Below, piece after piece: positions 1 to 64,000 of a DNA stretch of 64,000 bases. Where the stretch lies: the NCBI GenBank assembly GCA_031271685.1, contig JAISVH010000117.1, positions 29,236 to 93,235 of the forward strand, read 5' to 3'. The stretch's first letter is position 1. Each line of letters starts with the position of its first letter. The notes beneath the pieces were generated by a model. The model did not search any database. It was given only the letters and a program-made list of their open reading frames with translations, and was not told the origin of the DNA. This DNA comes from Eubacterium sp. GTDB lineage: Bacteria; Bacillota; Clostridia; Oscillospirales; Ruminococcaceae. Position numbers and translations under genes: made by a program.

Positions 1-314
1 CCGTCCACCAACCCTTTACCTATTCGCGAACCGCCGCTTTGCTCACAAAATTTGCAAAAGCCCTGAACATTGCGGATCAGGTGATACTAACGCCTATAAT
101 GGGCGGTCGCGAGGTAAACACATATGGTGTTACAACCGAACAGCTTGCGGAAAAGATTGACGGAGCGCAAGTCATAAATACTTTTGAAGAAATTGCCGAA
201 TATATTATAAAATATGCAAAACACGGAGATTTGATAATTACCCTTGGCTGCGGCGATATAAATAAAGCCGCAAAGCTTATCGTAAACCTACTTCATACAA
301 CATTTAAAAAATGA
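1..314 (+). CDS. murC: UDP-N-acetylmuramate--L-alanine ligase, C-terminal part (5' truncated by window)
   Basis: Frame 3 reads VHQPFTYSRTAALLTKFAKAL...LGCGDINKAAKLI, typical of the MurC C-terminus (FQPHTYSRT-like motif, GAGD-like motif). Confidence 0.85.
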   Translation, partial: VHQPFTYSRTAALLTKFAKALNIADQVILTPIMGGREVNTYGVTTEQLAEKIDGAQVINTFEEIAEYIIKYAKHGDLIITLGCGDINKAAKLIVNLLHTTFKK

Positions 315-368
315 GGATTTTTACATCAACATGGAAGTGAATTCCATGTTTACGCTCACCGCTGAAAG

Positions 369-401
369 CGGCGGCACTGCAGATTTGCCGCAGTGCCGCC
401 G
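369..401. terminator. Strong GC-rich hairpin between convergent genes
   Basis: cggcggcactgc-agatttgcc-gcagtgccgccg, 12-bp arms, between murC and the minus-strand lipoprotein gene. Confidence 0.5.
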
Positions 402-409
402 GTTAACCG

Positions 410-1396
410 TTAGTCAATCACAGGAACATACCCCTCGTTTTCAATAAGGGTTTTTCCTTCATCCGATTGGAGCCAATTAAAAATTTGACAAGCGGCGCTG
501 TCTGTCGGCTCGGTTTTAGAAATAGCCGCGTAAAAATTGTTGACTGGCAGATATGACCCATTCTGAATGTTTATATTATTCGGTTCCACATCGTCTATCT
601 TTAAAAATTTAAGCTCATTGTTCGGATTCATATTTTTTGCATAATAATAAACTGAATAGCCGATTGCCGCGCCGGTTTCGTTAAAAGACGCCACTGACTC
701 GACAAGTCCCATCATGCCTCCCTGAATATATTTAGTGTCGGGCTTCATTGGTTCAGCGCCTTTCATGATAAGCTTTAAAAACAGCGTTTGACTGCCCGAA
801 TCGGCGTTGCGCTGAAACGGCTCGATTTTTAAGTCGTTGCCGCCTAATTCCTTCCAGTTAGTTATCTCGCCGATATATATTTTACGCGCCTGCTCCATAG
901 TGATATTTTCAACGGGATTTGAAGCGTTTACCAAAAACACCAACGCGTCTCTGCCTATAGGTGCTAATTCCCATTCAAAATCATTCTCTCTTTGAGTTTT
1001 TACCGCTTCATCGGTCGGCTCATAAGCAATGACTAGATCTCTCTCACCGTAAATAAGATTTACATAAGCCGAATGAGTGCCGTTAAAATCGATCATACCG
1101 GCCGCCTCACTTCTGGGTATATCCAGCAAAAGCGAAACCAACGCTTCCCCCAACGGTATCGTTGCTGTCGAGCCATCTATCTTCGGCAACCCGGTTGCTT
1201 TAAGAAACGGAAGCGTTATCCGGTTTTCATCTCCGAATGAATCAGCGTTACCCGCGGAGCCGGACGGCGACGCCTCGTCAATTTTGATCGGCGCATAAAT
1301 AACTTCACCCGAATATCCCGTTTCAACGGGAATATCGTTTTTTACGCAGCCAACAAGCAAAATTGAACATAAAACAAAAAAAATAATTCTTTTCAT
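410..1396 (-). CDS. PstS-like phosphate ABC transporter substrate-binding lipoprotein
   Basis: Lipobox (LLVGC) and PstS-like motifs (YIGEITNWKELGG, FQRNADSGSQTLFLKLIM). Confidence 0.8.
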   Translation of the reverse strand: MKRIIFFVLCSILLVGCVKNDIPVETGYSGEVIYAPIKIDEASPSGSAGNADSFGDENRITLPFLKATGLPKIDGSTATIPLGEALVSLLLDIPRSEAAGMIDFNGTHSAYVNLIYGERDLVIAYEPTDEAVKTQRENDFEWELAPIGRDALVFLVNASNPVENITMEQARKIYIGEITNWKELGGNDLKIEPFQRNADSGSQTLFLKLIMKGAEPMKPDTKYIQGGMMGLVESVASFNETGAAIGYSVYYYAKNMNPNNELKFLKIDDVEPNNINIQNGSYLPVNNFYAAISKTEPTDSAACQIFNWLQSDEGKTLIENEGYVPVID

Positions 1397-1404
1397 ATTT
1401 TCCT

Positions 1405-2859
1405 CTAATCTTTACCACCCAATGCATCGATTTTTATGATCCATTCTCCGTTTTCCCTAATAACTCCTATATAATTGTCAATTTCAGCTAAATAAAGCCC
1501 GTCGGTCAACGAGCTCAAAACCTCATACCGTATCGGAAAAATTTCCTCGCCTGACAAGGTGTATAAACCGTTTTTTATGCCCATTTCGCCATAAAATCGA
1601 ACGTCTATAAGGCCTTTGTCGTTTATATAAGGCATTGAACCTTCTGGAAACAGCTGCCTACTGTTTCCGTCCATATCATATATTTTAGAGCCGCAGATAA
1701 AAGTTTCGGGCGATATAAAAATAACATTATACCTGCTTTCAAAATCTACTTCCACCCTTTTTCCACTGATGAGATCGCTTACATAACATGCATTCTCATT
1801 TTCAAAAACATATAGATTTCCGCCGATATAGTCAAAAGAAGCATACTCTTCAATTTCATTCAAATCAAAATCATAAATTTTGCTGTATCCGTTTTTATCA
1901 AATGACATTAACAGTTTCCCGTGTATACTTACTCTGTCGCAGTTAAGCAAAACCTTTCCTGAACTGTCATAAATAACCGTGTTTGCCGATTTATAGTCGT
2001 CGTCATATCCTAAATTTTCAACAAACACTCCGTCTTTTAGCTCACAGATAATGCCTTCGTCAATATTAAGCCTTCCTCTTTCCGGAGTATATTTTATATA
2101 CGCCTTTAATTGTCCTTCGGGATCTACTTCAACTTTTTCATAAATATCCGGCGTATCGTTTAAATCTGCGCCGCCTTTAAGATTTTTATAAAATATCCCG
2201 GCGTCAGGACTGATATAATATTTTTTATAATTATCCTTTATGCTTACGATCGGCGCAATAATATTGCCGTTCAAATCAATTTCGCCTACAAATTCTTCCA
2301 GGCTCTCGCCGCCGTTATCCCGATATTCCAGCACCCTAACCCTATCCTTGCCAATATACTTTAAGTTTCCCGGAAATACTCCTGTTTGCAAGCTACCGTT
2401 GGCAGTTATTATCCTGCCGCCCGATGAGGTGCCCAATATATAATATCCTTCGCCCCAGTCTATATATTTCACAATACCGTATGCTCCGTCAACCACTATC
2501 CTGCCGTCAGAGGTCATCAAGCCATAGATCACGGCATATCCGGAGTTATACGCGGGATACGGGTATAATTTCCCATAATCATCCGAAGGAATAAGCTCAT
2601 AATTGGTTTCGGGATAATAGCGGCTTTTTATCTCTGAGCGGGTCTGATACGGCTCAAGCTCGCTCAGCCTTTTCAAAAATTCCGGCGATGCGTTGGCGGC
2701 GTAATACGACAAGGTTTCAGGCGTAGTTTGATCATAACGCGAAGTCGTATCAAATGGTTTTAACTTCTCACCCGAAGATCCGCCGATGACCGGAATATCG
2801 TTATTAAAGCACCCCGTAAACAAAGCCGCGCATAAAACTAAAAAAATAAACTTTTTCAT
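1405..2859 (-). CDS. Lipoprotein with WG-repeat-like mature region
   Basis: Signal peptide/lipobox (ALFTGC); repeated short beta-rich segments (NDKGLIDVRFYGEMGIKNGLY, IGVIRENGEWIIKID). Confidence 0.55.
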   Translation of the reverse strand: MKKFIFLVLCAALFTGCFNNDIPVIGGSSGEKLKPFDTTSRYDQTTPETLSYYAANASPEFLKRLSELEPYQTRSEIKSRYYPETNYELIPSDDYGKLYPYPAYNSGYAVIYGLMTSDGRIVVDGAYGIVKYIDWGEGYYILGTSSGGRIITANGSLQTGVFPGNLKYIGKDRVRVLEYRDNGGESLEEFVGEIDLNGNIIAPIVSIKDNYKKYYISPDAGIFYKNLKGGADLNDTPDIYEKVEVDPEGQLKAYIKYTPERGRLNIDEGIICELKDGVFVENLGYDDDYKSANTVIYDSSGKVLLNCDRVSIHGKLLMSFDKNGYSKIYDFDLNEIEEYASFDYIGGNLYVFENENACYVSDLISGKRVEVDFESRYNVIFISPETFICGSKIYDMDGNSRQLFPEGSMPYINDKGLIDVRFYGEMGIKNGLYTLSGEEIFPIRYEVLSSLTDGLYLAEIDNYIGVIRENGEWIIKIDALGGKD

Positions 2860-3168
2860 AAATTTTACCTTTTAGCTATTTTATTGGCTATTTTAACAGT
2901 TTCGCAAAATTGTTGCAATAATCATGATAATTTAATTATACAATAAATCATAACAAATTTCAAGATTTTTTGCTTGCCAATATTAGCCTTCTTGCGTAAT
3001 TATACATCAGTTTGACTTTTTATTGACTTATAAGTCAAACTGTTATAACACCGCGCAAAGCGCGGTGCGTCCATAAGCTAAATTAGATGCCGGACGGCGA
3101 GCGTTTTTATGGAATTCATTTCCATAAAAACTCAATTTGCTATAATTAAGGCAAACGAAAGGCTGCAT

Positions 3169-4365
3169 ATGAACAACATAATCTTTCTCGGCTTGATAAG
3201 CTTTTTTACAGATATAAGCACCGAAATGATTTATCCGGTCATTCCTCTTTATCTCGTTTCTTCATTCGGAGCTACTCCCGCCCTGGTTGGAGTTATCGAA
3301 GGGATAGCCGAAAGTCTTGCCGGTTTGCTTAAGGTATTCAGCGGATATATAACAGACCGGACGCAAAAGAAAAAATTCGTTGCGTTTTCGGGCTACGCAA
3401 CCGGACTTTTGTATAAGATTATTTTGCTGTTTGCTAGCTCATGGTTCGGTATTTTAATAGCGCGCTCCATTGACAGGTTCGGAAAAGGAATAAGAACCGC
3501 ACCGCGCGATGTTCTAATAAGCGAAAGCGTAAACAAAAAAGATATTGGAAAAGCGTTCGGCCTGCACAAAGCCTTGGATATGCTAGGCTCTTCTATCGGA
3601 ATACTCGCCACATATTTTATACTGCTTTATTGGAATAACCATAACTATAAGCAGCTCTTCTTGATTTCAGTCATCCCGGCAATATTGGGCTTGCTGATGT
3701 TTTCTTTCATCAAACAGAAAAAAACATCATCCGAACCTAAAAAGCGAGAGCCTCTTTTAAAGAATATAAAAAAAATTGACCGCCGGCTAAAACTCTATCT
3801 TCTCGTCGTTTTCGTTTTTACATTAGGCAACTCGTCGAATACTTTCATACTTATCAAAGCGCAGTCAGCCGGATTCGACGACATCGGCGCAATACTATTA
3901 TATTTTATTTATAATATAGTCGCTTCGGCTTTGTCTCTTCCGTTCGGTCGTCTGTCCGACAAAATCGGTCGAAAAAATCTTTTGGTGCCAGGATATTTGG
4001 TGTTCGCGCTATGCTACACAGGGTTTGCATTCGCCAAAACCGAAAGCGCAATAATTGCTGTATTCGTGATCTATGGGGTTTACACCGCTTTGATAACCGG
4101 GGTCGAGCGCGCGTTTATAGCCGAAATATCACCAACGGATCTAAAAGGCACAATGCTTGGTCTTCATTCCTCGGTTACAGGAATAGCCCTACTTCCCGCC
4201 AGCGTTACCGCCGGTTTATTATGGAACGCGCTCGGCTCTGAAGCGCCGTTCTTATTCGGGGCCGGATTATCCATGATAGCGGCTTTGATCTTGATAATTT
4301 TTTTGAAAAATTCTAAAGATCAAGTTTCCAACCATAATCGCCGTGATAAATCATCTGCCTGCTAA
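3169..4365 (+). CDS. MFS transporter
   Basis: Multi-TM protein; DRFGKGIRTAPRDVLIS and GRLSDKIGRKNLLV motifs. ATG at 3169 preferred over the ORF-track start, which lies in a hairpin. Confidence 0.85.
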   Translation: MNNIIFLGLISFFTDISTEMIYPVIPLYLVSSFGATPALVGVIEGIAESLAGLLKVFSGYITDRTQKKKFVAFSGYATGLLYKIILLFASSWFGILIARSIDRFGKGIRTAPRDVLISESVNKKDIGKAFGLHKALDMLGSSIGILATYFILLYWNNHNYKQLFLISVIPAILGLLMFSFIKQKKTSSEPKKREPLLKNIKKIDRRLKLYLLVVFVFTLGNSSNTFILIKAQSAGFDDIGAILLYFIYNIVASALSLPFGRLSDKIGRKNLLVPGYLVFALCYTGFAFAKTESAIIAVFVIYGVYTALITGVERAFIAEISPTDLKGTMLGLHSSVTGIALLPASVTAGLLWNALGSEAPFLFGAGLSMIAALILIIFLKNSKDQVSNHNRRDKSSAC

Positions 4366-5077
4366 TCCCACCGTCAACCATAAAGTTTTGTCCTGTGATA
4401 AATCCGGATTTTTCATCGCACAAATACATTACTAATTCGGCGATATCTTCAGGCATTCCAATCCTGCCGACCGGATGCTGAAGCATGTCTTCTTTGCAAT
4501 GCCCGGGCGTTTCAGAGTTTTCACGATATCGAAAGGTTTCAATCCACCCTGGGCTTACCGAGTTGACCCGCGCCCATCCGGCAAGACTTGCCGCCAACGC
4601 GTGCGTAAGAGAGACCAATCCTCCCTTAACCGCCGAATAGCTTTCGGTGTCAGGCTGTGACTGAAACGCTCTGGTTGAGGCTATGTTTATTATAGAGGCA
4701 TTTTGCAAAAGTAGATTATTTTTTACAAAAAGGCTTGTCAAATAATACGGCGCGATAACTCCCACCCTATGAACATACTCAAAATCTTCATATGAACAAT
4801 CAGACAAAATGCCTTTCCGGCTTACGCAAGCGTTATTTACCAAAAAATCGACATCAATTTCAAGTGACCGGACAAAGCAGTCCAAAACTGATTTTTCCGC
4901 TATATCTCCATAAAAAAACGATAAATTTTCATAGCGGTTTTGCAAAAGCCCTGCTGCGGTTCCGTCAATATCTATTATCGTGACCTTTGCCTGATTATTT
5001 AAAAAAGCCTCGGCAATACATCGTCCGATACCATTTGCGCCGCCTGTAACAACGGCATGTTTATTTTTAAACGTCAA
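4313..5077 (-). CDS. SDR family oxidoreductase
   Basis: TGGANGIG Rossmann motif, NNAC, YSAVKGG active site, MVDGG C-terminal motif. Confidence 0.9.
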   Translation of the reverse strand: MTFKNKHAVVTGGANGIGRCIAEAFLNNQAKVTIIDIDGTAAGLLQNRYENLSFFYGDIAEKSVLDCFVRSLEIDVDFLVNNACVSRKGILSDCSYEDFEYVHRVGVIAPYYLTSLFVKNNLLLQNASIINIASTRAFQSQPDTESYSAVKGGLVSLTHALAASLAGWARVNSVSPGWIETFRYRENSETPGHCKEDMLQHPVGRIGMPEDIAELVMYLCDEKSGFITGQNFMVDGGISRQMIYHGDYGWKLDL

Positions 5078-5114
5078 AGATTTTTTCCTTTACTAAATCA
5101 AAGTCTTCTCGACA

Positions 5115-5188
5115 GTTCAAACATCTGCGGGTAGCCGCTTCCAGTGTTTTAACAAGCGTCAGCGTTGGGGTATAAACACGGTTATAAA
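5115..5188 (+). repeat. Family A dispersed palindromic repeat copy
   Basis: gttcaaacatctgcgggtagccgcttccagtgttttaacaagcgtcagcgttggggtataaacacggttata. Confidence 0.8.
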
Positions 5189-6450
5189 TATAACTCAACG
5201 CTCGCCAACTTAGCGCTGTTACAAAAAATTTCCATTGCAATTTTAAGCTCTTCCACCGACGGATAGGTCGGCGCTATCCTAATATTTCTATCTTTCGGGT
5301 CTATTCCATAAGGAAAAGTAGCTCCTGCGCCGGTCATAACAACGCCGGCATCCTTACAAAGCGCTATAGTTCGCCTTGCTGTGTTATCCGGCCCATTATA
5401 AGAAATGAAATAGCCGCCCGATGGCTTATGCCAACTTCCAATTCCCAAAATCCCCAACTCTTTTTCAAGCGTATCCAACACCATATCAAACTTAGGTCTT
5501 AAAATAGCTCGATGCTTTGCCATGTGCGCTAAAACGCCATCATAATCCTTAAAGAATTTAGCGTGCCTTAGCTGATTAAGTTTGTCATAACCTATTGTCT
5601 CGACTGCAAGCTGGTTTTTTACGAATTCAATATTTTTTTCGCTCGCCGCGAAGATAGCCAATCCCCCGCCCGGAAAAGAAATTTTAGAGGTAGAGGTGAA
5701 AATATAAACCATATCCTCCTTACCGGTTTTTTTGCACTCATCCAATATGTTTAACAGGCTGTCCGGCTCATCATATATGTGGTGAACACAATAGGCGTTA
5801 TCCCAAAATATACGAAAATCATCAGCTTTAGGCTTTAAGTCGGCGAACCTTTTTACCACTTCGTCCGAATATGTGATGCCGTCCGGATTTGAATACATTG
5901 GCACGCACCAAATACCTTTGATTTCCGGATCTGATGACACTAAATTTTCAATCGTATCCATATCCGGCCCATCGGTATTCATTTTAACCGTTATCATCTT
6001 AATACCAAGTTTTTCACAAATGGCAAAGTGCCGGTCATAACCGGGAGCCGGACACAAAAATTTAATTTCCCCGCTCATCCGCCAAGGCTTTTCACCGCCG
6101 TAAACGCCTTGAAGCATCGCTCGGCAGATAGCGTCGTACATAAGGTTAAGGCTGGAATTTCCGCCTATTATTATTTCACCGCGCCCCACCCCTAGCATTG
6201 GCATAAAAATCCGCTTTGTCTCATAAATTCCGTCCAACACCCCATAATTCCGACAATCAATTCCATTTTCAGATATATGATCGCCGTCTAAGCAATGGGT
6301 CAGCATCTCATTTGTAAGATCCAATTGATCCGGCCCGGGCTTCCCCCTTGACATGTCAAGAGATAATTCCCTGCTTTTATATTCCTCATGTGTTTTTTCA
6401 AGCTCCGTTTTCAACGCTATTAATTTTTCTTTTGAAAAATTGCCGTACAT
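5182..6450 (-). CDS. PLP-dependent aminotransferase (class I/II fold, MocR-type aminotransferase family)
   Basis: DMSRGKPGPDQLDLTNEML, FWDNAYCVHH, STSKISFPGGG. Start reset to MYGNFSKEK; the upstream extension runs toward a repeat. Confidence 0.85.
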   Translation of the reverse strand: MYGNFSKEKLIALKTELEKTHEEYKSRELSLDMSRGKPGPDQLDLTNEMLTHCLDGDHISENGIDCRNYGVLDGIYETKRIFMPMLGVGRGEIIIGGNSSLNLMYDAICRAMLQGVYGGEKPWRMSGEIKFLCPAPGYDRHFAICEKLGIKMITVKMNTDGPDMDTIENLVSSDPEIKGIWCVPMYSNPDGITYSDEVVKRFADLKPKADDFRIFWDNAYCVHHIYDEPDSLLNILDECKKTGKEDMVYIFTSTSKISFPGGGLAIFAASEKNIEFVKNQLAVETIGYDKLNQLRHAKFFKDYDGVLAHMAKHRAILRPKFDMVLDTLEKELGILGIGSWHKPSGGYFISYNGPDNTARRTIALCKDAGVVMTGAGATFPYGIDPKDRNIRIAPTYPSVEELKIAMEIFCNSAKLASVELYL

Positions 6451-6534
6451 AAAAATCTCCGTTCCTAATTTTATTTTTAGGGCACGCAAATCACTTGCGT
6501 ATTTCTCGCCAAACTTCGTTAATTTTGCCTTAAA

Positions 6535-6620
6535 TATCAACGGATATTCGCGTCAAAATTGCCTAGTTTTTACGAAAAATCCGACTGCGTGCTTTGCACA
6601 CCAGAGTTGTGCGTGCCCTA
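6535..6620 (+). repeat. Family B dispersed repeat copy
   Basis: atcaacggatattcgcgtcaaaattgcctagtttttacgaaaaatccgactgcgtgctttgcacaccagagttgtgcgtgccctag matches 19164-19251. Confidence 0.75.
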
Positions 6621-7358
6621 GTATTCCATATCCGCCAAAGACGAGTACGGTTCCCTGATATATTCAATATTTAACGCGCCGTTTTGATAAGAAACATTAA
6701 TATATATCATAAGAAGCTGATCCTCAAGCGCAACCCTGGGAAAGATATTGTTAGTCACCACATCATATTTGCAGTTAAGTGTAAGCATGCCCTGCTCTCC
6801 GATCAGCTTCATAGAAACAGAAGGCGTGTTTTCAAGTTTAGCGTTTAGGATGGTTCCGTCTTCCGAAAGAATCGAAAAAGCTCCGGTCAAATTCGAATCG
6901 GGATATGTAAAATCAACCTCAGACATCATAAACCCTTCCGCAACAACGTCAAGCGTTAAATTTTCTATCTTAAAATCGCTGTCTACCTGTTCTTCCGCCA
7001 TCTCCTGCCTAACAAGCGCGGCAAAATTATAAACGTCCAGCGTAGGATCCGGGCGAACCACATTAAAATAAAAAGCGGGCGAAAATTCCGGCGTGCCTGC
7101 CTGCTGCAAAGCAGTGATATACTCATCCTCCGTGAACCCTGTGTCCGCTATCCCCTCCTCTTCATAAGACACCAAAGCTTCTTCAAGATTCACATCGGCG
7201 GTATAAAGCCTTCTCACTGCCAATTCGTTACCCGCAGTGCTTAAAATTTCCTCGTCGCCAGTAAACACAATATTTGGCACGCTGAATTCAAAAAAGGCAT
7301 ATGCCCCTACCACACCGATAACAAGAACGATCAAAAACACAAAAAGCAGCCGCTTCAT
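6618..7358 (-). CDS. Hypothetical membrane-anchored/secreted protein
   Basis: Single N-terminal TM/signal segment; long ORF with no recognised domain. Confidence 0.6.
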   Translation of the reverse strand: MKRLLFVFLIVLVIGVVGAYAFFEFSVPNIVFTGDEEILSTAGNELAVRRLYTADVNLEEALVSYEEEGIADTGFTEDEYITALQQAGTPEFSPAFYFNVVRPDPTLDVYNFAALVRQEMAEEQVDSDFKIENLTLDVVAEGFMMSEVDFTYPDSNLTGAFSILSEDGTILNAKLENTPSVSMKLIGEQGMLTLNCKYDVVTNNIFPRVALEDQLLMIYINVSYQNGALNIEYIREPYSSLADMEY

Positions 7359-7376
7359 TCCTTTGCGCCCTCCAAC

Positions 7377-8450
7377 TCAAATTTTAACACAATATAGATT
7401 AGTATCCCATGCCGGAATATAATTATGATGACGCAAATACATACTATACGCTCCTCCCGACAGACGGTAAACCAACAGCGGAAGCTCTAACATATCGGCA
7501 TTTCTGTGGTAAAGAGACACTATAAGCCGAGGCAGACATTTATTTATAGTCTGCGAAGCGCCTAAAAGCGCCCGTTCCTCACATCCCTCAACATCCATTT
7601 TTATTATTGTCGGCTCACAACCCGCGCAAATCGAATCAACCGAGCGCGCAGTTATTTTGCGTTCCCTTCTGCCTCTCCCCGCTCTTGAGCCGCGCCCGCT
7701 CAAATCAGAAAAGTCAATTTCAGCATCTTCATCCCATACGGCGGCGTTGATCGGTATAAATTTTGCGCTGCCAAGCGCGTAATTGCGTCGGCGAATCTTA
7801 ATAAAGTTGCGTGAATCCGGCTCCACCGCATAAATTCTATTAAAACTTTTTTTTGTGCGCTCTAAAAACATCGCTACCGTATCCCCGTCATACGCGCCCA
7901 AATCAACAAAGGTTTCCGTGCTGTCATGCCTAATATTAAATAAATCCAGCGCTTCGTCCAGTGGGGTCGTGCAGTTTTGCAGATGCTCAATTTTTCCGCT
8001 TATTCTAAAATCAATTAAACGGTCAAACACATATTTTGAAACATCATCCGCTAAAATTTCCCTGACCGCAACTATTTTTTTTATGTTTTTAGCAACATAT
8101 GTCTCGTCAAAAAGGCCGTCTCCTATTACGGGCACGTCAGGCGCATAAACCTCGTATTTTTCCGCTAGTCCATAAATTTTATTAATTATGTCGTCTCTTG
8201 AGGTGCCGAAGCAGACCAATATAATAAAATCATCATACATCCCCTCGATTTCAGAGAGCTTATTGACCGAAAAGCCCTGAAAACTATGCCCTCTAACAAA
8301 ATCATCACTGGCCATAAACGCGTTTGGCCTTATACCATAGCTATCTAATACTTTAAGTATCTTCTCAGCGCCATTTCCCATTCCGTACATAACAATGGGT
8401 TTTTCGGCGCTCTTTAAATATTCCCAAATTGTTCTTGTTTCCGTGAACAT
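7377..8450 (-). CDS. FkbM family methyltransferase
   Basis: FVDLGAYDGDTVAMF, IYAVEPDSRNF, IKMDVEGCEERALLGA motifs. Confidence 0.88.
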   Translation of the reverse strand: MFTETRTIWEYLKSAEKPIVMYGMGNGAEKILKVLDSYGIRPNAFMASDDFVRGHSFQGFSVNKLSEIEGMYDDFIILVCFGTSRDDIINKIYGLAEKYEVYAPDVPVIGDGLFDETYVAKNIKKIVAVREILADDVSKYVFDRLIDFRISGKIEHLQNCTTPLDEALDLFNIRHDSTETFVDLGAYDGDTVAMFLERTKKSFNRIYAVEPDSRNFIKIRRRNYALGSAKFIPINAAVWDEDAEIDFSDLSGRGSRAGRGRRERKITARSVDSICAGCEPTIIKMDVEGCEERALLGASQTINKCLPRLIVSLYHRNADMLELPLLVYRLSGGAYSMYLRHHNYIPAWDTNLYCVKI

Positions 8451-8563
8451 AACATCTCCGATAATCTTTTAATTTGCGATGCGGCCTATAAACAGTATTA
8501 TAGCATAAATCAGCTCAAAGCGCAAGTGCCGCAGTCGGTTAACCGAAATCAACACAATAACTA

Positions 8564-8593
8564 TTCAAACATCTGCAGCGCAGACGCTTCCAA
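8564..8593 (+). repeat. Family A repeat, 5' fragment
   Basis: ttcaaacatctgcagcgcagacgcttccaa. Confidence 0.6.
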
Positions 8594-8599
8594 CAATAA

Positions 8600-10012
8600 T
8601 CAATAACTTCCCAACCCAAACCCTTGAATCCCTGCCAGATTTCTTTTCAAATATGACAAATCCGCAATATCTACCTTACCGTCCCGGTTAAGATCCATGA
8701 CCGGGTTGTATCTTTCCCTTCCCAAAAGAAACATTTTTATAAAAGTCAAATCTTTTGCATCTATTTTACCGTCCCCGTTGCAGTCTCCTTTTAGCGGCAG
8801 ATCCAATAACAGCGACGAATAAGAATTAACAACCCCGTAACCGTAAAATTTATCCCAACCCGGATCACCCATATCCGTTGCCGTTATAACCATAGCGTTT
8901 TTAATCTGTTTCGGAGTATAATCGGGATTAAGCGACTTTATCAGGGCGGCGACTCCCGCCACAACTGGGCTTGCCATAGAGGTCCCATTCTTGATAGCAT
9001 AGCTGTTACCGCCTATATTAGTTGAATAAATTTTCGTTCCGGGTGCCGAAAAATCAATTTCAGGCCCATAATTTGAATAAGAATCGTCAAATACCTTTCC
9101 TTGTTTAACGGCTGAAACAGCAATTGCCTCAGGATATGCCGCCGGAAACATAGCGCGATTCCCTTTTGAGTTTCCGGCCGCGCACACCACAACGACACCT
9201 TTATTTACCGCGTTTATTATTATGTTATGCTCAATTTCATCTCCGTCAATTTTACCGTTTTCATCAAAATACGATCTCCCCATACTAAGGTTAATTATAT
9301 CCGCGCCGTTATCCGCCGCATAATTTATAGCGCGAAGAACCGCTCCGCTTTTAAGTTGATTCTCCTCATCACACGCCTTTATTACCATAAGACGAGAGTC
9401 AGGCGCAACACCGCAAACCTTGTTATAATCGTCCAGTCGCGCCCCTATAATGCCGCACACATGGGTTCCGTGCCCATGATTATCCTGAATGTCAGAAAAA
9501 CCTATAACCCCGCTGACTGAATTATACGAATTCGCCAAAATTCTCCCCTCAAACTCGGCATGTTCGGTATTTATACCGGTATCGACCACTGCCACAGTAA
9601 CGCCCTTACCGGTAGAATATTTCCATGCCGCAGGGGTATCCACTTCGGCATGATGATATTGCATACTTGTATCCGGTGGCAAATATGTATCCTGTATCGA
9701 ATATATCCTATTTAACGAAAGTTCCGGCATGCCGGCCGAACGCCGCCTAACCCGACTCACGGATACTTCCCTCTTTGGATCAAGACATCCAAATACCGCT
9801 ATTCCGTTGGTATATGACTTTAATTCCATTTTATAAAAAGCGGCTATCACTTCGGCATGCGCAAGCGACTCCGCCTCGGCGATCACCTCATCCGAGACAA
9901 ATCCGCCGCCTTCTTCGGCAAAATCCGCCGCCTTAACAATAATGTTCGGCCCACATAAAAACCACAATAATAACGAAATCATAACAGCGGATACTTTTCC
10001 ATAACGAAACAT
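8600..10012 (-). CDS. Secreted S8 (subtilisin-like) peptidase with C-terminal dockerin type I domain
   Basis: Catalytic motifs VAVVDTGIN, NHGHGTHVCGI, GTSMASPVVAGVAAL; C-terminal duplicated GDCNGDGKIDAKDLTFIKMFLLG / DLNRDGKVDIADLSYLKRNLAG. Confidence 0.92.
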   Translation of the reverse strand: MFRYGKVSAVMISLLLWFLCGPNIIVKAADFAEEGGGFVSDEVIAEAESLAHAEVIAAFYKMELKSYTNGIAVFGCLDPKREVSVSRVRRRSAGMPELSLNRIYSIQDTYLPPDTSMQYHHAEVDTPAAWKYSTGKGVTVAVVDTGINTEHAEFEGRILANSYNSVSGVIGFSDIQDNHGHGTHVCGIIGARLDDYNKVCGVAPDSRLMVIKACDEENQLKSGAVLRAINYAADNGADIINLSMGRSYFDENGKIDGDEIEHNIIINAVNKGVVVVCAAGNSKGNRAMFPAAYPEAIAVSAVKQGKVFDDSYSNYGPEIDFSAPGTKIYSTNIGGNSYAIKNGTSMASPVVAGVAALIKSLNPDYTPKQIKNAMVITATDMGDPGWDKFYGYGVVNSYSSLLLDLPLKGDCNGDGKIDAKDLTFIKMFLLGRERYNPVMDLNRDGKVDIADLSYLKRNLAGIQGFGLGSY

Positions 10013-10214
10013 TGTATTTTCCTCATTTTATTACTTGATAACACCTATAAAATATGTTATAATATATTAATGACTGTCAACAAATTTTTACCTCATGCCG
10101 GTCAAATTCCTGCTCTGTCCGAAAACCTTGCTCAAAATGTGAGTCAAACGCCATAAACAAAAGCTTTTGACTTTATTTATATACAAGCTGATATTATTTC
10201 CAAAGGAGTATCCA

Positions 10215-11138
10215 ATGCCAATAAATATATCCCCCGACTTGCCCGCGTATCAAACGCTTATTAACGAGATGGTATTCGTCATGTCTGCCGATAAAGCGTT
10301 AAAACAGGATATACGTCCAATTAAAGTCGGTATAGTTAATTTAATGCCTATCAAAATCGAAACCGAAACCCAAATTTTGCGCCTGCTTAGCAACTCTCCG
10401 CTTCAGATAGACATAACGCTTATACGAACAGAAACATATAAGTCAAAAAACACTTCGGCTGAACACTTAAACAATTTTTATAAAACATTTAACGAAATAA
10501 AAGATAATCATTTCGACGCCCTGTTTATCACCGGCGCTCCGGTCGAGCTGCTCCCATTTGAAGAAGTAGCATATTGGGACGAGCTTTGCAAAATAATGGA
10601 GTGGTCAAAGTCTCATTCGTGGTGCGCCATACATATTTGCTGGGGGGCGCAGGCGGGTCTTTACTATCACTATAAAATAAAAAAACATCCGCTAAGCCAA
10701 AAGATGTTCGGAATATATCCGCAAACCGTCCATGACCCAAACCATCCGCTTGTAAGAGGGTTTAACGAGGTTTTTAACGTTCCGCAATCTCGCTATACCG
10801 AAGTGAGAACAGAAGACATCAAAAAAATGCCGTCGCTCAAAATTTTAGCCTCATCCCCGCTTTCCGGGGCTCATTTAATCGTGGATAAAACCAACCGCCA
10901 AATTTTCATCACAGGTCACGCGGAGTACGACCGCGACACGCTTAAAAATGAATATTTAAGAGATAAAGAAAAAGGGGTGCAAATACCATACAACTACTTC
11001 CCCGAAGACGATGAAACAAAAGAGCCAAAAGTTACCTGGCGCGGACATGCCAGCCTTATGTATTCAAACCTATTAAACTTCTGCGTTTATCAAGAGACCC
11101 CATTTGATTTAAAAAGCCTTAAACCGCTTAATATTTAA
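10215..11138 (+). CDS. metA: Homoserine O-acyltransferase (MetA family)
   Basis: MPINISPDLPAYQTLINEMVFVMS, VGIVNLMPIKIETETQ, AIHICWGAQAGLYYHY, TGHAEYD motifs. Confidence 0.92.
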   Translation: MPINISPDLPAYQTLINEMVFVMSADKALKQDIRPIKVGIVNLMPIKIETETQILRLLSNSPLQIDITLIRTETYKSKNTSAEHLNNFYKTFNEIKDNHFDALFITGAPVELLPFEEVAYWDELCKIMEWSKSHSWCAIHICWGAQAGLYYHYKIKKHPLSQKMFGIYPQTVHDPNHPLVRGFNEVFNVPQSRYTEVRTEDIKKMPSLKILASSPLSGAHLIVDKTNRQIFITGHAEYDRDTLKNEYLRDKEKGVQIPYNYFPEDDETKEPKVTWRGHASLMYSNLLNFCVYQETPFDLKSLKPLNI

Positions 11139-11145
11139 TAAAGCC

Positions 11146-11250
11146 TATAACCGCGTTTATTTCCCCCTCCTCTTAGGCGACAGATGATTTTTAATCCCCA
11201 CGCTGACACTTGTTAAAACACTGGAAGCGGCTCCGCCGCAGATGTTTGAA
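11146..11250 (-). repeat. Family A repeat, full-length, inverted
   Basis: tataaccgcgtttatttccccctcctcttaggcgacag...cccacgctgacacttgttaaaacactggaagcggctccgccgcagatgtttgaa. Confidence 0.85.
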
Positions 11251-11254
11251 TATT

Positions 11255-11812
11255 TTATTTGAGATTAGCATAACACACTGTCAGCCTAGGTTTTAACGTT
11301 TTTTTATACCAAAAAGTTATGTTGTCAAGAGACATATCATAAATCAAAAATGTAAAATTTGAAGTTGCCCATAACACAAAAACGGCCGTTTCTCCAAAAA
11401 CTTCCAAGCCTTCCAACATATCGTTTATTTTTAGTAGTTTATTAAGCACAAGATAAATTAAAAATATCGCTATATTAAAGCACAAAAATTTTAAAAATCC
11501 ACGAAAAACTTTTATTTTAACCCTTTCGGCATGCTTTCTCAAAGTCGGATAATATCCAAAAAACAAAACAAAAAGCATCGCCGATTCCCAACCGGGAACA
11601 ACAAATAAAACTGCGAAAGAGCAAGTTAAAAAACTAAGCATTGCCCATTTCATACCTATTTCATCATATATGATAAAGATAAGAATACCGGCCAAAGCCG
11701 GTGAGATATAATTAAATCCCGGTATCATAGAACCAAACATCAAAACCACCGAAATCGCCACAGTGACCGCTGAAAATGAAATCTTAAAGCTTAACCTATC
11801 ACGCTTAACCAA
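11255..11812 (-). CDS. Hypothetical integral membrane protein
   Basis: Multiple hydrophobic segments; no confident family. Confidence 0.6.
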   Translation of the reverse strand: MVKRDRLSFKISFSAVTVAISVVLMFGSMIPGFNYISPALAGILIFIIYDEIGMKWAMLSFLTCSFAVLFVVPGWESAMLFVLFFGYYPTLRKHAERVKIKVFRGFLKFLCFNIAIFLIYLVLNKLLKINDMLEGLEVFGETAVFVLWATSNFTFLIYDMSLDNITFWYKKTLKPRLTVCYANLK

Positions 11813-11953
11813 AACGAAACACCACCCTAATAATTAATAAATATAAATATTTTTTTAAAAAACTATTGACAACAGCTATAATATGATATATTATTAAAAT
11901 AAGGTTTTAAATACCAAACCAATATAAGTTAATAATCTTTTGGAGGTGACATC

Positions 11954-12409
11954 ATGGCAACAAAAAAACTTAAGGAAACTGTCGTATCACTTATCAACGA
12001 TGTTTCCAGGCTTTTTGAATCACAAATGAGATTTGAAATGAGTAAAAATGGTATGAAAACTTCATATAGGCATCTGCTTCAGCCATTGGCGACGAAAGAT
12101 GGAGTTACTCAACTTGATCTTGTAAAAATTTCAAGATTAAAAGCTCCGACAGTTAGCACTACTCTCAGGAATATGCAGCAAGATGGGTTGGTCTCCCGCG
12201 AAACGGACAAAGATGACGCTCGCGCGACTCGTGTGTTTCTAACCGATAAAGGCAAGGAAATAGACAAAAAAATGAGAAACAGCAAAACAAAAGTAGAAAA
12301 GCAGTTTTTAACCTGCCTTTCGCTTGAAGAGCAGGCACAGTTATTGTCATTACTAAAAAAAATGAAGCAAAATATTGAAAAAGCGTCTTTTGCCGACCCA
12401 GAATATTAA
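11954..12409 (+). CDS. MarR family transcriptional regulator
   Basis: wHTH: LATKDGVTQLDLVKISRLKAPTVSTTLRNMQQDGLVSRETDKDDARATRVFLTDKG; RBS ggaggtgac upstream. Confidence 0.9.
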   Translation: MATKKLKETVVSLINDVSRLFESQMRFEMSKNGMKTSYRHLLQPLATKDGVTQLDLVKISRLKAPTVSTTLRNMQQDGLVSRETDKDDARATRVFLTDKGKEIDKKMRNSKTKVEKQFLTCLSLEEQAQLLSLLKKMKQNIEKASFADPEY

Positions 12410-12414
12410 CAATT

Positions 12415-12957
12415 CTAATAAAGTCCGCCTATATCAGAGTTAAAATTGTCAAGCACCAACCTTAGCGCTGTAAAAGAAAGCAAATTATAAATATTATCGG
12501 GTTCCCTTGAAAACTCAAACGGTATTTCAAGGGGCTCTATTTTTTTGCCCGAAAAGGCCAAAATCTCGCGATTTAACGATAATGTTATACAATCGCCCGT
12601 ATAACTTGAATAAGAAATCGTGTCACGATTTCTGCTGCCACAACTTATAACTCCCTTATTTACCTCCGAAAGCTTTGATATCTGTTCCGCGTTTTCAGAA
12701 TTCGCGATTATTATGCTGCGCTCCGGATAACGGATTTCCGGAGGAATTCCGCCGGATTTCATTATTATTATGCATTCGGACAGAGAAAGACTCTCAACAC
12801 CGGGCGTGTCAAAAACTAAAAGTTCATATCCCTCACCGATCTTGCGTATACTTTGTCCTTTTATAAAAGTTATTTGATATGATTTTGAAAGTTCTTCCGT
12901 GATATGCCGCTCAATTTCACTGTCACTTTTATCGCCCACTACAATAATATTAGTCAT
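12415..12957 (-). CDS. Conserved hypothetical protein
   Basis: Intact ORF with central ISCGSRNRDTISYSSYTGDCITLSLNR segment; function not assigned. Confidence 0.5.
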   Translation of the reverse strand: MTNIIVVGDKSDSEIERHITEELSKSYQITFIKGQSIRKIGEGYELLVFDTPGVESLSLSECIIIMKSGGIPPEIRYPERSIIIANSENAEQISKLSEVNKGVISCGSRNRDTISYSSYTGDCITLSLNREILAFSGKKIEPLEIPFEFSREPDNIYNLLSFTALRLVLDNFNSDIGGLY

Positions 12958-13004
12958 ACCCGCCTCTAATAAAAAAATTTATTATTAGAATAAGCATATC
13001 CGCG

Positions 13005-13535
13005 TTAATTATTCTTTCCAAGCTCCAACGCTTTCATATTTAGTTCAATGAGCTGCACTTTATGCAAAGGAATTGATTTCTCCATCGCTTTTTGTATATT
13101 TTCTCCAGCTGTTATATCAGTTTCATTTAAAAGCTTTCCAAGCATTATAATATTTGCCATGCCCTTCAGTCCGTTGTCCAAAGCGAGTTTTGTCGCCTGG
13201 ATATAATGATAACTAATATCCTCGCGACCAACGCCGCGCTTGACTAGCGTTTCATCAATTATGGCAATTCCACCTGTCTTAACTGTTCCTATAAACTTGT
13301 CATAACTAGGCTGATTCATCACAAAAAGCACATCCGGCTTTAAAACCATAGGCGAACCTATATGATCATCGTCAATACAAACCGAACAGTTGCAGGTACC
13401 ACCACGCATTGCCGGCCCATATGAAGGCAGCCAACTAACTTCTTTTCCGTCTAAAAGGGCAAAATACGCAAGAAGTTTTCCGGCAAAAAGTATGCCCTGA
13501 CCGCCAAATCCGGCCAATAAAATTTCTTTCGTCAT
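13005..13535 (-). CDS. 2-oxoacid:ferredoxin oxidoreductase, gamma subunit
   Basis: LLAGFGGQGILFAGKLLAYFAL, SYGPAMRGGTCNCSVCI motifs. Confidence 0.9.
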   Translation of the reverse strand: MTKEILLAGFGGQGILFAGKLLAYFALLDGKEVSWLPSYGPAMRGGTCNCSVCIDDDHIGSPMVLKPDVLFVMNQPSYDKFIGTVKTGGIAIIDETLVKRGVGREDISYHYIQATKLALDNGLKGMANIIMLGKLLNETDITAGENIQKAMEKSIPLHKVQLIELNMKALELGKNN

Positions 13536-14272
13536 CTCACAGCTCCCTCTTTATAAATTCCAAGCGGATAATAAGGAATCATCTCAGATTTTAACCGCTC
13601 CAAAGCTTTTACCGGCGACATCCCCCAATTGGTTGGACAGGTAGATAAAACCTCTATTAACGAAAATCCCTGCATATTTTTTTGAAACTCAAATCCCTTT
13701 CTTATCGCTTTTTTTGCGTTATTTATGCTCTTGGGGTCAACTACCGCCACCCTTTCTGCCAACGCCACTCCATCTATCTTTGACAATATCTCACACATCC
13801 TGAGCGGAAAGCCCTCAACCGCGGTATTGCGTCCATAAGGAGTGGTCTGTGTCACTTGCCCCGGCAATGTCGTGGGTGCCATTTGCCCACCGGTCATTCC
13901 ATAGGTAGTGTTGTTAACAAATACCACCGTTATATTTTCACCTCTCGTCGCGGCGTGAATAGTCTCGGCTGTGCCTATTGCGGCAAGATCTCCGTCCCCC
14001 TGATAAGTAAACACAAATTTACCGGGATTAGCTCTTTTTACTCCCGTAGCCACCGCCGGAGAGCGCCCATGAGAGGCTTCCATCATATCACAGTTAAAAT
14101 AATTATAAGCCAGCACAGAACAACCCACAGGACAAATCCCGATAGTATCCCCCTCTATGTTCATTTCATCTATAACCTCAGCTACCAACCTGTGGATAAT
14201 ACCATGAGTGCATCCGGGACAATAGTGAGTAACTACGTCAGCCAACGCGTGCGGCCTTCTAAAATCCGGCAT
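13532..14272 (-). CDS. 2-oxoacid:ferredoxin oxidoreductase, beta subunit (TPP-binding)
   Basis: YCPGCTHGIIHRL, GDGDLAAIGTAETIHAATRGENITVVFVNNTTYGMTGGQMAPTT. Confidence 0.92.
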   Translation of the reverse strand: MPDFRRPHALADVVTHYCPGCTHGIIHRLVAEVIDEMNIEGDTIGICPVGCSVLAYNYFNCDMMEASHGRSPAVATGVKRANPGKFVFTYQGDGDLAAIGTAETIHAATRGENITVVFVNNTTYGMTGGQMAPTTLPGQVTQTTPYGRNTAVEGFPLRMCEILSKIDGVALAERVAVVDPKSINNAKKAIRKGFEFQKNMQGFSLIEVLSTCPTNWGMSPVKALERLKSEMIPYYPLGIYKEGAVR

Positions 14273-14273
14273 A

Positions 14274-15353
14274 TCAACATCCCCCTCCCGTCATCTCTTT
14301 AATTTTTTCAAGTATATCCGCCGGATCGGGGATAACTCCTCCCGTCCTCCCATAAAATTCAACCGGAATTTTACACTCTAAAGCCAGCCTGACATCATCT
14401 TTCATTTGTCCCATAGACATTTCAACCACCAAAACCTTCTTCGCGTTTTTCGACGCTTCGACGATTTCATTTTTTGGAAAAGGCCATAGTGTTATCGGCC
14501 TTAAGCAACCCGCCCTGATACCCTGCTCCCTGGCCCGGCGAACGGCTGATTTAGCAATGCGTGCCGTTGACCCATAAGCTATAACTAAAATTTCAGAGTC
14601 TTCCGTTTCATAATTCTCAGCTAACGTGTGTTTTCCCTCTATCTCCTTATAGCGTTTGAACCGCTCGACTACCTTGTTTTCCAATTCATCTGCCTGAAGA
14701 TATAGAGAATTTATAATATTCTTTTCACGCTTATTGCCATGTCCGTTAGCCGCCCAAGCCGGAGCTGCGCCGGCAGTATCATCTCCTTGCGCCGAATTAG
14801 CTTCTCCGAAACTCACCGGTTCCATCATTTGGCCCAAAAGCCCGTCTGACAGAACGACAGCGGGCATGCGATACAAATCGGCCATATCAAAAGCCTTAGT
14901 GGTTAAATCAGCCATCTCTTGCACCGACCCGGGCGCGTAAACTAATACTTTAAAATCACCATGACCCAACGCTTTAGTAACTTGGTTATAGTCCGACTGC
15001 GCCGGCTGTATTCCGCCCAACCCCGGACCGCCGCGCTGCACGTTTACAATAACACAAGGCAAATCAGCCCCGGCTATGTATGAGATGCCTTCGGTTTTAA
15101 GCGATATCCCCGGTGACGACGAACTCGTCATGCAGCGCACCCCGCTGCCCGCACAGCCATAAACCATGTTTATAGCTGCGATCTCGCTTTCAGCCTGTAA
15201 AAAAACACCGCCAATCTTAGGTATACGCTTTGACAGATAAGCGGATATTTCAGTCTGCGGGGTAATGGGATACCCGAAAAAACATTTGCATCCAGCTCTT
15301 ACCGCCGCCTCCGCCAACGCTTCGTTCCCCTTCATTAAACTTCTTTCATTCAT
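14274..15353 (-). CDS. 2-oxoacid:ferredoxin oxidoreductase, alpha subunit
   Basis: KGNEALAEAAVRAGCKCFFGYPITPQTEI, TSSSSPGISLKTEGISYIAGADLP. Confidence 0.92.
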   Translation of the reverse strand: MNERSLMKGNEALAEAAVRAGCKCFFGYPITPQTEISAYLSKRIPKIGGVFLQAESEIAAINMVYGCAGSGVRCMTSSSSPGISLKTEGISYIAGADLPCVIVNVQRGGPGLGGIQPAQSDYNQVTKALGHGDFKVLVYAPGSVQEMADLTTKAFDMADLYRMPAVVLSDGLLGQMMEPVSFGEANSAQGDDTAGAAPAWAANGHGNKREKNIINSLYLQADELENKVVERFKRYKEIEGKHTLAENYETEDSEILVIAYGSTARIAKSAVRRAREQGIRAGCLRPITLWPFPKNEIVEASKNAKKVLVVEMSMGQMKDDVRLALECKIPVEFYGRTGGVIPDPADILEKIKEMTGGGC

Positions 15354-15570
15354 ATTTTTTACCTCCGCCGGAATTAATTGTAATGGCGCAATCCGGACAA
15401 ATAATAGCGCACATGGCGCAGGCTATACAGCTGTCCTGATCAATACAGATAGAAGTATAAAAACCTTCTTTGTTCAACTTTTCACTTTGCATCTCAACGA
15501 TTTTTTTCGGACAGGCAGTAGTGCAAAGAGCGCAGCCCTTACAGCGGTCAAAATCAACCGTCATTTTCAT
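15346..15570 (-). CDS. 4Fe-4S ferredoxin subunit (delta) of the 2-oxoacid oxidoreductase
   Basis: Two CxxCxxCxxxCP clusters. The ORF-track N-terminus (MTSPLRRRGIFNPPLTIVKTLEAALPQ) is repeat-derived; start reset to MKMTVDFDRCKGC. Confidence 0.88.
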   Translation of the reverse strand: MKMTVDFDRCKGCALCTTACPKKIVEMQSEKLNKEGFYTSICIDQDSCIACAMCAIICPDCAITINSGGGKKYE

Positions 15571-15585
15571 AATTGCTTTTTCTCC

Positions 15586-15688
15586 TTCAAATATCTGCGG
15601 CAAAGCCGCTTCCAATGTTTTAACAATCGTCAGCGGGGGATTAAAAATCCCCCGCCGCCTAAGAGGCGAGGTCATAAACGCGGTTATA
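15586..15688 (+). repeat. Family A repeat, full-length
   Basis: ttcaaatatctgcggcaaagccgcttccaatgttttaacaatcgtcagcgggggattaaaaatcccccgccgcctaagaggcgaggtcataaacgcggttata. Confidence 0.9.
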
Positions 15689-15690
15689 AG

Positions 15691-16341
15691 CTAATATTGC
15701 TTTATTAAAATATCTATCGGAAAAATACCCTTTTCCCCTATGTCACCGCATAAATCACGCCTCACAGCAATAAACTTTACCTTAAGACAGGAAAGCTTTG
15801 CCACTTCGGCGGCATATCTTAAAGAGTCTTTTATAATTTGTGCGTTAGTTTCGCTGCCTAAATTCGTATTATTAACAATGCCGGTACATTTAAGGCCGCT
15901 TGCCGCTTCGATTTCCCGCATAAGACAGAGCGCTTCGCCAGGAGCTTTTATAAGATAACGGCAGCGATTGATCACATACAGCATCTCAACGTCAAATGTT
16001 CCGAATTTTTTTAAAAGCTCAAACCTCCCAAGCGCGAAAGCGCCTGAGTCGTCGCCGCCTACGTCTATAATAACGTTGTCATATGTCGCTCCGTCAAGTC
16101 CAATGGTTAGCGACGGCACATCCAGTGTGCTGTTCGCGTAACGTGAAGATAAAAGGGATATCCCATTTTTAAAAAACAGTTCCTTAAAGTCTGCCGCGCG
16201 AAAATAAGGATTGACAATATCCAAATCGGCGACCGCGCATTTTTTCCCGGCAGCGGCTAAATATAAAGCTATGTTTGCCGACAGATTGGTCTTTCCGCTT
16301 CCGTAATGCCCGGTAACAATAACGATTTTTTTGAATTCCAT
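15691..16341 (-). CDS. P-loop ATP-binding protein (ParA/MinD-like)
   Basis: VTGHYGSGKTNLSANIALYLAAAGKKCAVADLDIVNPYFRAAD. Confidence 0.8.
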   Translation of the reverse strand: MEFKKIVIVTGHYGSGKTNLSANIALYLAAAGKKCAVADLDIVNPYFRAADFKELFFKNGISLLSSRYANSTLDVPSLTIGLDGATYDNVIIDVGGDDSGAFALGRFELLKKFGTFDVEMLYVINRCRYLIKAPGEALCLMREIEAASGLKCTGIVNNTNLGSETNAQIIKDSLRYAAEVAKLSCLKVKFIAVRRDLCGDIGEKGIFPIDILIKQY

Positions 16342-18269
16342 TATTGTCCGTCTTTTGGGGGTCTTGAAGACTCGTCTAATTCCTCTTTAGCTTCTTTCTT
16401 CAGCTCGTTGTCTTCAATAGTCTCGTACTCGCCTTTCATAAGCTTGTCGAAATCTTCACCGTCAACTTTTTCGTGTTCAAGTAAAAATTCGGCTATAAGA
16501 TGAAGTTTTTCTAAATTTTCGGCAAGAATGTCCTTGGCTCTTTCATATCCGGTCTCAACAAGCTCATGTATCTCAACGTCAATTTCAGCGGCTACATTCT
16601 CAGAATAATTTCGTCCCTGAGAATAATCTCTACCCAAAAAGACTTCCTGATTTTCATGTCCGTATACTATAGGTCCCAGTTTCTCAGAAAAGCCGTAGCG
16701 TGTTACCATATTGCGTGCAATATTAGTTGCGCGCTGGATATCATTTGAGGCTCCGGTCGAAATATCATCCAAAATTAACTTTTCCGACACACGACCTCCC
16801 AACAGAACAACGATATCCTCTTCAAACTCACGCTTGGTTTTATAGCTTTTGTCATGCTCAGGAAGAGAGAGCGTATAACCTCCTGCCATTCCTCTGGGAA
16901 TTATAGACACCTGATGCACTTTGTCTTGAGTAGGACAAAAAAAGGTACAAATCGCATGCCCCGCCTCATGATATGCCGTTAATTTCTTTTCTTTTTCCGT
17001 AACTACCTTAGAGCGCTTTTCAGGTCCGGCGATAACTTTAACTGTAGCTTCTTCTATATCCTTCTCCGTAATTGCGCGGCGGTTGGCGCGTGCCGCTAGC
17101 AAAGCGGCTTCGTTAACAAGATTTTCAAGATCGGCTCCGGTAAATCCGGCGGTGGTTTTTGCAATAGTCTGAAGGCTCACGTCAGGCCCCAAACTTTTGT
17201 TGCGAGTATGAACTTTTAATATATCCTCTCTGCCTTTTATATCAGGATAATTTACAACAATCTGGCGATCGAAGCGGCCGGGTCGCAAAAGAGCCGGATC
17301 CAAAATGTCCCTGCGGTTTGTAGCCGCTATGATAATTACTCCGGCATTGTCCGAAAATCCGTCCATCTCCACCAACAGTTGGTTAAGGGTCTGCTCGCGC
17401 TCGTCATGCCCGCCGCCAAGCCCCGCTCCTCTGTGCCGCCCCACGGCATCTATCTCATCAATAAAAATTATAGAAGGAGTATGTTTTTTAGCTTGCTCAA
17501 ACAAATCTCTAACCCGAGAAGCACCCACGCCAACAAACATCTCTACGAAGTCTGAGCCGGAAATAGAGAAAAAAGGCACGTTCGCCTCCCCCGCGACAGC
17601 CTTGGCAAGCAAAGTCTTACCGGTGCCGGGCGGACCGACCAACAGCACTCCTTTTGGCACCCGAGCGCCGATTTCCTGATACTTCTTAGGATTTTTCATA
17701 AAATCAACGATTTCGGCAAGTTCCTCTTTTTCCTCATCCGCCCCGGCGACATCACTAAAAGTGACTTTTCTTCCGCTGTCGGGCTGATTTTTTGTATTCG
17801 CCCTCGAAAATTGCGACATCTTTCCGCCGCCGGTCGTTTGTCGCATAATAAAATAGCCCATGCCTACCACCAAAACTATCATTAAAAGATAAGGCAAAAT
17901 AGTGGTAAGGAACGTATTGTCTGCAATCGGTTCATAGTCAAATTTTAATTCTTCGTTCGGATACTTTTCTTTATACGTCTTGCGGTAATTTTCAGTGTTG
18001 TCAACAACATCCGTGAGAAACAACGAAACATTAGGTACGATATACTCATGCACCGTGCTGTCGCTTCGCAGCCTATAGGTCAGCTTTCCATTACCTAAAT
18101 TGAGATTGTATTCGCTAACGTTCAAGTCGTCGAATTCTCCGATAACCTCAGAATAACTTTTTGGAGGGATAGACATGCTCCCCAAAACATTCATTACCGA
18201 CACAAACCCTACAATCAAAATAATTATTATTACTACATATATAAGTATATCCCTATTTCTGTTCTTCAT
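16341..18269 (-). CDS. ftsH: ATP-dependent zinc metalloprotease FtsH
   Basis: [37 protein letters not shown] zinc motif, two N-terminal TM segments. Confidence 0.97.
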
Positions 18270-18290
18270 TTTTTCCCCTTTCCAGCAGTC

Positions 18291-18830
18291 CTATTTTATA
18301 TAAATCTCTTTTTTTAACACTCCTATATACGGTAAGCCGCGGTATTTCTCCGCGTAATCCAATCCATATCCTACAATAAACTCGTTTTCCGCATCAAAAC
18401 ATTTATAGTCGGGCGCAACCCCGCCTCCCCGTCCGGTATTTTTATCTATCAACACGGCATATTTAAGCGATTTTGGTTTCCTGGCTTTCAACAGCTCGTC
18501 AAGGCCAAAAAGCGTTTTGCCGCTATCTATTATGTCTTCAACAATTATAACGTCCCTGTCTCTTATATCGCTGCCTATATCCTTTATTATCTCAACGCTG
18601 CCGGAACTCTCATGACTTGACCCATAGGATTCGGCAATCAAAAAATCAATCTCTAGCGAAAGCGTGACAGCCCTTATCAAATCGCTGAAAAATATGACCG
18701 ACCCTTTTAAAACGCAAACAAACAAGGGCTTTTTCCCCTTGTAATCCTCTGAGATTTTTTTGCCCAACGCGCTAACGGCCTTAAAAATATCATCAACGCT
18801 GAACAATATCCTGTCAATATCCTTATGCAT
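18291..18830 (-). CDS. hpt: Hypoxanthine phosphoribosyltransferase
   Basis: CVLKGSVIFFSDLIRA, DVIIVEDIIDSGKTL, EFIVGYGLDYAEKYRGLPYIGVL. Confidence 0.95.
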   Translation of the reverse strand: MHKDIDRILFSVDDIFKAVSALGKKISEDYKGKKPLFVCVLKGSVIFFSDLIRAVTLSLEIDFLIAESYGSSHESSGSVEIIKDIGSDIRDRDVIIVEDIIDSGKTLFGLDELLKARKPKSLKYAVLIDKNTGRGGGVAPDYKCFDAENEFIVGYGLDYAEKYRGLPYIGVLKKEIYIK

Positions 18831-18850
18831 AATAACATCTACCTCATAAC

Positions 18851-18917
18851 TTAAGGCAATACCGCACAGCTCTGGCGCGCAAAGCCGTTAAGCGTGAGTT
18901 GTGCGGTCTTGCCCTAA
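18851..18917 (-). repeat. Family B partial/inverted copy
   Basis: ttaaggcaataccgcacagctctggcgcgcaaag...gtgagttgtgcggtcttgccctaat; internally palindromic. Confidence 0.6.
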
Positions 18918-19000
18918 TGATTATATCATAAAATTATTAAAAAATCAAGGATTGTAAAATAAATTAACTTTAAAATAAACTAAAAAATTCTTGGCTTGTT

Positions 19001-19082
19001 TTCCAAACATCTACGGCGTAGTCTCTTCCGGTATTTTTACTATACGTCAGCGAGAGATTGAAAATCACCCGCTGACGTATAG
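19001..19082 (+). repeat. Family A repeat, variant with long inverted repeat
   Basis: ttccaaacatctacggcgtagtctcttccggtatttttactatacgtcagcg...cgctgacgtatagt. Confidence 0.7.
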
Positions 19083-19163
19083 TAAATTATTACCCCCTCA
19101 CCCAACACTCGACAATTATTACGTGTCTTCTTACCGCCGAATCGCTTTGATTTTCCATCAAAC

Positions 19164-19251
19164 ATCGACGGATATTTGCGGCAAAATTGCCTAGTTTGAC
19201 AAAAAATCCGGCTGCATGCTTTTCACGCCAGAACTGTGCGGTATAGCCTTA
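19164..19251 (+). repeat. Family B dispersed repeat copy
   Basis: atcgacggatatttgcggcaaaattgcctagtttgacaaaaaatccggctgcatgcttttcacgccagaactgtgcggtatagcctta. Confidence 0.75.
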
Positions 19252-20223
19252 ATCTTTTTTCCTATAACTTTGCTTCTGCCGCTCCAAATAAAAAAAACCT
19301 TTTTTAACTATTGCGAAAACGTCTTTTTTTATGTTTATTTTTCCTCTGCCATCTGCTAAAATATCTCTTATGCCGTATATCAAAAGCTTTGAGGGAGATA
19401 TGTTATTTTGGCTTAAAATAATAGCTATTATACGGTTTAAAACCGGAGACGGCACCGTGTTTAAAATTTCCGCGCTGTATTTATCATTTTCGTTTGCCTT
19501 ACTCAATGTTTCCGCGGCAAACCCCGCGATAAACTCCTCATCCCGCCTTAGCTCATCAGTCATACGGTTAACGGCGTCTAAAACCGCCGGATTTATGCCC
19601 CGAAGCAAAGGAATAATATTGTTGCGTATACGATTTCTCGTATACTCGTCTAGCAGATTTGTTGAATCGGTCACATATTCTAAATTATTTTCACGGCAAT
19701 ATTGCTCAACCTCCGCTCTCCCGCAAAATATTAACGGACGGATAATATTTCCCCTCACCGGAGGTATGCCGCAAAGTCCTTTAAGCGCGCTGCCGCGGAC
19801 AAGGTTAAACAATACCGTCTCCGCATTGTCATCCGCCGTGTGCGCGGTCGCGATTTTTCCTCCGCTAATTAAAACTGCTTCATCAAAAAAAGAATACCGC
19901 TCATTCCGGGCGATTTCTTCTATGCTTTGATGCTTTTGCTTTAAAGCCGCCACATCCGATGACTTTACAGTCAGCGGAACGTTATATTCTTCGCATAAAT
20001 GCCGCACGAACCTCTCGTCTCGCTCGCTTTCTTCTCCCCTTAGCTTATGGTTTAAATGACAGGCCTTAACGACTAATCCTAAGCCTGTGCAAAGTCGTTT
20101 CAACGCATGAAGGAGTGAAACGCTGTCAGCTCCGCCCGAAAGCGCTACCGTAACAGCCCCTCCCCTTTCCAAGCCTTCAAGCATAGAATACGATGAAACG
20201 GCGCGTTCAATATTCGCTAACAT
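19249..20223 (-). CDS. tilS: tRNA(Ile)-lysidine synthase
   Basis: VALSGGADSVSLLHAL, HLNHKLRGEESERDERF, TAHTADDNAETVLFNLVRGSALKGLCGI. Start reset to MLANIERAVSS, 17-bp overlap with dnaB. Confidence 0.93.
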   Translation of the reverse strand: MLANIERAVSSYSMLEGLERGGAVTVALSGGADSVSLLHALKRLCTGLGLVVKACHLNHKLRGEESERDERFVRHLCEEYNVPLTVKSSDVAALKQKHQSIEEIARNERYSFFDEAVLISGGKIATAHTADDNAETVLFNLVRGSALKGLCGIPPVRGNIIRPLIFCGRAEVEQYCRENNLEYVTDSTNLLDEYTRNRIRNNIIPLLRGINPAVLDAVNRMTDELRRDEEFIAGFAAETLSKANENDKYSAEILNTVPSPVLNRIIAIILSQNNISPSKLLIYGIRDILADGRGKINIKKDVFAIVKKGFFYLERQKQSYRKKD

Positions 20224-21577
20224 GTCGATACTCCGCCGTAGTGAACCGCGAGAAATGCCCTTCAAAATTTAGCCCTATAGTCGCAGTCTCACCATGTCTG
20301 TTTTTGGCTATTATACACTCGCAAGAGTTAGGATGCTCGTCCTCCTTATTATAATATGAATTTCTGTATAAAAACGCGACGATATCCGCGTCCTGCTCAA
20401 TTGATCCCGACTCGCGCAAGTCGGACAGCATGGGCCGCTTATCCGTTCTGCTTTCGGGTCCGCGAGAAAGCTGAGAGGCCAAAATCACCGGTATATCAAG
20501 CTCCTTAGCCATGATTTTTAAATTTCTGGTTATTTCCGATATTTCGCTTACCCGGTTTCCGTCCCGCCTGCCGGTGGACATAAGCTGCAGATAGTCGATT
20601 ACCACTAGCCCCAAATTTTTCATACGGCGCAGCTTGGCTTTCATTTCACCAATGGAAATGCTCGCGGTATCATCGATATAAACCTCAAGCTGAGTCAAAA
20701 GCTCGGCTGACTCGCTGATATTTTTCCAGTCTACTCGACCGATATTCCCAGTTTTCATCTGTTCTGGGGTGACTTTTGCCTCGGCTGAGATAATTCTGCC
20801 AACTAATTGCTCTCGGGACATCTCAAGGCTGAAAATCGCTATTTTCTTATCACGGTATCGCTTTGCCGTATTCAAAGCTATATTTAATGCGAAAGTAGTC
20901 TTTCCCATTCCGGGGCGTCCCGCAACCAATATAAGGTCAGACTTGTTTAAACCGAATACATATCTGTCCAATTCCAAAAAGCCGGTAGACAGCCCGGTGA
21001 CCGCGTTTTTATCCGGATTTGCCGCCAATTCTGACAATTGTTTTATCTTTTCTATAACAATAGGCTTTATTATCTGAAGCCCGCGTATTTCCCTCTCGCT
21101 TCGAATATTATAAATTTTTGTCTCGGCAAAATCCAAAAGCATTTCAGATTCTTCCGCTCCGCTGTTTGCCAAATCATAAATTTCTTTCGCGGCATATATC
21201 AACTGCCGCGTCATATATTTTTCCTCGATTATCTTTATATAGGCGTCAATTCCCGACAAAGACGGAACCGCCTCAGATAGCGCCGCCATATAAATTTGCG
21301 CTTCCTCGCGGCTGTCAAACACGTTATTTTTAAGCGTCTCCTCAATTAAGGTGACAATATCCACAGGCTTAGCGGATATAAACATCTGCTGTATCGCCGA
21401 AAAAATATCGCTGTGCAGTCCTAAATGAAAATGCGCCGGACTAAGCCGCTCTAATATTACGGCAATAAGCCCGGAATCCAACAAAACAGAACCTAGCACA
21501 GCCTGTTCTGCGCCAAAGCTGCCCTGTATCTTTTCATCAAGCGCTCCGACCGGCGCAAACGAAAGTTCCGGCATCAT
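20207..21577 (-). CDS. dnaB: Replicative DNA helicase DnaB
   Basis: GRPGMGKTTFALNIA, VVIDYLQLM, SDLRESGSIEQDADIVAFLYR. Confidence 0.97.
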   Translation of the reverse strand: MMPELSFAPVGALDEKIQGSFGAEQAVLGSVLLDSGLIAVILERLSPAHFHLGLHSDIFSAIQQMFISAKPVDIVTLIEETLKNNVFDSREEAQIYMAALSEAVPSLSGIDAYIKIIEEKYMTRQLIYAAKEIYDLANSGAEESEMLLDFAETKIYNIRSEREIRGLQIIKPIVIEKIKQLSELAANPDKNAVTGLSTGFLELDRYVFGLNKSDLILVAGRPGMGKTTFALNIALNTAKRYRDKKIAIFSLEMSREQLVGRIISAEAKVTPEQMKTGNIGRVDWKNISESAELLTQLEVYIDDTASISIGEMKAKLRRMKNLGLVVIDYLQLMSTGRRDGNRVSEISEITRNLKIMAKELDIPVILASQLSRGPESRTDKRPMLSDLRESGSIEQDADIVAFLYRNSYYNKEDEHPNSCECIIAKNRHGETATIGLNFEGHFSRFTTAEYRHVSEY

Positions 21578-21702
21578 ATCACTCCTAAATACATTAACTA
21601 TATCAAAATGCTATATCTCCACGGGACCAGACGTTTTTGGCTGCCGTGCGTACGAACCGGCGCAAAGCAAAACGGTTGACCCATTTGAAAAACATGTTTT
21701 TT

Positions 21703-22152
21703 CTACGTCTCTTCCGATACGTTAACAAAAAATTTTACAGAAACTCCGCTGTGCAATTTTGCCTCAGCCTCATAAGTTCCGAAAGTTTTTATTTCGCCTT
21801 GTATTGAAATTTTTTTCTTATCTACATCAATACCGGTTTCCTTTTTTATCACCAACGACAAGTCTTTGGGAGTGACCGACCCAAACAGCTTCCCGCCCGC
21901 TCCGGCTCTGGCGGCAGTTTTAAAAGTTCTGCCTGAAAGCTTATCCGCCGTATCCTTGGCGGCTTTTATCTCGGCTTCGGCTTTATGCTGCACCGATGCT
22001 TTTTGTCCGGCTAAAACGTTCAAGTTGTTTTTTGTCGCTTCGGCAGCCAGTTTTTGGGCAAAGAGGAAGTTTCGCGCATATCCGTCCTTGACCTCTTTTA
22101 TCTCCCCCTTTTTTCCGGTTCCTCTGACATCCTGAAGTAAAATAACTTTCAT
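21703..22152 (-). CDS. rplI: 50S ribosomal protein L9
   Basis: [30 protein letters not shown]; start reset from the ORF track. Confidence 0.95.
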
Positions 22153-22168
22153 TGATCCGCTCCCTTTC

Positions 22169-24142
22169 TTATTGCTTTTGGTTATCGTAATACAGATCGA
22201 TCGCGCTGATAACGCGCTTTTCCGCTTCCGCAACGGTTATGTCCTTCATTTGTGTCCCCGCCATGGTATAATGGCCTCCTCCGCCTAAATATTCCATAAT
22301 AAGCTGAACGTTTATGGCCCCCATAGAACGGGCGCTGACATAAATTTCACTTCCATCAACTCGATAAAGAGCAAACGCCGCCTCAATACCGTTTAATGCC
22401 AGCATTTCATCAGCCGCTTTCGGCGCGATTATCCGCATGTCTTCGTGAAAATTATCGTTGACAGCTATAGCGCATTTTTTATACAGCTTGGCAGACCCCA
22501 CCAACGTCACTATCTGCCGATAATTTTCAAACGAATTGGTAAAAAAGCTTTTAACGTTTATTGTGTCCGCCCCAAGCTTCCTCAAAAAAGCAGCCGCCTC
22601 AAATGTGCTCACTCCGGTTTTTAAGGTGAAATTTTTTGTATCAAGCATAATTCCGGCAAGCAGAGCCTCAGCCTGAACTGCGCTTATCCTTCCCGCCGGC
22701 CCGAAATACTGAAGCATTTCGGCCACCATCTCACTGGCGGACGACGCATGCGGTTCATGATGAAAAATCAGCGCTTTATCAATAAAGTTGACAGTTTTAC
22801 GATGGTGGTCAATAACCACTACTTTTTTTGCCCGTTTATACAGTTCCTCGTCCTCAACTATATGTGGGCTGTGAGTATCCACAATTATCAAAAGCGAGTT
22901 ATCCGTAAAATGCTCACGCGCTTTGGCCGGATTAATAAATAAGCTTTGTTTTTCCTCTTCACCAACTCTAACCTTATCAATAAGCTCCTGCCCAAGCGAA
23001 GCGGTTTTATCTATTACTATGCGAGCATCTTTCCCCAGGTTGCGTATAGCGCCCGAAACGCCTATCGCAGCGCCGATACTGTCAAGGTCTGAATACTTGT
23101 GCCCCATTATGTAGGCGCTGTCCGAATGTTCCACCAAATCTATCAGTGAATTGGTTATTATCCTCGCTTTTACCTTTACATGCCGCTCAATCCCTTTAGA
23201 AACTCCCCCGTAAAATTCAAAGCCGTTATTGGTTTTTACCGCTGCCTGATCCCCTCCGCGCCCTTGCGCCATTTCCAAAGCCTGTCTTGCGAAACGCTCA
23301 CTTTCAGAAAGGGATTTTCCCGTGGTTCCTATACCTATTGACAGCGTAACGTTGATCCGTTCAGTAACGGCAATTTCACGCGCTCTGTCTAAAACCTTTA
23401 TCTTTTCCTCAATTATTTTCATAACATCGTTAGATTCAAGCACTACCCATACCCGGTCGCGGTTGAATTTTTTCATAATGCCATTGGTTCCGCCGACAAA
23501 ATCCTCCAACAATTTGTCAATTTTAACTGTTATATGCGCTTTTTCGCTTTCGAGATTTCCTTCAAACATATCGTCATAATTATCCACCATTATAAAAAGC
23601 ACAACCGGATGACGAAGTTTTATCTGCCTTTCCAACTCCGCTTCTTTAGTAACATCATTAAAGCATAAAATATAAATTTCATTGCCTTCGCGCCGGGGCT
23701 TAATCGCGTTCAGCCTAAAGAGCATATCTTTATAAAAAACAGGAGTATCCTCATTTTCAAGCAGCAGAGATATATCCCCTCCGTATAAAATGCTCAAATT
23801 ATCTCCATATTCAATATCCTCAAAACTCTCGCGAAAACTTTTATTAAACCAAATAAAACCTAATGTATTATCTACCACCGCCACCGATATAGGTATCCCA
23901 TAAAGCGAAATCTTATCCGCATTTTCAAGTTCTGATCCCACGAACGAATAATACTGAAACGTTTTACGGGTAACCGTAATAAGCTTTCCGATAACAAATC
24001 CTGAAATAAGGACCTCAAACGGGGCGACTATCCAAAAAATACGAGTTGAATTTATATATACATAAAACGAAAGGCCACCCAACAAAAAAATCAGCGCGAT
24101 AACCGATATTATCAGTCCGCTGTCACGATAGAAATTTTTCAT
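22169..24142 (-). CDS. gdpP: GdpP-type DHH/DHHA1 cyclic-di-AMP phosphodiesterase
   Basis: Two TMs, PAS-like, degenerate GGDEF, DHH motif [13 protein letters not shown]1 [13 protein letters not shown]-track N-terminus MILNPPLTLVKILEAAPPQML is repeat-derived. Confidence 0.93.
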
Positions 24143-24180
24143 TGAACCACCTCCATTTCCCGGTAATTTACAATGACATA

Positions 24181-24284
24181 GTTCAAGCATCTGCGGCGGA
24201 GCCGCTTCCAGTATTTTAACAAGCGTCAGCGGGGGATTTAAAATCACCCGCCGCCTAAAATGCGGGATCCATAAACGCGGTTAT
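24181..24284 (+). repeat. Family A repeat, full-length
   Basis: gttcaagcatctgcggcggagccgcttccagtattttaacaagcgtcagcgggggatttaaaatcacccgccgcctaaaatgcgggatccataaacgcggttat. Confidence 0.9.
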
Positions 24285-26230
24285 ATTTCCATTAATACCG
24301 GCAATATCATTGGATTTCTTTTAGTTTTGGCGAAAATAAAATCGCTCATTTCATCACGCATTTTAGTTTTTATTGTACCATGTTCAGAAACGCCTGAACT
24401 TATACATTTCTTAAGAACTTCGGTCATTATTTTCTTTGCTTCCGACAAAAGTTCTTCCGATTCTCTTACATATACAAACCCGCGCGAAACAATGTCCGGT
24501 CCTGACAAAACCTCAAAATTATCGCGCTTAAGCGAAGCGACAATAATAATAAGGCCGTCAGCCGCCAACTTTTTGCGGTCTTTCAACACTACCGAGCCTA
24601 CATCGCCCACCCCAATGCCGTCAACCAAAACATTGCCCGCAGGCACCTTAATGGTTGCCTTCATAGTGGCGCTATCAGTTTCTAATTGATCACCCAATCC
24701 TAAAATATGGATATTTTCTTCGGGTATTCCCATTTTTTCGGCAAGCAGGGCATGCTTTTTCATATGCTTATACTCGCCATGAATAGGGACGAAAAACTTT
24801 GGCTTGGTCAGCGACATCATCATCTTTAATTCTTCCTGACAAGCATGTCCTGAAACGTGAACTTCATACATCTTCTCATAAACGACCTCCGCTCCTAGCT
24901 TTAGCAGGTCGTTAACCACTCTGCCTACCATCTTTTCATTACCGGGTATCGGCGTTGCGGAAATTATAATCAAGTCGTTAGGATTTATGGATACCTGTCT
25001 GTGTTCACACGAAGCCATACGCGAAAGAGCGGACAGCGGCTCCCCCTGACTGCCAGTCGTGACCACCACCAAATCTTCAGGCGGCAACGAATTTATCTTG
25101 TCTATGTCAATTATTAGACCTTTCGGAATTTTAATATAGTTAAGCTCTATCGCTTTCTGAAGTACATTAAGCATACTTCTCCCGGATACGGCGACTTTTC
25201 TGCCATACAAGTGAGCGTTGTCTATAATTTGCTGCACCCTGTGTATATTGCTTGAAAATGTGGCGACAATTATACGTTTGTCTCCCGCGCTGCTAAAAAG
25301 ATTTTTAAAAGTTTCGCCCACCTTGCTTTCTGACATTGAATACCCCGGCCGCTCAGCATTAGTGCTTTCAGACAGCAAAGCCAGCACTCCCTTATTCCCG
25401 AGTTCGCCTAAACGGGCTAAATCAATAATTCCCCCCTCTATAGGAGTATAATCGACTTTAAAATCTCCGGTATGCACAATCACCCCGGCCGGAGTGTGCA
25501 CCGCCATGGCACAGGCGTCTGGAATGGAATGGTTAACTCTGATAAACTCAACGGCCATGCATCCAAGCCGCACTGTTTGGCGCGGCACAATAACGTTAAG
25601 ACTCGCCCCTGCCAATAACCCATGCTCTTTTAGTTTGCCTTCAACCAATCCCAATGTCAAACGCGTCCCATAAACAGGAACATTGATTTTTTTAAGCAGA
25701 TATGGCAACGAACCTATGTGGTCCTCGTGCCCATGGGTCAAAACAATCCCTCTGAATTTATCTCGGTTATTTTCAAGATAGGTAAAGTCAGGGATAACGA
25801 TATCAACCCCAAGCATGTCGTCGTCGGGAAACGCCATTCCGCAGTCAATAATAAACATATCGTTAGAGCACTCATAAACATAAAGATTTTTACCTATCTC
25901 ACCCAATCCGCCCAAAGCGGCAATTTTCAGCGTTGTGGTGCGGCGTTCTGGCTTAACTCGCTGCCTGGGCTTTACCGACACAGCCTGTTCAGACAAAGCT
26001 TTTAGAGCTTTGTCTACCTCGGCGGCAAGACCTCCGCTTTTATTTTTTTGCTGTCCTTTTCCCTTTGATATACCGCTCTTTACTTTGGAAACGGTTTTTA
26101 CGTCAGCTTTTTGGGTGGATTTATGTGAGACCCTGTTCTCCGCAGACATTTTTTTCTCTGCCTTCAGCTGTTTCTTCGCCTTGTCTTCGCTTTTTTCTTT
26201 TTTGTTCAAATTTATTTTGTTTGTCGGCAT
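24281..26230 (-). CDS. rnj: Ribonuclease J with Lys-rich N-terminal extension
   Basis: ALGGLGEIGKNLYVYE, LTHGHEDHIGSLPYLL, HVSGHACQEELKMMMSLTKPKFFVPIHGE. Confidence 0.95.
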   Translation of the reverse strand: MPTNKINLNKKEKSEDKAKKQLKAEKKMSAENRVSHKSTQKADVKTVSKVKSGISKGKGQQKNKSGGLAAEVDKALKALSEQAVSVKPRQRVKPERRTTTLKIAALGGLGEIGKNLYVYECSNDMFIIDCGMAFPDDDMLGVDIVIPDFTYLENNRDKFRGIVLTHGHEDHIGSLPYLLKKINVPVYGTRLTLGLVEGKLKEHGLLAGASLNVIVPRQTVRLGCMAVEFIRVNHSIPDACAMAVHTPAGVIVHTGDFKVDYTPIEGGIIDLARLGELGNKGVLALLSESTNAERPGYSMSESKVGETFKNLFSSAGDKRIIVATFSSNIHRVQQIIDNAHLYGRKVAVSGRSMLNVLQKAIELNYIKIPKGLIIDIDKINSLPPEDLVVVTTGSQGEPLSALSRMASCEHRQVSINPNDLIIISATPIPGNEKMVGRVVNDLLKLGAEVVYEKMYEVHVSGHACQEELKMMMSLTKPKFFVPIHGEYKHMKKHALLAEKMGIPEENIHILGLGDQLETDSATMKATIKVPAGNVLVDGIGVGDVGSVVLKDRKKLAADGLIIIVASLKRDNFEVLSGPDIVSRGFVYVRESEELLSEAKKIMTEVLKKCISSGVSEHGTIKTKMRDEMSDFIFAKTKRNPMILPVLMEI

Positions 26231-26549
26231 TTTTACCTCTTTTTTCTCCGCTTTATCAAAAACAACAAAAACTTGTGCAAAGTTAACGGCTCCACACAAA
26301 AAATCTATGTATAGCTTCCACTAAACTTAAAAGATTTGCAGCATAGCGGGAAGCTCTTGATAAAACTATTAATTTTTTATATTAACGACGAATCACAATA
26401 AACTGATAATCATTTAATTATACCACACATAATATTGATTGTCAAGAATTTTTAAAAAGTATCTGCTGCCATTTCAAAAAGTATCCCAAGAGCTGTGCGG
26501 TATCGACTTGATTTTTCTCTTCGGCTATGTCATTCTGTCTCTTTATTTT

Positions 26550-28925
26550 TCATGCGTTTGGCGCGAAAGTCTCCGAATAGCTTTTTATTCTTTTTTCAAT
26601 ATCGTCACATAGTGCGGCGGCTGTCTCAGCCGATGCGCTTTCGGCGAACAAATGCATCGAATCTCCTTTCTTGCTCGGACGAAGCAGAATCTTATCCCGT
26701 CCTCGGTTTATCATGAGCCCTTCCCCTATTCCGCTGTTATCCTCGCAAATATCCGCTAAAATATGTTGGGGCGGAACTGAAATCTTTACAATCCTCTGTT
26801 CGCGACTAAATTCAGGCAACATGGCAGCCGCCTCTACTAAGCCGAACCGGTTTTTTGATTTTTTCCTTTCACTTGCAATAAAATTCAGCACAAGCAAACA
26901 CAGATGCACACCGTCTCTCAAAAATGGCTGTCTCGCCGAAAGCTCTCGCGCCTCCCTGTCGCTGTTGTTGTTCGGGCACAGATAATATCTTTTTATTTCT
27001 TTGCCATGTCTCTTAGCCAAAAGCTCGGCCGCAACCGGAAACGCCGCCGGAAGCGCCGCGTCATGCCCTCCTAAAAACCTCGATATGCAAGCCAACAATA
27101 TCAGTCTTTCATGGTTTAATTTTATTTGCCCTTCCCCGCGGCTAAGGCTCATTTCAGCCTCCGTACCGTCTTCGTTTATCTCGACGACAAGGGTTTCGCT
27201 CGAATGACTTGATATTTTATCAAATATATCCGAAGCATATTCTAATATTTTCTCATTTTTACAAGATACAAATATATTATACTCACTTTTCAGGCCGGTT
27301 AAACCGTAAAGACTATATTTATACAATTCTTCCCCATTATAAAAATTTCTCTTCGCGCCAAATTTATCCCATTCGGCGGTTTTATACTCTCTCCGCCTAA
27401 GACCCGCCTCAAACTGGCGCTCCTGAGTTCTGGTCAGACTTAAGCCTGATTTATTTAAAATTGTAATATTAGTTTTATTGTTAGATCCAATTTTTAAAAC
27501 TATATCTGAATTAGTGACCCTGCTGAGATATATAAGCACCGGCAAGCTTGAGTTTCCGCAGTCAGTTACGTCCTTTCCGCAGGCGGACATCCCGGCCGTT
27601 ACCGCCCTCTTTATCGCCTCTCCGGCGGCTCCCCCGTCACAAGAGATAAGCACTCCCCCTCCCGTTCCCACAAGGTTTGAAACCGCGCTTCCAATTTTTA
27701 CTGCGGCTTCCATATCTATTTCAATATTGGTTATCCCTTCTATGCCATGATCTCCGATCTCAACGCTAGTTCCGTTTTTTCCAGGGATTCCGCGTCTTAT
27801 ATCTCCTGATATAACCGAAAACGGCTCTATTTTTTTGTCATTCCAAATTTTCACTCCGGGCTTAAGTTCAGTCTTTTCACCGATGACCGTATTTTCTCCT
27901 ATTACAGAGTTTTCGCCTACGATCCCGCTTCTGCATATCTTTACATTTTTGCATATGATCGCATTTTCGACAGACGAACCTCCCGCTATATACGCGCCGT
28001 CCAGAATAACGCTGCCATATAACCTAACATTTTTACCAATCGTCACATTATCACATAAAACAGTGCTCTCTATCACGCTGCCGTCTCCGATTTTAACATT
28101 TTTGCCTATATAGCATGGCGGTATTATCTTTGTGTTGTTGGCCATGTCAAAAATTTCGTGAACCGAAGTTTCAGAATAAAGCCCGTCGGCTAGCTTTTTC
28201 CCGGACAACTCACATTTTACCAGACAATTAAGCATATCCTTCTGGCTTTCACGATACGTCTCCAAGCACCCAATATCGCACCAATAGCCGTCTGCCTTAT
28301 AATTATACAGCGGCATCCCCTGTTTTATCATTTCGGGAAATACGTCTTTTGCAAAATCCCACATTTTTCCTTCTGGAATAAGCTTGAGAACAGACGGATT
28401 CATAATATATATACCAGTGTTCGCATAATCAGTAGTGCAGCTAAGATAAGACGGCTTTTCAGAAAAACCGGTTATCCGCCCCCCTCTGTCTATAACCAAT
28501 CCATATTCCCTAGGATCGTTTACTCTTTTTGAAACTATAGTGACGACAGCCATTTTTTGCTTTTGAAAATTAAAAGCTCCTCTCAAATCAAAGTCGCATA
28601 ACGCGTCCCCGCTTATAACTAAAAAATCTTCTTCTATATGTCCGGCTGCGTTTCTAACGCAACCCGCTGTCCCAAGCGGTTCGTCTTCATAAATAAAAGA
28701 TAGTCTAATCCCTTTATATTTTCCGCTCTCAAAGCGTCTTTCTATCATCTCTCCCCTATACCGTAGTGTAAAAATAGCCTCCTTGCAGCCGCAGCGCGCA
28801 AGCAGGTCAAGGATATAGTCCACGGCGGGTCGATTACATAGTTTTGTCAAAGGTTTAGGCATGCCTGCGGTCAGGGGTAGAAGCCTGCTTCCCTCTCCGC
28901 CTGCCATAATTATTGCTTTCATCAT
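26550..28925 (-). CDS. NDP-sugar pyrophosphorylase / left-handed beta-helix / phosphomannomutase-like fusion
   Basis: MKAIIMAGGEGSRLLPLTAGMPKPLTKLCNRP; hexapeptide repeats; C-terminal phosphohexomutase-like region with degenerate active-site loop. Confidence 0.85.
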   Translation of the reverse strand: MMKAIIMAGGEGSRLLPLTAGMPKPLTKLCNRPAVDYILDLLARCGCKEAIFTLRYRGEMIERRFESGKYKGIRLSFIYEDEPLGTAGCVRNAAGHIEEDFLVISGDALCDFDLRGAFNFQKQKMAVVTIVSKRVNDPREYGLVIDRGGRITGFSEKPSYLSCTTDYANTGIYIMNPSVLKLIPEGKMWDFAKDVFPEMIKQGMPLYNYKADGYWCDIGCLETYRESQKDMLNCLVKCELSGKKLADGLYSETSVHEIFDMANNTKIIPPCYIGKNVKIGDGSVIESTVLCDNVTIGKNVRLYGSVILDGAYIAGGSSVENAIICKNVKICRSGIVGENSVIGENTVIGEKTELKPGVKIWNDKKIEPFSVISGDIRRGIPGKNGTSVEIGDHGIEGITNIEIDMEAAVKIGSAVSNLVGTGGGVLISCDGGAAGEAIKRAVTAGMSACGKDVTDCGNSSLPVLIYLSRVTNSDIVLKIGSNNKTNITILNKSGLSLTRTQERQFEAGLRRREYKTAEWDKFGAKRNFYNGEELYKYSLYGLTGLKSEYNIFVSCKNEKILEYASDIFDKISSHSSETLVVEINEDGTEAEMSLSRGEGQIKLNHERLILLACISRFLGGHDAALPAAFPVAAELLAKRHGKEIKRYYLCPNNNSDREARELSARQPFLRDGVHLCLLVLNFIASERKKSKNRFGLVEAAAMLPEFSREQRIVKISVPPQHILADICEDNSGIGEGLMINRGRDKILLRPSKKGDSMHLFAESASAETAAALCDDIEKRIKSYSETFAPNA

Positions 28926-29067
28926 TAGTCCCCCGAAATAATTATTTCGCTTTAATTTATTTTGCTTTACGATTAATTAATTATTCATATGGGATTAACA
29001 AATTATGGCGCAGTATCATAAAATACAAAGAAATGCTATCGAATTAAAATTACATGGGGGCGATTTC

Positions 29068-29292
29068 TTGAAATCTTTTCTTTTGATGATGCAGTCAAAC
29101 ACTGAAGCAAATAAGGCGAAGTATCACCTTAACAGACTTAAGATAAACAGCGTGGTTGAAAAAATCACGTCACAAAATCAAGGCTGCAGCTATGGAGTAA
29201 GAATATATGACCGTCCGGAAAAAGTTTGCAGGTTATTAAGTGTTGTCAATATCGAATGCACGGAAATTAGGAGCGGAAATGGAGAACTATAA
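29068..29292 (+). CDS. DUF3343-type putative Se/S carrier-like protein
   Basis: TTG start after ggggg; MKSFLLMMQSNTEANKAKYHLNRLKINSVVEKI...CSYGVRIYD resembles the DUF3343 family; directly upstream of a class V aminotransferase. Confidence 0.65.
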   Translation: MKSFLLMMQSNTEANKAKYHLNRLKINSVVEKITSQNQGCSYGVRIYDRPEKVCRLLSVVNIECTEIRSGNGEL

Positions 29293-30428
29293 TGATATAT
29301 TTTGATAACGCGGCTACTACTTATCCCAAACCTAAACAAGTAATAGCCTCTATGTCAGCGGCGACGGCAAGATATGGCGGAAACCCGGGCAGAGCAGGGC
29401 ATAAGCTGTCAATGGAAACGGCCGAGGCTGTTTTTGCAGCGCGAATGAAATGCGCAGGATTTTTCGGAGCAGAACCTGAAAACACAATATTTACCCTTAA
29501 CTGCACACACGCACTCAATTTGGCAATAAAGGGGCTGCTCTCTCCAAATGCCCACCTGATAACCTCAGACATCGAGCATAACGCGGTAATCCGACCGATC
29601 CACGCCTCTTCAAAAGCAAACAACATATCATATACCATAGCGCGTACATATGAAAACGATGATGAAACAGTCAAAAGCTTTGAGCGGCTGATAACAAAAC
29701 GAACCAAGGCGATAGTCTGCACTGCGGCGGGAAATGTAAGCGGTCGTATTTTACCGTATCAAAAAATAGGCAAAATGTGCCAAAGACGAGGCATCTGCTT
29801 TGTTCTTGACGCCGCTCAGGGAGCGGGAGTATTGCCTATAAAGCTGTCCGACGGGATAAACATCATATGCGCCGCCGGGCATAAAAGTTTATACGGACCA
29901 ATGGGGACCGGTCTTATGATAACCGACGGAAAATACCGCTTAAAAACTATTATCGAAGGCGGAACAGGCAGCAAAAGCAAAGAAATAGAGCAGCCGCAAG
30001 AGCTGCCCGATCGATTTGAGAGCGGAACTATAAATACTACGGGCGCAATTGCCTTAGCCGACGGAATAAGTTTTGTCGAGCAAAAAACTATCTCAGTCAT
30101 ACGCAACCATGAAAACTCGCTTTGTGAAATGTTTTTTGGACATATGAAAGAAAACTCAAAAATAAAGCTGTACAGCAAAGTATTTCATGATCGTCTCGCG
30201 CCCTTGGTTCCTTTTAACTTAAAAGGTATGAATTCTTCCGACGCAGCTAAATTGATGAGCGACGCGGGATTTTATCTTAGAGGCGGATTTCACTGCGCAT
30301 TTTTGGGTCATAGAAAAATAGGCACCGCCGACATAGGCGCAGTGCGGTTTGCTCCCTCGGCCTTCAACAGCAAAACCGACGTAATGTCTTTCATAAAGCT
30401 AGTTAATAAATTAACGGAACAAGCATGA
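29292..30428 (+). CDS. Class V aminotransferase / cysteine desulfurase-like protein
   Basis: MIYFDNAATTYPKPKQV, PLP lysine region AAGHKSLYGPMGTG, RGGFHCAFLGHR. Confidence 0.9.
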   Translation: MIYFDNAATTYPKPKQVIASMSAATARYGGNPGRAGHKLSMETAEAVFAARMKCAGFFGAEPENTIFTLNCTHALNLAIKGLLSPNAHLITSDIEHNAVIRPIHASSKANNISYTIARTYENDDETVKSFERLITKRTKAIVCTAAGNVSGRILPYQKIGKMCQRRGICFVLDAAQGAGVLPIKLSDGINIICAAGHKSLYGPMGTGLMITDGKYRLKTIIEGGTGSKSKEIEQPQELPDRFESGTINTTGAIALADGISFVEQKTISVIRNHENSLCEMFFGHMKENSKIKLYSKVFHDRLAPLVPFNLKGMNSSDAAKLMSDAGFYLRGGFHCAFLGHRKIGTADIGAVRFAPSAFNSKTDVMSFIKLVNKLTEQA

Positions 30429-30430
30429 CA

Positions 30431-30469
30431 AATATCGTCGCATCGCGATTTGCGCAGTGCGACGATATT
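30431..30469. terminator. Hairpin between convergent genes
   Basis: aatatcgtcgca ... tgcgacgatatt, 12-bp perfect arms. Confidence 0.55.
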
Positions 30470-30523
30470 GATGATAAGCGACTATAATCGTTTAAGGCAA
30501 TACCGCTTCGCCTATCCCATTTT

Positions 30524-31363
30524 CTAAACTCCGGAATATGCCGAGAATCCGCCGTCAACCGGAATAATAATGCCAGTGACAAATCCGGACGCCTCCTTGC
30601 ACAAAAGCCATAGCAGTGTTCCTATCAGTTCTTTCGACTCACCGAAACGATTCATAGGCGTAGCGCGCAGAATTTTTTCCGCGCGCGCGGTGGGATTTCC
30701 CGTGTCGTCAAAAAGAAGTCCCCGATTTTGATTTGTTACAAAAAATCCCGGGGCAATTGCGTTTACACGAATATTAGAATTTGCAAAATATACCGCCAAC
30801 CATTGGGTAAAATTTGACACAGCCGATTTTGCGCAACTGTAAGCCGGTATTTTTGTAAGCGGCCGAAAAGCGTTCATTGACGATATGTTGACAATATTTC
30901 CGCCTTTTGCGGTCATGTCTTTCGCAAATACCTGCGTAGTTATCATAGCGGCGATTACGTTTAGATCCATGACAAACTTAATGCCTTCAGGATCTAGGTC
31001 AAAAAAAGTTTTAATATCGCTCACCGTGTCGTCAAATTGCTCGTCGTCCGTTGTGCCTCGCGGATTATTGCCCCCTGCGCCATTAATCAGAATAGTGCAG
31101 GGTCCAAACCGGTTAATTATAATTTGCCGAGCCTTTTCAAGACTTTTCACATCAAGACAGTTTGCCGCAACGGCAATCGCTTCACCGCCGCTATCCACAA
31201 TCCAGTCGACCACTTTTTGGGCTGCGGCTTCGTTTATGTCAATTACGGCTACCGCCGCGCCGCAGACAGCTATAGCTTTGGCAAAATCAGAACATAATAC
31301 TCCGCCACCGCCCGTTATAACCGCCACTTCACCGCTTAAATCAATATTTAAAGGCAGATTCAT
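30524..31363 (-). CDS. SDR family oxidoreductase, likely D-mannonate/fructuronate oxidoreductase
   Basis: TGGGGVLCSDFAKAIAVCG, NGAGGNNP, YSCAKSAVSNFTQWLA; overlaps the uxuA stop region. Confidence 0.8.
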   Translation of the reverse strand: MNLPLNIDLSGEVAVITGGGGVLCSDFAKAIAVCGAAVAVIDINEAAAQKVVDWIVDSGGEAIAVAANCLDVKSLEKARQIIINRFGPCTILINGAGGNNPRGTTDDEQFDDTVSDIKTFFDLDPEGIKFVMDLNVIAAMITTQVFAKDMTAKGGNIVNISSMNAFRPLTKIPAYSCAKSAVSNFTQWLAVYFANSNIRVNAIAPGFFVTNQNRGLLFDDTGNPTARAEKILRATPMNRFGESKELIGTLLWLLCKEASGFVTGIIIPVDGGFSAYSGV

Positions 31364-32403
31364 TCGCTTGCGCTCCTTTCAATCGCTTCCCAAAGACCGG
31401 TAAGATACGCCGCGCCTAAAGCTCGGTCGAAAAGGCCATAACCGGCGCGCCCGGTCTCACCCCATATCATACGGCCATGGTCAGGCCTGACATATCCGAC
31501 AAATCCGGAATCATGCAAGACTTTCAGAATGCCATACATATCAAGGTTCCCGCACACCGTAGGATGGGGCGCCTCCTCAAAGCAACGCTCACCTGTCAGT
31601 TTAATGTTGCGCGCGTGTACAAAATGAATCCTGTCACAATTCTCTCGCACAATTGATTCTATATTATTGGCGGGATCCGCCCCCAAAGAACCCAAGCACA
31701 GGGTAATGCCGTTTGCGACGGAGGGGTTAATCTTTTTCATTCGGGCGTAGCTTTCAGCGCCGGTAATAATTCGTGGTAACCCAAAAATACTCCACGGCGG
31801 GTCGTCCGGATGGATCGCCATTCTTACACCGAACTCCTCGCAAACCGGAATGACGTTGTTTAAGAAATAAGCGAAGTTTTCCCAAAGCTTTTCCTCATCA
31901 ACCGACTCATACAACTTAAGAAGGTTCTTCAGCCCATCTTTTGTATAACTCTCATCCCACCCGGGCAAAGACAAATCGCTGGTCGAAGGATCCATTGCCA
32001 AAACAATTTCATTGTCAAAAGCAAGGGTGCTTGATCCGTCGGAAAGTTTTCGCGAAAGATCGCTGCGCAGCCAGTCAAACACCGGCATAAAATTATAACA
32101 AATAACTTTAACACCGTATGTGCCCAACCGACGAATATTCTCGCAATAATTTTCAATGAGCCTATCTCGTTCAAATAAGCCAAGCTTAATGCTTTCATGA
32201 ACCGGAACACTTTCAACGACCTCAAACCCGAGATCGTTTTTTTGAGCATCCGATTTAATTGATAAAATATTGGCATCCGGCCATACTTCACCCGCGGAAA
32301 CGTCATATACGGCGGAAACAATACCGCTCATGCACGGTATTTGCCTTATTTTTTCAAGAGTTACCGGATCGCTTTTACCATACCACCTGAATGTCATTTT
32401 CAT
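31360..32403 (-). CDS. uxuA: Mannonate dehydratase
   Basis: MKMTFRWYGKSDPVTLEKIRQIP, MAIHPDDPPW, VRPDHGRMIWGETGRAGYGLFDRALGAAYL. Confidence 0.95.
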   Translation of the reverse strand: MKMTFRWYGKSDPVTLEKIRQIPCMSGIVSAVYDVSAGEVWPDANILSIKSDAQKNDLGFEVVESVPVHESIKLGLFERDRLIENYCENIRRLGTYGVKVICYNFMPVFDWLRSDLSRKLSDGSSTLAFDNEIVLAMDPSTSDLSLPGWDESYTKDGLKNLLKLYESVDEEKLWENFAYFLNNVIPVCEEFGVRMAIHPDDPPWSIFGLPRIITGAESYARMKKINPSVANGITLCLGSLGADPANNIESIVRENCDRIHFVHARNIKLTGERCFEEAPHPTVCGNLDMYGILKVLHDSGFVGYVRPDHGRMIWGETGRAGYGLFDRALGAAYLTGLWEAIERSASE

Positions 32404-32428
32404 ATTATCGGATTCTCCCCACAAAGCG

Positions 32429-32463
32429 TTCAAACATCTGCGGCTCCGCCGCAGATGTTTGAA
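32429..32463. repeat. Family A terminal module as a perfect head-to-head palindrome
   Basis: ttcaaacatctgcgg-ctccg-ccgcagatgtttgaa, 15-bp perfect arms. Confidence 0.8.
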
Positions 32464-32466
32464 AAA

Positions 32467-33411
32467 TCATACCAGTCGCAGTTCGCGTAATACGTTGCCG
32501 CTTAAAATCTTTATCTTATCTTCATCGGATAAAAAAGTGCACTGTATGGTGACAAAACGAATCACCTGCCTCAATGTGCGTAATTTTAGCACACTGGGGA
32601 AGTCTGAACCCCAAATAATCTTATCAGGTCCAATCGTCTCATAAACAGTTTTCAAAATCTCCACATTTCGCATATCCGGATACTCGCCGTCCTCATCAAA
32701 AAAGGGCATGGCGGTCATATCCACAAACAGATTGTTTTTGTTAATCTTAAAAAGAGCCAAAGTTTTTTGCAGCTCAGGGTAAGGATACTTTTGGCTTTTG
32801 TCCCACAACTGGCTGATGCCCAAGTGCGGAAGACGCATACGGATATCAGGATATTTGTGCAACAGCTTTTCTAAACGCTCAATATTCCAATCATATTTTG
32901 TTCGGCCAAACCCCAAATCTAAAAAGACAAGCAAATCGTCTTCAACGATTTTACGCCACATCCCGTCATGTTCGGGGTCGTCGATCCAAAAAGGCACGTC
33001 AGGCACTTCTATTTTAACCCCGCTGCATCCATATTCGTTTACCAGACTATCAATGTTTGCCGCGACACAGTCTGTTTTACGCGGATCTAATTTTCCTAAA
33101 GTGGCTAAAATCCGATCAGTCTTTTTCATAACGTCGGCCACATATTCCTTTTGATCGCCATAGCATGGATTCTGCAGCACAACCGCTTTATCCACGCCGT
33201 TGTCGTCCATATAACCCTCAAGCGCTTCCCAAGGCACGCTGTTGTCTGCAAACGCTGAAGGGATAAGTTTTTCAATCTCTCCGTTCAGCTCAACTTTGCC
33301 GTATCCCAGGTTTTTTACAGGAATATCTCCGTAACGCATTCCCTTGTATACGTCCCAAATATGCACATGTGCATCTATAAGGGCAACTTTTTTTCCCCCG
33401 ATATCAATCAT
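32467..33411 (-). CDS. Amidohydrolase-family (TIM-barrel) protein, possible sugar lactonase
   Basis: IDAHVHIWD, GCSGVKIEVPD, IIWGSDFPSVL. Confidence 0.8.
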   Translation of the reverse strand: MIDIGGKKVALIDAHVHIWDVYKGMRYGDIPVKNLGYGKVELNGEIEKLIPSAFADNSVPWEALEGYMDDNGVDKAVVLQNPCYGDQKEYVADVMKKTDRILATLGKLDPRKTDCVAANIDSLVNEYGCSGVKIEVPDVPFWIDDPEHDGMWRKIVEDDLLVFLDLGFGRTKYDWNIERLEKLLHKYPDIRMRLPHLGISQLWDKSQKYPYPELQKTLALFKINKNNLFVDMTAMPFFDEDGEYPDMRNVEILKTVYETIGPDKIIWGSDFPSVLKLRTLRQVIRFVTIQCTFLSDEDKIKILSGNVLRELRLV

Positions 33412-33518
33412 TGTGATTACCTCATAATCGTATATTCATGCTTATTTGCAGCCGTTTGCTATAAAACACCGGACGGTTCCACAACAGATGTTACACATAA
33501 GCTCTAATTTCAGTTCTT

Positions 33519-34496
33519 TTATAAGCCCGAACGAACGCGCATACGATCGACAGCTACGGCAATATAAATAATCACACCGCTGACCACAAGCTGATGGAAA
33601 TAAGAAAGCCCCATCAAATTCAATCCGTTTTTAATCATCGCAAACATGAACGCCCCAATTATAGTTCCGCTCAGCTTACCCTCGCCTCCGTTGGCGGAAG
33701 CTCCGCCAATGATTACCGCGGCAATACATTCAAGAGCCAGATTCTCAGCGACAGACGGATTGGCCGAAGCCATAGAAGAAACCAGCAAAATAGAGCTGAT
33801 ACTGGTGCATATTCCACATATGGCATAGGCTGAAACAACCATTACAGGAACTTTTACGCCCATCACCTTTGCTGCGCGCGCATTGCCGCCAACGGCATAT
33901 AACCGCCGCCCGAATCCTGTAAAATTCAAAATATAAAACAGGATTATAAAAATAGCAATCATAATAGCGGTAGAGCTTCGGATACCAAAAATTTTAGTAA
34001 AATTAAATGAAGAGAGAGAGGATGGAATGCCGCTGACAGCTTTCGCCATGGTTTTGGTATAAGCCGCGCCTCGCAAAATGTTTTGAAAAGCCAGGGTAGC
34101 GATAAAAGCCGGAATTCCGATACCCGCCACGGAGTATCCGTTTAAAACGCCGCCGGCCACCGAGATCGCTACAATAATGATACATCCTAACAAAACACTT
34201 TTGCTCTGAACCATAATGGTTGCTCCCACAACACTGGCAAAGGCAATCATGCTGCCGTTAGATAGGTCCACCCCTCCCATCAGCACCACAAAGAACATAC
34301 CCATGGAACAGATTACATAATATGCATACTGATCTAATACATTTAAAACATTGCGCGCGGTGAGGAAATTAGGACTCATGAATGAGAAAGCGATCATTAT
34401 TCCTATAAAACCAATATATATTCCATACTTGAGCGCAAATTCCTTTAGTGATACGCCAATTAACGGTTTATTGCTCGCTTGCAGTTCCTCATTCAT
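33519..34496 (-). CDS. RbsC-type sugar ABC transporter permease (copy 2)
   Basis: Multi-TM; GVDLSNGSMIAFASVVGA, ARAAKVMGVKV, CIAAVIIGGASANGGEGKLSGTIIGA. Confidence 0.9.
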   Translation of the reverse strand: MNEELQASNKPLIGVSLKEFALKYGIYIGFIGIMIAFSFMSPNFLTARNVLNVLDQYAYYVICSMGMFFVVLMGGVDLSNGSMIAFASVVGATIMVQSKSVLLGCIIIVAISVAGGVLNGYSVAGIGIPAFIATLAFQNILRGAAYTKTMAKAVSGIPSSLSSFNFTKIFGIRSSTAIMIAIFIILFYILNFTGFGRRLYAVGGNARAAKVMGVKVPVMVVSAYAICGICTSISSILLVSSMASANPSVAENLALECIAAVIIGGASANGGEGKLSGTIIGAFMFAMIKNGLNLMGLSYFHQLVVSGVIIYIAVAVDRMRVRSGL

Positions 34497-34541
34497 AAAT
34501 ATTTCCGCCTTTCCTCAACGTTTCATAAAGCGCCCGTGAAC

Positions 34542-35561
34542 TTATTGCTTACCCCAAAGCATTCCGCTGCTTACCAGATAATCAATATTTCCGGCAGTGC
34601 ACACGATGCTCTTGGTCATAATTGTTTCCGGTACCGGCTTGCCATCGATATAATCGCGCGCCGCGCGTACAGCTTCTGCTCCGAACCCGGAAAAATCTAA
34701 AGAAATTGATATATCGTTAGTGCCTTGCGATAACCATTCCAATTGCTCAGTCGCACCGTCAACCGCACCCAGCATTACATGGTTCGGATCTCCCACAGGA
34801 TAAAATTTATTGATCTCCTTCAAAGCCGAAACCACAGGAGAAAGCAGTTGATCATAAGGTACGAATATGCCTTTGATATCAGGATCTGTTTTAAACGCGT
34901 CAACTACCGCATTATAAATACGATCCGCATCCGCATCGGTGGCGACTTCATTAACAATAGTCATTTGGCCCCAATTTTCCACTCCAAGACGGAATCCGTC
35001 TGCGCGCTCTTTCTGGGCTGTAGAGGACAAATTTCCGATAATATGCAATAATTTAACCGAATCATTAGCCTCACCCGACGTAAGCGTGCCGAAATAGTTT
35101 GCAACGTCCCGACCGTCGCTTATATTGTTTGAAAAGATAGAGCACATAATGTTTCCGCCGCTAATGCCTCTGTCTACGGCTACCACGGGGATTCCGGCCT
35201 CGTTGCAGCTCTGCACCGCAGGCACTACCCCATCGGCGTCTGCGCTGTAAATTACAATAACGTCACATTCGCGTGTAATAAGATCTCTAATCTGTGTTAT
35301 TTGGGTTTCCACAGAATTTTCCGCGCTCAGCACAATGCACTCATCAAATCCCATTTCAGTTGCGGCGGCTTCGAAGGCAGTCTTTTCAGTTTGAACAGCC
35401 TGACCGGTAACGTCAGCCATCGCAAAGCCGATGCGGTCCACGCCGTCGTTTAAAAGTTTTTCGTTGCCGCCCGTCCCGGACTCGCCGCCCCCCCCAGAAG
35501 TGCAAGACGCAAGCACAAACACCATAACTGCCGAAAGCAGAAGAATGAACAACTTTTTCAT
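34542..35561 (-). CDS. RbsB-type sugar ABC transporter substrate-binding lipoprotein
   Basis: Lipobox LASC; VVAVDRGISGGN, QITQIRDLITRECDVIVIYSADADGV. Confidence 0.9.
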   Translation of the reverse strand: MKKLFILLLSAVMVFVLASCTSGGGGESGTGGNEKLLNDGVDRIGFAMADVTGQAVQTEKTAFEAAATEMGFDECIVLSAENSVETQITQIRDLITRECDVIVIYSADADGVVPAVQSCNEAGIPVVAVDRGISGGNIMCSIFSNNISDGRDVANYFGTLTSGEANDSVKLLHIIGNLSSTAQKERADGFRLGVENWGQMTIVNEVATDADADRIYNAVVDAFKTDPDIKGIFVPYDQLLSPVVSALKEINKFYPVGDPNHVMLGAVDGATEQLEWLSQGTNDISISLDFSGFGAEAVRAARDYIDGKPVPETIMTKSIVCTAGNIDYLVSSGMLWGKQ

Positions 35562-35576
35562 AATAACCCCCTATTT

Positions 35577-36545
35577 TTAATTTGAAATTTTGTGTATGTC
35601 ATTCCAAATATGTTGCTTTTTCTTAAGTATGTCAATGAGAACGATAATAAATATTACAACGCCCCAAACCAGGTTGTAAAGATAAACGGAAATATGCGTC
35701 AGTCTAAGAATGTTATCAAGAGAAGCCACCATAAGAATGCCAAGCAACGAACCAAATATGCTGCCTTTCCCTCCGCTCATACGTATACCGCCTACCACTA
35801 CCGCAGCAATACAATACACTTCAGTGCCTAGCGACATGTTAAATTGAGTTCCTCCCAAGCGTGAAGTTGTTAAAAGTCCGCCCACGCCGCAAAGCAATCC
35901 CGTTAAAATAAAGATATAAGCCTGCACTCTGTCAACATTAATTCCGGAAGCTCTTAGCGCATCCGCATTGTCTCCTATAGCATAGATATAGCGGCCAAAA
36001 CGTGTTTTATTTATAATTACCGCAAAGATAACAAATAAAAATACAAAAATCCATACGTTAGATGTCATACCTAAAATTTTGGTTTGACTCAGAGCCTTAT
36101 AATCGTCTCCGGCTACCAAAGTGCTTTCAGAACCTATGAGGATACTGCCCAACCCTGTCAATATATAAGAAACCGCCAAGGTCGTTATCATAGATGGAAT
36201 TTTTAGCTTTGCCACGCCAAATCCGTTGACCAGTCCAAAAACAGCTCCCGAAAGCACCGCCGCGAGACTGGCGTATATAAGGCTGCGGGTAGACATGAAT
36301 ACCTCAGAAGCGATTGCGCCTGAACAGTATAGAATTGCGCCGACCGATATATCGATTTCACCTGAGATAATTACCATTGACATACCGATAGATGCGATGC
36401 CAATTACCGCAGCCTGAGGGATAAGAGTGATAAGGTTGTCCGGCCTTAAAAAAATAGGCACCTTCCAAATGATGAACACAACAAAAATCAAGATCATAGC
36501 AGGCTTTATATAGTCGATCCAATTTTTTGAAAGCTTGAGTTTCAT
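35577..36545 (-). CDS. RbsC-type sugar ABC transporter permease (copy 1)
   Basis: ISGEIDISVGAILYCSGA, AIGDNADALRASGINVDRVQ, GGIRMSGGKGSIFGSLLG. Confidence 0.9.
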   Translation of the reverse strand: MKLKLSKNWIDYIKPAMILIFVVFIIWKVPIFLRPDNLITLIPQAAVIGIASIGMSMVIISGEIDISVGAILYCSGAIASEVFMSTRSLIYASLAAVLSGAVFGLVNGFGVAKLKIPSMITTLAVSYILTGLGSILIGSESTLVAGDDYKALSQTKILGMTSNVWIFVFLFVIFAVIINKTRFGRYIYAIGDNADALRASGINVDRVQAYIFILTGLLCGVGGLLTTSRLGGTQFNMSLGTEVYCIAAVVVGGIRMSGGKGSIFGSLLGILMVASLDNILRLTHISVYLYNLVWGVVIFIIVLIDILKKKQHIWNDIHKISN

Positions 36546-38048
36546 TTACCCTCCTCCCATCGCTATTTTTACCAGTTTTTCTTCAGTTGCTTCTTCTCTG
36601 GTGAACCATCCGCACAGTTCGCCCTCCCGCATCACCAGAATCCGATGGCAAATACCCAACAACTCCGGAGCCTCCGAAGAAATGACGATCGAGGAGCGCC
36701 CCTCTTTCGACATGTCCACAATCTGCTCATAAATTTCAGCTTTGGCTTTTATATCTATTCCCCGCGTGGGTTCATCCAAAATAAACACCCAAGGATTCGT
36801 CAGCCTCCACTTACCAAACACCACTTTTTGCTGATTGCCACCGCTTAGTTGTTTTGTAAGCTGTCTTGAATTTTTCGCGACAATATTAAATTTCTTAACA
36901 GCTTCTGCAGTATTCTTTTTCATTTGGCTTCGATTGATATAATTTATGATTGGCATAGTAATGTTACTTAATATAGGCAAATTAAGATTGTTTTCAACAT
37001 GCATTGAAAGAACCAGGCCCTCACCCCGGCGATCCTCCGTCAAAAAACTGATACCATGCCGCATAACGTTTTTTGGTGAATTTAAGCGCACTTTTTCCCC
37101 GCGCATAAACATGTCTCCGCTCATTAACCAATCTAACCCGAACATAGCTCTTGCCAGCTCGCTTCTCCCGGCCCCTACTAATCCAAAAATCCCCAGTACC
37201 TCCCCCTCTCTTAATTCAAAGCTTATTCCTTTCAGCTTACGGTTTACAAAATTCTCAACTTTCAACAAAACGTTTTGAGTTTCAAGCGGCGGCACAACTG
37301 GATAATATTGTTCCAATTTAACTCCAATCACCATTCTCACCAGTTCGTCCGTAGTCGTTTCGCTTACTTTTACCGTGCCTACATTCTTCCCATCCCTCAA
37401 AACGGTAACCCGGTCGCATAACTCAAATATTTCCTCAAATTTATGTGAAATATATATAATGCAAGTGCCCGAATCCCTCAGCTTGCTGATTATTCGAAAC
37501 AGAGTTTGGGTTTCTTTTTTTGTGAGTGATGATGTCGGCTCGTCAAAAATTATGATCTGAGACTCATACGACAGCGCTTTTGCAATCTCAACCATCTGCT
37601 GTTCGGCAATGCTCAGTTTTTCAACATGAGTTTTTGGGTCGATGTCCAATTCTATCTGTGATAGCCAACGCCTAGCCTCAAGATTCTTTTTATTTTCGTC
37701 AATAAAACGAAGCGGACCTTTTACAGGAAGGCGCGACATAAAAATGTTATCGGCGACCGAGCGCATAGAGAAAAGCTTAAGCTCTTGGTGGATAAAGGCA
37801 ATGCCATTTTGCATGGCCTGCGTAGGGCTTTGGATTTCCGCCGCTTTGCCATCTATATAGATATCTCCTTTATCTTTTGAATATATTCCCCCCAAAATAT
37901 TCATTAAAGTAGATTTTCCAGCTCCGTTGCCTCCTAAAAAACCGTGAACTTCCCCTCTTTTAACCGAAAATGAAACATCCTTCAACACCGATACCGATGA
38001 AAAGCTCTTATGAATATCTTTCATTACCAGATAGTCTTTGTCTCCCAT
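36546..38048 (-). CDS. Sugar ABC transporter ATP-binding protein (RbsA/MglA-like, two NBDs)
   Basis: GGNGAGKSTLMNIL, GLVGAGRSELARAMFG, LSGGNQQKVVFGKWRL. Confidence 0.95.
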   Translation of the reverse strand: MGDKDYLVMKDIHKSFSSVSVLKDVSFSVKRGEVHGFLGGNGAGKSTLMNILGGIYSKDKGDIYIDGKAAEIQSPTQAMQNGIAFIHQELKLFSMRSVADNIFMSRLPVKGPLRFIDENKKNLEARRWLSQIELDIDPKTHVEKLSIAEQQMVEIAKALSYESQIIIFDEPTSSLTKKETQTLFRIISKLRDSGTCIIYISHKFEEIFELCDRVTVLRDGKNVGTVKVSETTTDELVRMVIGVKLEQYYPVVPPLETQNVLLKVENFVNRKLKGISFELREGEVLGIFGLVGAGRSELARAMFGLDWLMSGDMFMRGEKVRLNSPKNVMRHGISFLTEDRRGEGLVLSMHVENNLNLPILSNITMPIINYINRSQMKKNTAEAVKKFNIVAKNSRQLTKQLSGGNQQKVVFGKWRLTNPWVFILDEPTRGIDIKAKAEIYEQIVDMSKEGRSSIVISSEAPELLGICHRILVMREGELCGWFTREEATEEKLVKIAMGGG

Positions 38049-38128
38049 AGCCCCCCCTATATAAACCGATACAAACCGACCCGCGCTCAATCACATGTTC
38101 AGCGCCAAAGCGTGTCCAATTTAATAAA

Positions 38129-38782
38129 TCAATTATTGCCCTCACTTACAATAACATCCTCTATTTCCTTACTCACGCGAAACAAATGAGATTTCAGCGC
38201 TTGCAACGCGCCGGCGCAGTCAGAGTTTAAAATCGCCGTAGCTATGTCGATATGCTCTCGGTTAGCTAAATGTTCGTAAGCATTGCTTATATTAGCAAAT
38301 AACTCTATTAAATTCTGCAATTTCATATAAACATCTATAAAATAGTCATTATTGCTGGCTTTGACAAGCGCGCCATGAAGCAAAATATCCAACTTCCGAA
38401 AACAGATTTTTTTGTCTTCTCCGAGAGCCGATTGTTCACAAATGATCTGCATTTCGTTCCTATTAATATTGTTAAAATATTTTTCCAAACTATAGGTTTC
38501 ATACAGTTCGCGCACTTCCATTATTTTCAAAGCCTCGTCAAGATTAAACCTTTTCACAAAGAAACCTACTCGCTCGCGATTCACCACAAGTCCAAGACTG
38601 GCCAATTCCTGCAATGAATTCCTCACCGGCATATTGCTGATCCCAAATTCCTGAGCTATTTCTTTAGTTGGAATCTGCTCTCCAGGCAAATAAATTTTAC
38701 CCAAAATTCGTTCTTTAATTATAACCCTTATCTGTTCCTGCAAACTGTCAGTTACTATGCTCACATTTAAACACCTCCGCAT
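38129..38782 (-). CDS. GntR family transcriptional regulator (FCD C-terminal domain)
   Basis: IYLPGEQIPTKEIAQEFGISNMPVRNSLQELASLGLV wHTH; FadR-like C-terminal half. Confidence 0.9.
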   Translation of the reverse strand: MRRCLNVSIVTDSLQEQIRVIIKERILGKIYLPGEQIPTKEIAQEFGISNMPVRNSLQELASLGLVVNRERVGFFVKRFNLDEALKIMEVRELYETYSLEKYFNNINRNEMQIICEQSALGEDKKICFRKLDILLHGALVKASNNDYFIDVYMKLQNLIELFANISNAYEHLANREHIDIATAILNSDCAGALQALKSHLFRVSKEIEDVIVSEGNN

Positions 38783-38815
38783 AAAAAATAATAATTTAAA
38801 CTATATACGGATATT

Positions 38816-38850
38816 AAAACATCTGCGGCGCAGCCGCTTCCAATATTTTA
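38816..38850 (+). repeat. Family A repeat, 5' fragment
   Basis: aaaacatctgcggcgcagccgcttccaatatttta. Confidence 0.7.
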
Positions 38851-39001
38851 AATTGACCTACTATATAATCTTTTAACTTTAAATTTACTAAATTTAAAGT
38901 TAAACAAGCATCGCGCTGTTTGCGAGCGGCGCCCGCAACATATTTCGCCTAATGTCCTGATGTTCATCGGCAAAAATCTTGCGCTGCCCAAAATTATACG
39001 T

Positions 39002-40408
39002 TCAATCGTGATTTGCCAACGCTTCTCCGATAGCTTCATCCAACACGCTCAACCCTTCAAGCAACGCCTCCTTATCAATAACAAGCGGAGGCGATACCTT
39101 TAAAGTGGCTCCGGTGCCCACCGGAGCAAAAAATAAAACTCCTTTTCTCATTGCTGATTCAACCACATCATGAGCAAGATCCGGGTCAATTTCTTTTGTT
39201 CCGCTCTTAGTAAAAACGATTGCCCACACAAGTCCGACCCCTTTTACAAACCCTACAACGTCCTTGTACTTTTTTCGGATCTGTTCAAGCTTGTCCCGGC
39301 AAACGCTCTCCATCCCACTGACATGCGAGATCAAATCGTGCTCCAACAAATAATCTATGCTGGCCAACGTGGCGGCGCAGGACAACGGATTTCCAGTATG
39401 AGTGCTAGTCATTTGGTTTGGGCCATATATGTCCATTATTTCTTTTTTACCTATTACGCAAGAAAGGGGCAGAGAGCTGCTAATTCCTTTCCCGCAGCAT
39501 ACCAAATCAGGCACGATTTCCATATGCTCAAAGCCAAATCGTTTTCCGGTTCGTCCGAACGCTGCCTGCACTTCGTCAAAAATTAACACAATATTATGTT
39601 TGTCACAAAAATCACGCAATATTCTCGCTACGCCTACCGATATTAATTCAGCCCATCCGCCCTGAAATGTTTCGGTCATGATTCCAGAGATTTCGTCAAA
39701 ATCCACTCCCTGTTCAACAAGCGGTTTCATGATTGCTTCAAAGCATTTTTCATCCGAATAGTCCGGATGAGCCGGATCAGCCCATTCATATTTGAAAGAA
39801 TTGGGGAACGGAACATTGTGAAAGTCTTTGTCAACATTTACAATCCATGTTTTTCCGGCTGGAGTTCCCCCCGCCATCTGCGAACCCATCGTGCGCCCAT
39901 GAAAAGCGTCGTCAAAAGTTACTATTTTGATTTTCTTTTTACCGCCGACTTTTTGCCCGTACGTGCGCGCAAGCTTTATTGCGCATTCCGTACTTTCCGA
40001 GCCTGTAGAAAGCAAAAATACCTTATCCAAGCCTTCCGGAGCAAATTCAGAAATTTTCTTGACAAGTTTGGCGCGTATTTCGCTAGGAAAACAGTAATTA
40101 TTCAAAAGCTGATGATCCACCATATCTGATACGGCTTTTTGAACATTAGGATTACAGTGTCCCGTATTGGCGACTAACACGCAGGAACTAAAATCGATCC
40201 ATTTGTTTCCCCATCTATCGTATACATTATAGCCTACGGCTTTATCCCATACTACCGGAGGCTGGCCGCTCATCGAAATCGGTTCATATTCACGCAATTC
40301 CTCTATAATTTTTACGGCGTCACGATGGGGGATGCTTGTACAAATACGCCGGTTTTTTGTCTCAACTTCTGGTACATCAACAGGGGTCAGACAAAATTGC
40401 TTTGCCAC
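39002..40408 (-). CDS. Class III aminotransferase (4-aminobutyrate aminotransferase-like)
   Basis: DDAFHGRTMGSQMAGG, LIFDEVQAAFGRTGKRFGFEH, LVCCGKGISSSLPLS. Confidence 0.9.
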   Translation of the reverse strand: MAKQFCLTPVDVPEVETKNRRICTSIPHRDAVKIIEELREYEPISMSGQPPVVWDKAVGYNVYDRWGNKWIDFSSCVLVANTGHCNPNVQKAVSDMVDHQLLNNYCFPSEIRAKLVKKISEFAPEGLDKVFLLSTGSESTECAIKLARTYGQKVGGKKKIKIVTFDDAFHGRTMGSQMAGGTPAGKTWIVNVDKDFHNVPFPNSFKYEWADPAHPDYSDEKCFEAIMKPLVEQGVDFDEISGIMTETFQGGWAELISVGVARILRDFCDKHNIVLIFDEVQAAFGRTGKRFGFEHMEIVPDLVCCGKGISSSLPLSCVIGKKEIMDIYGPNQMTSTHTGNPLSCAATLASIDYLLEHDLISHVSGMESVCRDKLEQIRKKYKDVVGFVKGVGLVWAIVFTKSGTKEIDPDLAHDVVESAMRKGVLFFAPVGTGATLKVSPPLVIDKEALLEGLSVLDEAIGEALANHD

Positions 40409-40631
40409 TTTAATATCACCTCATTTAATATATTGAGTAACGTTCACACATTTCTTATATCTGACATTTCAGATGTAAGATATAAGCCATGAAAATAGAT
40501 TACCATAATTCTTTTAATTTGTCAAGAGTCAAATATTATAAAATATTCAGCAAAAATTTATTAAATTTGCACATATAAACGCATAGTACAACCCTAACCT
40601 CTATAGAATATATAGCAAGGATCTAAAGGAG

Positions 40632-41780
40632 GTGTTCGCTTTAGAAAATAAAATAACGCCAAGTGTCTGGACGATTGCCGCTCATGACGGAATATGGGTT
40701 AATCAGCATCTGATGAAAGACTGCGGCCTTGTGCCATATATGTTCCACAAAGTATACGGCTTTCGCCCGGCCATGTTGGGCCGCAGCATCGGAGAGTACA
40801 GATATCTTGAACAAATGCCGGAAATGAGGATGGAATTTCTGTCGGTCAAAGCAGAAGAATATCATGACGAAAGTATACGGTTTTTACAGCATCATTATAA
40901 TGAAATGGACCTTATAGTCCTGCACGGACCTTATCAGCACTACAGCCTTTTTTTGAGCGAATACAAAAAGCTCCGGCCTGACGGCAAAGTGTATATGGCG
41001 CTTGATATGAACAGCTTCTGGGCTGACCGGATCATATGTACGGACCCATGGTTCATAAAATTGCTAGACGAGTGTGACGTTATCGCTACAAGCTGCCGAA
41101 AAATACAAGATCTTTTGAACCGCAAGTGGAGCCGTTGGACAATCCGACACATCCCAAACGGTTTTTATAACATCACCGGCCAGCCTTTATCTGTGTCTCC
41201 GGAACTAAAAGAAAATATCCTTCTAACCGTCGGGCGGATCGGAACGGAGCAAAAGGCGACCCATTTACTTATGGAAGCTTTTGCGATAGCGCACACCGAG
41301 TTAAAAGACTGGCGTTTGCATTTGGTCGGCAGTATAAGCGAAGATTTTCACCCGTATATTCATCAATATTTTCAAAGATTCCCAGAACTTCGCGAAAAAG
41401 TTTCATTCATGGGCATGATTGAGGATAAAGCGGAATTGTACGCGGAATACGCCAAGTCAAAAGTTTTTGTTTTGACTTCCTTTTACGAAGGCGGCGCTCC
41501 AAATGTCGTCGCGGAAGCGCTTTTCCACGGCTGCTACACAGTAACAAGCGACATTGACGCCGCAGAAGAAATTACGAACAGCGGCAGATGCGGCCGAGTA
41601 TTCCCGCTGGGAGATGCCCGGGCTTTGGCTAATATTCTAATGAAAATATGTCCTAACGCCGCGCTTTTTAGCGATACTTTCCCTAAAACTTTAGAGTACG
41701 CTCACCTGCGCTTCGACTGGGAAAAGAATATCAGATACCTTCACCGTTTGCTGTTTGAAGAATATAGTCAGCCAATTTAA
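40632..41780 (+). CDS. Glycosyltransferase family 4-type protein (start uncertain)
   Basis: GRIGTEQKATHLLMEAFA, VFVLTSFYEGGAPNVVAEALFHGCYTVTSDIDAAEEI; aaaggaggtg RBS overlaps the called GTG start. Confidence 0.85.
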   Translation: MFALENKITPSVWTIAAHDGIWVNQHLMKDCGLVPYMFHKVYGFRPAMLGRSIGEYRYLEQMPEMRMEFLSVKAEEYHDESIRFLQHHYNEMDLIVLHGPYQHYSLFLSEYKKLRPDGKVYMALDMNSFWADRIICTDPWFIKLLDECDVIATSCRKIQDLLNRKWSRWTIRHIPNGFYNITGQPLSVSPELKENILLTVGRIGTEQKATHLLMEAFAIAHTELKDWRLHLVGSISEDFHPYIHQYFQRFPELREKVSFMGMIEDKAELYAEYAKSKVFVLTSFYEGGAPNVVAEALFHGCYTVTSDIDAAEEITNSGRCGRVFPLGDARALANILMKICPNAALFSDTFPKTLEYAHLRFDWEKNIRYLHRLLFEEYSQPI

Positions 41781-41948
41781 AAAACCTAAAGTTTTTTTAA
41801 CAGCAGGCAAATTCCGTTGGCAACCTTAAGGTTCGCGACTGACTATGGGCCGCCTTCGGCGGCCCGCGGCGCATACCACGCCTTAAAAACGCATTTAGCG
41901 TTTTTAAAATGACCTTCTGCAACAATAACTGTCTATCGGCAGTTTAAC

Positions 41949-41986
41949 TTTTCAAACATCCGCGGCGGAGACTCGTATGTTTGAAA
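41949..41986. repeat. Family A palindromic short form
   Basis: ttttcaaacatccgcggcggagactcgtatgtttgaaa. Confidence 0.65.
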
Positions 41987-42040
41987 AAAAACGCAAAAGA
42001 AATCCCGCCGATTTAAATAATCAGCGGGATTTCTTTTGCC
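41983..42040 (-). terminator. Rho-independent terminator of the minus-strand tRNA operon
   Basis: gcaaaagaaatcccgc ... gcgggatttcttttgc stem; T-run on the minus strand (aaaaaaa at 41984-41990). Confidence 0.75.
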
Positions 42041-42051
42041 TTGAAACAAAT

Positions 42052-42125
42052 TGGAGGCGCCGCCCGGATTTGAACCGGGGGTCAGGGAGTTGCAGTCCCA
42101 TGCCTTACCACTTGGCTACAGCGCC
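42052..42125 (-). tRNA. tRNA-Cys (GCA)
   Basis: Minus strand GGCGCTGTAGCCAAGTGGTAAGGCATGGGACTGCAACTCCC...GGTTCAAATCCGGGCGGCGCCTCCA; anticodon loop CTGCAAC. Confidence 0.92.
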
Positions 42126-42187
42126 ATGTTTTCTGCCGGCTGTTACGTCGGCGAAAACAGAAGAAAGCTCCCGCTATTGCGGGAACA

Positions 42188-42263
42188 TGGAGCGGATTAC
42201 GAGGCTCGAACTCGCTACCTCCACCTTGGCAAGGTGGCGCTCTACCAGATGAGCTAAATCCGC
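42188..42263 (-). tRNA. tRNA-Gly (GCC)
   Basis: Minus strand GCGGATTTAGCTCATCTGGTAGAGCGCCACCTTGCCAAGGTGG...GTTCGAGCCTCGTAATCCGCTCCA. Confidence 0.95.
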
Positions 42264-42323
42264 AACAATAATAAATAATATGCGACACGCGTCAAAAGAG
42301 AACCATCCGGCAATTCAAAAAAC

Positions 42324-42400
42324 TGGCGACCTGGAAGGGACTCGAACCCTCGACCTCTAGCGTGACAGGCTAGCGTTCTAACCAACTGAACTACCAGGCC
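42324..42400 (-). tRNA. tRNA-Asp (GTC)
   Basis: Minus strand GGCCTGGTAGTTCAGTTGGTTAGAACGCTAGCCTGTCACGCTAG...GGTTCGAGTCCCTTCCAGGTCGCCA. Confidence 0.95.
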
Positions 42401-42542
42401 AAAATATTCTTATTTACTATTAATAAAAACAATAAAACTTGTCCTGCGTCTCGCAGTATCTGATCGCAAAATCCACAGACGCATAAAACAAAGTTTTCCG
42501 CCCGGTTTTCAGGCTGAACCATACTTTTAATATCTGCCGATT

Positions 42543-42618
42543 TGGTGGGAGTTACAGGGCTCGAACCTGTGACCCCCTGCTTGTAAGGCAGGTGCTCTCC
42601 CAGCTGAGCTAAACTCCC
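42543..42618 (-). tRNA. tRNA-Val (TAC)
   Basis: Minus strand GGGAGTTTAGCTCAGCTGGGAGAGCACCTGCCTTACAAGCAGG...GGTTCGAGCCCTGTAACTCCCACCA. Confidence 0.95.
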
Positions 42619-42978
42619 ACATAACGACAGCTATTTTATTATACACATTTATTCAAAGTTTGTCAAGCATTTTTTAATCTTATACCAGAAATTTAGTTTT
42701 ATCTCGAATTTTCATGCTCGCTATCTTATTGCCCCTGCAATAAGCAGCAGATAAAATATCACGTAGGATTTTTGTCGTCAAACAATACAATTTTGCCGCG
42801 AATATCCATTGATATTTGGTGCAGGGGTAATAATTGTCAGAAACGTCCCGTCAAGCCATTTGGGTGGTTAATACTTATCTCCATGAAACTAAATTTCCCT
42901 GACAGTGTCGCGCCAACTATTGCAATTCTATTGAATTTATGTTATACTAAATTTGTTTGGTTACAAAGAAAATAGGAG

Positions 42979-45900
42979 ATGCTTATGAAAACGCTTAAAT
43001 GTATTTCCTGCGCGGTGCTTGCTTGCCTATTATTGATTTGTTCTTTTTCCGGCTGTGAAAAAAGCGAAAACCACGATGAAAATATCTATTATACCAATAT
43101 ACCTACCGTAACGGATGAGGAAAAGAACGCCATCAATAAGCTTAAAGAAGAAAAGGATTTTTTTGTTTACGGCGTTCTTCCAAGCACCGAGGCTTTCTAT
43201 GAAAATGGCGGTGAAATACAAGGATATTCGGCGTTGTTTTGCGATTGGCTCAGTAAAATGTTCGATATCCCGTTTAAGCCGGTAATGTATGACCAAATCG
43301 AGCTAAACGAAGGACTTGATAACAAAACCGTGGATTTCACCGGAGAACTAACAATAACAGAGGGAAGTAAAAACGCCTCGATTTTTATGACTGACACCAT
43401 AGCCGAGCGGATAATAAAAACCTTTCGCATTAAAAACAGCGAGCCATTGAGCGAAATTTCCAAAAAAAGAATGCTAAAATATGTGCTTTTGTCCGACTCG
43501 GAAATCGCGGCCGAATTGCGAGAACATTCCGGTGAGCAGTTCAAAATTATTTTTGTCAAAGATTATAACGAGGCTTATAATTATCTAAAAAGCGGCGAAG
43601 CCGACGCGTTTTTCGACGAAGGCTCTGCCGAAAGCATTTTTGACGATGAATATAAAAATATAATAACCGAAAATTACTTTCCTCTCATTTATTCCTCCGT
43701 TTCTCTGTCCACAAAAAACAAAGAACTAGAGCCAGTTATTAACATCGTTCAAAAAGCGCTTGAAAAAGGATTCGGGCGCATTTTGCCCGTCCTTTATAAC
43801 CAAGGATATCAGGATTATAAAAAACACAAATTCTTTTCTCTGCTCACCGAAGAAGAAAAGGCCTTTATACAAAAAGGCTCCACAATACCATATGTGGCGG
43901 AATTTGACAATTACCCCGTCAGTTTCTACAATGCCTATGAAAAAGAATGGCAGGGCATATCATTTGACGTGCTAGAACAAGTAAAGCTTCTAACGGGGCT
44001 GAATTTTAAACTAATAAACGATGAAAATGACGCTTGGTCAAGCCTATACGAAAAACTTATAAACGGCGAAGCCGCAATGGTCACCGAATTGATCCGGTCA
44101 GAAGAGCGTGAACGAACCAATAATTTTATTTGGCCTGACAACAAAATAATGACCGACCACTATGTGCTTGTCTCAAAATCAGAATATCCCAACATAGGCA
44201 TAAACGAAATATCCAATGTTAATGTGGGCATAATCAAAGACACCGCTTATGCTCAAACGTTTAAAAGCTGGTTTCCCGATCATGAATACATAGAATATTC
44301 TAATACCGAAACAGCGTTTGAGGCCTTAAAAAACGACCAAGTCGAAATGGTTATGTCTAATCAATTCCAACTGCTAATGCTTACCAATTATTATGAACTT
44401 TCGGGATATAAGGCGAATATTATGTTTGAATATCCGTTTTTATCAACCTTCGGATTTCATAAAGATCAAACTTTATTATGCTCCATAGTCGATAAAGCGC
44501 TTAGCCTCACAAAAACGGACGACATATCAGGCCAGTGGATAAGAAAAACTTATGATTATGAGAAAAAAATGGCGCAATCGCAGCTTCCGTGGCTTATTGC
44601 CACTTCAATGCTACTTTTATGCCTGTTGGCTTTGTTGTTTATTTTTTTGCAGAGAAAACACAAAGAGGGCACAAATCTTGAAAAGCTAGTGCAAAATCGT
44701 ACTAACGAGCTTTTAGAGCAGCAAATGCTTATGCATTTACTTAACGATGCCTCCGCGTTTTTAATAAACTCCGATGCTGAAAATTATACAACCGCCGTAG
44801 AGTTCGGAATTGAGGCGATGATCGGTCAGTATATTGAAATAAGCCACATGTATGTTTGGCAAAACTCACTAAACGACGACAGCCAACTGCGCTTTAAGAA
44901 TATATGCGTGTATACCCACAGCAGTTGGAATCAAAAAGAGCTTAACATGTCCGAAAACGGTTTGGAATTTATTTATAAAGATTCCCTGCCGACCTGGGAA
45001 AAAAAGCTATCCGCCGGCGAAATCATAAATGGGTCAATAGACGACCTTTCTATTAAAGAGCGAGCTTTTCTCGAATCATTTAAAATCAAGTCTGTTTTTG
45101 CCTTTCCCATAATACTTGAGAACGGCAACTTTTGGGGATTTGTCAGCTTTGACGACTGCAAAAATAAACGAGAATTTACAGAAATGGAAATGTATGTCCT
45201 GCGTTCATGGGGCATGACTTTGTTCAGCGCAATCCAACGCGAAAAGATCGCTTTAGAGCGCAGCAACACTCTTATAAAGCTTGAAAAAGCGCTCGAGGCC
45301 GCCGAAACCGCTAACCATGCCAAATCAGATTTTTTGGCAAATATGAGCCATGAGATACGCACTCCGATGAATGCTATAATAGGCATGACCACGATTGGCA
45401 AATCATCTCAAGACAAAGAGCGAAAAGATTACTGTTTAAATAAAATCGAAGATGCGTCAAAATATTTGCTTGGAGTTATCAACGATATTTTAGACATGTC
45501 AAAAATTGAAGCAAAAAAATTTGATCTATCAATCACAGAGTTTAAATTCGAAGATATGATCCAGCGAGTTATAAATGTCTCTAGCTTCCGGATGGAAGAA
45601 AAAAAGCAAAATTTCTCCGTAAATATAGACGGTTCTATTCCAAAAATTCTTATAAGCGACGACCAACGATTGGCGCAGGTTATTACAAACCTCTTGGGCA
45701 ACGCGGCAAAATTTACCCCAGAAGGCGGGTCTATCAGCTTAGAAGCAAAATTTTTAGGCAAAGAAAAAAACAATTGCACAATACAAATCTCAGTTACCGA
45801 TAATGGTATAGGGATCAGCCCCGAGCAGCAGCCAGGGATTTTCCAGTCTTTTCAGCAAGCTGAATCAAACACGTCGCGCAAATTCGGCGGAACCGGTTTG

Positions 45901-46470
45901 GGCCTCTCAATTTCTAAAAATATTGTCGAAATGATGGGCGGCAAAATTTGGATAGAATCAGAACTTGGCAAAGGCTCAACTTTCACATTCACCATCCAGG
46001 CACTGCAGGGGATTGAAAAAAAACAAAAAGAAGAAGCAATATCCTCCTACTCTGAAATTATCAAAAAACAGCGAATTCTATTAGCCGAGGATGTTGAAAT
46101 CAACAGAGAAATAGTCCTGTCGATGTTCAGCCCAACATTAAATATCGTAGATTGCGCTGAAAACGGATCTGAGGCCGTTCAAATGTTCAAAGAAGATTCA
46201 GAAAAATATGACATGATTTTTATGGATGTGCAAATGCCGGAAATGGACGGTTACGAAGCAACGCGCCGTATAAGAGCATTGGATATCCCCAAAGCCAAAA
46301 CCATTCCTATTATTGCCATGACCGCGAACGTCTTCCGCGAAGATATAGAGAAATGCTTTGAGGCCGGAATGAACGGCCATGTTGGCAAACCGCTGGATTA
46401 TAAAGAGGTCCTGGATAAGGTTAACAGCATTTTTCAAACATCTGCGGCGGAGCCTCCTGCAATGCTTTAA
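42979..46470 (+). CDS. Hybrid sensor histidine kinase: tandem SBP_bac_3-like sensors, TM, GAF-like, HisKA, HATPase, receiver
   Basis: Lipobox-like N-terminus, two periplasmic binding-like modules, [20 protein letters not shown]-box, [20 protein letters not shown], receiver [22 protein letters not shown]. Confidence 0.92.
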
Positions 46471-46528
46471 CAAGCGTTATAGTAAATTAACTGGTTGATT
46501 GAAAATCTCGCCTGCCACCTAGTTATAA
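46433..46528 (+). repeat. Family A repeat overlapping the 3' end of the hybrid kinase
   Basis: ttcaaacatctgcggcggagcctcctgcaatgctttaacaagcgttatagtaaattaactggttgattgaaaatctcgcctgcc... Confidence 0.75.
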
Positions 46529-46558
46529 AAAACCACAGGTCTCCCTGTGGTTTTTTTA
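46527..46558. terminator. Bidirectional Rho-independent terminator
   Basis: aaaaaaccacagg-tctc-cctgtggttttttt between convergent kinase and nifJ. Confidence 0.85.
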
Positions 46559-46595
46559 TTTAACAGCTATAAACTCTCAGCTTTTTATTTTGACC

Positions 46596-49500
46596 TCACT
46601 GCGACAATTTATTATAATATTCTACAAGACCGACAAGGTCGTCGTATTTTTTCTTGGCGTCTTTTGCCGCTTTGTCGAATAGAACTCCTGCCCTGTCAGG
46701 ATTTTGGCGCATAAGCGAATTATAGCGAACCTCGCGCATCATAAATTCTTTATAATCTCCTGTTGGCGCTTTGCTGTCCAACGAAAAAGGAGACTTGCCT
46801 TCCTCCTCCAACGCAGGGTTAAATCTGAATAAGTGCCAATATCCGGCGGCTACGGCATCCTTTTCAACCTGCTGCGCAATGGTTAGTCCTCCCTTGATCC
46901 CATGGTTTATGCAAGGCGCATAAGCAATGATCAAAGAAGGGCCGTCATAGGCTTCCGCCTCTGAAATCGCCTTTAAGCACTGATTCATATCAGCCCCCAT
47001 AGCAATTTGGGTAACATATACATAACCATACTGCATAGCTATTTGAGCTAGATCCTTTTTCTTTACTTCCTTGCCTGCGGCGGCAAATTGAGCTATAGCG
47101 CCGACGGGAGTCGCCTTTGAAGACTGGCCGCCGGTGTTTGAATAAACTTCCGTATCGAACACCATAACATTTACGTTTCTTCCGCTGGCCAAAACATGGT
47201 CAAGACCACCGTATCCAATGTCATACGCCCAACCGTCCCCGCCAAAAATCCAGTTAGATTTTTTAGTAAGATAGTTTTTAAGACGCAATACCTCGCGCCC
47301 GGCGACACAAGCGTCACATCCGCACACTTTTCCGTTGGCTATCCAGTCTTTTTCCCATTCGGTGCCGGACAAATCCGGATTTGTGCCCTCTTCAAGACAT
47401 TTTATATATCTGGCGGTCGCCGCTTGATTAGCCGCCGCATCGTCAAATGTGTCAAGCCATTCCTGGCCCGCCGTTTTAAGGCCTTCCCAACAATACTCAA
47501 TCGCGATCATCTCTTTTGTCAGCCTTGCCGCCCTTGAGCGAAGAGTATCCTGCGCCAAAAACATACCATAACCGAATTCGGCATTGTCTTCAAACAACGA
47601 ATTCGCCCATGCGGGACCTCTGCCCTCTTTGTTTACGGTGTATGGAGTAGAAGGAGCCGATCCACCCCAAATCGAAGAACATCCGGTAGCGTTTGCTATA
47701 TACATCCTGTCGCCAAAAAGCTGGGTGATAAGCTTAGCATAAGGCGTTTCTCCGCACCCCGCGCACGCGCCCGAAAATTCAAGTAGCGGCTGCTTAAATT
47801 GCGAGCCCTTGACAGAAGTAACTTTAAATTTATCAAATGCTTCCGCTTTGTCAGATATAGTCAGACAATAAGAAAAAACGTCCTGCATGGATAACTGGCT
47901 GTCCAACGGCTTCATTACCAGTGCTTTTTGCTTGGCGGGACAAGTGTTTGCGCAAGCTCCGCAACCAGTGCAATCCAACGGGGATAACGTCATCGAATAT
48001 TTCAAACCCAAAAGACCGGTGGCGTCCTTAAGCTTAACTCCCGCGGGGGCATTGGCTGCTTCGTCGTCATTCATAAGGAACGGACGGATAACTGCGTGCG
48101 GACAGACCATTGAACACTGATTGCACTGTATGCAGTTCTCAGGAATCCATTCCGGAACATCTACCGCGATTCCGCGCTTTTCATAAGCGGCGGAACCCTG
48201 CGGGAAGGTGCCATCCGCCATGTCCTTAAAGGTTGAAACAGGCAGCTTGTCTCCTTTTTGGGCATTAACCGGAATAAGTATGTTGTTTACAAAATCGACC
48301 AAATCCTTACGTTCCCCGGTTGCCTTATTAACCGCAAGCTCTCCGGCTGCGTCCGCCCACGAAGCGGGGACATCTACCTTCTTAAACGCATCGGCTCCGC
48401 GCTCGATGGCTTTGTAGTTCATATTGACTATTTCGTCTCCCTTTTTCGCAAAAGACTTATATGCCGCTTTTTTCATATAATCTATCGCCTCGTCAGCCGG
48501 GATAATGTTTGCTATTTTAAAGAAAGCTGACTGCAACACCGTGTTGACACGGTTGCCTAACCCTATTTCCCTAGCTATATCGATAGCGTTGATAATATAA
48601 AAATTAATATCATTTTTTGCGATATATGCTTTTACTGGCGCAGGAATTTTATCCTCAAGCTCGCCAGTCCCCCATTGGCAGTTTAACAAAAAAGAACCTC
48701 CGGGTAATAAATCCCCAACCATATCATATTTATCAATATACGAAGGATTATGGCAGGCGACGAAGTTAGCTTTATTAACAAAATATGTGGACTTGATAGG
48801 CGATTTGCCGAATCTTAAATGCGAAACCGTAACTCCCCCTGATTTTTTAGAGTCATAAGAAAAATATGCCTGAGCATACATATTGGTATGATCGCCGATA
48901 ATCTTGATTGAATTCTTATTTGCCCCGACCGTTCCGTCAGCCCCCAAGCCCCAAAACTTGCAAGAAGTGGTTCCGGCTGGTGTAGTGTCAGGATTCTCGT
49001 TGATCCCAAGCGAAATACCGGTCAAATCATCTTCGATTCCCACCGTGAACTGCGACTTGGTTTCATTTTTATAAACCGCAATCACCTGAGCGGGGTTAAA
49101 GTCCTTTGATCCCAGTCCATAACGACCGGAAAACACTTTCGCGTCCCCAAATTTTCCGGCGCGTTTAAGCGCTGCGACGACGTCAAGATAAAGCGGCTCA
49201 CCTAACGAACCTGGCTCTTTCGTTCGGTCCAACACAGATATTTTCTTAACGGTCGAAGGTATAGCGCTTACAAAGCTGTCCACACAGAAAGGACGGTAAA
49301 GACGAACCTTGACCAATCCCACTTTTTCACCTCGTGATATAAGAAAGTCTATTGTTTCTTCGATAGTGTCGCATCCGCTTCCCATGGCGACGATAATCTG
49401 TTCGGCGTCAGAAGCTCCGTAGTAATTAAATAATTTATAATCCGATCCAATGGCATTGTTCACTTTCTCCATGGTCTCTTCAACAATAGACGGCAAATTG

Positions 49501-50210
49501 TTATAATAAGGGTTACAAGCTTCGCGCGCCTGAAAAAATATATCCGGATTCTGCGCGGTCCCGTGGAGCACAGGTTTTTCAGGATTAAGCGCCCTATCGC
49601 GAAAAGCATCTATGTCATTTTTATCAACAAATTTTTCAAGATCTTCGTTTTCCCAAACATCAATTTTTTGGATCTCGTGAGAAGTGCGGAATCCATCAAA
49701 GAAATGCAAGAAAGGCACCCTCCCCTTAAGAGTGGCGAGATGCGCCACAGCGCCCAAATCCATGACCTCTTGAGGGTTAGTTGAACACAGCATGGCATAC
49801 CCAGTCTGACGGCAGGCATAAACGTCGCTGTGGTCTCCAAATATCGACAACGCATGAGAAGCAAGCGCACGCGCCGAAACATGGATAACGCTCGGAATCA
49901 GCTCGCCCGCTATTTTAAACATATTTGGAATCATCAGCAAAAGCCCCTGAGAAGCGGTATATGTCGTGGTCAAAGCGCCTGCCGAAAGAGAGCCGTGAAC
50001 AGCACCGGCCGCGCCGCCTTCCGATTGCATTTCAACAACTTTTACCTCTTCACCGAACAAATTTTTACGGCCTGCGACCGCCCATGAATCGGTGACTTCA
50101 GCCATTACCGAAGATGGAGTTATGGGATATATAGCCGCGACCTCGGTAAAAGCGTATGAGACATGTCCTGCAGCTGTATTACCGTCCATTGTTAATTTTT
50201 TTCTTGCCAT
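46596..50210 (-). CDS. nifJ: Pyruvate:ferredoxin (flavodoxin) oxidoreductase
   Basis: Single-chain PFOR: MDGNTAAGHVSYAFTEVAAIYPITPSSVMAE, two 4Fe-4S clusters, TPP motif GGDGWAYDIGYGGLDHVLASG, YSNTGGQSSKATP. Confidence 0.97.
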   Translation of the reverse strand: MARKKLTMDGNTAAGHVSYAFTEVAAIYPITPSSVMAEVTDSWAVAGRKNLFGEEVKVVEMQSEGGAAGAVHGSLSAGALTTTYTASQGLLLMIPNMFKIAGELIPSVIHVSARALASHALSIFGDHSDVYACRQTGYAMLCSTNPQEVMDLGAVAHLATLKGRVPFLHFFDGFRTSHEIQKIDVWENEDLEKFVDKNDIDAFRDRALNPEKPVLHGTAQNPDIFFQAREACNPYYNNLPSIVEETMEKVNNAIGSDYKLFNYYGASDAEQIIVAMGSGCDTIEETIDFLISRGEKVGLVKVRLYRPFCVDSFVSAIPSTVKKISVLDRTKEPGSLGEPLYLDVVAALKRAGKFGDAKVFSGRYGLGSKDFNPAQVIAVYKNETKSQFTVGIEDDLTGISLGINENPDTTPAGTTSCKFWGLGADGTVGANKNSIKIIGDHTNMYAQAYFSYDSKKSGGVTVSHLRFGKSPIKSTYFVNKANFVACHNPSYIDKYDMVGDLLPGGSFLLNCQWGTGELEDKIPAPVKAYIAKNDINFYIINAIDIAREIGLGNRVNTVLQSAFFKIANIIPADEAIDYMKKAAYKSFAKKGDEIVNMNYKAIERGADAFKKVDVPASWADAAGELAVNKATGERKDLVDFVNNILIPVNAQKGDKLPVSTFKDMADGTFPQGSAAYEKRGIAVDVPEWIPENCIQCNQCSMVCPHAVIRPFLMNDDEAANAPAGVKLKDATGLLGLKYSMTLSPLDCTGCGACANTCPAKQKALVMKPLDSQLSMQDVFSYCLTISDKAEAFDKFKVTSVKGSQFKQPLLEFSGACAGCGETPYAKLITQLFGDRMYIANATGCSSIWGGSAPSTPYTVNKEGRGPAWANSLFEDNAEFGYGMFLAQDTLRSRAARLTKEMIAIEYCWEGLKTAGQEWLDTFDDAAANQAATARYIKCLEEGTNPDLSGTEWEKDWIANGKVCGCDACVAGREVLRLKNYLTKKSNWIFGGDGWAYDIGYGGLDHVLASGRNVNVMVFDTEVYSNTGGQSSKATPVGAIAQFAAAGKEVKKKDLAQIAMQYGYVYVTQIAMGADMNQCLKAISEAEAYDGPSLIIAYAPCINHGIKGGLTIAQQVEKDAVAAGYWHLFRFNPALEEEGKSPFSLDSKAPTGDYKEFMMREVRYNSLMRQNPDRAGVLFDKAAKDAKKKYDDLVGLVEYYNKLSQ

Positions 50211-50530
50211 TTAATAGACCTCCTTATAATAATTTGGACAAGTTTAATTATACCATAGCCTGAAAATTTTGTAAATAGTAATATTAAACGAAAAAATAAA
50301 TACTTGTTTGTGCGGCGTGTCTCTTTATAAAATTTAAAATATAGCAAGTTTATTTTATCACATTTTAAGTGTTTTTTTCACAAACAAACAAAAAAAAATA
50401 ATTCAAATATTGATTTTTCTCATAAAAATATGTAAAATTACTTGATATTTAAATTTTTATATGCTATCATATGTTGTATCGTATAAACACTAATTTTAAC
50501 AGTATAATATTTTTGAAAGGAATTTCAGAT

Positions 50531-51088
50531 ATGGCAGACACAAAAAAAACATTAACTGAAAAGGCGGCAGAAAAATCTATAACAGCGATAACGGCTTCCG
50601 CCCCAGAAAAAAAAGCTGAAGCGTCACAGTTATCTCCTGTAAAAAAAGAAACTTCTAAAAAAGCTCAACCAACAAAAAGGGCGGCAGAAACGGCAAAAAA
50701 AGCTACCTCTGCAAAAAAAAGCGCTAGCTCTGCAAGAAAAACAGAGGTGGCAAAAAAAGCGTCACAGTCAAACGAAATTAATCTCGATACTATTACAACC
50801 GCATTATGGAAAAGATTTGAAAAAGCCGATGTTTCAGAAATTAAAGGTGTTATCGCCATTCAGATTGAAGTTGACAATCTAGGTATCTTTTTTATTTGCG
50901 TAAAAAATGGTGAAAAACATATTATACAGTCGGTTTATAACGACAGGGACGGTACATTATGCTGTAGCGCAAATGATATTATGGCCATCGCTAAAGGGGG
51001 ATTTGATTTTCTATCCGCCATCAAAAACGGCACACTTAGATATCAGGGAGATGTCACGAAAGGCCTTCAGTTAAAGGCTTTGTTTTGA
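50531..51088 (+). CDS. Ala/Lys-rich N-terminus fused to SCP2-like domain
   Basis: ATG at 50531 after gaaagga; Lys/Ala-rich about 80-aa tail (KKATSAKKSASSARKTEVAKKAS) then ALWKRFEKADVSEIKGVIAIQIEV...CSANDIMAIAKGGFDFLSAIKNGTLRYQGDVTKGLQLKALF. Confidence 0.65.
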   Translation: MADTKKTLTEKAAEKSITAITASAPEKKAEASQLSPVKKETSKKAQPTKRAAETAKKATSAKKSASSARKTEVAKKASQSNEINLDTITTALWKRFEKADVSEIKGVIAIQIEVDNLGIFFICVKNGEKHIIQSVYNDRDGTLCCSANDIMAIAKGGFDFLSAIKNGTLRYQGDVTKGLQLKALF

Positions 51089-51410
51089 TTATTGTTTTTA
51101 AAAAATTATCATAAAATGGCATTACAATAACAGCCTCGTTTAATTGAATTTTATTCCAAAAATTTAACATATGTAAAAATTTTGTATATTTTTGGTTTAA
51201 TTTCAAATAAATAGGCTGTTATTATTTAGTAAAAAAATGTTAATTATTTATTAAAATAATCTTGAAATATTTTAAAAATATGCTATAATGTTTTTTATAA
51301 GCTTTTTATTTAAGAATAAAAATTTATTAAAAATTATCGGCAAATATGGAAAATAAAGTGAGTTTTTGTATCCGCACAATTTTATAATATTTTTAGCGGA
51401 GGGGAATAAA

Positions 51411-53054
51411 TTGAAAGTTTCACAAAGACTTCGTATAGGATTTTCTATTGTGGTAGGGCTTGCAGCACTGACCGGGATTATAGGCATCAACGGCATGAGC
51501 ATATTGCGCAAATCAGAGCTAGATATGTATGAAAAACAAGTTGTGGCTCTTGAGTATTTGGGAAACGCCACTGAAAAGTTTAATCAAATGCAGGTTGAAT
51601 TGAACCATGTCGTAATAAGCGGTTTTTATGATGATACGGAAGAAGCAAATTATGCAAAAGAAAATTTTGAAGATTTTGCCACGGATTTTGAAAATTGGAT
51701 TCTCAGAATAGAAAAGCTCGGCCTGTCAGATGATGCTAAAGAATTATACGACGGAATAACAAATAATTTTAATAAAGGTTTTCTTGCTGAAGCGCGGCAA
51801 ACAATTGAGCTTAGTATAAGTGATATACCAAAGCATTCTGAAAAGTTTTCGATAAACGAAAAACTCAATTCTTTAAGCGAGAATATCAAAACAACCGAGG
51901 ATCTATTAAGGGGCTTGATGACTCTTAAATCAACTGAAGCAAAACAAACCAACATGAATAATACTAATTTGACCACAGGTTACATTTGGATACAACTTTT
52001 GCTGATTGCCCTTGCCATTGCGGCTGCAATAATAATTACTTCCGTTACGGTCAGCGACATAGCAAGACCCACACAAGAGGCTGCAACGGTTTTGCAGGAT
52101 ATGGCTAACGGCAACTTCGACGTTAGGATAAAAGGCTATTATAAAGGCGAGTTTGAGATGATGAAAAACTCGATAAACAACACTTCGTCAAAACTCTCGT
52201 CATATTTTAACGATAAACTTAAAGCCGAACAATCACAATTTGACTCTAAGCTGTCGGAAGAAAAAGCCGTGGCTGCCAGAGAGGCCATAATGGACAGCAT
52301 TATTTACGCCAGTAAAATTCAAAGAAACCTTATCTCAAATAATAATGTTTTTGAAAAGAGCTTTTCTGATTATTCGATCATTTGGAGTCCCAGAGATATA
52401 GTCGGCGGCGACATCTATTGGATAAAGAATTTCAGCGAAGGCACGGTGCTTTGCGTTTGCGACTGCACCGGACACGGAACTCCCGGGGCACTACTTACCA
52501 TGTTAGTGGTTTCGGCTTTTGAATCTCAAATAACTGAACAAAATTATAAAGATACGGCGGAAATAATTTGGCTACTCGAAAGAAAGCTTGTAAGTGTTTT
52601 GAACGTTGATTCCGATGCGCAAACCAAAAATAGCATTATGGACATAAACGACGGATGTGATCTTGCGGTTTTGTATATATCAAAAACAGGAAACGTAACC
52701 GTTTCCTCTGCAAATACACATGTTTTTATCTGTGACGGCAATGTTATAACTCAAATCAAGGGACAAAAGATGTTTATTGGCGAAGGAAGGATAAAAAATA
52801 AAGAGCAGATTAAAATAACGGAAATACCGGCAAATCCTGACAATAAATTTTATATTGCATCCGATGGCATGTATGACCAAATGGGCGGGAATCCACCTCG
52901 GCCTTTCGGTTATAAACGGTTCAAACAAATAATACAAAGTTTTCATAGTGAAAAACAAAGAGATATATCAAATAAGGTATGGGCTGTTTTTGAAGAATAC
53001 CGCGGTAATCAGCAGCGAAGGGATGATTTCGAACTTATTACATTTAAACCATAG
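51411..53054 (+). CDS. SiaA-like membrane PP2C/SpoIIE phosphatase (4HB sensor, HAMP, SpoIIE)
   Basis: TTG start after gcggagggg; two TMs, HAMP, SpoIIE motifs SPRDIVGGDIYWIKNF, DCTGHGTPGALLTML, ASDGMYDQMGG. Confidence 0.85.
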   Translation: MKVSQRLRIGFSIVVGLAALTGIIGINGMSILRKSELDMYEKQVVALEYLGNATEKFNQMQVELNHVVISGFYDDTEEANYAKENFEDFATDFENWILRIEKLGLSDDAKELYDGITNNFNKGFLAEARQTIELSISDIPKHSEKFSINEKLNSLSENIKTTEDLLRGLMTLKSTEAKQTNMNNTNLTTGYIWIQLLLIALAIAAAIIITSVTVSDIARPTQEAATVLQDMANGNFDVRIKGYYKGEFEMMKNSINNTSSKLSSYFNDKLKAEQSQFDSKLSEEKAVAAREAIMDSIIYASKIQRNLISNNNVFEKSFSDYSIIWSPRDIVGGDIYWIKNFSEGTVLCVCDCTGHGTPGALLTMLVVSAFESQITEQNYKDTAEIIWLLERKLVSVLNVDSDAQTKNSIMDINDGCDLAVLYISKTGNVTVSSANTHVFICDGNVITQIKGQKMFIGEGRIKNKEQIKITEIPANPDNKFYIASDGMYDQMGGNPPRPFGYKRFKQIIQSFHSEKQRDISNKVWAVFEEYRGNQQRRDDFELITFKP

Positions 53055-53067
53055 GAAGGAGGGCCGC

Positions 53068-53799
53068 ATGGACTTATTTGAAAGAGAACAATCGGTATTT
53101 GACAAAGCGTCTGAACTTTTGAAGAAAACACGAGCAAGCGGAAAGTATGATATCAATGATTTTGAAAGACTTTTAAAAGAATATGGGCGGCTGCTCCGTC
53201 AAATTCGCAGATTTACAAGCATTTCCGACAGAACTACCGACAATTTGAACGCCAGTAAGCTTGATTTGCTAAGCAAGGTGCACTTTGACGAACTTACCGG
53301 ATTGTATAACCGCAGATTCATGGAGGAAAACTTCAGGCAGCATATAAAATCCATTTCCCGGTATGGCGGCATATTAAGCGTTTTAATGCTTGACATTGAT
53401 TTCTTTAAATTTTATAACGATACTTATGGTCATCAGGCGGGCGACATTTGCTTAAAGTCAGTTGCTCAAGCAATAAAATCCTGTGTGACACGTGGCGACG
53501 ACTTTGTGGCCAGATACGGAGGAGAAGAATTTGTGGCCGTTTTGCCTAACACGAATAATAAGGGAGCTTGTCTGATCGCAAAAAATATACTCGAAAAGAT
53601 AAGGCAGTGTGATATAAAGCATGAAAAAAGCAGGGTAGCCGGATTTGTGACTATTTCAATTGGGGTCACCACAGGAAATGTTGAACATTATATGGACTTC
53701 ACCCATTTTATAAAACGAGCTGATAAAGCATTGTATATGTCAAAACAAACCGGGCGTAATAAATATACCTTTGTCGATTTTAAGGAGGATATTGATTAA
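53068..53799 (+). CDS. SiaD-like GGDEF diguanylate cyclase
   Basis: ATG after aggaaggaggg; DELTGLYNRRFMEE, ARYGGEEF active site, RGDD I-site five residues before GGEEF. Confidence 0.92.
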   Translation: MDLFEREQSVFDKASELLKKTRASGKYDINDFERLLKEYGRLLRQIRRFTSISDRTTDNLNASKLDLLSKVHFDELTGLYNRRFMEENFRQHIKSISRYGGILSVLMLDIDFFKFYNDTYGHQAGDICLKSVAQAIKSCVTRGDDFVARYGGEEFVAVLPNTNNKGACLIAKNILEKIRQCDIKHEKSRVAGFVTISIGVTTGNVEHYMDFTHFIKRADKALYMSKQTGRNKYTFVDFKEDID

Positions 53800-54353
53800 T
53801 GTTAAACATGCTTGACGCCTACAACATGATCAAGGATGAAAATATCATCCTTATATACAGCGGGCCCATATGGGCCGATGGTATGGAAGGGATAGCAGAC
53901 AACCTGAAAAAACGGTTGGAATTTGACAAAATGCCAATGTCTACCGCACAGTCTATTTTTTCGATTTTCGTTGAGCAGATGAACAATATACTAATGTATT
54001 CCGCTGAAAGGGAGCATTTTATATTAAATGAAAAGGAAATCGACGTCTCACGTGGAATGTTTATTATCGGAATGAAAAAAGACAAATCGTATTTCATTCG
54101 AAGCGGGAACGTTATAAAAAAAGAAAGTGTAGATTTGATAAAGAGCCGCATTGACCACTTAAACACCATGGATAAGCAGCAGCTACGCCAATTTTATAAG
54201 CAGCAGATAAAATCAGACAACACAAACCCAGAAAGCAAGGGAGGAGGCATAGGGCTGACTGAAATAGCGCGTCGCGCAAACTCAAAAATCGAATATGAAT
54301 TCGTGCCTTATGAGAGCGGGTTTTCATTCTTTTCAATGATGGTTGCAATATAA
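53799..54353 (+). CDS. SiaB family protein kinase (DUF6272-like)
   Basis: TAATG overlap with the cyclase; IFSIFVEQMNNILMYSAER, GGGIGLTEIARRANSKIEYEF (degenerate HATPase-like). Confidence 0.8.
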   Translation: MLNMLDAYNMIKDENIILIYSGPIWADGMEGIADNLKKRLEFDKMPMSTAQSIFSIFVEQMNNILMYSAEREHFILNEKEIDVSRGMFIIGMKKDKSYFIRSGNVIKKESVDLIKSRIDHLNTMDKQQLRQFYKQQIKSDNTNPESKGGGIGLTEIARRANSKIEYEFVPYESGFSFFSMMVAI

Positions 54354-54370
54354 AAAGGAGAGAAAACAAA

Positions 54371-54751
54371 ATGGGTTTTTTATTAGAAAAGCAAAAAACG
54401 GGTTCTACGCCATATGTTTATATAGACGGCGACAAAGGCTATATAAAGTTGGCGGGCGAAAGCTTTCATGAAAATGTTATTGACTTTTTCAGAGAGGTAA
54501 ACGATTGGCTAGACAAATACCTTAAATCTGATTTTTCCGCCCTTACTTTTGACTGTGCAATGGAATATTTTAACAGTTCCACCGCTAAGCTTTTGTTTAA
54601 TATGCTTTTAAACATGGACGAATATTCGATTGACGGGAAAAAGGTGACCGTAAACTGGATTACTACTGTAGATAACGACATAATAATTGAGTGCGGCGAA
54701 GATTTTGAAGAAGAAATGAACAATCTTGAGTTCAATATGATTATACAATGA
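54371..54751 (+). CDS. SiaC/DUF1987 family regulatory phosphoprotein
   Basis: GSTPYVYIDGDKGYIKLAGESFHENVIDFFREVNDWLDKYL...FDCAMEYFNSSTAKLLFNMLLNMDEY typical of DUF1987/SiaC. Confidence 0.85.
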   Translation: MGFLLEKQKTGSTPYVYIDGDKGYIKLAGESFHENVIDFFREVNDWLDKYLKSDFSALTFDCAMEYFNSSTAKLLFNMLLNMDEYSIDGKKVTVNWITTVDNDIIIECGEDFEEEMNNLEFNMIIQ

Positions 54752-55077
54752 TTTTTTATGATTTGGTTTTTAACGCCGTAAGACAAATACCCGTGGGAAA
54801 AGTTGCGTCATATGGCGACATAGCTTTTTATATCGGGCGTCCGCGCGCCGCGCGCATGGTTGGCCGGATCTTACATAAAAACAAAGAACCTGTGTTTACC
54901 CCTTGTCATAGGGTAGTTTTTAAAAACGGAAGTTTAACCTCAGGTTATGCCTTCGGCGGAATAGGAGAGCAAAAGCGGTTGCTTGAAGCCGAAGGAGTGG
55001 AATTTTTGATCGACGGAAGAGTTGACATGAAAAAATGCAGATATATTATTAAATATACAGCGGAGGATAATAAATAA
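54748..55077 (+). CDS. MGMT (methylated-DNA cysteine methyltransferase) family protein, single-domain
   Basis: IPVGKVASYGDIAFYIGRPRAARMVGR, TPCHRVVFKNGSL active-site Cys; ATGA overlap with the SiaC stop. Confidence 0.88.
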   Translation: MIFYDLVFNAVRQIPVGKVASYGDIAFYIGRPRAARMVGRILHKNKEPVFTPCHRVVFKNGSLTSGYAFGGIGEQKRLLEAEGVEFLIDGRVDMKKCRYIIKYTAEDNK

Positions 55078-55496
55078 TGGATGAGAGCTGCTTTTATTGC
55101 ACAAAAAATAAGCCTTTAGGCGATCTAATGGTGGAAATATGTAAATTGTCGGTTTCAACGGTATATCTTTTTAAAGAACAAACTTATGCCGGGCGTTGCA
55201 ATGTCGTGCTAAACTCTCATACCGGTAATTTATTTGATTTAAGCCCAAATAATCTACACGCGTTTATTGATGATGTCGCTAATACGGCTAACGCAATAAA
55301 CATTATTTTCTCGCCTGACAAGATAAATTATGGAGCTTATTCGGATAAAATGCAGCATCTGCACATGCATATTGTGCCAAAATATAAGGACGGCCAAAAC
55401 TGGGGCGACACTTTTGAAATGAATCCTCAAAAAACGTATTTGTCCGACGATGAATATATAAAATTGGCCGGCAAAATAAAAGAAAAACTAAAGTAA
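55077..55496 (+). CDS. HIT family protein
   Basis: HLHMHIVPKYKDG histidine triad; overlaps the preceding stop. Confidence 0.88.
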   Translation: MDESCFYCTKNKPLGDLMVEICKLSVSTVYLFKEQTYAGRCNVVLNSHTGNLFDLSPNNLHAFIDDVANTANAINIIFSPDKINYGAYSDKMQHLHMHIVPKYKDGQNWGDTFEMNPQKTYLSDDEYIKLAGKIKEKLK

Positions 55497-55685
55497 GGCA
55501 AATCTTAGGGCTGTTTTATAATTATCTATATCTGAAAACATTACTATAGTTATTACTCCTGCAACAAACAGTAGACAAATCGGCGGCAAAAAGCCACGTA
55601 ATAATTGTAGAGTGTTTACTGCAGGATATTAATTTAATATAAAATCTGTTTTAAAGCTATAACCGCCCTATAAAACGGTTAATGT

Positions 55686-57056
55686 ATGAGTGAAATACGC
55701 AGAATAAAAAACAAAATGGGTATTATGCCAGTAAATCGCCTACTTGTCACAATGGCGTTGCCTATGATGCTGTCGATGCTTATTCAGGCGCTGTATAACA
55801 TAGTCGACAGTTTTTTTGTCGCCCAAATCAGTGAAAACGCTTTTGCCGCAGTTTCCCTGGCCTTTCCTGTCCAACTTGTAATAATAGGGATAAACACCGG
55901 AACCGGAGTAGGGATAAACGCCCTGCTTTCAAAGCGTTTGGGAGAAAAGAATTTTGAAGATGCCAATAAAGTTGCGGCAAACGCTATTTTTTTGGCATTT
56001 TCAGGTTATTTATGCCTATTAATTTTCGGTATTTTTGCAGTCAGGTTTTATTTTGAAACACAAACTGACAATCAGGCCATCGTTCAGTTAGGGGTTGACT
56101 ACTTGTCTGTTATGACTATGTTTTCATTCGGAGTTTTCTTTCTTATAACTTTTGAAAAGCTGCTGCAAGCCACCGGTCGAACGGTGCATTCAATGGCCTG
56201 TCAGCTTTTAGGGGCTTTAATGAACATAGCGCTGGATCCTATAATGATTTTTGGAAAGTTAGGATTCCCGAAGTTAGGGGTCAAAGGAGCAGCAATTGCA
56301 ACCGTCGCGGCGCAAATAACCGCCGCATCATTAGCGCTATTTATAAATTTAAAATTTAATAATGATATTAAGCTTAAGCTTAAAAACCTTAAACCAAACG
56401 GAAAGATAATTAAACGCATTTATATGGTTGGAGCCCCCTCGATTTTAATGGATTTTACCATGTCGTCAATGGTGTATTTGCTTAACCACATATTAATCGG
56501 TTTTTCAGAGACAGCCACAAATGTTTTGGGCGCTTACTATAAACTGCAAAGCTTTATTTATATGCCGGTATTCGGCCTTAACAACGGTCTTGTCCCTATC
56601 ATCGGATATAATTACGGCGCGCAAAATAAAGAAAGAATAATAAAGGCTATAAAACTAGCGGTCACATATGCCACGTCTATAATGGCGTTAGGCTTGATCG
56701 CGCTTATGCTGTTTGCAGGCAATCTGCTGCTTATTTTCAACGCCTCAGGCTATATGTTGGAGATTGGAGTGAAGGCATTAAGGACAATAAGTCTAGGCTA
56801 CGTTATGGCCGGTTTTAACATCGTGGCGCTTTCCGTTTGTCAGGCATTCGGATATGGGGTTTTAAGTATGTCTGCCTCTTTTGTGCGACAAATTTTAGTG
56901 CTTCTTCCGGTTGCTTGGGCTTTAGCAAGCTCTTTTGGGCTTATCGCCGTTTGGTGGGCATTTCCGATTGCCGAAGGCACCACGTTTATTTTATGTATAA
57001 TTTTCCTTAAATTAATTTATACTAAAAAGATTGGAACAATAAAAGCAGGAGAATAA
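55686..57056 (+). CDS. MATE family efflux transporter
   Basis: MALPMMLSMLIQALYNIVDSFFVAQISENAFAAVSLAFPVQ; 12-TM-like profile. Confidence 0.92.
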   Translation: MSEIRRIKNKMGIMPVNRLLVTMALPMMLSMLIQALYNIVDSFFVAQISENAFAAVSLAFPVQLVIIGINTGTGVGINALLSKRLGEKNFEDANKVAANAIFLAFSGYLCLLIFGIFAVRFYFETQTDNQAIVQLGVDYLSVMTMFSFGVFFLITFEKLLQATGRTVHSMACQLLGALMNIALDPIMIFGKLGFPKLGVKGAAIATVAAQITAASLALFINLKFNNDIKLKLKNLKPNGKIIKRIYMVGAPSILMDFTMSSMVYLLNHILIGFSETATNVLGAYYKLQSFIYMPVFGLNNGLVPIIGYNYGAQNKERIIKAIKLAVTYATSIMALGLIALMLFAGNLLLIFNASGYMLEIGVKALRTISLGYVMAGFNIVALSVCQAFGYGVLSMSASFVRQILVLLPVAWALASSFGLIAVWWAFPIAEGTTFILCIIFLKLIYTKKIGTIKAGE

Positions 57057-57057
57057 A

Positions 57058-57855
57058 ATGAAAAAATATTTGCTTTTTGCCATGTTTTTATCTATTTATT
57101 ATTATACTAAACTTAAAATAACAAAATATGCTATCAAAAGTGAAAAAATTAAAAGGAGCATGAGAATAGCGCTGTTGGCAGACCTGCACAGTGTGAGCTA
57201 TGGAAAAAACCAACATGAGCTATTAAGGCTTATATCCGCACAGTCCCCGGACATTATCGTAATGTCCGGGGACATGGTAGACGACCGGTTTGATAATATC
57301 CGCTCTTATCAAATAATGTCAGATCTTGCGAAAAAATACCTTTGCTTTTATGTCACTGGCAATCACGAGCATAGAACGAAACAGGCAGAGGAGATAAAAG
57401 AAACGCTTAAAAGCTTTGGAATATATGTGTTAGACGGCAAAGGCGCAAAATTAAAAGGAAACATTCGGATTTTCGGAGTGGACGACCGAGAAGGCGATGC
57501 AATTGAGTTCAAAAGACAACATATTAAAGTATATCGAACTGCAAAGTTTGAAAACTTTAATATTTTATTACAGCATAAACCGGAATTTATCAGTATTTTT
57601 AAAAAATCTAATTTTGATTTAATGCTATGTGGACACACACATGGAGGACAGGTAGGGATACCTATGTTTAATTCGGCTCTTTATGCCAATGGTCAGGGAT
57701 TTTTTCCAAAATATTTTGGCGGTATGCATAAATTTTATAAAAACAACCTTATTATAAGCAGAGGACTAACTCGTAATACGCGAGGGATACCGCGGCTTTT
57801 TAACCCGAATGAGCTTGTGGTAATAGATTTATCTCCAAAATATAGTTATAGTTGA
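57058..57855 (+). CDS. Metallophosphoesterase (membrane-anchored, YaeI-like)
   Basis: LLADLHSVSYGKNQ, MSGDMVDD, VTGNHEH, CGHTHGGQVGIP. Confidence 0.9.
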   Translation: MKKYLLFAMFLSIYYYTKLKITKYAIKSEKIKRSMRIALLADLHSVSYGKNQHELLRLISAQSPDIIVMSGDMVDDRFDNIRSYQIMSDLAKKYLCFYVTGNHEHRTKQAEEIKETLKSFGIYVLDGKGAKLKGNIRIFGVDDREGDAIEFKRQHIKVYRTAKFENFNILLQHKPEFISIFKKSNFDLMLCGHTHGGQVGIPMFNSALYANGQGFFPKYFGGMHKFYKNNLIISRGLTRNTRGIPRLFNPNELVVIDLSPKYSYS

Positions 57856-57863
57856 TTAAATTT

Positions 57864-57895
57864 CTACCCCGCCGCCCTTTAGGGCGGCGGGGTAG
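57864..57895. terminator. GC-rich hairpin terminator
   Basis: ctaccccgccgccct-tt-agggcggcggggtag followed by cgtttt. Confidence 0.65.
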
Positions 57896-57899
57896 CGTT

Positions 57900-57972
57900 T
57901 TCAAGCATCTGCGACGGAGCCGCTTCCGGTGTTTTAACAAGCGTTAGGCGGGGGGACTTGAACACATTTATA
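57900..57972 (+). repeat. Family A repeat overlapping the 3' end of the pectinesterase gene
   Basis: ttcaagcatctgcgacggagccgcttccggtgttttaacaagcgttaggcggggggacttgaacacatttata. Confidence 0.8.
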
Positions 57973-58930
57973 TGCTCTCATACCGGCTTTTAAACTTTTC
58001 AAGCAAATCATAAACAAAATCTTTTTCAGCGTAATTTCCAAAGATTTCTAAATTATTCTGTCTTGGATAGATATAATAGCGCGGCACTTCAAGGCTGTTC
58101 CATTCGGCAAACATTTTAGGATGTATCGCATCGGAAATATCACAATCAATAAATGATGTCGCGGCGTTTTCGCGCCATGGGCGACCCAGATAATAAAAAT
58201 GTTTTTTATCGCAATTAGAGCTGACCCGGCACTTATAAAACAGATACCCGACCTCGCCCGGGAGGGCGGAAGAAGCAGTGATATATCCTCCCAGTCTGGT
58301 GTTTGATTGCTCGAGACAAACTATATCACAATTTTCAAACAACGCGTTCGCCCCACCAAATATAAAATCGATATCGCCTTCAATATAACAATCTTTATAA
58401 TAATGGTGATTTAAAAGCCTTTCGCGAAATTGGAGAGGGCCCTTAAACCCACCCAAAAGAACCTCCTGCTCAGGCAACGGACCGGTAAATAAAGTGTCCT
58501 GATGCCCTTTAAAAGCTACGTTTTCGCAATAAGCTTTTCGGGCATCAATCGAGCACGCCAGACCTTGCCCAAACTTTTTTCCTTCGCCTATGCTATTTAT
58601 TATACTTAAGTTCTTCAACGTTAAGCGTTCTACAATAAAAAACATAGTGTACGTTCTAAAAGTGCCTAGAGTCTCTCCGCATTCATCAGTTTGATGCGCA
58701 CCTTGCGCACCTTCAATTATGGTTTCATCCATGCTCTCGCCGATTATTTCAATATCCTGTTTTTCACAGAGTATTTTTTCGTTATAAACACCTTTTTTTA
58801 AAAGCAACGTAGCCTTTTGACTATAGTCAATTTTTTCGAGCGCACTGAATATGGTTTGAAATTCGCTATTCCCACCTACTTTAATATACAATCGTCCGTT
58901 AATCAATTCAAAATCAGAATTAAGCTCCAT
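57968..58930 (-). CDS. Pectinesterase family protein
   Basis: FKGHQDTLFTG, YIEGDIDFIFGGANALFENCDI, YYLGRPWRENA. Confidence 0.92.
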   Translation of the reverse strand: MELNSDFELINGRLYIKVGGNSEFQTIFSALEKIDYSQKATLLLKKGVYNEKILCEKQDIEIIGESMDETIIEGAQGAHQTDECGETLGTFRTYTMFFIVERLTLKNLSIINSIGEGKKFGQGLACSIDARKAYCENVAFKGHQDTLFTGPLPEQEVLLGGFKGPLQFRERLLNHHYYKDCYIEGDIDFIFGGANALFENCDIVCLEQSNTRLGGYITASSALPGEVGYLFYKCRVSSNCDKKHFYYLGRPWRENAATSFIDCDISDAIHPKMFAEWNSLEVPRYYIYPRQNNLEIFGNYAEKDFVYDLLEKFKSRYESI

Positions 58931-59004
58931 AGCGCCCTCCATAGGCAGCCATGCATGGCCGCGCTAAAAGATCACATTTAAATTCACTGTTTAAAGCTTT
59001 GCCC

Positions 59005-59547
59005 TTAATAATTTTCCGCTCTAATAAAAGCATACGCTTTCGGATGTTTGCAAACGGGGCAAATCTCGAGAGCCTGCTTGCCAAAATGAAGATTCCCACA
59101 AACGGAACATTCCCACACCACATCGCCTTCTTTTGAAAACACCAATCCGCCCTCAACGTTTGAAAGCAACTTTCTGTATCTTTCCTCATGGGTCTTTTCT
59201 ACAGCGCCTACCATGCGGAAAAGTGCGGCTACATCTTTAAAGCCTTCTTCTTCAGCTTCTCTTGCAAAGTTTTCGTACATGTTGGTCCATTCAAAATTTT
59301 CACCGTTGGCAGCGTCTTTCAGATTCACTGCGGTATCTGGTATCGCATCGTCGTGAAGCAGTTTGAACCATAACTCCGCGTGTTCTTTTTCGTTATTGGC
59401 AGTGGCGGTAAAAATTTCAGAAATTTGTACAAATCCGTCTTTTCTCGCCTTTGACGCATAGTAGGTGTATTTATTTCTCGCCATTGATTCCCCGGCAAAT
59501 GCCGAGTTTAAATTTGCTTCTGTTCTTGTGCCGTTAAATCTGCTCAT
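59005..59547 (-). CDS. Rubrerythrin
   Basis: [23 protein letters not shown], ExxH motifs, C-terminal [29 protein letters not shown] rubredoxin-like site. Confidence 0.95.
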
Positions 59548-59585
59548 TTTTTAATTTCCTCCTTTTTTTTACTATGCAATATTAT

Positions 59586-60938
59586 TCAACACCGTTTCTC
59601 TTTCACAGTGCTTTTGTCATTTATAAGAACCATAGAGTCATACGGAGCGAGCTCTATTAGCTTCGATGTGTCGATAACCTTGTCTGTAAAAATATCTTTA
59701 TAGATTTCGTCGCCAAAAAGATTAAAAGTTTCAGTGCTGTCACTGGCATTGATAATAATATAAATTGATTCCCCTCCCTGCGACCTGACAAATGCAAGGG
59801 CTTTATTTTTTACTGATATCTGACGATAATCTCCCATATAAAGCGAAGCATAAGTCTTATGAGCAAACGCAAGCTTTTTTATTATTCTGGTCAGATCAAC
59901 TTCAGTATATTCTGATATATTGAATTCAGGACGCAATACCGCATCGCTGCCGCTTTGCTTTTCACCTTCCAACCCGTACTCCGAACCGTAATACACGCCC
60001 GGCACGCCCGGCATTGTGAACATAAGGGTATAGATCCCTTTTAAATGTAATTTATTTTTAAGTCGAGAGGCTATCCTTGAAACATCGTGATTGTCCACAA
60101 AGCAATATAGGCTTTTCCCGGTATAAAGGCACCAATTTTCCTGACCGAACTGCCGATTGAGCGAATACGCGATTTCAAACATATTCAGCTCGTTAAAACT
60201 GGAATATAGCCCTTTATAGCACTCATAATTAGTTACGCTGTCCAACATTTCCGGATTCATCCACTTATTATAATCGCCATGCAAAGTTTCTCCAATAAGC
60301 CAAAAGTCGCTTCTCATAGTGCCCTTGCAGTGATGACGAAGTTCTTTTAAAAAATTAAGATCAAGGCAATATGCTACGTCAAGCCGCAAGCCGTCGATTT
60401 TAAACTCATTATACCAAGCGGTCACCGCACTTTTAATGTAATTTTTAACCTCCGGATTATAGAGATTAAGCTTTACCAACATAGCGTGACCTTCCCAACA
60501 GTCGTAATTAAACCCATCGTTATACGGCGAATTTCCGTGATATATATTAAACCAGTCTTTATAGCGGCTTTCAAATTTATTACGCAACACATCTTTAAAC
60601 GGAGCAAAATCACGGCCAACATGATTAAACACCCCGTCAACAATTACATTCATACCTAAAGCATGTATTTCATCGCAAACTTTTTTAAAATCATCATTAT
60701 TGCCAAGTCTCGAATCAATCCTAAGATAGTCGGTAGTATCATATCCGTGCTGACCGGACTCAAAAACCGGGCCAAAGAAGATTGTATTGAATCCTTGCGA
60801 CTTTATCACAGGTAAATGAGAAATTACTCTCAATATTCTTCCTTCTCCCGAAGCAAAATTATAATCATTTTTTTCCGGCGCTCCGGTATATCCGAGAGGA
60901 AATATATGATAAACCGTTGCATTATCGAACCAATTCAT
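59586..60938 (-). CDS. Alpha-amylase family (GH13) glycosidase
   Basis: VIVDGVFNHVGRDF, DGLRLDVAYCLD, WLIGETLHGDY, FVDNHDVSRIAS. Confidence 0.93.
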   Translation of the reverse strand: MNWFDNATVYHIFPLGYTGAPEKNDYNFASGEGRILRVISHLPVIKSQGFNTIFFGPVFESGQHGYDTTDYLRIDSRLGNNDDFKKVCDEIHALGMNVIVDGVFNHVGRDFAPFKDVLRNKFESRYKDWFNIYHGNSPYNDGFNYDCWEGHAMLVKLNLYNPEVKNYIKSAVTAWYNEFKIDGLRLDVAYCLDLNFLKELRHHCKGTMRSDFWLIGETLHGDYNKWMNPEMLDSVTNYECYKGLYSSFNELNMFEIAYSLNRQFGQENWCLYTGKSLYCFVDNHDVSRIASRLKNKLHLKGIYTLMFTMPGVPGVYYGSEYGLEGEKQSGSDAVLRPEFNISEYTEVDLTRIIKKLAFAHKTYASLYMGDYRQISVKNKALAFVRSQGGESIYIIINASDSTETFNLFGDEIYKDIFTDKVIDTSKLIELAPYDSMVLINDKSTVKEKRC

Positions 60939-60965
60939 AATAACATCCTTGAATATAAACATATT

Positions 60966-61212
60966 TTCAAACATCTGCCGTGGGATTGAAAATCACACGC
61001 CGCTTACTATTAGTTAATTAACTAATAGTAAGCATGTATAGCCCAGCTTAAAAAACTAAATATTTTTTAAGCTAAAGGGATTCCACGAAGTGCGCGTTGC
61101 GGGCACTGTTTACAAACAGCGCAATCCTCGTTTAACTTTAAAGTTAGAAAATTTAAAGTTAAACGATTATAAACCGACGCCTAAGAGGCGGGAGACATGA
61201 ACGCGGTTATAA
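60966..61212 (+). repeat. Family A repeat whose ends flank about 150 bp of nested palindromes
   Basis: Starts ttcaaacatctgccgtgggattgaaaatcacacgccg; ends cgacgcctaagaggcgggagacatgaacgcggttata; interior contains gcttactattagttaattaactaatagtaagc. Confidence 0.65.
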
Positions 61213-61332
61213 TACTAAATTATTTTAACATTTTTTTCTTATAAAGTCAATAAAATAAATTTTAAATTATAATTTATAAAACTATTGACAAAGATTTAAT
61301 AAAATGTTATAATGATTTAGCGTTTTAATCAT

Positions 61333-61406
61333 GCGGGTGTAGTTCAATGGTAGAATCCCAGCCTTCCAAGCTGGTCGTGTGGGTTCGATTCCCATCACCC
61401 GCTCCA
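61333..61406 (+). tRNA. tRNA-Gly (TCC)
   Basis: GCGGGTGTAGTTCAATGGTAGAATCCCAGCCTTCCAAGCTGG...GGTTCGATTCCCATCACCCGCTCCA. Confidence 0.95.
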
Positions 61407-61488
61407 CATTTCTTTATTTTGTTAAAAAAGCACGCTTCGCGTGAGTGCTATTACGCTGAAGGGCGGTTTTTTTATATATTTTTTATTT

Positions 61489-61565
61489 GCGCCACTAGCT
61501 CAGTAGGATAGAGCAACCGCCTTCTAAGCGGTAGGTCACAGGTTCGAATCCTGTGTGGCGTGCCA
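61489..61565 (+). tRNA. tRNA-Arg (TCT)
   Basis: GCGCCACTAGCTCAGTAGGATAGAGCAACCGCCTTCTAAGCGG...GGTTCGAATCCTGTGTGGCGTGCCA. Confidence 0.94.
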
Positions 61566-61600
61566 AAAATCAACTAATTGTTTTTTAATAATATTATTAT

Positions 61601-61678
61601 GGTGGGTATAGCGTAGTTGGTTAACGCGTCAGTTTGTGGCACTGAAGACCATGGGTTCGAATCCCATTACCCACCCCA
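61601..61678 (+). tRNA. tRNA-His (GTG)
   Basis: G-GTGGGTATAGCGTAGTTGGTTAACGCGTCAGTTTGTGGCACTGA...GGTTCGAATCCCATTACCCACCCCA. Confidence 0.94.
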
Positions 61679-61716
61679 AGTAAAGTGGTCACCTTTGATC
61701 CAAAGATGACTTGCAG

Positions 61717-61745
61717 AAACCCCTTAAATCAAGGGGTTTTATGTT
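61717..61745 (+). terminator. Terminator after the tRNA-His cluster
   Basis: aaaccccttaaatcaaggggttttatgtt. Confidence 0.65.
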
Positions 61746-61960
61746 GTTTTCGGACAAAAACCTGCTCACGCATGGGTCTTCTGAGCCGACAATCGGAAAT
61801 GAAAAACATGAGCAAAAATACACGATGCACCAGTTTAAGCACATTTGCACCAACAACCATCCCACGGAGCCTCACCTGCTTTAGGTAATTTATTTGTACG
61901 GACTTGCTCTCATAATCGTGTAATTTTGCACCATCTGGCGTCTCATTGCACCAACCCATG

Positions 61961-61990
61961 AAAAAAAGCCCGCGGATCACTCCGCAGGCT
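61961..61990 (-). terminator. Minus-strand terminator downstream of the decayed recombinase-like tail
   Basis: agcccgcggatcactccgcaggct with T-run on the minus strand. Confidence 0.55.
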
Positions 61991-62019
61991 CACATTAATG
62001 TGCTCGCGTCTCACCCGCG

Positions 62020-62115
62020 CTAATCTAGTTCGGGCGGCACCGGTATTTCCGTGCCGTACAGAAACGTAAACGTCAGCCCCTTATCCGAGTGTACCGTAAG
62101 CGATTCCCCACCGTC
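62020..62115 (-). pseudogene. C-terminal remnant of an ORF (possible site-specific recombinase tail)
   Basis: Minus strand reads ESLTVHSDKGLTFTFLYGTEIPVPPELD*, fused to the intron remnant without an intact upstream gene. Confidence 0.35.
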
Positions 62116-62831
62116 ATGTTGCCGGGTTTTGCGTAGATACGCTGATATGCAAGCGAGTAGAACTCCGGGTTGTACAGATTGCGGTACAGTCTTTTGAACT
62201 GATAATCCGCTTTATCCGCACATTTCGTTAAATTTCCCAATACATTTTCGGGATTTCTCATAGTGCCTCACGCACCTTTCCTAAATCTGTATGAACAGTA
62301 TGCTGTCCACCTTCGCCATGAGGACGGCTTTCCCGCCCTCGGACTACTATGGGGACTCCGTTGCCTTATCAGATTTTCAATGTCAACACATATAGCCGTT
62401 TCCGGCGCTCTGACTTAGGCAATCAACGTTTATAACATAAGAAGTAAAAGCGTTTCAGGTTGTCGGATCTGCCTTTCATCCTTTACCGCGTATTGCGGTC
62501 GGGTGACAGCGGATATTCATAAATCCGTAATGTGCAAACGGATTTAACGCTATCAGGCGACGTTTGTAACAGCTTTCCGTCGCCGGCCAGCAGTAGCTCC
62601 CCTCAGATTAGCATTTAAACAGTTTAGCTTTTATCCTCATACCTGAACTTCATCTCGCCATTCAGTCGCGGTATAGCTGTTTACCGACTTATGGCTTTAC
62701 CGGCGTGCTATTGTCCCTCTTTGGTTTCCGCTAAGGTTAACCGGTCAATGACAGGGTGAGCTTTCGCCTGTAATATCTTGACCCTGCTGACTTGCAATCG
62801 TCAGTTCTCTTATGCAACTTTACGGTCGCAC
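62115..62831 (-). mobile_element. 3'-truncated group II intron (ribozyme 5' domains plus N-terminus of the intron-encoded RT/maturase)
   Basis: Minus strand starts GTGCGACCGTAAAGTTGC at 62831; ...GGGCGGGAAAGCCGTCCTCATGGCGAAGGTGG... then MRNPENVLGNLTKCADKADYQFKRLYRNLYNPEFYSLAYQRIYAKPGNMT (IEP start at 62261), then broken. Confidence 0.75.
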
Positions 62832-63073
62832 CACATTTCCGCGACAAACCAGTATACATTGGTGAGGTTTTGGTATTCGGGCCGCTTTTTATTGTCGCAG
62901 ACCACGCAGAGGATAGCCGCCGCAATGACCGACATTTCGCCGTTCGTCCATATCTTCTCGCCCTGCGCCTTGCCGACAAGGGTATTTGTCATGCCGAGAA
63001 CTACATAGGCCTTACACCCCACGGAACTTCGTTCCGCGGGGACCTCGTAGGCCAAGTTTTCAATAAAAATCAC
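62832..63073 (-). pseudogene. VirD4/TraG-type conjugative coupling protein fragment interrupted by the group II intron
   Basis: Minus frame reads VVLGMTNTLVGKAQGEKIWTNGEMSVIAAAILCVVCDNKKRPEYQNLTNVYWFVAEM, coupling-protein-like, no intact gene. Confidence 0.65.
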
Positions 63074-63164
63074 GCACCAATCTGTTGGATTCTGCTTGTA
63101 TTTCGCTTTCAGTTATGTTATAATGTTTCTGTAAATCCACAAAACTAAAAAGAGGTGTCGGATT

Positions 63165-63577
63165 ATGCCAAAGTCTGTTTTCAATGACTTTATGACCCAA
63201 AATCCAAACCGCAAAAAGTTCGCGGACAGGATATGATTTACACTTTCAATATTCTCTCGCAAGACATTTTCCTCGTTCAACTGCTCGAATCAAGCGATTT
63301 TGGGAAACCGGCGATTTCTCCGATTGTCACTAACATAGAACACGTTTTTTCTGATCCCGGCAAACCCCACGCCAATACGCTTGACGACAACTTCACCAAG
63401 TAGGCGGTGGGGTTGATGGTTAATACTATTCTTGAACCGTTCGGCTACAGCGTTTGAAAACAGAAAGACTTACCCAAGAGCGCGAGGGCCGAGAAGTTCC
63501 AATTCGCTTCGGTTTACCGCCGCGACATAAGCAAAACGGCGACCATGCGGGTCGCCAAGCGTATCGAAGAAGTATAG
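63165..63577 (+). pseudogene. Decayed small ORF with frameshift and in-frame stops
   Basis: MPKSVFNDFMTQNPNRKKFADRI* then YTFNILSQDIFLVQLLESSDFGKPAISPIVTNIEHVFSDPGKPHANTLDDNFTK*AVGLMVNTILEPFGYSV*KQKDLPKSARAEKFQFASVYRRDISKTATMRVAKRIEEV*. Confidence 0.6.
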
Positions 63578-63590
63578 GGGAAACTTTGCT

Positions 63591-64000
63591 ATGTTAGAAG
63601 AACTGGATACTCTCTACGGCAGGCTGCAAAGTATCAGGCCGTTATCCCCGGAAAGCGTCCGTCGCTTGTCCGAGGACTTTATGATCGACTACACCTACAA
63701 CTCCAACGCGATTGAGGGCAGCACCCTTACCCTTGAGGAAACCGCGCTTGTGCTGAAGGAGGGCATCACGGCCGACGGCAAGCCGCTGAAACACCATCTT
63801 GAAGCCATCGGCCACAGGGACGCTTACTATTACGTCGAGGATTTAGTTAAGAACAAAGCTCCCGTTTCCGAACGAGCCATAAAGGATATTCACTCCCTTG
63901 TCCTGATGGACAGGCAGATGGACAAGGGTGTGTACCGGAGCGTTCCCGTCCGCGTCGGGGCGTTTCATCCCTGTCAGCCGTTTGAAGTGCCGGTGCAGAT
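63591..64000 (+). CDS. Fic family protein, N-terminal part (truncated by window end)
   Basis: ATG 63591: MLEELDTLYGRLQSIRPLSPESVRRLSEDFMIDYTYNSNAIEGSTLTLEETALVLKEGITADGKPLKHHLEAIGHRDAYYYV; SNAIEGS inhibitory-helix-like motif. Not in the supplied ORF track. Confidence 0.85.
   Translation, partial: MLEELDTLYGRLQSIRPLSPESVRRLSEDFMIDYTYNSNAIEGSTLTLEETALVLKEGITADGKPLKHHLEAIGHRDAYYYVEDLVKNKAPVSERAIKDIHSLVLMDRQMDKGVYRSVPVRVGAFHPCQPFEVPVQ

Follow-up and report, generated by a model that had tools for sequence, protein, structure and literature searches.

Near one end of the analyzed window, a 64,000-nucleotide stretch of a contig from Eubacterium sp., lies a truncated group II intron inside the remnant of a VirD4/TraG-type coupling-protein gene, itself part of what is best supported as a decayed integrative element. 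The intron and its host gene had been proposed by an earlier note made from the letters of the sequence alone, and are confirmed here by the homology of the exon, the position of the exon-intron boundary, and the alignment of the ribozyme. The element is supported by the C-terminal tail of a recombinase, fused to the intron where the element meets the chromosome next to a tRNA gene. The features of the locus, by position in the window, are as follows.

62832-62992, minus strand: fragment of a VirD4/TraG-type coupling-protein gene, the 5' exon of the intron (161 nt; its last bases are the TG of a split Cys codon)
62839-62845, minus strand: IBS2, GTCGCGG (exon bases -14 to -8), with a 7-bp perfect complement in the intron
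62832-62837, minus strand: IBS1, AATGTG (final six exon bases), with a 6-bp perfect complement in the intron
62262-62831, minus strand: 5' half of the group II intron, comprising the GTGCGACC start, domains I-III, and the beginning of domain IV (from alignment with nine related introns)
62665-62671, minus strand: EBS2, CCGCGAC, the sole 7-bp complement of the exon end
62529-62534, minus strand: EBS1, CACATT, in a hairpin loop, the sole complement of the final six exon bases
62103-62261, minus strand: intron maturase/reverse transcriptase, N-terminal 50-53 codons, cut before the RT domain (from amino acid identity to relatives)
62020-62106, minus strand: large serine recombinase, last 28 codons and stop, fused to the maturase (from the match to the C-terminus of a recombinase on contig C103 of the same genome)
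61961-61991, minus strand: terminator-like hairpin after the recombinase (from sequence; conserved after the C103 recombinase)
61845-61955, minus strand: region of GGTGCAA-type repeats (61845-61854, 61926-61935, and 61946-61955; from a repeat search, with like repeats in the same place at the C103 locus, L052)
61717-61737, minus strand: palindrome ACCCCTTGATTTAAGGGGTTT, common to both element ends
61602-61678, plus strand: tRNA-His(gtg) (ARAGORN)

The 5' exon is a fragment of a coupling-protein gene

The exon fragment encodes 53 residues that are 98% identical to an intact 635-aa protein from a Gracilibacteraceae MAG (L104; 88% identity in DNA) and 94% identical, again over 53 residues, to the proteins of loci L105 and L106. 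An intact relative of the same family matches PF02534 and PF12696 in Pfam, and the exon is homologous to such T4SS-DNA_transf proteins; Pfam searches with the short fragments themselves gave nothing over the cut-off, and a PDB search with the exon returned no match. Whereas the coupling proteins of clostridial conjugative elements (Pfam T4SS-DNA_transf) are intact and uninterrupted, the present locus keeps about 54 codons. A complete ATPase domain is not found in the remaining 161 nt, and the part preceding AEM..DMTN, including the GATRSGKS motif present in intact relatives, is absent from the fragment. No second copy of the fragment was found in the rest of the genome (93% complete, 152 contigs).

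The minus-strand reading frame is open across 63073-62810, and the earlier note had taken coupling-protein sequence to begin at 63073 and run straight into the 5' signature of the intron. The run into the signature holds, at 62832/62831, but the extent does not: coupling-protein sequence is confined to 62992-62832, intact coupling-gene relatives match in DNA from about 62992 at the earliest and no further than 62832, and the frame upstream of 62993 is unrelated to the coupling protein. Immediately upstream of the fragment, at 63011-63065, is an imperfect palindrome, GGCCTACGAGGTCCCCGCGGAACGAAGTTCCGTGGGGTGTAAGGCC, which occurs once in the genome, as does the stretch that contains it (62993-63110).

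The exon-intron boundary is precise and pairs with intron sequences

The intron begins with GTGCGACC at 62831 on the minus strand, placing a GUGYG start at the exon junction. Relatives that share the Cys codon run on ATG TGC where the window reads ATG TG followed by GTGCGACC, and the intron therefore splits the codon as TG|C. In uninterrupted relatives that keep this codon the similarity ends exactly at 62832, between TG and C, and in relatives with another codon there (for example Desulfosporosinus and Paenibacillus) it stops one or two bases earlier. The EBS1/IBS1 (6 bp) and EBS2/IBS2 (7 bp) pairings with the flanking exon are both perfect; both matches occurred by chance in 16 of 2000 dinucleotide shuffles, in a test that accepted them anywhere, allowed three registers for the 7-mer, and made no demand on position. 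The presence of an EBS2 argues against class IIC. A GTGCG start at this site was seen in none of 37 named coupling-gene loci wherever the site was readable. Counts of uninterrupted genes include duplicates, as several further coupling-gene loci are from the same genomes as named ones. A genome-wide pattern search for the same exon-intron joint matched no other genome.

Domains I-III are conserved and domains V-VI are missing

The 570 nt from GTGCG to the ATG of the maturase, earlier described as about 570 nt of ribozyme-like sequence, align throughout with nine introns from related genomes. The secondary structure of domains I-III is conserved: RNAalifold predicted 101 pairs, and 59 show compensatory changes. 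The row of the window forms 89 of these pairs, against 91-101 in each of the nine relatives, a deficit consistent with decay. Folded alone, the 570-nt part did better than 100 shuffles (z = -3.2).

No Rfam group II model matched in the window, or in a search of the narrow region, as expected from the coverage of RF00029, which is domains V-VI, the part that the intron has lost. The Rfam search proposed with the earlier note was thus trivially negative, and the reverse transcriptase and VirD4 homologies proposed alongside it were both found. A sub-threshold snoRNA match in the narrow region was taken as chance. Among six relative loci, RF00029 matched L056 only (a longer stretch around L004; 57 bits); the shorter loci may not reach the 3' end of their introns. 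For domains V and VI, which serve catalysis and the branch point, no RF00029 match was present in the window or in the genome (93% complete), and the intron is therefore a fragment and not complete.

Over its start, MRNPENVLGNL...GNMT, the maturase shares 54-70% identity with those of ten related introns, in agreement with its earlier identification, and 40% with that of one more distant relative. Its first 50-53 codons are all that is left, with no RT domain among them. The genome (93% complete, 152 contigs) contains no RVT_1 match, and it contains no second copy of the intron. With neither RVT_1 nor a domain V match in the genome, the intron should be dead and the remnant inert.

The maturase is fused to the end of a serine recombinase beside tRNA-His

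The intron had also been described as cut and fused to an unrelated ORF tail. The cut and fusion stand, at about 62112-62103, where the recombinase codons are in a different frame from those of the maturase; the tail has an identity, being the C-terminus of a large serine recombinase. Together with the downstream terminator, it aligns with the C103 recombinase (L052, 2997-4322) at 74% DNA identity (E = 7e-18). That relative has all three serine recombinase domains (Resolvase, Recombinase, and zinc-ribbon), whereas the window has only the C-terminal 28 codons. Searched as a protein, the tail gave no plasmid or phage match.

The C103 element end resembles the one described here in its order of recombinase C-terminus, terminator, GGTGCAA repeats, palindrome, and adjoining tRNA, and differs in that its recombinase ORF stays open up to the contig edge (441 aa) and its tRNA is tRNA-Leu rather than tRNA-His. 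The conservation of the tRNA cluster across the genus ends at, or a few bases from, the 3' end of tRNA-His, the presumed neighbor of the integration target. By this shared order and the end of genus-wide conservation, the tail resembles one end of an integrated element and the fusion an internal deletion. The palindrome ACCCCTTGATTTAAGGGGTTT, 38 bp from tRNA-His, occurs only twice in the genome when up to two mismatches are allowed, each time between a recombinase end and a tRNA, and is a possible attachment-site core or tRNA terminator. At both element ends, the GGTGCAA-type repeats separate the recombinase gene from the tRNA (61845-61955 here; 2641-2758 in L052) and are possibly recombinase-related sites.

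Origin of the remnant

The explanation that we consider highly probable is an integrative conjugative element beside tRNA-His that carried an intron in its coupling gene and then suffered deletions or rearrangements. An element with a large serine recombinase would have sat next to tRNA-His, and a maturase-bearing group II intron of the EBS1/EBS2 type would have inserted precisely in its VirD4-like coupling gene, splitting the Cys codon. Two deletions or rearrangements would have come after this insertion: one would have joined maturase codon ~50 to the final 28 recombinase codons, with loss of the intron's 3' half, exon 2, and the intervening DNA, and the other would have removed the coupling gene upstream of 62993, leaving a remnant presumably unable to splice, retrohome, or transfer. 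We infer this order of events and the loss of function, as well as the former presence of coupling gene and recombinase in one element; the account as a whole is based on the identity of the exon, the exact 5' splice site, the covarying ribozyme half, the EBS/IBS fit, the maturase start, the recombinase tail with its matching downstream order on contig C103, the absence of RVT_1 and domain V matches from the genome, and the single copy of the intron and coupling fragment. An intact integrative conjugative element would comprise a relaxase, a T4SS, a coupling protein, an integrase, and two attachment sites; the locus comprises two gene fragments and one element end. The end of the window is the end of the contig, and the far side of the element lies outside the sequence of this 152-contig, 93% complete assembly.

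Two unrelated decayed elements could instead lie side by side, the coupling-gene and intron piece adjoining the end of a different element with a serine recombinase. No serine recombinase of this type occurs within up to 8 kb on each side of the 37 named coupling-gene loci, and no examined locus, and no intact element, pairs the two gene types. Relatives of the C103 recombinase in VirD4-bearing genomes are mostly on other contigs or distant. The two pieces nevertheless meet at a single junction with no third sequence between them and point in the same direction, and a simple deletion inside one element is the shorter story; we regard adjacent elements as unlikely. An assembly chimera, in which two metagenome contigs were wrongly joined at the junction, would accord with a fragmented assembly and with the short common stretch GAATCG found there, but the contig that contains the junction is 93 kb long, the exon boundary is about 900 nt away, no long repeat is present to provoke a misjoin, and the missing intron half is on no other contig, which makes such an error very improbable.

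Domains I-III are well preserved, and the break falls in domain IV, where split introns usually break; circularly permuted group II introns exist in bacteria (PMC8637638). We rejected a working split or permuted intron with its second half elsewhere as having next to no likelihood, as a domain V-VI match is absent from the genome (93% complete) and from the window stretch searched, the exon is joined directly to the GTGCG start, and the coupling gene lacks its start and 3' exon.

Relation to other introns in conjugation genes

The intron is comparable to other group II introns in conjugation genes, such as Ll.LtrB, which sits in a relaxase gene, ltrB, on plasmid pRS01 (PMC6003770). Both are maturase-bearing introns in a conjugation gene, with the exon recognized through EBS/IBS pairing; here the host gene encodes a coupling protein, and the intron is reduced to its 5' half. 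Related introns in genomes of the same family (L003-L007, L011-L013, and L017) show 66% mean column identity over domains I-III and the same maturase start, but they begin with GTGCGCCC or GTGCGTCC, occupy other sites, and have a longer maturase, with domain V kept in L056. By eye, their exons apparently derive from a coupling-protein gene in L011, from a gene resembling that of a T4SS membrane protein in L004-L006, and from relaxase-like genes in L007, L013, and L017. On a tentative reading of this distribution, possible though doubtful, these group II introns form a family in Clostridia that specializes in genes of conjugative elements; if true, the site described here would be new among the homing sites of that family, and introns would be evolving jointly with conjugative elements.

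Such element wreckage is common in bacteria, and the locus is one more fossil of a known process, in which conjugative elements carry group II introns and the two decay jointly. Its wider use is limited to the insertion site that it defines in VirD4-type coupling proteins, TG|C after ...WFVAEM. Truncation or inactivation is documented for most bacterial group II introns, which often lie amid mobile DNA (PMC4424553).

Other features of the window

On the plus strand, a decayed reading frame (63113-63590) precedes the start of a Fic-like protein (63591-63998; PF02661 under the cut-off), which is cut by the contig end. A dispersed repeat at 61036-61213 has at least seven further copies at 80-85% identity, on contigs C26, C147, C129, C95, C118, and C49 of this genome. 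Another dispersed repeat spans about 45-60 nt around TTCAAACATCTGCGGCGGAGCCGCTTCCAATGTTTTAACAAGCGT and has nine copies in the window, at 5110, 8559, 11189 (inverted), 15581, 18997, 24177, 38809, 46428, and 57895.
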